Source: an uncultured Nocardioidaceae bacterium
GTDB lineage: Bacteria; Actinomycetota; Actinomycetes; Propionibacteriales; Nocardioidaceae
Assembly: GCA_902805855.1 (NCBI GenBank)
Contig: CADCUJ010000038.1
Span: forward strand, 1 to 38,145
Length of the DNA: 38,145 nucleotides
Reading direction: 5' to 3'
Shown here one piece after another: positions 1-38,145 of this stretch. The notes beneath the pieces are model-generated. The model saw nothing but the letters and a program-made list of their open reading frames with translations. It did no database searches and was not told where the DNA came from. Each line of letters opens with the position of its first letter. Positions within the stretch are counted from its first letter, which is position 1. A program made the position numbers and the translations under genes.

Positions 1-1
1 G

Positions 2-295
2 GTCTTGAGCCAGAGCCCCGAGGCGTTCACCGAGCAGCCGGCAGGCACCACCGTGGTGATCACGGTCTCCTCCTTCGATCCGACGCCGGCCGCTACCCCT
101 ACCCCCAGCCCGACACCGACCCCCAGCCCGACACCGACCCCCAGCCCGACACCGACGCCCAGCCCGACACCGACGCCCTCACCGACCGAGGACTCGGACA
201 CTCCTAGCCCGAGTCCCTCGAGGTCGTCGAGCCCGTCGAGGCCGGCTTCGCCGACCTCGCGGAACAGCCCAACAATCGGGACCTCGCCCGGATAG
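2..295 (+). CDS. C-terminal end of a PASTA-domain Ser/Thr protein kinase (PknB-like), 5' truncated by the window
   Basis: Only the last 97 codons are present; the open frame enters at base 2 and ends at TAG 293-295. The first ~25 residues ([21 protein letters not shown]) match the end of a PASTA repeat, the extracellular peptidoglycan-binding module of PknB/StkP kinases. A low-complexity tail of TPSPTP repeats follows, then a Ser/Pro/Arg-rich end. Family knowledge: such kinases span the membrane once and regulate wall synthesis and division. It converges on the DUF881 gene with a 3-bp gap, matching the usual actinobacterial order pknB next to DUF881 and crgA. The kinase domain is outside the window, so the assignment rests on one partial PASTA repeat plus synteny; a PASTA penicillin-binding protein is an alternative. 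Confidence 0.7.
103..174 (+). repeat. 18-bp tandem repeat, four units, in the kinase tail
   Basis: Four consecutive 18-bp units (CCCCAGCCCGACACCGAC, the last with G as first base) start at 103, 121, 139 and 157. Each encodes PSPTPT in the kinase frame. The unit is a multiple of three, so copy-number change keeps the frame. Pro/Thr-rich segments of this kind are typical flexible extracytoplasmic tails. Confidence 0.9.
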
Positions 296-298
296 CTC

Positions 299-1153
299 TC
301 AGACGTCGCCGCCGGAGGCGCCGGTCAGGTCGCCCGCGGGACGGGCGTAGTTCAGGTCGAGCGGCCCGTCGTACCCCGGCAGCCTGACTGACGAGTCCAC
401 GTCGACGTCCCAGCCCAGCTCCGCCTCCGCGACGTACTGCAGGTAGATGTCGATGTAGCGGTTCGCCTGAACGCTGTTCAGCATCTGGTCGGGGGCACCG
501 ATCGCGGTGATGACGTACGGCGGGGAGTACGGGATGTCGTGCAGCACCACGGTGTTGCCCACGCACTTGATGCCCGTCGTGGAGATCACCCGCTGGCCCT
601 GGATCGTCATCGCCTCGGCGCCTCCGGCCCACAGCGCGTTCACCACCGCCTGGATGTCCTGCTGGTGCACGACGAGGTCGTCGGCGGTGAACTCACCGGA
701 GCCGACTCTCTCCTCGATGACCTCTTCGGGTGCGTCGTCGAGGGTGACGGTGACCGCCGGGCCCCTGACCGGCTCCATTCCGGCCGGGTGGCGCAGGTCG
801 ACGAGCCGTTGCTGGACCTGCTCCACGCCGCTGTCGTCGACCTGCTCCGACAACGCGGTCACCTCTGCGGCGAGCGCCGCTGCCCGTTCCTGCAGCGCGT
901 TGGTCTCCCTCCTCTGCTCGAGCACCAGCGACGCCAGGTCGCCGTACCGACCGGCTCGCAGGTCCGACCCGTCGGAGTTGACCGCGCTGGTGGCGAGCAG
1001 TGCCCCGGCCAGCAGGAAGACCCCTGGCGCGAGCAGCCGTCGACCGAGCCCGCGGGTGCTGTGGGCCTCGAACAGCCGCGCCCGGGCCGCGCCCAACCGC
1101 TGTCGGGAACCGTGCGGTCGGGAAGGGCGGGGCGAGGCGTGCTGCGGTGTCAT
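299..1153 (-). CDS. DUF881 family envelope protein
   Basis: 284 residues. A basic, Pro/Arg-rich N-terminus of about 40 residues precedes a hydrophobic segment (LLAPGVFLLAGALLATSAV, about residues 40-58). Next comes a coiled-coil-like stretch with Gln/Glu/Leu (about 78-120) and the DUF881 domain, including HQQDIQAVVNALWAGGAEAM and YVITAIGAPDQM. This layout, one anchor, short coiled coil and extracytoplasmic domain, is normal for DUF881. No biochemical role is firmly known for the family. It sits between crgA (divergent) and the PASTA kinase (convergent), an order conserved in actinobacteria and suggestive of envelope or division function. ATG at 1153 is the only start giving a normal family length. 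Confidence 0.88.
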   Translation of the reverse strand: MTPQHASPRPSRPHGSRQRLGAARARLFEAHSTRGLGRRLLAPGVFLLAGALLATSAVNSDGSDLRAGRYGDLASLVLEQRRETNALQERAAALAAEVTALSEQVDDSGVEQVQQRLVDLRHPAGMEPVRGPAVTVTLDDAPEEVIEERVGSGEFTADDLVVHQQDIQAVVNALWAGGAEAMTIQGQRVISTTGIKCVGNTVVLHDIPYSPPYVITAIGAPDQMLNSVQANRYIDIYLQYVAEAELGWDVDVDSSVRLPGYDGPLDLNYARPAGDLTGASGGDV

Positions 1154-1271
1154 CTGGCGTGCCTTCGGTGGTGGGGCCGGCCCCGACTACGCTAGCCGAC
1201 GACCGGGCAGCCCAGCCGCCCGACGAGCGAGCGCAGCACCAGACACGCAAGAACCAGCGGAGGAGCAGCAG

Positions 1272-1739
1272 GTGTCCGACACCAGCGGAAGCAGGAGCAC
1301 GTCGCGAAGCCGCGCGGGAGCCTCGCGGGGGATGCCGGCGCTCAGCCAGGCTGCGGGCACCTCGGTCGTGCGGACCGTCCTCGCCGCGGCGCTCGTGGTC
1401 GCCGGCATCGCCTGGATCGTGGTGTACCTCAACATCGCCCAAGACGGTGAGCAGCTCACCTGGATGGGGGACCTCAGGCGCTGGAACTTTTTGATCGGCT
1501 TCGGCGCCCTCCTGCTCGGCCTCGCCTTCGCTGCGCATCCGTCCACCCCGCTAGGCCGGGGCCGCGGGGTCGTGTGGGGGATGCTCGGCTGCTTTCTGAT
1601 CGGGCTGATCTGGATCGTCGTGTACTACATGGCCGGGGACGCCGACATACCGCTGATCTCCGACCTGACCAACTACAACCTGGTGGTCGGGATCGGCTTC
1701 ATGGCCGTCGGCTTCGTCTTCGCCACGCACTGGGAGTAG
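1272..1739 (+). CDS. crgA: CrgA-like cell division membrane protein with duplicated core
   Basis: 155 residues from GTG 1272, preceded by GGAGGAG with a 6-7 base gap. CrgA (UPF0233) is a small actinobacterial membrane protein of the divisome, normally about 85-95 residues with two transmembrane helices; it influences Z-ring and PBP placement. Here a Ser/Arg-rich cytoplasmic N-terminus (1-30) is followed by two copies of the CrgA unit: residues ~43-89 (GIAWIVVYLNIA ... WNFLIGFGALLLGLAFAAH) and ~108-155 (GLIWIVVYYMAG ... YNLVVGIGFMAVGFVFATHWE). Each unit has two predicted helices, so four in total. The gene lies in the conserved place between DUF881 and rhomboid/ppiA. Identity as CrgA is secure; the doubled architecture is unusual and may alter stoichiometry with FtsZ or PBP partners. 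Confidence 0.9.
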   Translation: MSDTSGSRSTSRSRAGASRGMPALSQAAGTSVVRTVLAAALVVAGIAWIVVYLNIAQDGEQLTWMGDLRRWNFLIGFGALLLGLAFAAHPSTPLGRGRGVVWGMLGCFLIGLIWIVVYYMAGDADIPLISDLTNYNLVVGIGFMAVGFVFATHWE

Positions 1740-1744
1740 CCGCG

Positions 1745-1795
1745 GAACTACACCCGTGTAGTTCTGTCCACAGGGGTTATCCCCAGTGTGGACAA
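1745..1795. terminator. Two adjacent hairpins between convergent genes, overlapping DnaA-box-like sequences
   Basis: Between the crgA stop (1739) and the rhomboid stop (1810) lie two inverted repeats. The first is the perfect 20-bp palindrome GAACTACACCCGTGTAGTTC (1745-1764). The second has arms TGTCCACA (1765-1772) and TGTGGACA (1787-1794), continued inward by GGGG (1773-1776) and CCCC (1781-1784) around a TTAT loop, with a 2-base bulge. Position at two converging 3' ends suggests a bidirectional terminator. The arms also read as DnaA boxes: TGTGGACAA (1787-1795) is an exact inverse of the actinobacterial consensus TTGTCCACA, and TTATCCCCA (1777-1785) is one base from TTATCCACA. Confidence 0.6.
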
Positions 1796-1809
1796 CACCC
1801 TCGGGCGGC

Positions 1810-2717
1810 TCAGGCCAGGGCGACGGAACGGGCCGCGAAGGCGAGCACCAGCAGCACCACGACGACGGCCAACCCGGCCGCCTGCCACCAGCCTCGCTGC
1901 CGGCGCGGCGAGTAGACCAAGATCGCGCCGATCAGCACACCGCCGACCAGCCCACCCAGGTGACCTTGCCAGGACACGTTGGGCACGGTGAAGGTGATGA
2001 ACGCGTTGATCCCGAGAAGCACCAGCATCTGGCTCACGTTGCGGCGCATCTTGAGAGCGACCAGCAGATACCCCCCGAACAGCCCGAAGATCGCTCCGGA
2101 GGCGCCGAGCGTCTCGGAGTTCACCGGGGTCAGCCAGTAGACGAACGCGCTCCCGACCAGGCCGGACAGCAGGTAGAGCGCGAGGAACCGGACCCGGCCG
2201 AGCACCGACTCGAGCTGGGGACCGAACAGCCACAGCGCCAGCATGTTGAACCCGACGTGCCAGAGCTCGACGTGGGTGAACATGGAGGTCAGCAGCTGCC
2301 AGTAGGCGCCGTCGGCGACCCCGGTGAACCGCATCACCTGCCCGTCGGTGATCCGCGCGACCACGGTGTCCGGCAGCAGCGCGAGCCGGTGCACCCACGG
2401 GCTCAAACCCCCACCGGTGGCGAGGATCGAGATCCACACCGCGGCGTTCACCGCAATCAGGATCTGCGAGGTGAGCGCCGGGTTCCCGGACACCGCGCCG
2501 CCGTACGCCGTACGTCCAGACCTCGTCGACCTGGAACCCTCGTTCACGCACGACGGGCACTGGAAGCCCACCGCTGCCTGGCGCATGCAGTCAGGGCAGA
2601 TCGGCCGCTCGCAGCGCTGGCAGCGGATGTGGGTCTCGCGATCCTGGTGCCGGTAGCAGACGGGGGCGTCCGGTCCGGGGCGCCCAGCCGAAGGAGAGTT
2701 CGCGGCAGGCGGAGTGC

Positions 2718-2721
<4 letters not shown>
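1810..2721 (-). CDS. Rhomboid family intramembrane serine protease with N-terminal zinc-finger region
   Basis: Rhomboids cleave transmembrane substrates inside the bilayer. The core shows HVELWHVGFNM (conserved His/Asn near 155-159), GASG with the nucleophile at about residue 208, and WQGHLGG with the catalytic His at about 254, so the Ser-His dyad is intact. Six to seven hydrophobic segments are visible. Before the core the frame encodes CYRH, IRCQRC, ICPDC and FQCPSC, a B-box-like Cys/His cluster typical of actinobacterial rhomboids. The first ATG (2586) would delete most of this cluster. Upstream there is no ATG, GTG or TTG in frame, but CTG at 2721-2719 overlaps the ppiA stop as CTGA and follows GGTGGAG. 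I therefore take a CTG start (303 residues); the exact start is inference. Confidence 0.85.
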
Positions 2722-3257
<536 letters not shown>

Positions 3258-3430
3258 GTAGCTGCCTTTCGCCTCGCGTCACTTCACTTCGGTTCGCCTC
3301 GATCCTCCCATGTGACCCAAGGGTGGACGGCCGAGGGTTTGATTCGTCTGGTGATCCGGGCATGATTCGACAAACGTGGGGCAGAGGAGAGTGCCAGCGA
3401 TGAGCCGGACCTGACCCAGCGGTCGGCGTG

Positions 3431-3482
3431 AGTGTGGCCGGTGTCAGTGTGGCCGGTGTCAGTGTGGGTCCGGTCAGTGTGA
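3431..3482 (+). repeat. 15-bp tandem repeat upstream of, or at the N-terminus of, the gene at 3509
   Basis: Units AGTGTGGCCGGTGTC at 3431 and 3446, a variant AGTGTGGGTCCGGTC at 3461 and a partial fourth copy at 3476. The repeat is open in the frame of the downstream gene (VSVAG units from GTG 3428), so it is either a 5' leader or a repetitive N-terminal extension. Confidence 0.75.
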
Positions 3483-3508
3483 GTGCAGAAGAGAGGACAC
3501 CTCGTCAG

Positions 3509-4240
3509 ATGGCGAAGTCGAAGTCGAAGCAGTTCCGTAGGCAGGCCAACCAGCTCAGCCGCAGCCTTGCCCTCCAAGTGGAGTCTGCCCGGGACAAGGC
3601 GGGGCCAGTGATCGCCGACGCGCGCGACAAGGCAGCCCCGGTGATCGCCGACGCCCGCGACAAGGCAGCCCCGGTGATCGCTGACGCCCGCGACAAGGCG
3701 GCCCCCGCGATCGACACTGCCAAGGACAGGTTCAACAGCGACGTACGCCCGAAGATCGCGGCTGCCGTGGTGGCCGCCGGCGAGGCGACCGAAGACGTCC
3801 GTGGCGAGGCCAAGAAGCGGGGCCGGGCGACCGCCGCGGCGCTCAAGGGTGAGGTCGACCCACCGAAGCAGACCCATCGCCTACGCAGGTTCCTGGTCTT
3901 CACCGGTCTCACCGCGATCGGGGCACTGGTCGCGAAGGCGTTGTCGGACCGCAAGTCGAGCACGGCGTGGCAGTCCTCGTACGAGCCCAGCCCGGCATCT
4001 TCGGATGCGGCGCAATCAACTGGGACGTCCGCGGACAGCGCTCCGGTGAGCCCGGCCACGACGGCTCTTTCGGACCCGACTCCGGCAGCCACGTCGGCGG
4101 CGGCCGCGAGCGGGATCGCCGGCGACGACGAGGGCGCCGCGGGGCCTGACGAGGCAGCGGCAGACGCGGCCGACGTGCCTCACCCGGCCACCACACCCGA
4201 CGAGCCGGCCGAGGAGATCAAAGTCAACAAGGACAGCTAG
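3509..4240 (+). CDS. Repeat-containing single-pass membrane protein, function unknown
   Basis: 243 residues from ATG 3509 (MAKSKSKQFRRQANQL), preceded by GAGAGGA about 11 bases upstream. I do not recognise a named family. The N-terminal half is basic and predicted helical, with four 11-residue repeats of the form RDKAAPVIADA (residues ~28-71). A Lys/Arg-rich stretch follows, then one hydrophobic segment (FLVFTGLTAIGALVAKAL, about 131-148), and an acidic Ala/Ser/Pro-rich C-terminal tail. The repeats resemble amphipathic, apolipoprotein-like or LEA-like helices that could lie on a membrane surface; that is inference. A longer form from GTG 3428 is possible. The gene is divergent from ppiA and convergent with the acyltransferase gene. 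Confidence 0.75.
   Translation: MAKSKSKQFRRQANQLSRSLALQVESARDKAGPVIADARDKAAPVIADARDKAAPVIADARDKAAPAIDTAKDRFNSDVRPKIAAAVVAAGEATEDVRGEAKKRGRATAAALKGEVDPPKQTHRLRRFLVFTGLTAIGALVAKALSDRKSSTAWQSSYEPSPASSDAAQSTGTSADSAPVSPATTALSDPTPAATSAAAASGIAGDDEGAAGPDEAAADAADVPHPATTPDEPAEEIKVNKDS
3590..3721 (+). repeat. 33-bp tandem repeat, four units, coding
   Basis: Four 33-bp units beginning CGSGACAAGGC start at 3590, 3623, 3656 and 3689. The middle two are nearly identical and the outer two have diverged. Each encodes an 11-residue helix repeat (RDKAxPxIxDA). The 11-residue period fits three helical turns. Confidence 0.9.
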
Positions 4241-4258
4241 TCGGGTCTCGCCACCGAC

Positions 4259-5341
4259 CTAGTCGGGTCGCGTCGTCGAGCTGCCCGAGGTTCCCGAGCT
4301 ACTCGAGTTGCCCGAGCGCCTCGTGGCGCGCCCCGTCGGCAGGTCGAGGGGACGGTGCTGGTCGATCCATCGGTCGATCTGCTCCCACTGGCCGAACAGC
4401 CAGTCGATGCGCTGCTCGCGCCCATCGGGGATCTCGCTGCGCGGCACCCGCCACCACCGCATGATGATCTGCTTGTCCATCGGCAGCTCCCGCCAAAGGT
4501 CGGCGACGGTGAGCAGGTGATCGAGCCCGGTGTGCGCGACCAGAACGACGTCGGCCTCGGGTGCCGCGTCCAGGGCGGCGAGCAGGCCGCCGGGGCGTGG
4601 GGCGAGTACGTTCGGCATGTTCTCCGCGCGTACGGCCATCTGTTCGAGGCCGAGTCGGCGAAGCTTGTCGATCGCCCGCTGCCGTCGCTGTGGGGTGAAG
4701 TTTCCGCCCTCGGGGAAGATCACGAAGGCGTCGTTGTGGTCCAGGTCCCGGGCCAGCGCGCCCACCTGGGACTCGAGGTCGGCGCCGGGCCCGCCTCCGG
4801 GGGAGACGAACCTGCTCGGCAGGCGGTTCAGCAGCACGTCGATGGCCGGGTCCCAGGCCAGGGTGTCCTTCAGCACGACGCGCGGCTCCCGGCCGTACCA
4901 GTGCATCAGCGCGTGCATCAACGTGAACGAGTCCCCTGGGCCGGCGTGGCGGCAGCACACCAGCAGCGGCTCGCCGGGGAACGCGTCCGGGGTCGGTCCC
5001 TCGGTCACGATCTCCAGGTGCAGTACCCGTCGGGCCTCCCGGAAGAAGATGCCGAGGTAGGTCTGCACGAGGTCGTAGTGGATCCGCTCGAAGTAGGGCC
5101 TGCGGATCGCGTAGCCGAAACCGGAGGCGATCCACAGCCCGAACAGCTCGACCAACATGATGCTCTCCAGCACCAGGTGCAAGACCACCAGCCACAGCAG
5201 GCGCAGGGGCCGCAGCCGGCCCTGCACGACAGGTGACAGCACCGCGGTGACCAGCAGCCACAACGGGATGGTGCTGAGCAGCAGCACGGTGAGCCCGACG
5301 ACCGCGGGAGCGAGCACCATCCGGCGGAAGTAGTGCCTCAC
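4259..5341 (-). CDS. Lysophospholipid acyltransferase family protein (PlsC-like)
   Basis: 360 residues from GTG 5341, which overlaps the patatin stop as GTGA. Glycerolipid acyltransferases move an acyl chain to a lysolipid or related acceptor. Motif I HAGPGD (H132 to D137, the HX4D catalytic pair) and motif III FPEGGNFT (~209-216) are visible. Two strongly hydrophobic N-terminal segments (about 8-37 and 47-78) indicate a membrane protein. It is longer than typical PlsC (about 240-260 residues), with a C-terminal domain rich in Trp/Arg and a Ser/Gly/Thr-rich tail. It is the last gene of the SURF1-DUF3817-patatin-acyltransferase unit. Coupling to a patatin suggests deacylation and reacylation of membrane lipids; the substrate is unknown. 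Confidence 0.85.
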   Translation of the reverse strand: MRHYFRRMVLAPAVVGLTVLLLSTIPLWLLVTAVLSPVVQGRLRPLRLLWLVVLHLVLESIMLVELFGLWIASGFGYAIRRPYFERIHYDLVQTYLGIFFREARRVLHLEIVTEGPTPDAFPGEPLLVCCRHAGPGDSFTLMHALMHWYGREPRVVLKDTLAWDPAIDVLLNRLPSRFVSPGGGPGADLESQVGALARDLDHNDAFVIFPEGGNFTPQRRQRAIDKLRRLGLEQMAVRAENMPNVLAPRPGGLLAALDAAPEADVVLVAHTGLDHLLTVADLWRELPMDKQIIMRWWRVPRSEIPDGREQRIDWLFGQWEQIDRWIDQHRPLDLPTGRATRRSGNSSSSGTSGSSTTRPD

Positions 5342-6168
5342 CCGAGATGCTCCTCGAGGTAGCCGACCGAGGCGTCGTAGGCCGCGTCGATGCGTCCCTC
5401 CACGGCGGCGAAATCGCGGTAGGCCAGCAGGGAGTCGAGCCGGGCCGAGCCGCCGCCGGTCGGAAGTACGTGGGCGGTGACGTGGTCCGGCAACGCCGCC
5501 ATCTCGCGGTGGAACCGGTGTCGCCGGGCGATCTCGAAGGAGACCCGGGCCACTTCCCAGGGCTTCGTCGGCGGTCGCAGTACCCGGTCCACCCGGCCCA
5601 CCTGGAGCACGAAGATCCGCTCGGCCCCACACTCGACTGCCCGGCCGACCGGGATCGAGTTGACGATCCCGCCGTCGAGGAAGTGCTCGCCGTCGACCCT
5701 GGCGGGCCGCAGCAGCCCGGGGACCGCGGCCGATGCGACCACGGCGTCGACCACCCGGCCTTCGGTGAACCAGTGCTCCGCGGCTCGCTCGATGCTCGCG
5801 GCGCAGCACTGGAACGGGACGGCGAGCTCGTCGAACCTCCGCTCACCGAGCAGCTGGTGCAGCCGTTCGCGCAGCGGCTTAGCCGAGTGCAGATGGGTGC
5901 CGGTGCGCACGGCACGGGTCACCTGGCGCACCGCTCCGTCGCCGTACACCTCCTTGCTGGCTGCGGCGCTCTGCCACAGCGACACCAGCCTTCCGATGAC
6001 GTCGAGTGAGGGGTCCGCGGCGACCAGGGCGCCGTTGAGCGCGCCGACGGAGGTGCCGAGGACGAGGTCCGGCCGGATCTCCGCCTCCAGGAGCGCCCGG
6101 AGCATCCCCACCTCGGCCGCGCCGAGTACGCCTCCGCCGCCGAGTACGAACGCGGTCGGCCTGCTCAT
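5338..6168 (-). CDS. Patatin-like phospholipase (RssA-type)
   Basis: 276 residues from ATG 6168, which overlaps the DUF3817 stop as ATGA. Patatins are Ser-Asp dyad lipid acyl hydrolases. The oxyanion loop GGGGVLG (10-16), the nucleophile elbow GTSVG (Ser40) and LDGG with the catalytic Asp at 165 are all present, so it should be active. There is no signal peptide or membrane helix, so it probably acts at the inner face of the membrane. An open frame continues upstream through the 21-bp repeat to 6423, but the conserved patatin start (RPTAFVLGGGG) and the ATGA overlap favour 6168. Confidence 0.93.
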   Translation of the reverse strand: MSRPTAFVLGGGGVLGAAEVGMLRALLEAEIRPDLVLGTSVGALNGALVAADPSLDVIGRLVSLWQSAAASKEVYGDGAVRQVTRAVRTGTHLHSAKPLRERLHQLLGERRFDELAVPFQCCAASIERAAEHWFTEGRVVDAVVASAAVPGLLRPARVDGEHFLDGGIVNSIPVGRAVECGAERIFVLQVGRVDRVLRPPTKPWEVARVSFEIARRHRFHREMAALPDHVTAHVLPTGGGSARLDSLLAYRDFAAVEGRIDAAYDASVGYLEEHLG

Positions 6169-6587
6169 CTCGGTTCGGTTGAACGTGCCCTCGCGCCCGT
6201 TGAACTTGGCCCCGTGCCGGTTGAACTTGGCCGCGTGCCCGTTGAACTTGGCCCCGTGCCGGTTGAACCCATCTCCAGGACTCGGCGCGTAGCACGCCGC
6301 TCGGCCCAGAAGGACAGGATCGGCACTGTGCCGGAGACCAAGGTGACGATCGTGAACCGAAGGTCCCAGTTCGCCTTGCGCGAGAGTACGAAGGCCGCGA
6401 CCAGGAAGATCATGTAGAGCCACCCGTGGGCGACGCCGAGGTACTGCGAGATGCCGTCGCCGATCGCCTCGGCCTGGCTTCCGTCCGGCGACAGGTAGTG
6501 CAGCGGGAGGCCGATCAGGACCAAGATGATCAACAGGACCCCGACGACGGTGGCCATGACCCGGTAGGCGAGGAGCGGGGTTCTCAC
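6165..6587 (-). CDS. DUF3817 family integral membrane protein
   Basis: 140 residues from GTG 6587, overlapping the SURF1 stop as GTGA. Residues ~8-105 match the DUF3817 layout: a first helix (VMATVVGVLLIILVLIGLPLHYL), then YLGVAHGWLYMIFLVAAFVLS and a third helix (IVTLVSGTVPILSFWAER). The family has no defined reaction. The C-terminal 30 residues are seven-residue STGTGPS repeats encoded by the 21-bp DNA repeat at 6178-6268, so the tail looks like a repeat expansion added to a normal ~105-residue protein. It lies between SURF1 and patatin with 4-bp overlaps on both sides. Confidence 0.88.
   Translation of the reverse strand: MRTPLLAYRVMATVVGVLLIILVLIGLPLHYLSPDGSQAEAIGDGISQYLGVAHGWLYMIFLVAAFVLSRKANWDLRFTIVTLVSGTVPILSFWAERRATRRVLEMGSTGTGPSSTGTRPSSTGTGPSSTGARARSTEPR
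6178..6268. repeat. 21-bp tandem repeat cluster A (five unit starts)
   Basis: GTTGAAC recurs at 6178, 6199, 6220, 6241 and 6262, spaced by exactly 21 bp. A complete unit begins GTTGAACTTGGCC and ends CGTGCCG on the plus strand. The cluster lies inside the 3' end of the DUF3817 gene and directly upstream of the patatin start. It is related to cluster B at 8439 in the opposite orientation (16 of 21 positions identical between the closest units). Confidence 0.92.
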
Positions 6588-7459
6588 GACCTCGACGCTA
6601 CCCGGTCCTCGCTGGTGGAGCGCATCGGAACCACCGGCTCCGAATGCCCGTCGGTCGAGCCTGGCGGGAGCACTTCCTGCTCACCCTGGACGACGTCTCG
6701 ACACCATCTCCACCACACAAACAGCGCGAAGGCGGCGAAGACCCACCACTCCAGCGCGTACAGCAGGTTCCGCAACGATGTGAACGTCTCGGGCTCCGGC
6801 AGCGCCTCCGGCGTCACCGGATCGAGACCGGCTGCACTCCCGGCTGATTCGCTGCCAGCACTGGTCGAGCCGGTCGCAGTGAGCTCCTCGGCGATCACGT
6901 ACCCGCCGAAGAGGTCGCGATCCACCCGCTGGATGGCATCGGCCACACTCACCTCCGGCAACACCTCGTCCCCCGGATCCGGATCCGGTCGTCCCGTGTC
7001 CTCCGGTGGCTGCAGCCAGCCCGTGAGCCGTACCTCGCCAGCCGGCGCGGCAGGTAGCTCGGGCTGTGGCGTCCAGCCGCGCACCACGAGCATCGCCGGA
7101 GTCGATGGAGCCGCCGGAGCCTGGCCGCACCGGTTGTCGCACACGGCGAGCGGCGAGACGACCCAGTACCCGCTCCTGCCGCCCAGCTCTCGTCCGGAGA
7201 CGAGGAACGACCCTTCGCTGACCCAGTTACCTTCGAGGCGCACCGGCTGCCCGATCGCGTCGCCAGGGTACGGGTCGTCGGGTCCCAGCACGTCGCGCAA
7301 TGCCTTCGGCTCCGCGCTCGCCAGGTCCCTTGCCTCCGCAGCACGGGCGGCTTGCCAGGCGTCGTACTGCCACAGTCCCAGCCAACCGGCCGCCGAGACT
7401 GCGACGATCGCCAGCAGGTGCAGGCCGACCAGCCGTGGAGACCAGAGAGCGCGAAACAC
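6584..7459 (-). CDS. SURF1 family protein, cytochrome c oxidase assembly
   Basis: 291 residues from GTG 7459. SURF1 proteins help assemble the haem a/copper centre of aa3-type cytochrome oxidase. The layout is canonical: N-terminal helix (VGLHLLAIVAVSAAGWLGLWQ, ~11-31), a long extracytoplasmic domain containing VRLEGNW, SGYWVVSPL and LVVRGWTP, and a C-terminal helix (LLYALEWWVFAAFALFVWWRW). A Ser/Gly/Ala-rich insert (about 205-225) lies in the loop before the second helix. It is the first gene of the four-gene overlapping unit ending at 4259. Actinobacterial SURF1 genes often stand apart from the oxidase genes, as here. Confidence 0.92.
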   Translation of the reverse strand: MFRALWSPRLVGLHLLAIVAVSAAGWLGLWQYDAWQAARAAEARDLASAEPKALRDVLGPDDPYPGDAIGQPVRLEGNWVSEGSFLVSGRELGGRSGYWVVSPLAVCDNRCGQAPAAPSTPAMLVVRGWTPQPELPAAPAGEVRLTGWLQPPEDTGRPDPDPGDEVLPEVSVADAIQRVDRDLFGGYVIAEELTATGSTSAGSESAGSAAGLDPVTPEALPEPETFTSLRNLLYALEWWVFAAFALFVWWRWCRDVVQGEQEVLPPGSTDGHSEPVVPMRSTSEDRVASRS

Positions 7460-7509
7460 GTGGTCAGCCTACGGTCCGGCGGTACGTCGGCACCGGCTCG
7501 CACTTTGGC

Positions 7510-7995
7510 TCACCCCGCCTCGACCCGTTCCACCCGAACGAGGACCTCGAAGCTGCGTCCGTCGCGGGTGGCGTCGAAGCGGCCGACCCGTGTGAAGCCG
7601 AGGGACTCCGTGACGCGCAGGGCTCGGGAGTTGAACGACGCGACGGTGACCCGGAACGCCGCGGGGGCGTAGCGGGCGCGGCCGAAGTCGAGTCCCACGC
7701 TGATCGCTTCGCGACCCAGGCCCCGGCCGACCAACTCGGGGCGCAGCCCGCCACCGGTGTCGAGCGCGGAGTCGTCGTAGTCCCAGCCGGGTACGCGACC
7801 GTCAGCACCGTACGACCGGAAACCGATCAGCCGGTCGTCGTCGAGCAGACTGTGGAAGCCCGCCTCTGGCCGTAGCAGCTCGTCCGGGGTGGCGTCGGTC
7901 ATGTCGTAACAGTCATACGGCGCCGGATACCGCCAGGTGCAGATGTCGACCGCATGCTCACGAGTCAGCGGAGCGATGCGCACCGCTGCAGTCAA
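7510..7995 (-). CDS. GNAT family N-acetyltransferase
   Basis: 161 residues if TTG 7995 is used; GTG 7983 (MRIAPLT) is an equally good start, and neither has a strong Shine-Dalgarno. The RIAPLT... start, the RPELVGRGLGREAI acetyl-CoA loop (the R/Q-x-x-G-x-G/A motif) and NSRALRVTESLGFTRVGRF are typical of ribosomal-protein or small-molecule acetyltransferases of the RimJ/RimL type. The substrate cannot be told from sequence. It is followed by the SURF1 unit after about 50 bp and preceded by tRNA-Ala. Confidence 0.85.
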   Translation of the reverse strand: MTAAVRIAPLTREHAVDICTWRYPAPYDCYDMTDATPDELLRPEAGFHSLLDDDRLIGFRSYGADGRVPGWDYDDSALDTGGGLRPELVGRGLGREAISVGLDFGRARYAPAAFRVTVASFNSRALRVTESLGFTRVGRFDATRDGRSFEVLVRVERVEAG

Positions 7996-8023
7996 TCACT
8001 GAAATCACGCACGTGACCTGCGG

Positions 8024-8096
8024 TGGAGCCAAGGGGACTCGAACCCCTAACCCCCTGCTTGCAAAGCAGGTGCGCTACCAATTGCGCCATGGCCCC
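8024..8096 (-). tRNA. tRNA-Ala (anticodon TGC)
   Basis: 73 nt, minus strand. The acceptor stem GGGGCCA pairs with TGGCTCC and includes the G3-U70 wobble pair that identifies tRNA-Ala. The anticodon loop reads CTTTGCAAG (TGC). The T arm carries GGTTCGAGTCC. The 3' CCA is not encoded. It lies downstream of tRNA-Ile and the DLW-39 gene, an order common near actinobacterial gyrA. Confidence 0.97.
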
Positions 8097-8133
8097 GTGC
8101 CGGCCCTGTCGGGCGGGCCGGTGCGAGCGGCGG

Positions 8134-8259
8134 TCAGGCCTTGTCGACCTTGTCCGTGGCCTCTGCCCAGAGGGCCTGCTCCGCCTGGCCGTCCCTCACC
8201 TTCTTGCCCGCGAACGCGGCCGCGGCAGCAGCGAGGGTGACCAGCAGGATCTTCTTCAC
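8134..8259 (-). CDS. DLW-39 family microprotein
   Basis: 41 residues from GTG 8259, with AAGGAGA six bases upstream. It begins [16 protein letters not shown], a short hydrophobic helix, continues [14 protein letters not shown], and ends in charged residues (TDKVDKA). It matches the small DLW-39 family found between tRNA genes near gyrA in actinobacteria. Function is unknown; a membrane-associated peptide is likely. The good ribosome site and conserved location between tRNA-Ile and tRNA-Ala support it as real. Confidence 0.88.
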
Positions 8260-8304
8260 GACGTGTCTCCTTCGGTTCGCTCACGCGAGGATGTCGGGGT
8301 CGGG

Positions 8305-8378
8305 TGGGCCTAAGTGGACTTGAACCACTGACCTCTTCCTTATCAGGGAAGCGCTCTAACCGTCTGAGCTATAGGCCC
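8305..8378 (-). tRNA. tRNA-Ile (anticodon GAT)
   Basis: 74 nt, minus strand. Acceptor GGGCCTA pairs with TAGGCCC, the D arm contains AGCTCAGACGGTTAGAGC, and the anticodon loop CTGATAA gives GAT (Ile). The T arm has GGTTCAAGTCC. No encoded CCA. It precedes DLW-39 and tRNA-Ala in the direction of transcription. Confidence 0.97.
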
Positions 8379-8438
8379 GAAGCGCGGCGTTGCCGACGGG
8401 GCAGATTACCTCATGGCGCAGATGCCGCCCAAACGCCG

Positions 8439-8530
8439 ATCTCCACCGGCCGGACGCCCATCTCAACCCGCGCGAGCCCCATCTCAACCCGCGCGAGGCC
8501 CATCTCAACCGGCGCGGGCCCCATCTCAAC
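8439..8530. repeat. 21-bp tandem repeat cluster B (five unit starts)
   Basis: ATCTCMAC recurs at 8439, 8460, 8481, 8502 and 8523 with exact 21-bp spacing. On the minus strand the units begin GTTGAGATGGG and continue with CG-rich bases. The cluster fills the interval between the DUF3566 stop (8545) and tRNA-Ile (8378). It is the inverted relative of cluster A at 6178. Confidence 0.92.
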
Positions 8531-8544
8531 GAAGGAGGAGGGGG

Positions 8545-9212
8545 TCAGTGCTCGTCTTCCGCGAGGGTGACTTCAAGCCCGCCCAGCAGCGCGGCGGACA
8601 GGTTGTAGAGGAATGCCCCGAGGGTGGCGATGGCGGTGATGAGTACGACGTCCACCACGGCCACGATCATCGTGAAGCCCATCACCCGGCTGGTGCCGAC
8701 GTAGGCCTCGACGTCGAAGGTGGTCCCGGACTCGCTGCCCAAGACGTCCTCCACGGTGTCGTTGATCGACTCCCAGACGCCCGCCGCGCCGAGCACCGAC
8801 CAAACCAGCCCGACCGACACCACGGTCACGATGCCCAGAGCGATGGACAGCAGGAACGCGATCTTCATCACCGACCAGGGGTCGATGTGGGTCAGCCGCA
8901 GACGTGCTCTGCGGGTGCCGCGGGGCCGCGTGGGCCGGCCGCCGCGAGGACGGGATCCGCCTGTCTCGCGACCCGATGTGTCGGGCAGGGTCGGCGTACC
9001 GTCTCGCGGGGTGCTCTCGCCGGGAGGCCGGGTGCCGACCTGCTGCCGCTCACCCTGGTCGGTTCGGGAGGCGCCGCCCGCGACGGCTGCGGACACCCGG
9101 TTGGCCGGCGGCCGGTCGTTCTGGGCGGGGGCGGGTTGCTCGGTCTCCGGGGCCCGTCCCCCCAGCGACCGTCGCGGGGCCAGCGGCGCGTCGTCGGTGC
9201 GACGATCAGCCA

Positions 9213-9213
<1 letters not shown>
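8545..9213 (-). CDS. DUF3566 transmembrane protein
   Basis: 222 residues from ATG 9213; the ATG shares one base with the gyrA stop (TGATG). A disordered Pro/Arg/Gly-rich cytoplasmic region (~1-103) precedes the DUF3566 domain, which starts at RLRLTHIDPWSVMKIAF. The domain holds two membrane helices (IAFLLSIALGIVTVVSVGLVW and FTMIVAVVDVVLITAIATLGAF) and a loop between them. The family almost always follows gyrA in actinobacteria and is presumably co-transcribed with it; its role is unknown. Confidence 0.93.
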
Positions 9214-11927
<2,714 letters not shown>

Positions 11928-11997
11928 CGGTCAGCCCCTTCGAAGGCGTGCGGTCAGGCCGTCTCGCCGACAGCGTGTGTGGGCAGGGGTGCCGTGG

Positions 11998-14326
<2,329 letters not shown>

Positions 14327-14356
14327 GCCTTGTCCCCAGCCAATACCACCCCATGG

Positions 14357-14451
14357 CTACAGGAGTCCTGGAATTCAGCCCTGTAGTGCACCTAGCGCCG
14401 ATGAGCGGGGCGGCCTCCGGGTCCCCATACCGGGCCCGGGGGCTTCCGGAG
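14357..14451 (-). terminator. Candidate terminator hairpins downstream of dciA
   Basis: Two inverted repeats follow the dciA stop (14520). CTCCGG (14415-14420) pairs with CCGGAG (14446-14451), extended by a GC-rich inner stem. CTACAGG (14357-14363) pairs with CCTGTAG (14380-14386) around a 16-base loop. Neither has a T-run, as is common in high-GC actinobacteria. They probably separate the dnaN-recF-dciA group from gyrBA. Confidence 0.4.
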
Positions 14452-14519
14452 CTCTGGACGGCCCTCGCGGAGGTCTCGCCCGAGGCGAGCCGGTGCGGGT
14501 CGCCAGGTGCCGGGCGGCC

Positions 14520-15083
14520 TCAGCCGTAGGTGTCGCGCGGGCCGCGACCGTCACGGACCGAACGCCTGCCCTTGCGCCAGCTGGGGGTGCTGGGACCGTG
14601 CACGTCGATCATGGTCACCGTCTGTTCGCCGAGCTCCTCGTTCAGCCGACGCAGCACGGTGCCGGCGAGCAGACGCATCTGCGTTGCCCAGGCGGTGGAG
14701 TCCGTCCGGACGACCAGCCGGCCCTCGGTGAACGAGGCCGGAAGACAGTGCTGGGCCACCTCTGCACCGACCAGGTGGTCCCAGCGGGAAAACACCGCGT
14801 GCACGCGGACATCGGTGTCCCAGCCCTGCTCGGCGATGAGTCGCCCGATCGTGGCGTCGAGCAGCTGGGGGTCGCGGTCGTCCGGATGGGCCCCGGAGGA
14901 CTGCGGGTCCACCCGCGGAAGGCGGGAGCCGAGCCGAGCCCGCCGCGCGTCAGGGCCCTGACGGCCGCTGCGTCTGCGGCCCCGCACGGACCCAGCGAGG
15001 GACCGGGCGACGGCCCGGGCAAGGTCCAGGCCGGTCTCGTCGTGCTCGGGCTCTCGCCCCGCACCGCCGCGGGGATCACTCAT
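14520..15083 (-). CDS. dciA: DciA family protein (DUF721), replicative helicase operator
   Basis: 187 residues from ATG 15083, overlapping the recF stop by 8 bp. DciA helps load the replicative helicase DnaB where DnaC is absent. The N-terminal ~80 residues are basic and disordered. The conserved DUF721 domain follows, with [20 protein letters not shown] and [30 protein letters not shown]. Location between recF and gyrB is standard for actinobacteria. Confidence 0.93.
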
Positions 15084-16284
15084 CGGGGCGGACCCCTCCG
15101 TCGGCCACGGTCATCCGGACCCCCGCGAGCTCCGCAGGCACGTCAGCGGGCACCGCGGCGGTCACCAGCACCTGCTCGGCCCCCGAGGCGATCGCCGCCA
15201 AGCGCTCCCGGCGGTCGGTGTCGAGCTCGGCGAAGACGTCGTCGAGGATCAGGATGGGGTCGTCGCCCCCGGCCCGGAGCAGCTCGTAGCAGGCCAGTCG
15301 CAGCGCCAGCGCGAAGGACCAGGACTCCCCGTGGCTCGCGTACCCCTTGGCCGGAAGCCTGCCGAGCGCCAGGGTCAGCTCGTCGCGGTGCGGACCGACC
15401 AGGCTGACGCCGCGGTCCAGCTCGTCAGCCCTGCGTACCTCCAGGTCGCGAAGCAGGGCCACTGCCAGCTCGTCACGGTCGGGGACCCCGCCTTCTTCTT
15501 CCAGCTGCCGAGGCAGCTCGAAGGAACACTGGTAGGCGATGGTCGCGTCCCCACTGCCGGCACCTCGCGCAACGCTCTCGTACGCCTTGCCGACCAGTGG
15601 ACGCAGCTCCTCGACGAGTCGCAGCCGGGCTGCCAGGAGCTCGGACCCGGTGCGGGCGAGGTGCGCGTCCCAGACACCCAGCGTGCCGAGTGCATCGTCC
15701 TTGCCGCTGTCCCTGCTGTCCTTGCCGCTGTCCCTGCCGCCGCCCCTGCCAGCGCCGGGGCGAAGGCGCCCAGCTCCGCGCAGCGACTTCAGCAAGGTGT
15801 TGCGCTGTCTCAGCACTCGCTCGTAGTCGGCGCGGACACCTGCGAACCGCGGTGTGCGGAGGGTGAGCAGGTCGTCGAGGAACCGGCGTCGCTGCGCCGG
15901 GTCACCCTTCACCAGGGCAAGGTCCTCGGGTGAGAACAGCACGGTGCGCACCATCCCCACCAGCTCCGCCGCCCGAGGCAACGGTGCCCGGTTGACGCGC
16001 ACGCGGTTCGACCGCCCCGGGTTGATCTCCACCTCCAGGAGTGCCTCGCGGTCGTGGCGCACGACGGCAGCCCGAACGACCGCCCGATCCGCCCCGTCGC
16101 GGACCAGTGGAGCGTCCGCGGCCACACGGTGGGAGGCCAGTCGCGCCACATAGTCGACCGCCTCGACGAGGTTGGTCTTGCCTTGGCCGTTACGTCCCAG
16201 GAACGCCGTCACCCCAGGTGAGAGGCTGATGTCGAGGTTCGGGTAGCTCCGGAAGTCGTGCAGCCACAGGCGCGCGACGTGCAC
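15076..16284 (-). CDS. recF: DNA replication and repair protein RecF
   Basis: 402 residues from GTG 16284, three bases after the gnd stop. RecF is an SMC-like ATPase that helps RecOR load RecA at gaps. Walker [10 protein letters not shown] (30-38), the signature-like [16 protein letters not shown] and Walker [13 protein letters not shown] are all present. A Gly/Arg/Asp/Ser/Lys low-complexity insert (about 171-199), with two RDSGKD repeats, sits in the helical lobe and is not part of the conserved fold. dciA overlaps the end. Confidence 0.96.
15697..15738 (-). repeat. 21-bp direct duplication inside recF
   Basis: Two adjacent 21-bp copies (15697-15717 and 15718-15738) differ only at the last base. 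They begin GTCCTTGCCGCTGTCC on the plus strand and encode the doubled DSGKD segment of the RecF insert. Confidence 0.9.
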
Positions 16285-16287
16285 GGC

Positions 16288-17319
16288 CTAGCTCTCGCCC
16301 GCGGTCGATCCGGCCTGTCGCGCCCGCTCGGTGGTCTCGGACTGGTCGGGATCACCGGCACCGGACCCGGTATCAGCGGTCGTCGGTGGTGTCCCGGCTG
16401 CGTGGGTGGTGGTAGCCGGGGCACCGGTCTGGGTCGCGTGTCCGCCGAACTGGTTGCGCATCGCGGCGACGGCCTTCATCGCCGGGCTGTCGTCCTGCCG
16501 GGAGGCGAAGCGGGCGAACAGGGCGGACGCGATGGCATTCATCGGCACCGCGTGCTCGATGGCCGCTTCGACCGTCCACCGACCTTCACCGGAGTCCTCG
16601 GCGTACCCGCGGATCCCGTCCAGGTGTGCGTCCTCGTCGAGGGCGGCGACGAGTAGGTCGAGAAGCCAGGACCGGATCACCGTGCCTTCGCGCCAGGATC
16701 GGAAGACCTCGGTGACGTTCTCCACCATGCCGACCTCGTTCAGCAGCTCCCATCCTTCGGCGTAGGCGTGCATCAGCGCGTACTCGATCCCGTTGTGCAC
16801 CATCTTCGAGAAGTGGCCGGCTCCGCTGCTGCCGGCGTGCACCCAGCCGAACTCGCCTTCGGGCTTCAGCGCGTCGAAGATCGGCTGAACCGTCGCCACG
16901 TCGTCCGGATCGCCCCCGGCCATCAACGCATAGCCGTTCTCGAGCCCCCACACCCCTCCCGAGACACCGCAGTCGATGAAGCCGATGCCCTTCTCGCCGA
17001 GAAGCTCGGAGTGCACCTGGTCGTCGGTCCACCGCGAGTTGCCCCCGTCGACAACGACATCACCCTGGTCGAGCAGCTTCTTCAGCTCCCTGATGGTCTC
17101 GCGGGTCGGGTCGCCGGCCGGCACCATCAGCCACACCACCCGTGGTTGACCCGGACGGCCGTCGGAAGACCCGCCCAGCTGCGCGACCATCTCCTCGATG
17201 CTGTCGGCGTCCCGGACGTCGGGATTCCGGTCGAACCCGACAACCGTATGACCGGCGCGGCGCAGCCGCTCACGCATGTTGCCGCCCATCTTGCCCAGGC
17301 CAATTATTCCGAGCTCCAT
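16288..17319 (-). CDS. gnd: 6-phosphogluconate dehydrogenase, decarboxylating (short form)
   Basis: 343 residues from ATG 17319 (MELGIIGLGKMGGN). The enzyme oxidises 6-phosphogluconate to ribulose 5-phosphate and CO2, in the pentose phosphate pathway. The dinucleotide site GLGKMGGN (7-14), VVDGGNSRW, the CGVSGGVWGLENGYALMAGG substrate loop and the catalytic KMVHNGIEYA are visible. Length fits the NAD-type short Gnd class, with an extra Ala/Thr/Gly-rich tail of about 45 residues. It lies between dnaN and recF, a placement seen in many actinobacteria. An open frame upstream to 17358 lacks conservation, so I chose 17319. Confidence 0.94.
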   Translation of the reverse strand: MELGIIGLGKMGGNMRERLRRAGHTVVGFDRNPDVRDADSIEEMVAQLGGSSDGRPGQPRVVWLMVPAGDPTRETIRELKKLLDQGDVVVDGGNSRWTDDQVHSELLGEKGIGFIDCGVSGGVWGLENGYALMAGGDPDDVATVQPIFDALKPEGEFGWVHAGSSGAGHFSKMVHNGIEYALMHAYAEGWELLNEVGMVENVTEVFRSWREGTVIRSWLLDLLVAALDEDAHLDGIRGYAEDSGEGRWTVEAAIEHAVPMNAIASALFARFASRQDDSPAMKAVAAMRNQFGGHATQTGAPATTTHAAGTPPTTADTGSGAGDPDQSETTERARQAGSTAGES

Positions 17320-17373
17320 GGCCGTCAGGCTACCCCTCTGGTGGCCGGGGCAGCACACCCGAGGACCAGTGGC

Positions 17374-18555
17374 TCAAGACAGCAGCCGGCGAGGCATCAG
17401 CAGGTACCGGAAGTCGGCGTCTGCATCTGCGTCCAGCGAGCCGGCGCCTGCCATCACGGCCGGTTTCGACGCCTGCGTGAACGCCATCTCGACCACCGGG
17501 GACTCGATAGCGGTGAGCCCGTCGAGGAGGAACTGCGGGTTGAACCCGGTCGTGATGTCCTCACCGTTCACCGAGGCCTCCAGCGACTCCGAGGCCTGCG
17601 CCTCGTCGCCGCTGCCGGCGTCCAGAGTCAACATGCCCTCGGCGAACGCCATCTGCACCGCGGTGTTGCGCTCGGCGACCAGCGAGACGCGCTTGACCGA
17701 CTCGATCAGCGACGCCTTGTCGACTCGAGCGATCGTCGCGTGCTGGCTGGGAAAGAGGGTTCGAACCTTCGGGAACTCGCCGTCCAGGAGCCGGGTGGTG
17801 GTACGACGCACGCCTCCGCCGGCGGAGCCCTCGAAGCCGATGATGCCTTCCCCGGCTCCCGAGCTGGCGAGGGCGATCGTGACCTCGCTTCCAGCGGTCA
17901 ACGACTTCGCCGTGTCCGCCAGCACCCGCGCGGGAACCAAGGCGGCGACGGAAGCATCGGTGGAGCCCGGCTGCCAGCCGAGCTCTCGGTGGCTGAGGCG
18001 GAACCTGTCGGTGGCCAGTAGCGAGATCGACGGCCCCTCGATCTCGATCCGCACACCGGTCAGCACCGGCAACATGTCGTCGCGGCCGGCGGCGACGACG
18101 GCCTGCGCGACCGCCGAGGCGAATGACTCGCTGCTGACCGTGCCGGTCGCAGCCGGCATGTCGGGCAGCGCGGGATACTCCTCGACCGGCATCGTCTGCA
18201 GGCTGAACCGGGCCGAGCCGCAGGTCAGCGACACCTTGGCTCCCTCGACCGCCATCTCCACCGGCTTGTTCGGCAGGCTGCGGCAGATGTCGGCGAGCAG
18301 TCGCCCGGACACCAGTGCACGGCCCTCCTCGGCCACGTCCGCCGGCAGAGTTGCCCGGGCCGAGGTCTCGTAGTCGAAGGTCGAGAGCACGAGGCCGGAC
18401 CCGGCCGGGTCCGAGCCGCCGCTCTCAGAGCTGTTCTCGGGGCTGGTCTCGATCAGCAGACCAGCGAGGACCGGCACGCTGGGCCGGACCGGCAGGCTGC
18501 GAGCAGCCCAAGCCACGGCATCGGCGAGGACGTCGCGTTCGACGCGGAACTTCAC
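17374..18555 (-). CDS. dnaN: DNA polymerase III subunit beta (sliding clamp)
   Basis: 393 residues from GTG 18555 (MKFRVERDVLADAVAWAARSLP), preceded by AGGAGG at 9 bases. An upstream in-frame start at 18594 would ignore this site. The beta clamp tethers polymerase to DNA. Three clamp domains are recognisable: N-terminal RPSVPVLAGLLIE, middle ALPDMPAATGTVSSESFASAVAQAVVAA with TDRFRLSHREL, and the C-terminal domain ending FRYLLMPRRLL. The Ser/Gly-rich stretch near 52-62 is a small loop insertion. Confidence 0.97.
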   Translation of the reverse strand: MKFRVERDVLADAVAWAARSLPVRPSVPVLAGLLIETSPENSSESGGSDPAGSGLVLSTFDYETSARATLPADVAEEGRALVSGRLLADICRSLPNKPVEMAVEGAKVSLTCGSARFSLQTMPVEEYPALPDMPAATGTVSSESFASAVAQAVVAAGRDDMLPVLTGVRIEIEGPSISLLATDRFRLSHRELGWQPGSTDASVAALVPARVLADTAKSLTAGSEVTIALASSGAGEGIIGFEGSAGGGVRRTTTRLLDGEFPKVRTLFPSQHATIARVDKASLIESVKRVSLVAERNTAVQMAFAEGMLTLDAGSGDEAQASESLEASVNGEDITTGFNPQFLLDGLTAIESPVVEMAFTQASKPAVMAGAGSLDADADADFRYLLMPRRLLS

Positions 18556-18950
18556 TGGTGTTCGCCTCCTGCGGAAGTCACTGCGGGTGAGCATCCTGCC
18601 ATGCCCTACCGCTCAGCGGCAGAGCAGTTGTGCTTCGTCCCCAGGTGGCGGCCGGGGAGAAGTTTTCTGGGATTGGCTGCAGAGAAGAACTCATCGTCGT
18701 CATAGCAACGGTGGAAACTGTGGATGAAGCGGATCTGCCCAGGTCAGCGGCGAGATCCGGGTCTTGGCGGCCTGTGGGCGACCTGTGGATGCACTGGTGG
18801 GAACCGATCCCCGGCTGTGCGCTCAACAGCCGAGGGCGGCGCCGGCGTACCCGCCGTCCCCAACGGGCGCACCGCCGTCCCGCGGGTTTCCACAGATCCG
18901 TCCCCAGGGCGGGAACGACCCGGTCGCGGCAGCCGCGTCCGCTACGTCGG
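18556..18950. other. dnaA-dnaN intergenic region, candidate oriC
   Basis: A 395-bp non-coding interval in the classical actinobacterial oriC position. DnaA-box-like sequences seen are TGTGGATGA (18719-18727), TGTGGATGC (18784-18792) and GTTTCCACA (18886-18894), each with one or more mismatches to TTGTCCACA. The stretch from about 18656 to 18725 (GAGAAGTTTTCTGGGATTGG and beyond) is AT-richer than its surroundings and could be an unwinding element. No perfect box was found here. The dnaN promoter must also lie here. Confidence 0.6.
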
Positions 18951-20456
18951 CTACGGACGGTTGGCCTGCTGCTTGATCCGGTTGGTCAGCTCGGTCACCT
19001 GGTTGTAGATGCTGCGCCGCTCAGCCATCTGGGTGCGAATCTTCTTGTCGGCGTGCATGACCGTGGTGTGGTCACGGCCGCCGAACTGCTGGCCGATCTT
19101 GGGCAACGACAGGTCGGTGAGCTCGCGGCACAGGTACATCGCGATCTGCCGGCCGGAGACCAGGGCACGTGAGCGGCTGGTGCCACACAGGTCGTCGATC
19201 GACATCCCGAAGTACGCAGAGGTCTGGGCGATGATCAGGCCGGCACTGATCTCCGGCTCACCGCCTTCGGGGATCAGGTCCTTGAGCACGATCTCGGCCA
19301 GCGTCAGGTCGACCGGCTGCCGGTTCAGGCTGGCGAACGCGGTCACCCGGATCAACGCTCCCTCGAGCTCACGGATGTTGGTCTGGATCTTGCTGGCGAT
19401 GAACTCCAGCACGTCCGGTGGGGCAGTCATCCGCTCGATGGCGGCCTTCTTGCGCAAGATCGCGATCCGAGTCTCCAGGTCGGGGGGCTGCACGTCGGTG
19501 ATCAGGCCCCACTCGAAGCGGTTGCGGAGCCGGTCCTCGAGCGCCTCGAGACGCTTCGGTGCCCGGTCGGAGGTGATCACGATCTGCTTGTTGGCGTTGT
19601 GCAGGGTGTTGAACGTGTGGAAGAACTCCTCCTGGGTCTGGATCTTGCCTTCCAGGAACTGGATGTCGTCGATCAACAGCACGTCCACGTCGCGATACCG
19701 ACGCTGGAACGTCGGCGCCTTGTCGTCGCGGATCGCGTTGATGAACTCGTTGGTGAACTCCTCGCTGGAGACGTAACGAACTTTGGCGTTGTCGAACAGG
19801 CTGCGCACGTAGTGCCCGATCGCGTGCAGCAGGTGGGTCTTGCCCAGTCCGGAGTCGCCGTAGATGAGCAGCGGGTTGTAGGCCTTGCCGGGCGCCTCGG
19901 CGACCGCGACCGCGGCGGCGTGGGCGAACCGGTTCGAGGAGCCGATCACGAAGCTCTCGAAGACGTACTTCGGGTTCAGCCGGGTCTCCAACACGTTCCC
20001 GGCGGAGCGCGAGGTGGGGTGCTGCTGGGCGTGCGGTCGGCCGGCTCGGGTCTGCCCCACCGGACCATCGGCCCAGAACGGGTACATCTCATCCCGAAGA
20101 TTTGTCGACATGTCGCTTTGTCGGGTGGACATGTCGTCCACCGGCGGGGTGTCGTAGATGCGGGGGTCGGGGCGCAGCTGCGGATCGATGGTGACCGCCA
20201 GCCGGACCTGGGTCCGCAGCCAGTCGGTCAGCGAGTCCTCCAGCCGGGTCCGCAGTCGGCCCTCGAGCTGGCCGCGGGTGAACTCGTCCACCACGGCGAC
20301 GGTGACGATGTTGTCGTCGATCCCGATCGCCCGACTGGACGCCAGGAAGGCCCGTTGGCTCTGCGGCAGGTCGTCGATCAGCTGGCCCCACACCACCCCC
20401 AGGTCCCACGGGCGGTCCTGCGGCTCACGGGTGGGCTGGGGTGCTGCATCGTCCAC
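18951..20456 (-). CDS. dnaA: Chromosomal replication initiator DnaA
   Basis: 501 residues from GTG 20456 ([10 protein letters not shown]). DnaA binds DnaA boxes and opens oriC. Domain I (~15-90, [21 protein letters not shown]) is followed by a variable linker, domain II (~91-155), and the AAA+ ATPase with Walker [10 protein letters not shown] (200-208), Walker B LLIDDIQ (~260-266) and the arginine-finger region [10 protein letters not shown]. Domain IV carries the box-recognition signature [15 protein letters not shown]. Linker residues 107-120 ([14 protein letters not shown]) are encoded by the octamer repeat at 20100-20136. The open frame extends to 20684, but conservation starts at 20456; the ribosome site there is weak. 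Confidence 0.97.
20100..20136 (-). repeat. CGACA-type octamer repeat inside dnaA domain II
   Basis: On the minus strand four octamers occur: CGACATGT (20136-20129), then after 5 bases CGACAAAG (20123-20116), CGACATGT (20115-20108) and CGACAAAT (20107-20100). The last three are contiguous. The same octamer type recurs at the end of parB (26677-26740). Confidence 0.8.
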
Positions 20457-20538
20457 GCGGGTTCCATCTCTCTTCGTGCCTCGGCCCGGTCCGCCCGGAG
20501 CAAGGATCCCCGGTGGCTGGCTGAATCTCGACTCACCA

Positions 20539-20666
20539 CGGTCCACACGTTTGTCCACAGGTTGTGCACATCGGTTGGCATCTGCTAAGGGCGGTAGCAG
20601 CACCGGCAAAGTCGGTGTCGCGCACGCTAACAACTCGCCGACCGCGGGAGCAAGCCGTCGTCCACA
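20539..20666 (+). promoter_or_regulatory. DnaA-box cluster upstream of dnaA
   Basis: The 454-bp interval between dnaA and rpmH has four same-strand DnaA-box-like sequences: CGGTCCACA (20539-20547), the perfect consensus TTGTCCACA (20551-20559), TTGTGCACA (20562-20570) and TCGTCCACA (20658-20666). The first three are spaced 11-12 bp, about one helical turn. They may autoregulate dnaA and may form part of the origin. The dnaA promoter should lie here, but I cannot place it confidently. Confidence 0.7.
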
Positions 20667-20743
20667 GGAAAGCCCGGCCCGCACGCCCGGCTTCCTGGGT
20701 ACGCACGAGCCGGGCCACGGGGCGGATCTCGGGACAGGTCGGT

Positions 20744-20772
20744 TTGACCCGGCAGGTGGGCCCGCGTACCTT
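20744..20772 (+). promoter_or_regulatory. Vegetative-type promoter for rpmH-rnpA
   Basis: TTGACC (20744-20749), a 17-bp spacer and TACCTT (20767-20772) form a good SigA-type promoter on the plus strand. Transcription would start near 20779, leaving a leader of about 130 nt before rpmH (20911). Confidence 0.65.
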
Positions 20773-20910
20773 GAAGACGGTCGCTCCCGGCGCGCTTCGG
20801 GGTCGACTCAGTAGGCTGTGTCCGGCGGCGTTGCGCAGCCCAGCCGCCACCCCCGACATGCCATCAGCCCCGTCAGCCACCATGGTGACCCGGCCCACGG
20901 AGAAGGACTC

Positions 20911-21048
20911 GTGAGCAAGCGTACGTTCCAGCCGAACAACCGGCGTAGGCACAAGACCCACGGGTTCCGCCTCCGGATGCGGACCCGCGCCGGCCGAGCC
21001 ATCGTGTCCTCTCGACGGCGCAAGGGCCGCAGCCGGCTCGCTGCCTGA
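20911..21048 (+). CDS. rpmH: 50S ribosomal protein L34
   Basis: 45 residues from GTG 20911, with GGAGAAGGA upstream. The sequence [20 protein letters not shown] followed by [19 protein letters not shown] is the classic L34 signature. It is a component of the large ribosomal subunit. It is followed by rnpA, the near-universal pairing, and lies divergent from dnaA. Confidence 0.97.
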
Positions 21049-21115
21049 GCCGGCCCCGATCGACGTCTGCTCGAGACCGAACCATGACCAGCCGGCGATC
21101 CCGCAGGGACAACGG

Positions 21116-21478
21116 GTGCTGACCCGGCCGCACCGGTTGGTAGCCAGTCGCCTCTTCACCGACACGGTCAGGGGCGGGAGACGCTCGCGGACCCCGACCC
21201 TGGTGCTGCATCTGGCCGAGTCCGTCCGGCCGGGTGGCCCCGAATCGGCCGCACAGGTCGGCTTCGTGGTCAGCAGGGCGGTCGGACCGGCGGTGACCCG
21301 CAACCGGGTCAGGCGCCGCCTGCGGCACATCGCCCGGCAACGCGTGGGTAGCCTTCCGGACACCTCCGCGCTGGTGGTGCGGGCACTGCCGGCCGCCGCG
21401 CGGGCGTCGTACACCGGCCTGGAGACCGACTTCGACACGGCGCTGTCCGCTGTGCACAACCGGAGCGACCACCGATGA
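21116..21478 (+). CDS. rnpA: Ribonuclease P protein component
   Basis: 120 residues from GTG 21116. It binds the RNase P RNA and helps mature tRNA 5' ends. The basic signature [27 protein letters not shown] matches the RnpA RNR motif. The start [22 protein letters not shown] fits the family. Its stop overlaps the yidD start as ATGA. Confidence 0.95.
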
Positions 21479-21762
21479 CGTCCGCGAGGGTCTTCGGACT
21501 GGTTTCTGGGGTGGCTGCTGGGCCCAGGCTCCTCCTGATCGCCGTCCTGCGTGCCTACCGGCTGGTGGTCAGTCCGCTCTACGGTCAGGTGTGTCGGTAT
21601 CATCCGTCCTGCTCGGCCTACGCACTCGAGGCGGTCACCGTGCACGGCAGCGTCCGCGGCAGCTGGCTCGCGGTACGGCGCCTGATCCGCTGTCATCCGT
21701 GGAGCCGGGGTGGCTACGACCCGGTCCCACGCGCTCCCCAGCACCAGACCCAAGGAGCCTGA
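21475..21762 (+). CDS. yidD: Membrane protein insertion efficiency factor YidD
   Basis: 95 residues from ATG 21475. YidD is a small, membrane-associated helper of YidC-dependent insertion. The hallmark [15 protein letters not shown], the YRLVVSPL start and the [13 protein letters not shown] end are present. It overlaps rnpA and abuts yidC with no gap, suggesting translational coupling. Confidence 0.95.
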
Positions 21763-22884
21763 GTGATCGACTTCTTCGTCGACGTCGGCGGTTTCATCAT
21801 GGCTCCGCTGTACTGGGTCACCTCGATCGTGCTCACCGGCTTCCACACGTTGTTCGGCGGGATCTTCGGCGACGCGTCCGGGGTGGCCTGGGCGCTGTCG
21901 ATCGTCGGGCTGACGTTGGTGATCCGGGCTGCGCTGATCCCGCTGTTCGTCAAGCAGATCAAGTCGAGCCGGAACATGCAGCTGCTTCAGCCGAGGGTCA
22001 AGGAGCTGCAGAAGAAGTACGGGCATGACCGGGAGCGGCTCGCCCAGGAGACGATGGCGCTGTACAAGGAGACCGGGACCAACCCGTTCGCCTCCTGCAT
22101 GCCGATCTTGTTGCAGATGCCAATCTTCTTGGCCCTGTTCCGCCTGCTCGACCTGGCCGCGAACGACCCCCCGGATCCGCGCGGGGTGCTGACCGAGGAG
22201 CTCGCCAGGCAGTTCGGCGAATCCACTCTGTTCGGTGCCCAGATCTCCAGCACCTTCCTGGCCGCCGGGGGCGACTGGACGGTGCGGGTGCTCGCACTCG
22301 TCCTGGTGCTCGCGATGACCGCGACGACGTTCCTCACCCAGCGCCAGCTGATGAGCAAGAACATGCCGCCGGATGCGATGACGGGCCCCTACGCCCAGCA
22401 GCAGAAGATGCTGCTCTACGTCTTGCCGCTGGTCTTCGCCGTGGGCGGGATCGCGTTTCCGATCGGGGTGCTGCTCTACTGGACCACCTCGAACCTGTGG
22501 ACGATGGCGCAGCAGTTCTACGTCATCCGCAACAACCCCGCCCCCGGCACCCCTGCGGCGCAGGCGAAGGCCGACCGGGTCGCCGCGAAGAATGCGCGCA
22601 AGGCCGAGCGCAAGGGTCACCCGGCTCCGGGGAAGGGAGCGAAGGGCTCGACGGGGGCTACTGCGGTCGCCGGGCCGGTGGATGATCCAGAGCCCGAGCC
22701 CCCCAAGCCGATCCAGCGACAGCAGCCGAAGCGGCAGTCCCGCGACCAGCGCAAGCGGCAAAAGCCCAAGGCACCACCGAGATCGCCCCAGGCCGGAGCC
22801 GGTCGCCACCCAGCCAACCCAGCCAACCCCGCCGACGACGGCGATGATCTGGACACCGGCGATGCAGAACGCCCCAGTGCGTAG
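21763..22884 (+). CDS. yidC: Membrane protein insertase YidC
   Basis: 373 residues from GTG 21763, directly after the yidD stop. YidC inserts and folds inner-membrane proteins, alone or with Sec. A first hydrophobic segment (IMAPLYWVTSIVLTGFHTLF) and the conserved core (SIVGLTLVIRAALIPLFVKQIKSS with the groove Arg, then GTNPFASCMPILLQMPIFLALFRLL) are visible, with further helices near 190 and 230. The C-terminal ~110 residues are basic and Pro/Lys-rich, probably a cytoplasmic ribosome-contacting tail. It lacks the large periplasmic domain of E. coli YidC, as is usual in Gram-positives. Confidence 0.95.
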   Translation: MIDFFVDVGGFIMAPLYWVTSIVLTGFHTLFGGIFGDASGVAWALSIVGLTLVIRAALIPLFVKQIKSSRNMQLLQPRVKELQKKYGHDRERLAQETMALYKETGTNPFASCMPILLQMPIFLALFRLLDLAANDPPDPRGVLTEELARQFGESTLFGAQISSTFLAAGGDWTVRVLALVLVLAMTATTFLTQRQLMSKNMPPDAMTGPYAQQQKMLLYVLPLVFAVGGIAFPIGVLLYWTTSNLWTMAQQFYVIRNNPAPGTPAAQAKADRVAAKNARKAERKGHPAPGKGAKGSTGATAVAGPVDDPEPEPPKPIQRQQPKRQSRDQRKRQKPKAPPRSPQAGAGRHPANPANPADDGDDLDTGDAERPSA

Positions 22885-22956
22885 GAACCCGCGCCCTGGC
22901 CGGCCAGCGCGCGGGCACAGCCGACACCGAATCAGCAGCACAGGAGTGAGCACGAC

Positions 22957-23541
22957 GTGAGTGAAGAACACGACCATCCACAGGCCCCCGCGGAGACCGC
23001 TGGTGCCCCGAGCACGGGCACGGGCGGCGACGATCCGCAGGCGCGTCCCTCCCGGGCGGATTCCGGGATGACCCGAGCCGAGCAGCTGGAGCAAGAAGGA
23101 GACATCGCCGCCGACTACCTCGAGGAGCTGCTCGACATCGCCGACCTGGACGGCGACCTGGACATGGACGTGGAGGGCGACCGGGCGGTGGTCTCGATCG
23201 TCGGCGCCGAGCTGGACCAGCTGGTCGGCGCCGACGGCGAGGTTCTGGAGGCGCTCCAGGAGCTCAGTCGGCTCGCCGTCTACCGCGAGACCGGGGATCG
23301 GTCCCGGCTGATGCTCGACGTCAGCGGCTACCGTGCCCGCAAGCGCACCGAGCTGGAGAAGCTGGCCGCCGAGACGGTGGCGGCGGTCTCCAAGAGCGGT
23401 GAGCCGATCGCGCTTCGGCCGATGACGCCGTTCGAGCGCAAGGTGGTGCACGACGCGGTGGCCGCCAGCGGACTCACGTCTGAGTCCGAGGGCGCCGAGC
23501 CACAACGCCATGTGGTCGTCACTGTCGGCACTTCCGACTGA
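22957..23541 (+). CDS. jag: R3H/KH domain RNA-binding protein (Jag/KhpB family)
   Basis: 194 residues from GTG 22957, with AGGAG 11 bases upstream. KhpB/Jag proteins bind RNA and affect cell elongation and division. An acidic, disordered N-terminus (~1-50) precedes a KH-like domain (IVGAELDQLVGADGEVLEALQELSRLAVYRETG) and an R3H domain (DVSGYRARKRTELEKLAAE ... MTPFERKVVHDAV). The Jag-N domain of firmicutes is absent, as is common in actinobacteria. Its position after yidC is conserved. Confidence 0.93.
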   Translation: MSEEHDHPQAPAETAGAPSTGTGGDDPQARPSRADSGMTRAEQLEQEGDIAADYLEELLDIADLDGDLDMDVEGDRAVVSIVGAELDQLVGADGEVLEALQELSRLAVYRETGDRSRLMLDVSGYRARKRTELEKLAAETVAAVSKSGEPIALRPMTPFERKVVHDAVAASGLTSESEGAEPQRHVVVTVGTSD

Positions 23542-23567
23542 CCCCGGTTCGCGGCAGCCACACGTCG

Positions 23568-24218
23568 ATGGCCGACGTTTCACGTGAAACGCCGCCGGCT
23601 CCGCCCAGTGCCCGGACGGTCTTCGGGGCCGCGCTGCCGGTGGCTGAGGGTTACGCACACCTGCTCGCCGCCGACGGTGTGGTCCGCGGCCTGATCGGAC
23701 CGCGAGAGGTGCCCCGGCTGTGGGAGCGGCACCTGGTGAACTGTGCTGTGCTTGCCGAGGCGATCGACGAAGGCCGCCGGGTGGGCGACCTCGGGTCGGG
23801 AGCAGGGCTCCCGGGTCTGGTGCTCGCCCTGCTCCGTGCCGACCTGGAGATCACCTTGGTCGAGCCACTGCTGCGTCGTACCTCGTTTCTCGACCAGGCC
23901 GTGACGGCGCTCTCGTTGGGCAATGTCGAGGTGGTGCGTGCCCGCGCGGAGCAGCTGCACGGACGCCGTACCTTCGACATCGTCACGGCTCGGGCGCTGG
24001 CACCCCTGGACCGGCTGCTGGGGTGGGCGATGCCGCTGGTGGAGCCGGGTGGGGCTCTGCTGGCGATGAAGGGGGCGACGGTGGCCGAGGAGGTGGAGCA
24101 CGCGTCGGCTGCAGGACTGCTCAGGGGGTACACGGTGAGCATCCAGCAGTACGGCGCGGATGTGATTAATCCGCCGACCACGGCGCTGCGAGTGGAGACT
24201 GTCCGGACAGGCCGTTAG
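23568..24218 (+). CDS. rsmG: 16S rRNA (guanine-N7) methyltransferase RsmG
   Basis: 216 residues from ATG 23568. RsmG methylates G527 (E. coli numbering) of 16S rRNA with S-adenosylmethionine; loss gives low-level streptomycin resistance in several bacteria. The SAM site VGDLGSGAGLPGLVLAL, the WERHLVNC motif and the VTARALAPLDRLLGWA region are typical. Residues 4-8 (VSRET) are encoded by a parS site, so the start codon is placed almost on the ParB site. Confidence 0.96.
   Translation: MADVSRETPPAPPSARTVFGAALPVAEGYAHLLAADGVVRGLIGPREVPRLWERHLVNCAVLAEAIDEGRRVGDLGSGAGLPGLVLALLRADLEITLVEPLLRRTSFLDQAVTALSLGNVEVVRARAEQLHGRRTFDIVTARALAPLDRLLGWAMPLVEPGGALLAMKGATVAEEVEHASAAGLLRGYTVSIQQYGADVINPPTTALRVETVRTGR
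23577..23590. promoter_or_regulatory. parS site 1 (within rsmG)
   Basis: GTTTCACGTGAAAC is a perfect palindromic parS core, at codons 4-8 of rsmG. ParB nucleates on such sites near the origin. Confidence 0.95.
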
Positions 24219-24231
24219 TTTGCGTGGCACA

Positions 24232-24254
24232 GGGTGCTTGTTGCCTCGGCACCC
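24232..24254 (+). terminator. Possible terminator after rsmG
   Basis: GGGTGC (24232-24237) pairs with GCACCC (24249-24254) around an 11-base loop, 14 bases after the rsmG stop. No T-run follows. It lies in the 93-bp gap before parA. Confidence 0.35.
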
Positions 24255-24311
24255 CGGCAGTGCTGATCACGACGGCCCGCGCAGACATGGCCAGGCAGGA
24301 GTCCGGACCCG

Positions 24312-25517
24312 GTGGCCCTCTCAGAGACCTCAGAGACGGACACGTCTTACCCACCTCCGGAGGCCGGTGACCGGTCGGCTGACCGCGCGCGCCACGCCCG
24401 ACCTCAGCCTTCGACGGCGTCCCACCCCGCCGACGACGCGCCGGACCCCATTGCGGGCCAGGTGGCGGTCACGCACGGGCTCGGGTGGCCCGCTGCGGAC
24501 GTCGAGATGTCCGAGGCCGGGCTCGGCTGGCCGGGCGCCAGCCCAGAAGCCAGCCCAGGAGCCGCGGAACCTCCGCAGCATCCGGCGGGCAGCGTCTCGT
24601 ACGACGCCCCCGTTTCACGTGAAACGGCTCCGATGGATGTTTTCCGTGAAACCGGGGGGCCGCTCGCGGGCGGCATCCGGGCGGGGGTGGCCACGGAGCC
24701 GAGCCCGGTCCCCCGACCGGCCCGAACGCGCGTCATGGTGGTGGCCAACCAGAAGGGCGGCGTCGGCAAGACCACGACCGCGGTGAACATGGCGGCCGCG
24801 CTGGCACAGCATGGCCAGCGCGTCCTGGTGATCGACCTGGACCCGCAGGGCAACGCGTCGACTGCCTTGGCCGTGGACCACCATCGCGGAACTCCGTCCA
24901 CCTATGACGCGCTGGTCGAGGGCCGGCCACTGGCGGAGATCGCGCAGCCCAGCCCGGAGGTCGACGGCGTCTTCGTCGTCCCGGCGACCATCGATCTGGC
25001 CGGCGCCGAGATCGAGCTGGTCAGCATGGTCGCCAGGGAGAACCGGCTGCGGAAGGCCGTGCGTGCGCACCCGCTGGTGTTCGGTGAGGGTGTCGACCGG
25101 CTGGACTACGTGCTGATCGACTGCCCGCCCTCGCTGGGGCTGCTGACCCTGAATGCGCTGGTCGCCGGTGACGAGATGCTGATCCCCATCCAGGCCGAGT
25201 ACTACGCGCTCGAGGGGCTCGGTCAGCTCCTGGAGACCGTGGAGATGGTCCGGGAGCACCTGAATCCCGACCTGGTGGTGTCCACGATCGTGTTGACCAT
25301 GTACGACTCGCGGACCCGCCTGGCCGCAGGCGTGGCCGAGGAGGTCCGTGGCCACTTCCGGGAGCAGGTGCTGAACACCTCGATCCCCAGGTCGGTACGG
25401 ATCTCCGAGGCGCCCAGCTACGGCCAGACGGTGCTGACCTACGACCCGGGTTCCCCCGGAGCCCTCAGCTATCTGGAAGCCGCCCGAGAGATGGCCCGCA
25501 AAGGAGTGCACGCATGA
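24312..25517 (+). CDS. parA: Chromosome-partitioning ATPase ParA (Soj)
   Basis: 401 residues from GTG 24312. ParA is a Walker-type ATPase that binds DNA and positions ParB-parS complexes. The deviant Walker A KGGVGKTT (148-155), the switch I region [26 protein letters not shown] and VLTMYD are visible. About 107 residues precede a family-like start ([12 protein letters not shown] at ATG 24633); that stretch is Pro/Ala-rich, has GC-rich third codon positions and carries parS site 2, so it may be an expressed extension or an untranslated leader. parB overlaps the end as ATGA. Confidence 0.95.
24612..24625. promoter_or_regulatory. parS site 2 (within the parA 5' region)
   Basis: Perfect parS core GTTTCACGTGAAAC, about 1 kb from site 1 and just upstream of the alternative parA start at 24633. 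In the parA frame it again encodes VSRET. Confidence 0.95.
24639..24652. promoter_or_regulatory. Degenerate parS-like site
   Basis: GTTTTCCGTGAAAC differs from the parS core at two positions (5 and 6) and encodes VFRET. It lies 13 bp after parS site 2. Confidence 0.5.
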
Positions 25518-26692
25518 GCCAGAGGTCTGAGCAGCGAGAACACCGCCGAGGACTCGGACGAGGGCTGGGCTCGTTGATCCCCACCGCCCCCACGCAGCCA
25601 TCGCCGTTCTCCCGGAGGTCGCCGGGTCACCAGGACGACTCCGAGCAGTCCCCGGCATCGCCTCACGCGGCTGCCGACCCGGCCGCCGACGGGCCTGGGG
25701 AACCGGCTACGGACGGCTTCGGTGGGGTCGGCGACCTGGCCGGCTCGAACGGCGGCGACAACGCGGGTGCTGCACGTCACCTGCATGAAGCAGCGGCAAC
25801 ACCGCCCGAATCGGAGAGCGCAGCGTACTTCGCCGAGCTTTCGGTGGCGGAGATCTCGCCGAACCCGCGACAGCCCCGCCAGGTCTTCGACGAAGACGCG
25901 ATGGCAGAGCTGGTGGCCTCGGTCAAGGAGGTCGGCCTGCTGCAGCCGGTCGTCGTCCGCCGGGTCGGCGGCGTAGCTGACTCCGCCGCCAGCACGGCCG
26001 ACGGCGCAGCCGACGCGGGCACGGCCTACGAGCTGATCATGGGTGAACGCCGCTGGCGCGCGGTGCAGCACGCCGGCCTGGACACGATCCCGGCGATCGT
26101 GCGCGAGACCGGGGACGACGCGTTGCTCCGGGACGCGTTGCTGGAGAACCTCCACCGGGCCGAGCTGAACCCGCTCGAGGAGGCGGCCGCCTACCAGCAG
26201 CTGCTGGAGGACTTCGGATGCACCCATGACGAGCTGGCGTCCCGGATCGGACGCAGCCGCCCGCAGATCAGCAACACGCTCCGGTTGCTGCGGCTCTCAC
26301 CGGCAGTGCAGCGCAAGGTAGGGGCCGGCGTCTTGTCGGCAGGTCACGCGCGGGCGCTGTTGGCGGTCGAGGGCGCGGGCGCCCAGGAGCGGTTGGCGAC
26401 CCGGGTGGTCGCCGAGGGAATCTCGGTGCGCGGCCTGGAGGAGATCGTTGCCGTGGCCGACCCGGCCGCGGGAGTCCCCGAGCCCGGGTATCCTGCCGGC
26501 GTCGGCCGACCCCGTCGGCCGACCGCGCCGGGACTCGTCGACCTTGCCGCGCGGCTGTCGGAGCGGTTCGAGACCCGGGTCAAGGTCGAACTGGGGCGGC
26601 GCAAGGGCAAGATCTCCGTGGAGTTCGCCTCGATCCCGGACCTGGAGCGGATCGTGGCGATCATGGACCCGAAGGACGACAAACCGATCTGA
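25514..26692 (+). CDS. parB: Chromosome-partitioning protein ParB (Spo0J)
   Basis: 392 residues from ATG 25514, overlapping parA as ATGA. ParB is a CTP-dependent clamp that loads at parS and spreads. The N-terminal [13 protein letters not shown] is the ParA-contact motif. A disordered linker (about 23-102) is followed by the CTPase fold with NPRQPR (~117-122), GERRWRA (177-183) and ENLHR (~211-215), then the HTH ([24 protein letters not shown]). The C-terminal dimerisation region ends [29 protein letters not shown]. An Ala-rich insert (~151-169) splits two strands of the CTPase domain. Confidence 0.97.
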
Positions 26693-26740
26693 CGACAAGT
26701 CTGTTTGTCGACATATCGTCTCACCGACAAGTGGCCGTAT
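26677..26740 (+). repeat. CGACA-type octamer/16-bp periodic repeat at the parB end
   Basis: CGACAAAC (26677), CGACAAGT (26693), CGACATAT (26709) and CGACAAGT (26725) recur every 16 bp, with a decayed CGAGACTG at 26741. CGACAA (26693-26698) and TTGTCG (26705-26710) also form a small hairpin. The segment covers the last parB codons and most of the gap to the convergent epimerase gene, so it may act as a terminator. Confidence 0.75.
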
Positions 26741-26771
26741 CGAGACTGGCCCCAGCTAGAAGGTGGCAGGT

Positions 26772-27773
26772 CTACCGGCCAGCGAGCTCGGAGAGCAGGT
26801 CGGCCTCCCGCTGCCGTCCGAGCCCTGCCTTTCGCTCCCGGTCGAGACCGAGACGACGCTCCCAGGCAAGCGCATCCGCCGCCGTCTCCGAGAGCGGCCG
26901 AAGTCGCAGCCCCGCGGCCCGTGCAGCAGCGTTGGAGCGGGTCATGAAGCCGGCGTACTCCGGCAGCGGTAGCCACAGCGGCAACGAGCCCGGGCCGGAC
27001 CAGGGTGAGACCTCGTGCCGGATCAGCCAATCCTGGTCCGCCTCGACATAGACCGGGCTGCTTGCTGCTGCCCGCTGACACTCGGCGAGGACGTCGCTGA
27101 GGGTGAGGGTGTTCCCGACAGCGTTGAGCACACCCGCGACGGCGTTCTCCGCGCCGTGGACCAGCCAGGCAGCGAGGTCCTTGACGTCGATCACCTGAAC
27201 CGGGTTCGAGCGAGGCGGCAGCAGGACCCGCTGCTCGCCTCCGCGCGCCAGACGAGCCGGCCAGTAGCCGAAACGGTCGCTCAGGTCTCCGTACCCGGCG
27301 ATCAGACCGGCCCGGGCCACCAGCAGACGCTCGGCCGGTAGCGCCTCCTGACAGGCCCGTTCGCAGGCCACCTTGGCGGGGCCGTAGTCCTCGTCACCGG
27401 CCTCGCCCGCACCCGTCCACGGCGCGTGCAGTGGCGCGGACTCGTCCTGCCCTGCGGTCGAGTCGTCGGCGTACACCGAGCCGGTGGACACGAACGCCCA
27501 GTGTCGGGCTCGCCCTGCGAGGGCTGCGAGGGCCGACCGGACGTGCATGGGCTGGCGGCCGACATCGAGCACGGCGTCCCACGTGTCGTCGCGGACAGCG
27601 TCGTAAGCGCCCGGACCGCGCCGGTCCGCGCGGATCCAGCGCACTGCGTCGGGCGCGGATCCGGACTCTCCGCGGGCCAGGCAGGTGACCAGGTGGCCGC
27701 GCCGGGACGCTACTTCCGCGAGGACTCCACCGAGCCAGGACGTGCCTCCCAGGATCAGGGTTCTCATCGCCAT
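26772..27773 (-). CDS. NAD-dependent epimerase/dehydratase, extended SDR family
   Basis: 333 residues from ATG 27773 (MAMRTLILGGTSWLGG). A second Met (ATG 27767) two codons on is an alternative; the further upstream open frame is not conserved in style. The GGTSWLG nucleotide loop (9-15), FVSTGSVYA and the catalytic YGPAK (Tyr130, Lys134) place it in the extended SDR family acting on sugar nucleotides or related substrates. The specific substrate is unknown. It converges on parB. Confidence 0.88.
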   Translation of the reverse strand: MAMRTLILGGTSWLGGVLAEVASRRGHLVTCLARGESGSAPDAVRWIRADRRGPGAYDAVRDDTWDAVLDVGRQPMHVRSALAALAGRARHWAFVSTGSVYADDSTAGQDESAPLHAPWTGAGEAGDEDYGPAKVACERACQEALPAERLLVARAGLIAGYGDLSDRFGYWPARLARGGEQRVLLPPRSNPVQVIDVKDLAAWLVHGAENAVAGVLNAVGNTLTLSDVLAECQRAAASSPVYVEADQDWLIRHEVSPWSGPGSLPLWLPLPEYAGFMTRSNAAARAAGLRLRPLSETAADALAWERRLGLDRERKAGLGRQREADLLSELAGR

Positions 27774-27841
27774 GCCTGGAGCAGACCAGTTCGCGGACGC
27801 GCCACGCCAGCACGTTCTCTGCCGGCGAACACCCCGCCCGG

Positions 27842-28609
27842 CTATCCCCCTCGCCGGGAGCGCGCCCGGCGCCGAGCGCGCTCGAGCTTCTCCGCTCGGT
27901 CCAGGCGGGCGGCCTCCTGCGGTGTCGGCGCCGAGCCGCCGTACGACGCCGGGAGCCACCAGCACCCGGGCGGCTGTTCGTCATCGGGGTAGGCCCGGAT
28001 CGCCGAGTCGAGCAGGGACCTCATCGTCGACCGCAGGCGCTGCGTGTCCCCCGCCGGGTCCGCCCCTGATGGGTGCAGCGGGGCTCCCACCGTGATCCCG
28101 ATGGTCTTTCCCCGCGAGAAGTCGCGCTGGTGGTCCTTGGTCATCAGCCGCTGGGTCCCCCACAAGATCACCGGGACCAGAGGGACCCCGGCCTCGGCGG
28201 CGAGCCGGACGGCGCCGGTCTTGAGCTCCTTGATCTCGAAGCTGCGCGAGATCGTGGCCTCGGGAAAGATGCCGACCACCTCACCCATCTCCAGGTAGCG
28301 GACCCCTTCGCGATAGGAGGCCACCCCGTCCTCCCGGTCGACCTTGATGTGGTGCAGGGAGCGCATCAACGGTCCGGTGAAGCGATGGTCGAACAGCTCG
28401 CGCTTGGACATGAAGCGAACCAGCCGCTTCGAGGGCCGCGCTGCAAAGCCGCCGACGACGAAGTCGACGTAGGAGATGTGGTTGACCGCGAGCACCGCAC
28501 CCCCGGTTCGTGGGACGTGCTCGGTGCCCTGCATCTGGAACCGCAGACCGAGCAGCCTGAACGCGGTCGTGGCCGCCACGACGATCGGCGGGTAGGTGAG
28601 GTCGCGCAT
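27842..28609 (-). CDS. 1-acyl-sn-glycerol-3-phosphate acyltransferase (PlsC family)
   Basis: 255 residues from ATG 28609, with AAGGAG five bases upstream. It likely transfers an acyl group to lysophosphatidic acid in phospholipid synthesis. Motif I NHISYVDF (His44, Asp49), motif III FPEATISRS (~115-123) and VPLVPVILWGTQ are visible. Length is normal. The basic tail after ~225 (ARRRARSRRGG) is extra. It lies downstream of the D-Ala-D-Ala ligase-like gene and is the second acyltransferase in the window, unrelated in operon to that at 4259. Confidence 0.93.
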   Translation of the reverse strand: MRDLTYPPIVVAATTAFRLLGLRFQMQGTEHVPRTGGAVLAVNHISYVDFVVGGFAARPSKRLVRFMSKRELFDHRFTGPLMRSLHHIKVDREDGVASYREGVRYLEMGEVVGIFPEATISRSFEIKELKTGAVRLAAEAGVPLVPVILWGTQRLMTKDHQRDFSRGKTIGITVGAPLHPSGADPAGDTQRLRSTMRSLLDSAIRAYPDDEQPPGCWWLPASYGGSAPTPQEAARLDRAEKLERARRRARSRRGG

Positions 28610-28665
28610 CAAGCTCCTTGACGGCCGTGGTGGGCCACTGGTCGGTCGGTCCTGGCGGTCTCCGG

Positions 28666-29667
28666 CTAGGTTTCCGCGGCTCGGCGAGCCACGGCGGCGT
28701 GGACGAGGTCGACCATCAGCTCCCCCAGGTCGAGGCCAGCGGCGTGCGCCGACAGCGGGACGGTGGAGGTCTCGGTCAGCCCAGGTGCGACGTTGACCTC
28801 CAAGAACCACACCGTCCCCTCGGCGTCGACCATGAGGTCGCTGCGGGACAGGTCGCGCAGCCCTAGGACCCGGTGCGCCGCGGTCGCCACCCGAGCGCAC
28901 TCGGCCGCCACCTCGTCAGCGAGCTTCGCGGGCACCTCGAACCGCGTGCTGCCCGCGGTGTACCTCGCGGTGTAGTCGTACACGCCGCCGTCCGGCTCGA
29001 TGGAGACCACCGGCAGCGCCTGGGGGCCGGACCCGGTGTCCAGCACCGGAACCGCGACCTCGGTGCCCTCGACCAGCTGCTCCACCAGGGCGGTCGCGCC
29101 GTAGGCGAACGCGGTGACCATCGCGCCGGGAAGTGCGTCCTCCTGGCGCACGGCGGTGCAGCCCAGGGCGGAGCCGCCTCGGGCCGGCTTCACAATAAGC
29201 GGCAGGCCGAGCGAGCCGACCATCAGCCTCATCACGGCGGCCGCACCGAGCTCTCGGAACGCCTCGTGGGGCAGGGTCACACTGCGGGGAGTCCGCACCG
29301 CCTCACCGGCGACCAACACCTTGGCCACGGGCTTGTCGAACGCGGCGCGGCACGCCGAAGGCGGGGCACCGACGTAGGGGACCTCGAGCAGCTCCAGCAC
29401 CTCGCGCAAGGCCCCGTCCTCGCCGGTCTCCCCGTGCAGCAGCGGAAGCACGCAGAGCGGGGGCTCGTCTCGAAGAGTGGTCAGCAGCCGAGCGTCGACA
29501 TCGCGCACCTCTACATCTACGCCGACGTCGCGCAGCGCCTCGGCCACCCTCCGTCCGGAGCGCAGGGAGACGTCGCGCTCGTGCGAGAGGCCACCGGCGA
29601 GGACGACCACCCGCCCATCACCACCAGAGGGCCGAGGAGCGGACGCTGAGCCTGTCGAGATGACCAA
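28666..29667 (-). CDS. D-alanine--D-alanine ligase family protein (ATP-grasp)
   Basis: 333 residues from TTG 29667, with GAGGAGGG about 6-8 bases upstream, overlapping the preceding gene's stop. The Ddl fold joins two D-Ala for peptidoglycan. GGLSHERDVSLRSGR, LHGETGEDGALREVLELLEVPYVG, LIVKPARGGSALG and LEVNVAPGLTETSTVP follow the Ddl motif order. The KPARGGSALG loop differs from the usual GSS pattern, so altered substrate preference is possible. It could be the sole Ddl or a paralogue; the window cannot tell. A longer frame to 29742 lacks a comparable ribosome site. Confidence 0.88.
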   Translation of the reverse strand: MVISTGSASAPRPSGGDGRVVVLAGGLSHERDVSLRSGRRVAEALRDVGVDVEVRDVDARLLTTLRDEPPLCVLPLLHGETGEDGALREVLELLEVPYVGAPPSACRAAFDKPVAKVLVAGEAVRTPRSVTLPHEAFRELGAAAVMRLMVGSLGLPLIVKPARGGSALGCTAVRQEDALPGAMVTAFAYGATALVEQLVEGTEVAVPVLDTGSGPQALPVVSIEPDGGVYDYTARYTAGSTRFEVPAKLADEVAAECARVATAAHRVLGLRDLSRSDLMVDAEGTVWFLEVNVAPGLTETSTVPLSAHAAGLDLGELMVDLVHAAVARRAAET

Positions 29668-29680
29668 TGCCTGTCCCTCC

Positions 29681-31012
29681 TCAGCGCAGGTCGGTGTTGG
29701 GCGACTCGTAACCGCGGCTGGCGAGCCGTTCTCGCCGCGCACCGGGCATCGTCCCGAACGTCTCCCGCAGCTCCATCTCCTCCTCGATCACCGCGACCAG
29801 CCGGCGTACGCCCTCCCGGATCCGGTCCGGCGTCGGGTAGCAGTAGGACAGCCGCATGCTCTGGGCGCCGGACCCGTCGGCGAAGAACGCGGTCCCTGGG
29901 ACGTAGGCGACCCGGGAGGTCACCGCTCGGGGCAGCATCGTCTTCGCGTCGAGCCCGTCCGGGAGCGTGAGCCACACGTAGAAACCACCGTTCGGGATGT
30001 TCCAACGGGCACCCCGAGGCATCATGTCCTCGAGCGCTTCGACCATCGCGTCGCGGCGCTCACGGTACATCTCACGGAACGCCTTCACCTGACCCTGCCA
30101 GTCGTGGGTGGACAGGTAGGAGCGCACCGCGAGCTGTGAGAAGGACGGCGGGCACAAGGTAGCTGCCTCTTGGGCCAGGACGAGCTTCTCGCGTACGGCG
30201 TGCGGGGCCAGTGCCCAGCCGACCCGGAAGCCGGGGGCGAACGTCTTGGAGAACGAGCCGAGATAGATGACGCCGTCGGGCTCGTCGGCTCGGAGCGCAC
30301 GATGGGGCCCGTCGTCGAAGCCCAGCAGGCCGTACGGGTTGTCCTCGAGGATGAGCACGTCAGCCTCCCGGGCGATGTCGAGCACCTCCTCGCGGCGCAC
30401 CGAAGCGAGCGAGACACCGGCCGGGTTGTGGTAGTTCGGGATGGTGTAGATGAACTTGATCTGCTTGCCGTCTGCCCGGACGGCGCGGATCGCCTCGGCC
30501 AAGGCCGCCGGCACCAGCCCGTCACCATCCATCTCCACATGCACCACGTCGCACTGGAAGGCCCGGAAGACCCCGAGAGCGCCGACGTAGGACGGCGCCT
30601 CAGCGATGACGACGTCACCGGGGTCACAGAAGATTCGGGTGACCAGGTCGACCGCCTGCTGCGAACCCACGGTGACCACGACGTCGTCGGGATGCCCCTC
30701 GATGCCCTCCAGGCGCATCACGTCACAGATCTGCTCCCGCAGGCCCGGGTCGCCCTGACCCGAGCCGTACTGCATCGCCGCAGGACCGTCGTGCTCGACG
30801 AGGTCGCTGATCGCGCCTCCCACGACGTCGAGCGGCAGCCCGGTGATGTTCGGCATGCCTCCGGCGAGCGAGACCACCTCCGGCCTGCTGGCGACGGAGA
30901 AGAGGGCTCTGATCTCGGAGGCGGTCATGCCTAGCGTACGCGCGGCGTAGCGGTCCACGTAGCTGTCGAGCCGCGTGGCGCCACCTCGGGCCCGCCGGGA
31001 CACTCCGGACAC
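29681..31012 (-). CDS. PLP-dependent aminotransferase, class I/II (LysN/Aro8-like)
   Basis: 443 residues from GTG 31012; GTG 31003 is an alternative. Fold-type I aminotransferases use PLP to move amino groups. MQYGSGQGDPGLREQICDVM, FIYTIPNYHNPAGVSL, LILEDNPYGLLGF and the Schiff-base loop GSFSKTFAPGFRVGW (Lys) are clear. It resembles the 2-aminoadipate/aromatic aminotransferase group; the substrate is unknown. No ribosome site is visible, and TATCCT lies 9 bases upstream, so a leaderless mRNA is plausible. It is divergent from the GNAT gene. Confidence 0.9.
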   Translation of the reverse strand: MSGVSRRARGGATRLDSYVDRYAARTLGMTASEIRALFSVASRPEVVSLAGGMPNITGLPLDVVGGAISDLVEHDGPAAMQYGSGQGDPGLREQICDVMRLEGIEGHPDDVVVTVGSQQAVDLVTRIFCDPGDVVIAEAPSYVGALGVFRAFQCDVVHVEMDGDGLVPAALAEAIRAVRADGKQIKFIYTIPNYHNPAGVSLASVRREEVLDIAREADVLILEDNPYGLLGFDDGPHRALRADEPDGVIYLGSFSKTFAPGFRVGWALAPHAVREKLVLAQEAATLCPPSFSQLAVRSYLSTHDWQGQVKAFREMYRERRDAMVEALEDMMPRGARWNIPNGGFYVWLTLPDGLDAKTMLPRAVTSRVAYVPGTAFFADGSGAQSMRLSYCYPTPDRIREGVRRLVAVIEEEMELRETFGTMPGARRERLASRGYESPNTDLR

Positions 31013-31050
31013 ACGCCTAGGATAGGCGCGAGGCGACGGGAGGTATCGAC

Positions 31051-31701
31051 GTGACTCGGCGTCTGGCGCACCTGACTCTGGACAACCTCGGCGACCTGCC
31101 GGACGGCTGCCGTTCGTGCGGCTTCTGGGAGCTCGACCCGGTGCACCGCGACCGGGCCCAGCGTGCCGGCGCCCTCGCGCAGGAGAAGGAGTCCTGGGTG
31201 TCCCGAGTTCTGCTGGAGTGGGGATCGTGTGGGCGCGTCGCCTACGTCGACGGGGATCGCGCGGGTTTCGTGCTCTACGCGCCGCCGTGGTACGTCCCGG
31301 GAGCTGAGACCTTCCCGACTGCACCGGTCGGCGAGGACGCAGTCCTGCTGGCCACGGCCATGGTCCATCCCGAGTATGCCGACGCCGGCCTCGGCCGGAT
31401 GCTCGTCCAGGCCGTGGCCAAGGACCTCCTCCACCGTGGGGACGTGCGGGCCATCGAGGCCTTCGGAGACCTACGCCCGCGGGGCGAGGGACGAGGTGGG
31501 TGTGTGCTGCCGGCCGACTTCCTGCTTCGTGTGGGGTTCAAGACGCAGCGGCCCCACCCGCGCTACCCACGGATGCGGTTGGAGCTGAAATCGGCCCTCA
31601 CCTGGCGCGAGGAGGTCGAAGGCGCCTTGGAGAAGCTGATCGGAGTGGTCCGCCCGGCGCGGCCGGTCCGGCCTGCCGCGGAGCACGCCCGCCGGCACTG
31701 A
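31051..31701 (+). CDS. GNAT family N-acetyltransferase
   Basis: 216 residues from GTG 31051, with GGGAGGT six bases upstream. The acetyl-CoA region ATAMVHPEYADAGLGRMLVQAVAKDLL shows the GNAT strand and pyrophosphate loop. The N-terminal CRSCGFWELDP and the ENDING basic helix are family-like features of proteins found beside trxA in actinobacteria. The substrate is unknown. It converges on trxA with a 35-bp gap that holds only a weak GC-rich inverted repeat. Confidence 0.88.
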   Translation: MTRRLAHLTLDNLGDLPDGCRSCGFWELDPVHRDRAQRAGALAQEKESWVSRVLLEWGSCGRVAYVDGDRAGFVLYAPPWYVPGAETFPTAPVGEDAVLLATAMVHPEYADAGLGRMLVQAVAKDLLHRGDVRAIEAFGDLRPRGEGRGGCVLPADFLLRVGFKTQRPHPRYPRMRLELKSALTWREEVEGALEKLIGVVRPARPVRPAAEHARRH

Positions 31702-31736
31702 ACCCGAGCGGCCCGGGCTCAGAGCGCGACCCGAGC

Positions 31737-32063
31737 TCAGCTGATGAACTCGCTGAGCTCGTTGAGCAGCGCCGCCTTGGGCTTGGCGCCCACGATCTGC
31801 TTGACGACCTCGCCGTTGGTGTAGACGTTCAGGGTGGGGATGCCGGTCACCCGATACGCTGCCGGGGTCACCGGGTTCTCGTCGACGTTCATCTTCACCA
31901 CGGTCAGCTTGTCGCCGTGCTGGGCGTAGATCTCTTCGAGGATCGGCGAAACCTGACGGCAGGGTCCGCACCACTCGGCCCAGAAGTCGACGAGCACAGG
32001 CTTGTCGGACTTCAGCACCTCGCCCTCGAAGTCGGCGTCGGTCACTGCTTGCATCTGAGCCAC
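31737..32063 (-). CDS. trxA: Thioredoxin
   Basis: 108 residues from GTG 32063, with GGAGA upstream. The redox site WCGPC (31-35) and the cis-Pro loop TGIPTLNVY are present. Thioredoxin reduces protein disulfides in the cytoplasm and is recycled by TrxB, whose gene lies 80 bp upstream. Length and composition are normal. Confidence 0.97.
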
Positions 32064-32143
32064 GCTTGTCTCCTACTCTTCTCGCCCGGCCTGGTGGCCG
32101 GTCCTGTCCCTAGTGAACCCCGAGACGCCGACACTTCTTCCGC

Positions 32144-33154
32144 TCAAGCGCCAGCTACCTGGACCTGCTCGGACAACAACTGTCCGGCGACCTCGGGGGA
32201 GCGGGTGTGCGCGCCATGCTCGAGGTCCGCGAGGAAGCGCTCCGCGTCGAGGGCGGCGGAACATCCGGTTCCAGCGGCGGTGATCGCCTGTCGGTAGGTG
32301 TGGTCGACGAGGTCGCCCGAGGCGAACACGCCGGGCAGGTTGGTCTTCGTCGAGGGGTGGTCGACCAGGACGTAGCCCTCTTCGTCGAGCCGGACCTGCC
32401 CGCGCAACAGCTCCGAGCGAGGGTCGTGCCCGATCGCGATGAACAGGCCGGTCACGTCGAGCTCACGCCGCTCCCCGGTCCGGGTGTCAGCCAGGGTCAG
32501 CCCGGTCACCTTGTCGTCCGCGTGGATCGCAGCCACCTCCGAGTTCCAGGCGAACTCGATCTTGGGATCCGCGAACGCCCGGTCCTGCATGATTTTCGAG
32601 GCACGCAGCTCATCACGGCGGTGCACAAGGGTCACCTTGCTCGCGAATCGCGACAAGAACGTGGCCTCCTCGACCGCCGAGTCGCCGCCGCCGACGACCG
32701 CTATGTGCTGGTCGCGGAAGAAGAAGCCGTCACACGTCGCGCACCAGCTGACCCCGTGTCCGGAGAGCCGGTCCTCGTGGTCGATGCCGAGCTTGCGGTA
32801 GCGAGAGCCCATCGCCAAGATCACGGCGTGCGCCGCAAAGGACTTGCCGGCGGAGTCCCTGACGATCTTCACCGCGCCGGTGAGGTCGACCGCGGTGACG
32901 TCGTCGGTGACGATCTGCGCTCCGAAGCGCTCGGCCTGTGCGCGCATCTCGTCCATCAGTTGGGGACCCATGATCCCGTCCCGGAAGCCGGGGAAGTTCT
33001 CCACCTCGGTGGTGTTCATCAAGGCGCCACCCGCGGTGACCGAACCCTCGAACACCAGCGGGGCGAGGTTGGCGCGCGCGGCGTACACCGCGGCCGTGTA
33101 GCCAGCAGGCCCGGAGCCGATGATGATGACGTTGCGCACGTCGAGCTCTGCCAT
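32144..33154 (-). CDS. trxB: Thioredoxin-disulfide reductase
   Basis: 336 residues from ATG 33154. This FAD/NADPH flavoprotein reduces thioredoxin. The FAD loop [10 protein letters not shown] (13-22), the redox pair CATC (138-141), the NADPH loop [10 protein letters not shown] (~154-163) and the C-terminal [10 protein letters not shown] are all visible. A short Gln/Ser-rich extension follows the conserved end. It lies downstream of the sigM-anti-sigma pair, an order conserved in mycobacteria and relatives. Confidence 0.97.
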
Positions 33155-33277
33155 GGTGATCGGCTTCCTCCTGTTGGTGAGACGGCAGCCGGAACGGCAC
33201 GGTGCACCGGATGCGACGTGCCGCCATCACAACCGATCCTAGGGCCGCGTCATTCCCGGGCGGGCACGCCCGGACGG

Positions 33278-34117
33278 TCAGGGCTCGATGCGGATGCTGC
33301 CCAGCAGGGACGGCTTGGCTTCCGGGCCGGCTGATCCGTCGGGTTGCGTCGGCACCGGGGAGCACCCGTAGACCCGCACCAGCCGCTGACCGTCCCGGAC
33401 CGGGTCCAGGACCATGGTGGCCGGCTGCCCGTCCAGGCTCACTGCGACCAGCTGTCTGCGCGCGCGTCCACGCCCGCCCTCGAGTGGGCTCGGCACCTGG
33501 CGGCAGGAGCCTGCGAAGCTCGCCTCTTGCAGTGCGAAGCGTCTGACCTGCGAGGAATCCGCGACCCGCTGTGCGTCGGCGGCCAGGAAGCCACTGCGAA
33601 GCCGGGGCAGCTCCTCGGGCCGTAGGGCAGCGGCCCCGCGTGGTTGCCTCCCGTCCTGCGGCCGCTCCTGGCCGCCCGAGTCCAGCTGCGTTCGGGGCTG
33701 CCCAGCGGACGGGTTGTCGGGGCGGGCAGCCCCCTGCACGGAATCTTCGGCGGACTCGCTCAGGCCGCCGGCGGCACCTCCGTCCGCCGACCCACCGGTT
33801 CCTTCCAGGACGTTGGCCACCCCGAGGCCGACCACCGACACGACGGCGGCGGCAACCAAGCCGCGGGGCCAGCGGCGGGCACGGTGCTGCGCCAGGCTGG
33901 CTGGCTGGAGCGGAGCGGCCTGCCCCTGACTCGGCGCCCGCTCGTCGACCAGATCGGCGAGCACCGTGTCCAGCCGCTGCGCCACGTCTGCCGGGATCGG
34001 CGTGGGGTCCTGCGCCGCAGCGGCGAGCAGATGGCGGATCCGGTCCTGGTCGGTCGCCTCACCGGTCTCGTCCGTGGTCTCGTTCCCGGGCAGCTCATCG
34101 GGGTGCTCAGGCGTCAC
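33278..34117 (-). CDS. Putative anti-sigma-M factor, single-pass membrane protein
   Basis: 279 residues from GTG 34117. TTG 34126 is rejected because AAGGAGG abuts it directly, while the same site is 9 bases from GTG 34117. It overlaps sigM by 11 bp. The N-terminal cytoplasmic part (~1-75) contains DRIRHLLAAAAQDPTPIPADVAQRLDTVLADL, a helical region placed like an anti-sigma domain; no zinc-binding HxxxCxxC motif is seen. One helix follows (GLVAAAVVSVVGLGVANVL) and then a Gly/Gln-rich extracytoplasmic domain. The function is inferred from its place after sigM, as for the RsmA-SigM pair of mycobacteria. Confidence 0.78.
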   Translation of the reverse strand: MTPEHPDELPGNETTDETGEATDQDRIRHLLAAAAQDPTPIPADVAQRLDTVLADLVDERAPSQGQAAPLQPASLAQHRARRWPRGLVAAAVVSVVGLGVANVLEGTGGSADGGAAGGLSESAEDSVQGAARPDNPSAGQPRTQLDSGGQERPQDGRQPRGAAALRPEELPRLRSGFLAADAQRVADSSQVRRFALQEASFAGSCRQVPSPLEGGRGRARRQLVAVSLDGQPATMVLDPVRDGQRLVRVYGCSPVPTQPDGSAGPEAKPSLLGSIRIEP

Positions 34118-34889
34118 TGCCGCCAACCTCCTTCCCTGAGTGCTCGTCCGAGGTCTTGGCCTGTGGTGGGGAGTGCCGGGCCGGCTGCCGGACCGGCGGC
34201 TCGTCTGCTTGGACGCTCGAGCCGGTGGCCGGGTTCCGTGACGGGTCGGCGTCGGGCCGCGTCCGGCTCCCGACCAGGTGCTCCAGCGCAGGCACCAGCC
34301 GGCTGCGTCCGCGTGAACAGCGACTCTTCACCGTGCCTGGCGCACAGCCCAGGATCGCGGCTGCCTCCTGCACCGGATACCCCTCCATGTCGACGAGCAC
34401 CAGCGCCGCCTTCTGTTCCGGTGGCAGCCGCTCCAGGGCTGCGAGGACCGTGGCACGGTGCTCGCGGCTCAGCACTGCGTCCACGGGGTCGTCGGCGCCC
34501 GGAGGCTGCCGAGTGGTGAAGGTGCCGTCGTTTCGGGCGGCGTAGCCGTCCAGATGGTCCGGCAGCGGCTCGGCAAGACGCACCTTGCCTCGACGCATCC
34601 GGTCCAGGCACGCATTGACCACGATCCGGTGCAGCCACGTACTCACCGCCGCGTCGCCGCGGAACGACTCCGCCCGCCGGAAAGCCGAGGTCAGCCCGTC
34701 CTGGAGTGCGTCCGCGGCATCCTCGCGGTCGCCGCAGGTGCGCAGCGCAACCGCCCACAGCCGGTCGCGGTGCCGAAGGAACAAGGTGGCGAAGGCGTCG
34801 CCGTCACCAGCCACGTGTGCGGCGAGCAGCTCTGCGTCACCTGACCGGTCCGTAGCGACGCTCGGCTCGTCAGCCACCGTCCCGGCCAC
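34107..34889 (-). CDS. sigM: RNA polymerase ECF sigma factor, SigM type
   Basis: 260 residues from GTG 34889. ECF sigma factors direct stress or envelope responses. Region 2 (LFLRHRDRLWAVALRTCGDREDAADALQDGLTSAFRRAESF and STWLHRIVVNACLD) and region 4 (LPPEQKAALVLVDMEGYPVQEAAAILGCAPGTVKSR) are complete. A Ser/Pro-rich tail of ~60 residues is extra. It starts three bases after the pseudokinase stop and overlaps the anti-sigma gene, so all three are likely co-transcribed with murJ upstream. Confidence 0.93.
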   Translation of the reverse strand: MAGTVADEPSVATDRSGDAELLAAHVAGDGDAFATLFLRHRDRLWAVALRTCGDREDAADALQDGLTSAFRRAESFRGDAAVSTWLHRIVVNACLDRMRRGKVRLAEPLPDHLDGYAARNDGTFTTRQPPGADDPVDAVLSREHRATVLAALERLPPEQKAALVLVDMEGYPVQEAAAILGCAPGTVKSRCSRGRSRLVPALEHLVGSRTRPDADPSRNPATGSSVQADEPPVRQPARHSPPQAKTSDEHSGKEVGGSDA

Positions 34890-34892
34890 TCG

Positions 34893-36749
34893 TCACGAAC
34901 GGACGACGATCTCGGCGATCTGGCCCTTGAACCCGCCCTCGACGGTGGGCAGTGACGTCAGCCAGACGACCAGGTACCTGGTCGTCACCGGAGTCTCCAG
35001 GGGGAGGTCGACCGAGGTCCCGGCAGAGACTCTTGAGGCCACCATCTCCAGACCTGCGGTGCTGGCCGGGACGACCGAGCTCTCGCCCGTGGCGAACAGC
35101 TCGAGATCCGTGGGGCTTCCGGCCAGCTTCAGGCTCGTCTCCGACACCTCGACCGGCCGGCCGAGGTCGACCAGGAGGCCGACACCGTCCTTCTGCAGCT
35201 CGAGCGGGTCGAAGTAGGTGGAGGTTCCCCAGGCGGTGCGCGGGTTCCCGTCGATCGCCAGGTCCGCTTCCTCGGAGTTCTCCTCCGGCGGGTCACCCTG
35301 GGGGTCGAAGTCGCTGACCGCGGAGATGGTGACCGGCGCCGGCGGAGCGGTGCTCTGGCTGGTCTGTCCGGAGTCCGTGGGCTGGGCGACCTGACGTTGT
35401 CTGCGCGGGTCGTCGCTGCCGAGGTTGAACACGAAGATCGCGACGAGGGCCAGCGCCAAGCAGATGGCGACGAGCGCCGAGAGCGCGAGCCAACGCTTGC
35501 CGGCGTCCCTGCGCTCCCATCGCTCGGGCTGTCCCGGGTCCTCGGCCCGTTGTGCGTCTGGCCCCCAGGCCGGCGGCGCTGGTGGGGCACCGCCGTGGGG
35601 GGGCTGGACGGAGCCGGAGCGGCCCTCGCCCTGGCGGGGCTCGGGCTGCGGGGACAGTGGGCGGCGGGCAGGCTCCGAGGCAGTCGTCGGCTCGTCGGGG
35701 CTGGTCCAGCCGACGCTCGTCCGGTCGTCGAAGAACAGCGGTGCCCCGGCCCGAGTCTCCTCGGGGTCCGCCGGTGGCTTGCGGTCACTAGTCGCCGGAC
35801 TGGTCCACGGTGGCCCGCCCGGTCGCCCGGTGGCGGTGGCTTGCGCGGGGGTGTCGTCGGGCCTTGCGGGTGGATCCGGCGGGGCCGACCGGTCGGTCGA
35901 CGGCTGCGCGGGATCGATGTCGGTGGTGGTGGTGTCGACCTCGGCCGCCATGGCCCCCGGACTCCCGATGAAGTCGTTGAGCGCGGCGGAGATCTCCCGA
36001 GCTGTGCCCACCGAGCCGGCGTGGTGCCCGCTGTTGAGCACCCGTTCGCAGATCCCGTCGAGCGGCCGGGGAACCCCTGCCCGCACTCGCCGTGGTCGCA
36101 GCGGCCGACCGTGCTCCTGCGGGGCGTGCGGCAAGGCCGACTCGGCCTCGCCGGGCCAGCGACCGACCAGCGTCGCGTAGAGGAGAGAGGCCAGTGCAGC
36201 GACATCAGAGCGGAAGGCAGCCGCAGCACTGCTCGAACCGTCAGAGCCAGCCGGGTCCGCAGCGCCGCCGTTGAGCGCGGCGTCGACAGCGAACCCCAGC
36301 ACCTTGACTGCGCCGGCTTCGGTCACCATGACGCTCTCCGGACGAAGCCAGCCGTGCGCCTGGCCGCTGCGGTGGGCGGCGGCGATCGCCTCGGCGACTT
36401 CCTTGACCAGCCAGGCAGCGCGTCGGGACGAGAGCGGACCGTCCGCGAGGATCGTGTCCAACGAGCTCCCAGCACCCCACTCGTTGACGACGTAGGCGAC
36501 GGCCTCCTCCTGTGCGGCGTCGAGCACCCGCAGGAAATGGCCGTCGGTGACGGTGGCGGAGGTCCGAGCGGCGGCCAGCAGCGGTCCGGCCCGTGGGTCG
36601 TCGGCGGCCACCACGTGCACTGCGACGTTGCGTGCGAGGATCTGGTCGGTGGCGCGCCAGTAGTGCGCGCCCTCGGTCTCCTGGAGGAGGTCCTCGAGCC
36701 GGAAACGCCCGGCCAGGATGGTTCCTGTTCCGATCGAGTTCTCGCTCAC
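34893..36749 (-). CDS. Membrane pseudokinase with extracytoplasmic C-terminal domain, MurJ partner
   Basis: 618 residues from GTG 36749 (MSENSIGTGTILAGRFRLEDLL), with AGGAGGG just upstream. The N-terminal ~260 residues have a Ser/Thr kinase fold, but the catalytic HRD is HGW (HGWLRPES) and the DFG position reads LGF, so it should lack kinase activity. A long Pro/Ser/Asp-rich linker leads to one helix (WLALSALVAICLALALVAIFVFNL) and an extracytoplasmic domain with FDPQGDPPEENSEEADLAIDG ... TAWGTS, resembling discoidin/F5-8C folds. In mycobacteria a pseudokinase of this kind is fused to MurJ and binds FhaA when the wall-regulating kinases phosphorylate it. Here it is a separate gene 109 bp after murJ. 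Confidence 0.88.
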   Translation of the reverse strand: MSENSIGTGTILAGRFRLEDLLQETEGAHYWRATDQILARNVAVHVVAADDPRAGPLLAAARTSATVTDGHFLRVLDAAQEEAVAYVVNEWGAGSSLDTILADGPLSSRRAAWLVKEVAEAIAAAHRSGQAHGWLRPESVMVTEAGAVKVLGFAVDAALNGGAADPAGSDGSSSAAAAFRSDVAALASLLYATLVGRWPGEAESALPHAPQEHGRPLRPRRVRAGVPRPLDGICERVLNSGHHAGSVGTAREISAALNDFIGSPGAMAAEVDTTTTDIDPAQPSTDRSAPPDPPARPDDTPAQATATGRPGGPPWTSPATSDRKPPADPEETRAGAPLFFDDRTSVGWTSPDEPTTASEPARRPLSPQPEPRQGEGRSGSVQPPHGGAPPAPPAWGPDAQRAEDPGQPERWERRDAGKRWLALSALVAICLALALVAIFVFNLGSDDPRRQRQVAQPTDSGQTSQSTAPPAPVTISAVSDFDPQGDPPEENSEEADLAIDGNPRTAWGTSTYFDPLELQKDGVGLLVDLGRPVEVSETSLKLAGSPTDLELFATGESSVVPASTAGLEMVASRVSAGTSVDLPLETPVTTRYLVVWLTSLPTVEGGFKGQIAEIVVRS

Positions 36750-36858
36750 GTCCCTCCTCACTTCGGGTTCGGGCACGACGGGATGGCTCGCTGCAAGCGT
36801 TCCCATGGTATGGGGTCTGGCGGGGCCCTACCCGGCCTGCGAGATGAGAGGTATCCGA

Positions 36859-38145
36859 TCAGCGAGTGCTCACTCGCCCCCGTAACCGGTTCGTGACCAG
36901 ACCCAGGATGCTGGTCACCTCGCTGATCCGCATCAGTCTCGCGAGGATGAGGAAGATGGCCACGTCCACGCCGGTCGTGACCAGCAGCACGGTGAGCGCC
37001 TGGGCCTTGCTGTCGTTGCGGGGCCACAGGCTGACGACGCCATACTTTGCGCCCCACGCGAACCCGGTCGCGAGAACGGCCGCGATCAGCAGGCGGACCA
37101 GGAAGCGCGCTAGCACCGGGGTCTCCAGCCCGCCCAGGATGTGACGAAGCACCAGGTACGACAGCAGCGCCCCCACGCCGTAGGCGCCGCCGTAGGCGAG
37201 CACCAGGGCGGAGGCGGTGTCCTCGGCCGAGAACGAACGGGTCAGGGCGACCGCCAACGCGATGTTGACGCCGGCGATCACGCACTGCACCCAGAAGACC
37301 GTGCGGGTCCGCTCGAGGGCGTAGTACCCACGAAGCATCAGGTAGTGGACGGTGAAGAACACCAGGCCGACCGCGAACAGCGACAGTGGGCGCGCATAGT
37401 CCGCGACGGCGTCTGCGGCGGCCAGCCATCCGTAGACCACGTTCGCGAGGTCGTAGGCGATCAGCGGCAGCAGGAGGGCGAACGGGACGATGAGGCTCAG
37501 AGCGGTGCGCAGCGTCTGCGACACGCCGGCGGCGACACCGGCCAGGTCCCGGTCGGCTGCGTGCGCCGAGAGCCGGGGAAGCACCGCGGTGGCCAGGGAG
37601 ACCGTCGCGATCGAGTGTGGCGCCATCATCAGCAAGAACGTCTGCGAGTAGATGGTGTAGCCGGTGCCCGGGTCCCCGCCCGCCAGCCCGGAGGCGGCGC
37701 CGTCGGAGGCCAGGCGCACCACGACGGTGTAGGCGACCTGGTTCACGACGACGAAGAGCAGGGTCCACACGCCGAGCCGGAAGGTGTGTCCGAGACCCGT
37801 GCCACGAAAGTCGAAGCGCGGTCGGAAGCGGAACCCCGCGGCCCTCAGGTAGGGCAGCAGAACGGCGAGCTGGAGCGCGATGCCCAACGTCGATCCCAGC
37901 CCGAGGAGCTGTTCCTGACTGGTGGTGTAGCCGTCGGTGTCCTCGGGGGCGGCTGGCCCGAAGACGAACAGGTAGACCACCAAGACAGCTATCGACACCA
38001 CGTTGTTGACGATCGGCGCCCACATCATCGGGCCGAACCGACCGCGTGCGTTGAGCACCTGCCCGACCAGGACGAACATGCCGTAGAAGAAGACCTGCGG
38101 CAGGCAGAGCCGGGCGAAGTCGATCACCGACTCACGCTGCGCTGC
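36859..38145 (-). CDS. murJ: Lipid II flippase MurJ (MviN), 5' end beyond the window
   Basis: The 3' 428 codons are present; the frame runs off the window at 38145 (AAQRESVIDF). MurJ flips lipid II across the membrane for peptidoglycan synthesis. Many hydrophobic helices are seen, with the MOP-superfamily motifs FYGMFVLVGQVLNARGRFGPMMWAPIVNNVV, TIYSQTFLLMMAPHSIATVSLATAVLPRLS and YYALERTRTVFWVQ. It ends with a short basic tail (TNRLRGRVSTR). It is upstream of the pseudokinase, sigM, anti-sigma, trxB and trxA genes in the same direction. Confidence 0.95.
   Translation of the reverse strand, partial: AAQRESVIDFARLCLPQVFFYGMFVLVGQVLNARGRFGPMMWAPIVNNVVSIAVLVVYLFVFGPAAPEDTDGYTTSQEQLLGLGSTLGIALQLAVLLPYLRAAGFRFRPRFDFRGTGLGHTFRLGVWTLLFVVVNQVAYTVVVRLASDGAASGLAGGDPGTGYTIYSQTFLLMMAPHSIATVSLATAVLPRLSAHAADRDLAGVAAGVSQTLRTALSLIVPFALLLPLIAYDLANVVYGWLAAADAVADYARPLSLFAVGLVFFTVHYLMLRGYYALERTRTVFWVQCVIAGVNIALAVALTRSFSAEDTASALVLAYGGAYGVGALLSYLVLRHILGGLETPVLARFLVRLLIAAVLATGFAWGAKYGVVSLWPRNDSKAQALTVLLVTTGVDVAIFLILARLMRISEVTSILGLVTNRLRGRVSTR

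Follow-up and report, generated by a model that had tools for sequence, protein, structure and literature searches.

Plasmid-type iterons are head-to-tail sites about two helical turns apart at the origin, and the mycobacterial MIRU are tandem intergenic minisatellites (VNTR) of actinobacteria. The repeat arrays described here share with plasmid iterons the head-to-tail two-turn spacing, but are distributed chromosome-wide, away from a single origin. Likewise, they resemble MIRU-type VNTRs in forming tandem intergenic arrays in actinobacteria, but have a much shorter unit, one unit family common to dozens of loci and a defined array start. REPs, which bear a conserved GT(A/G)G head, and the REP/BIME systems with RAYT (PMC2817692) correspond to the present arrays in being short extragenic repeats with conserved head, species-specific body and oppositely oriented clusters. 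Palindromes and a link to a known transposase characterize REPs, the best known of the dispersed extragenic repeats in bacteria. The present family has neither; it lacks a palindromic or stably folding unit as well as a Y1 transposase in the array-bearing genomes, and its direct repeats are strictly phased at 21-22 bp. The nearest described class is that of the small dispersed repeats (SDR; PMC2884548), with similar unit length of about 20 bp, dispersal, variable copy number and suspected mobility. The present arrays differ by their occurrence in Actinobacteria, fixed polarity, pyrimidine border, terminal unit and near absence of single units, as well as by many species-specific bodies on one head and a bias toward gene 3' ends. 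A literature search retrieved no matching actinobacterial family of 21 or 22 bp, which is weak evidence of novelty as subscription journals were sparsely covered.

The array that led to this family, cluster B, is located in a 38,145-nt stretch of DNA from an uncultured Nocardioidaceae bacterium (the window). The features relevant at this locus and at the related cluster A are:

8426..8530, minus strand: cluster B tandem array of 21-bp units with GTTGAGATGGG core; good units at 8510-8530, 8489-8509, 8468-8488 and 8447-8467, degraded unit at 8426-8446
8531..8544, minus strand: pyrimidine border CCCCCTCCTCCTTC, separating the first cluster B unit from the DUF3566 stop codon
8545..9213, minus strand: DUF3566-type membrane protein gene (name taken from the preliminary description)
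8303..8378, minus strand: tRNA-Ile (GAT), downstream of cluster B
6178..6276, plus strand: cluster A, diverged member of the cluster B family (GTTGAACTTGGCCCCGTGCCG); four units at 6178-6261 and a partial fifth to about 6276
6165..6587, minus strand: small membrane protein gene (DUF3817-type, named by inspection), with cluster A at its 3' end on the opposite strand

Read on the minus strand, the good units of cluster B are GTTGAGATGGGGCCCGCGCCG, GTTGAGATGGGCCTCGCGCGG, GTTGAGATGGGGCTCGCGCGG and GTTGAGATGGGCGTCCGGCCG, with GTGGAGATCGGCGTTTGGGCG as degraded fifth, and TRF calls an array at 8425-8530 with period 21 and 5.0 copies. The preliminary description had five units in exact 21-bp phase filling the gap between the DUF3566 gene and tRNA-Ile at 8439-8530; array and 21-bp phase are indeed present there, but four good units plus a degraded one occupy 105 of the 166 bp, and the true span is slightly larger. 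The first unit of the array follows the stop codon of the DUF3566-type gene at a distance of 14 bp, on the same strand. Besides the two tRNAs, no Rfam match above the gathering score was obtained. Cluster A falls within the final codons of the small DUF3817-type gene and takes the place of the protein's C-terminal tail. As previously proposed, the two arrays are inverted relative to each other, and recomputation gives 16 of 21 matching positions for the best pair of units.

In the fragmented assembly of the window's genome (2.64 Mb, 113 contigs), the exact core GTTGARMTKGG occurs 150 times, compared with a single match of the reversed-pattern control, and two cores in 21-bp register are found 85 times versus none in the control. 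Matches thus exceed the expectation from base composition, and the postulated dispersed family withstands this profile search. Among 57 relatives, the two cores in this register were not found at all. By Blast and chain search on fetched stretches, about 48 array loci were located on some 40 contigs, mostly intergenic, in agreement with the earlier idea that selection is on DNA rather than protein, or else with transmission at the DNA level. The number of units per array is between 2 and 7, mostly 3-7 with a mode of 3-4; only 2 of 45 arrays consist of two units, and single units are nearly missing. The spacing from one GTTGA to the next, counted in the array loci of this genome, shows 121 cases at 21 bp and no more than 8 for any of the remaining distances within 40 bp. 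Contig ends carry several of the arrays, which fits repeats that break assemblies, and unit numbers may be wrong at these positions because of the fragmentation. Contig C35 ends in an array with the same 3' flank as the array on C68 (L062:5145 and L075:3333), probably an assembly effect of the repeats.

The anatomy of the arrays was compared with that in a same-genus genome of four contigs (G003), of which 1.2 Mb were fetched. Each array begins at G1 of GTTGAG, usually directly after a pyrimidine-rich tract. The pyrimidine fraction in the 10 nt ahead of the first unit amounts to 0.79 in both genomes (matched background 0.50-0.60), and tracts with at least 90% pyrimidine precede 28-37% of the arrays but follow only about 1% of ordinary stop codons. 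The opposite end is defined as well, since terminal units have a consensus of their own, often ...GGGCCTCCGG in the window's genome and ...TTCCGG in G003, where first units favour GTCACTCGT and later ones GTCAGTCGT. This difference between first and last units was reached by none of 500 within-array order permutations in either genome. Units are only slightly more similar within than between arrays, so that the arrays did not arise by recent amplification of a single local unit. RNA folding of the units was no better than that of shuffles in the window's genome, G003, G354 and G029; the same comparison gave no indication of an imperfect palindrome per unit, and RNA secondary structure was dismissed as a conserved feature.

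The G003 family consists of 22-bp units, GTYGAG[AG][CG]GTCA[CG]TCGT..GGC, and was detected by TRF without use of the GTTGA motif. Searching the 1.2 Mb with its profile yielded 104 units versus 1 in the reversed sequence, organized in 30 arrays with only 2 singles, and the GTTGA-GTTGA spacing peaks at 22 bp while that of a control word is flat. Body and period differ from the family in the window's genome; GTTGAG head, pyrimidine border and polarity are common to both. A third body, GTYGAGACGCGC..TTTTC.CC, is present in the likewise congeneric G001. In total, GTTGA recurring with a period of 21-22 bp was found in 27 of 120 genomes of the bacterial family, representing 10 of 26 sampled genera, with strong dispersed array families in G027, G029, G034, G735, G745 and others, and also in the more distant G354. 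The congeneric G002, by contrast, gave no match to this pattern. The resulting cross-species consensus is GTTGA[GC]NNG... with the remainder free; head conservation in these relatives is partly circular, as GTTGA was in the search pattern, and evidence independent of the pattern comes from the window's genome and G003. Equivalent arrays thus differ by species, and from these comparisons the elements look fast-evolving. Head, phase, border and polarity stay fixed while the rest turns over even between congeneric species, so that the copying of arrays to new sites and a possible use of multi-site arrays for ending genes become testable in relatives. Such arrays could also be of use as strain markers and account for contig breaks in assemblies of this kind.

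Two other leads were pursued and abandoned. An actinobacterial repeat, GTTGAGC(Y)TGTCGAAAC, was present in tandem in only 1 of 296 genomes of the class, and a G003-type array did not match any plasmid, speaking against plasmid spread.

From the left window edge on, the gene neighbourhood is nearly all syntenic in G003, comprising patatin-like, SURF1-like, tRNA, DUF3566 (67% identity for the DUF3566-type ortholog), gyrA-like and gyrB-like genes (names by inspection). At the sites corresponding to clusters A and B, however, G003 has no array, and none was present at any other array locus of the window's genome for which both flanks could be anchored within the 1.2 Mb. For one of the loci (L054), a later search put the right-hand anchor elsewhere, an earlier one having placed the left side together with the adjoining tRNA. 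Due to these empty sites, the arrays look like lineage-specific gains, in a comparison that draws on the syntenic sites of one sister genome and for which, at individual loci, array loss from G003 is the alternative. For cluster B, the gain is resolved by alignment against G003, and 9 bases of its border have no counterpart at the aligned site. At L092, the net gain is about 105 bp, corresponding to five units, in frame and near a gene start, whereas at L065 the position of the ancestral stop codon is taken by the first GTTGA. Compared with the empty site, the window's genome has an extended pyrimidine tract in all five alignments that could be judged, which suggests, on this small sample, that the tract may arrive together with the array. 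With a DNA identity of only about 73-88% in the flanks, exact insertion junctions are rarely resolved.

Hence, cluster B is probably one copy of a lineage-specific, dispersed group of small, polar tandem-array elements that are likely mobile and act at the DNA level. Mobility here refers to dispersal and empty sites, as neither a target-site duplication nor a moving enzyme was found. The element would be a ready-made array with fixed polarity and a unit length of 21 bp (22 bp in most relatives), in the order pyrimidine-rich tract, units starting with GTTGA(G/C) and terminal unit with its own consensus. It would be gained by insertion of the whole array beside pyrimidine tracts and not by growth from single units. 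Action as DNA is suggested by RNA folding no better than in shuffles and by tolerance of both coding and non-coding sites. The two-turn spacing would set the GTTGAS heads on one face of the helix, fitting head-to-tail binding of one putative protein.

The placement of the arrays relative to genes is likewise not random, although single placements can be wrong as genes were called by a simple codon-usage script. In sense orientation within 40 bp behind a stop codon are 24 of 29 arrays in G003 (83%), all 7 intergenic arrays in G354, 4 of 7 in G029 and 16 of about 35 intergenic arrays in the window's genome, while the null for this placement is 0.08-0.12 (12% for G003, 0.12 for the window's genome). 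The bias toward gene 3' ends already considered in the preliminary description is thus strong in G003 and G354 and moderate in the window's genome. At 16 arrays, the gene ends precisely on the TGA of the first GTTGA, and at no array does it end on that of a later unit. The window's genome has, in addition, 18 arrays that occupy 5' ends and point away from the gene, and 7 that are located within genes. Arrays inside genes are missing in G003, possibly because 22-bp units shift the frame and 21-bp units keep it.

This placement is also what would be expected if the arrays were working 3'-end punctuation, with one sense array per gene at which a predicted protein stops RNA polymerase behind the gene, or with an action in the 3' UTR. 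The use of the first TGA as stop codon and the preference of neighbouring arrays for facing each other (9 inward versus 1 outward in G003) are compatible with such a role. However, the arrays at 5' ends and in genes do not fit, sister sites lack the array, the sense RNA folds no better than shuffles and, hence, does not form an intrinsic terminator, and in G003 the hairpins at convergent gene ends free of arrays exceed those following arrays only slightly in strength. Punctuation as the primary explanation is, therefore, regarded as possible but rather doubtful. A more elaborate version, similarly tentative and if anything slightly less probable, is a so far undescribed gene-end punctuation system of actinobacteria in which at least three GTTGAS sites in two-turn register, in sense directly behind stops, are bound by a predicted co-evolving protein blocking transcription, and whose arrays might undergo wholesale gain and replacement from one sister species to another with head and border persisting.

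The mutual orientation of the arrays deserves mention. Neighbouring arrays within 3 kb in G003 comprise, besides the inward and outward pairs given above, 2 with the same direction; the number of pairs was not reached in 20,000 random placements, and strand permutation gives 5e-5. Inward-facing partners are 26 bp to about 1.5 kb apart and enclose ordinary genes, and the inverted A/B pair is one case of this general excess. Inward facing far above chance is seen in G003 (L211-L217, L279-L318) and in the window (6178/8530), with partners that are not mutual copies. Paired arrays are no more alike than unpaired ones, and inverted duplication was rejected as source of the pairs.

Inward pairs at such distances could also bound transposons or gene cassettes on either side. 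This is very improbable, however, as the interval between clusters A and B contains tRNAs and genes mostly syntenic in G003, where the arrays are missing, as the inner genes of G003 pairs include the housekeeping PRA-CH and acVLRF1, and as the partners lack the increased similarity just mentioned.

Marginally less credible still is a REP-like nature of the arrays, with mobilization by a Y1 (RAYT) transposase. The arrays are short and extragenic and have a conserved head with a species-dependent body, as have REPs with their own GT(A/G)G head, but their units do not fold better than shuffles. Moreover, among 120 family genomes only two encode the transposase domain PF01797, and these two lack a clear array family; the domain is absent from the window's genome, G000, G001, G003 and G012. 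Missing from array-bearing genomes, the Y1 transposase of REPs was discarded as array mover.

Replication iterons, as implied by the term iteron-like in the preliminary description, or chance and coding repeats may be practically disregarded, for although head-to-tail direct repeats of 21-22 bp have iteron-like size and cluster A is within an ORF, this reading is refuted by dispersal over the roughly 48, mostly intergenic loci and by 150 versus 1 control matches. Altogether, the preliminary interpretation is partly supported.

Similar head words also occur outside the bacterial family. The exact double core of the window's genome is not found in viral contigs, where the GTTGA 22-bp pattern gave 45 stretches, nearly all AT-richer and with unrelated bodies. 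In several of the AT-richer viral contigs (L231, L233, L238, L239, L255), an 11-bp unit close to GTTGAACGTCC forms arrays, some of which follow a TTGGTTATTGGTTG-like sequence; these combine the same head word with a one-turn period in other hosts. Another array, GTTGATTCCTCACTCCCCGAAT / GTTGATTTTGAAGTTCGGGGCT, recurs in viral contigs L246, L248, L249, L260, L262, L264 and L274. The sole double-core match from the genome contigs collection is a single four-unit array, GTTGAGATGGGACAGGTAAGA, in a lower-GC sediment actinobacterial MAG (L094:2647-2730), with the same 11-base core as in the window's genome.

The window itself contains three further tandem repeats, namely an 18-bp repeat at 101-178 (4.3 copies, 98% match) in a Pro/Thr-rich frame near the left end, a 33-bp coding repeat at 3587-3713 (ARDKAAPVIAD, nearly four copies) in a small ORF, and a 12-bp repeat of four and a half copies at 9285-9338 encoding the VPDE-repeat acidic C-terminal tail of the GyrA-like protein.
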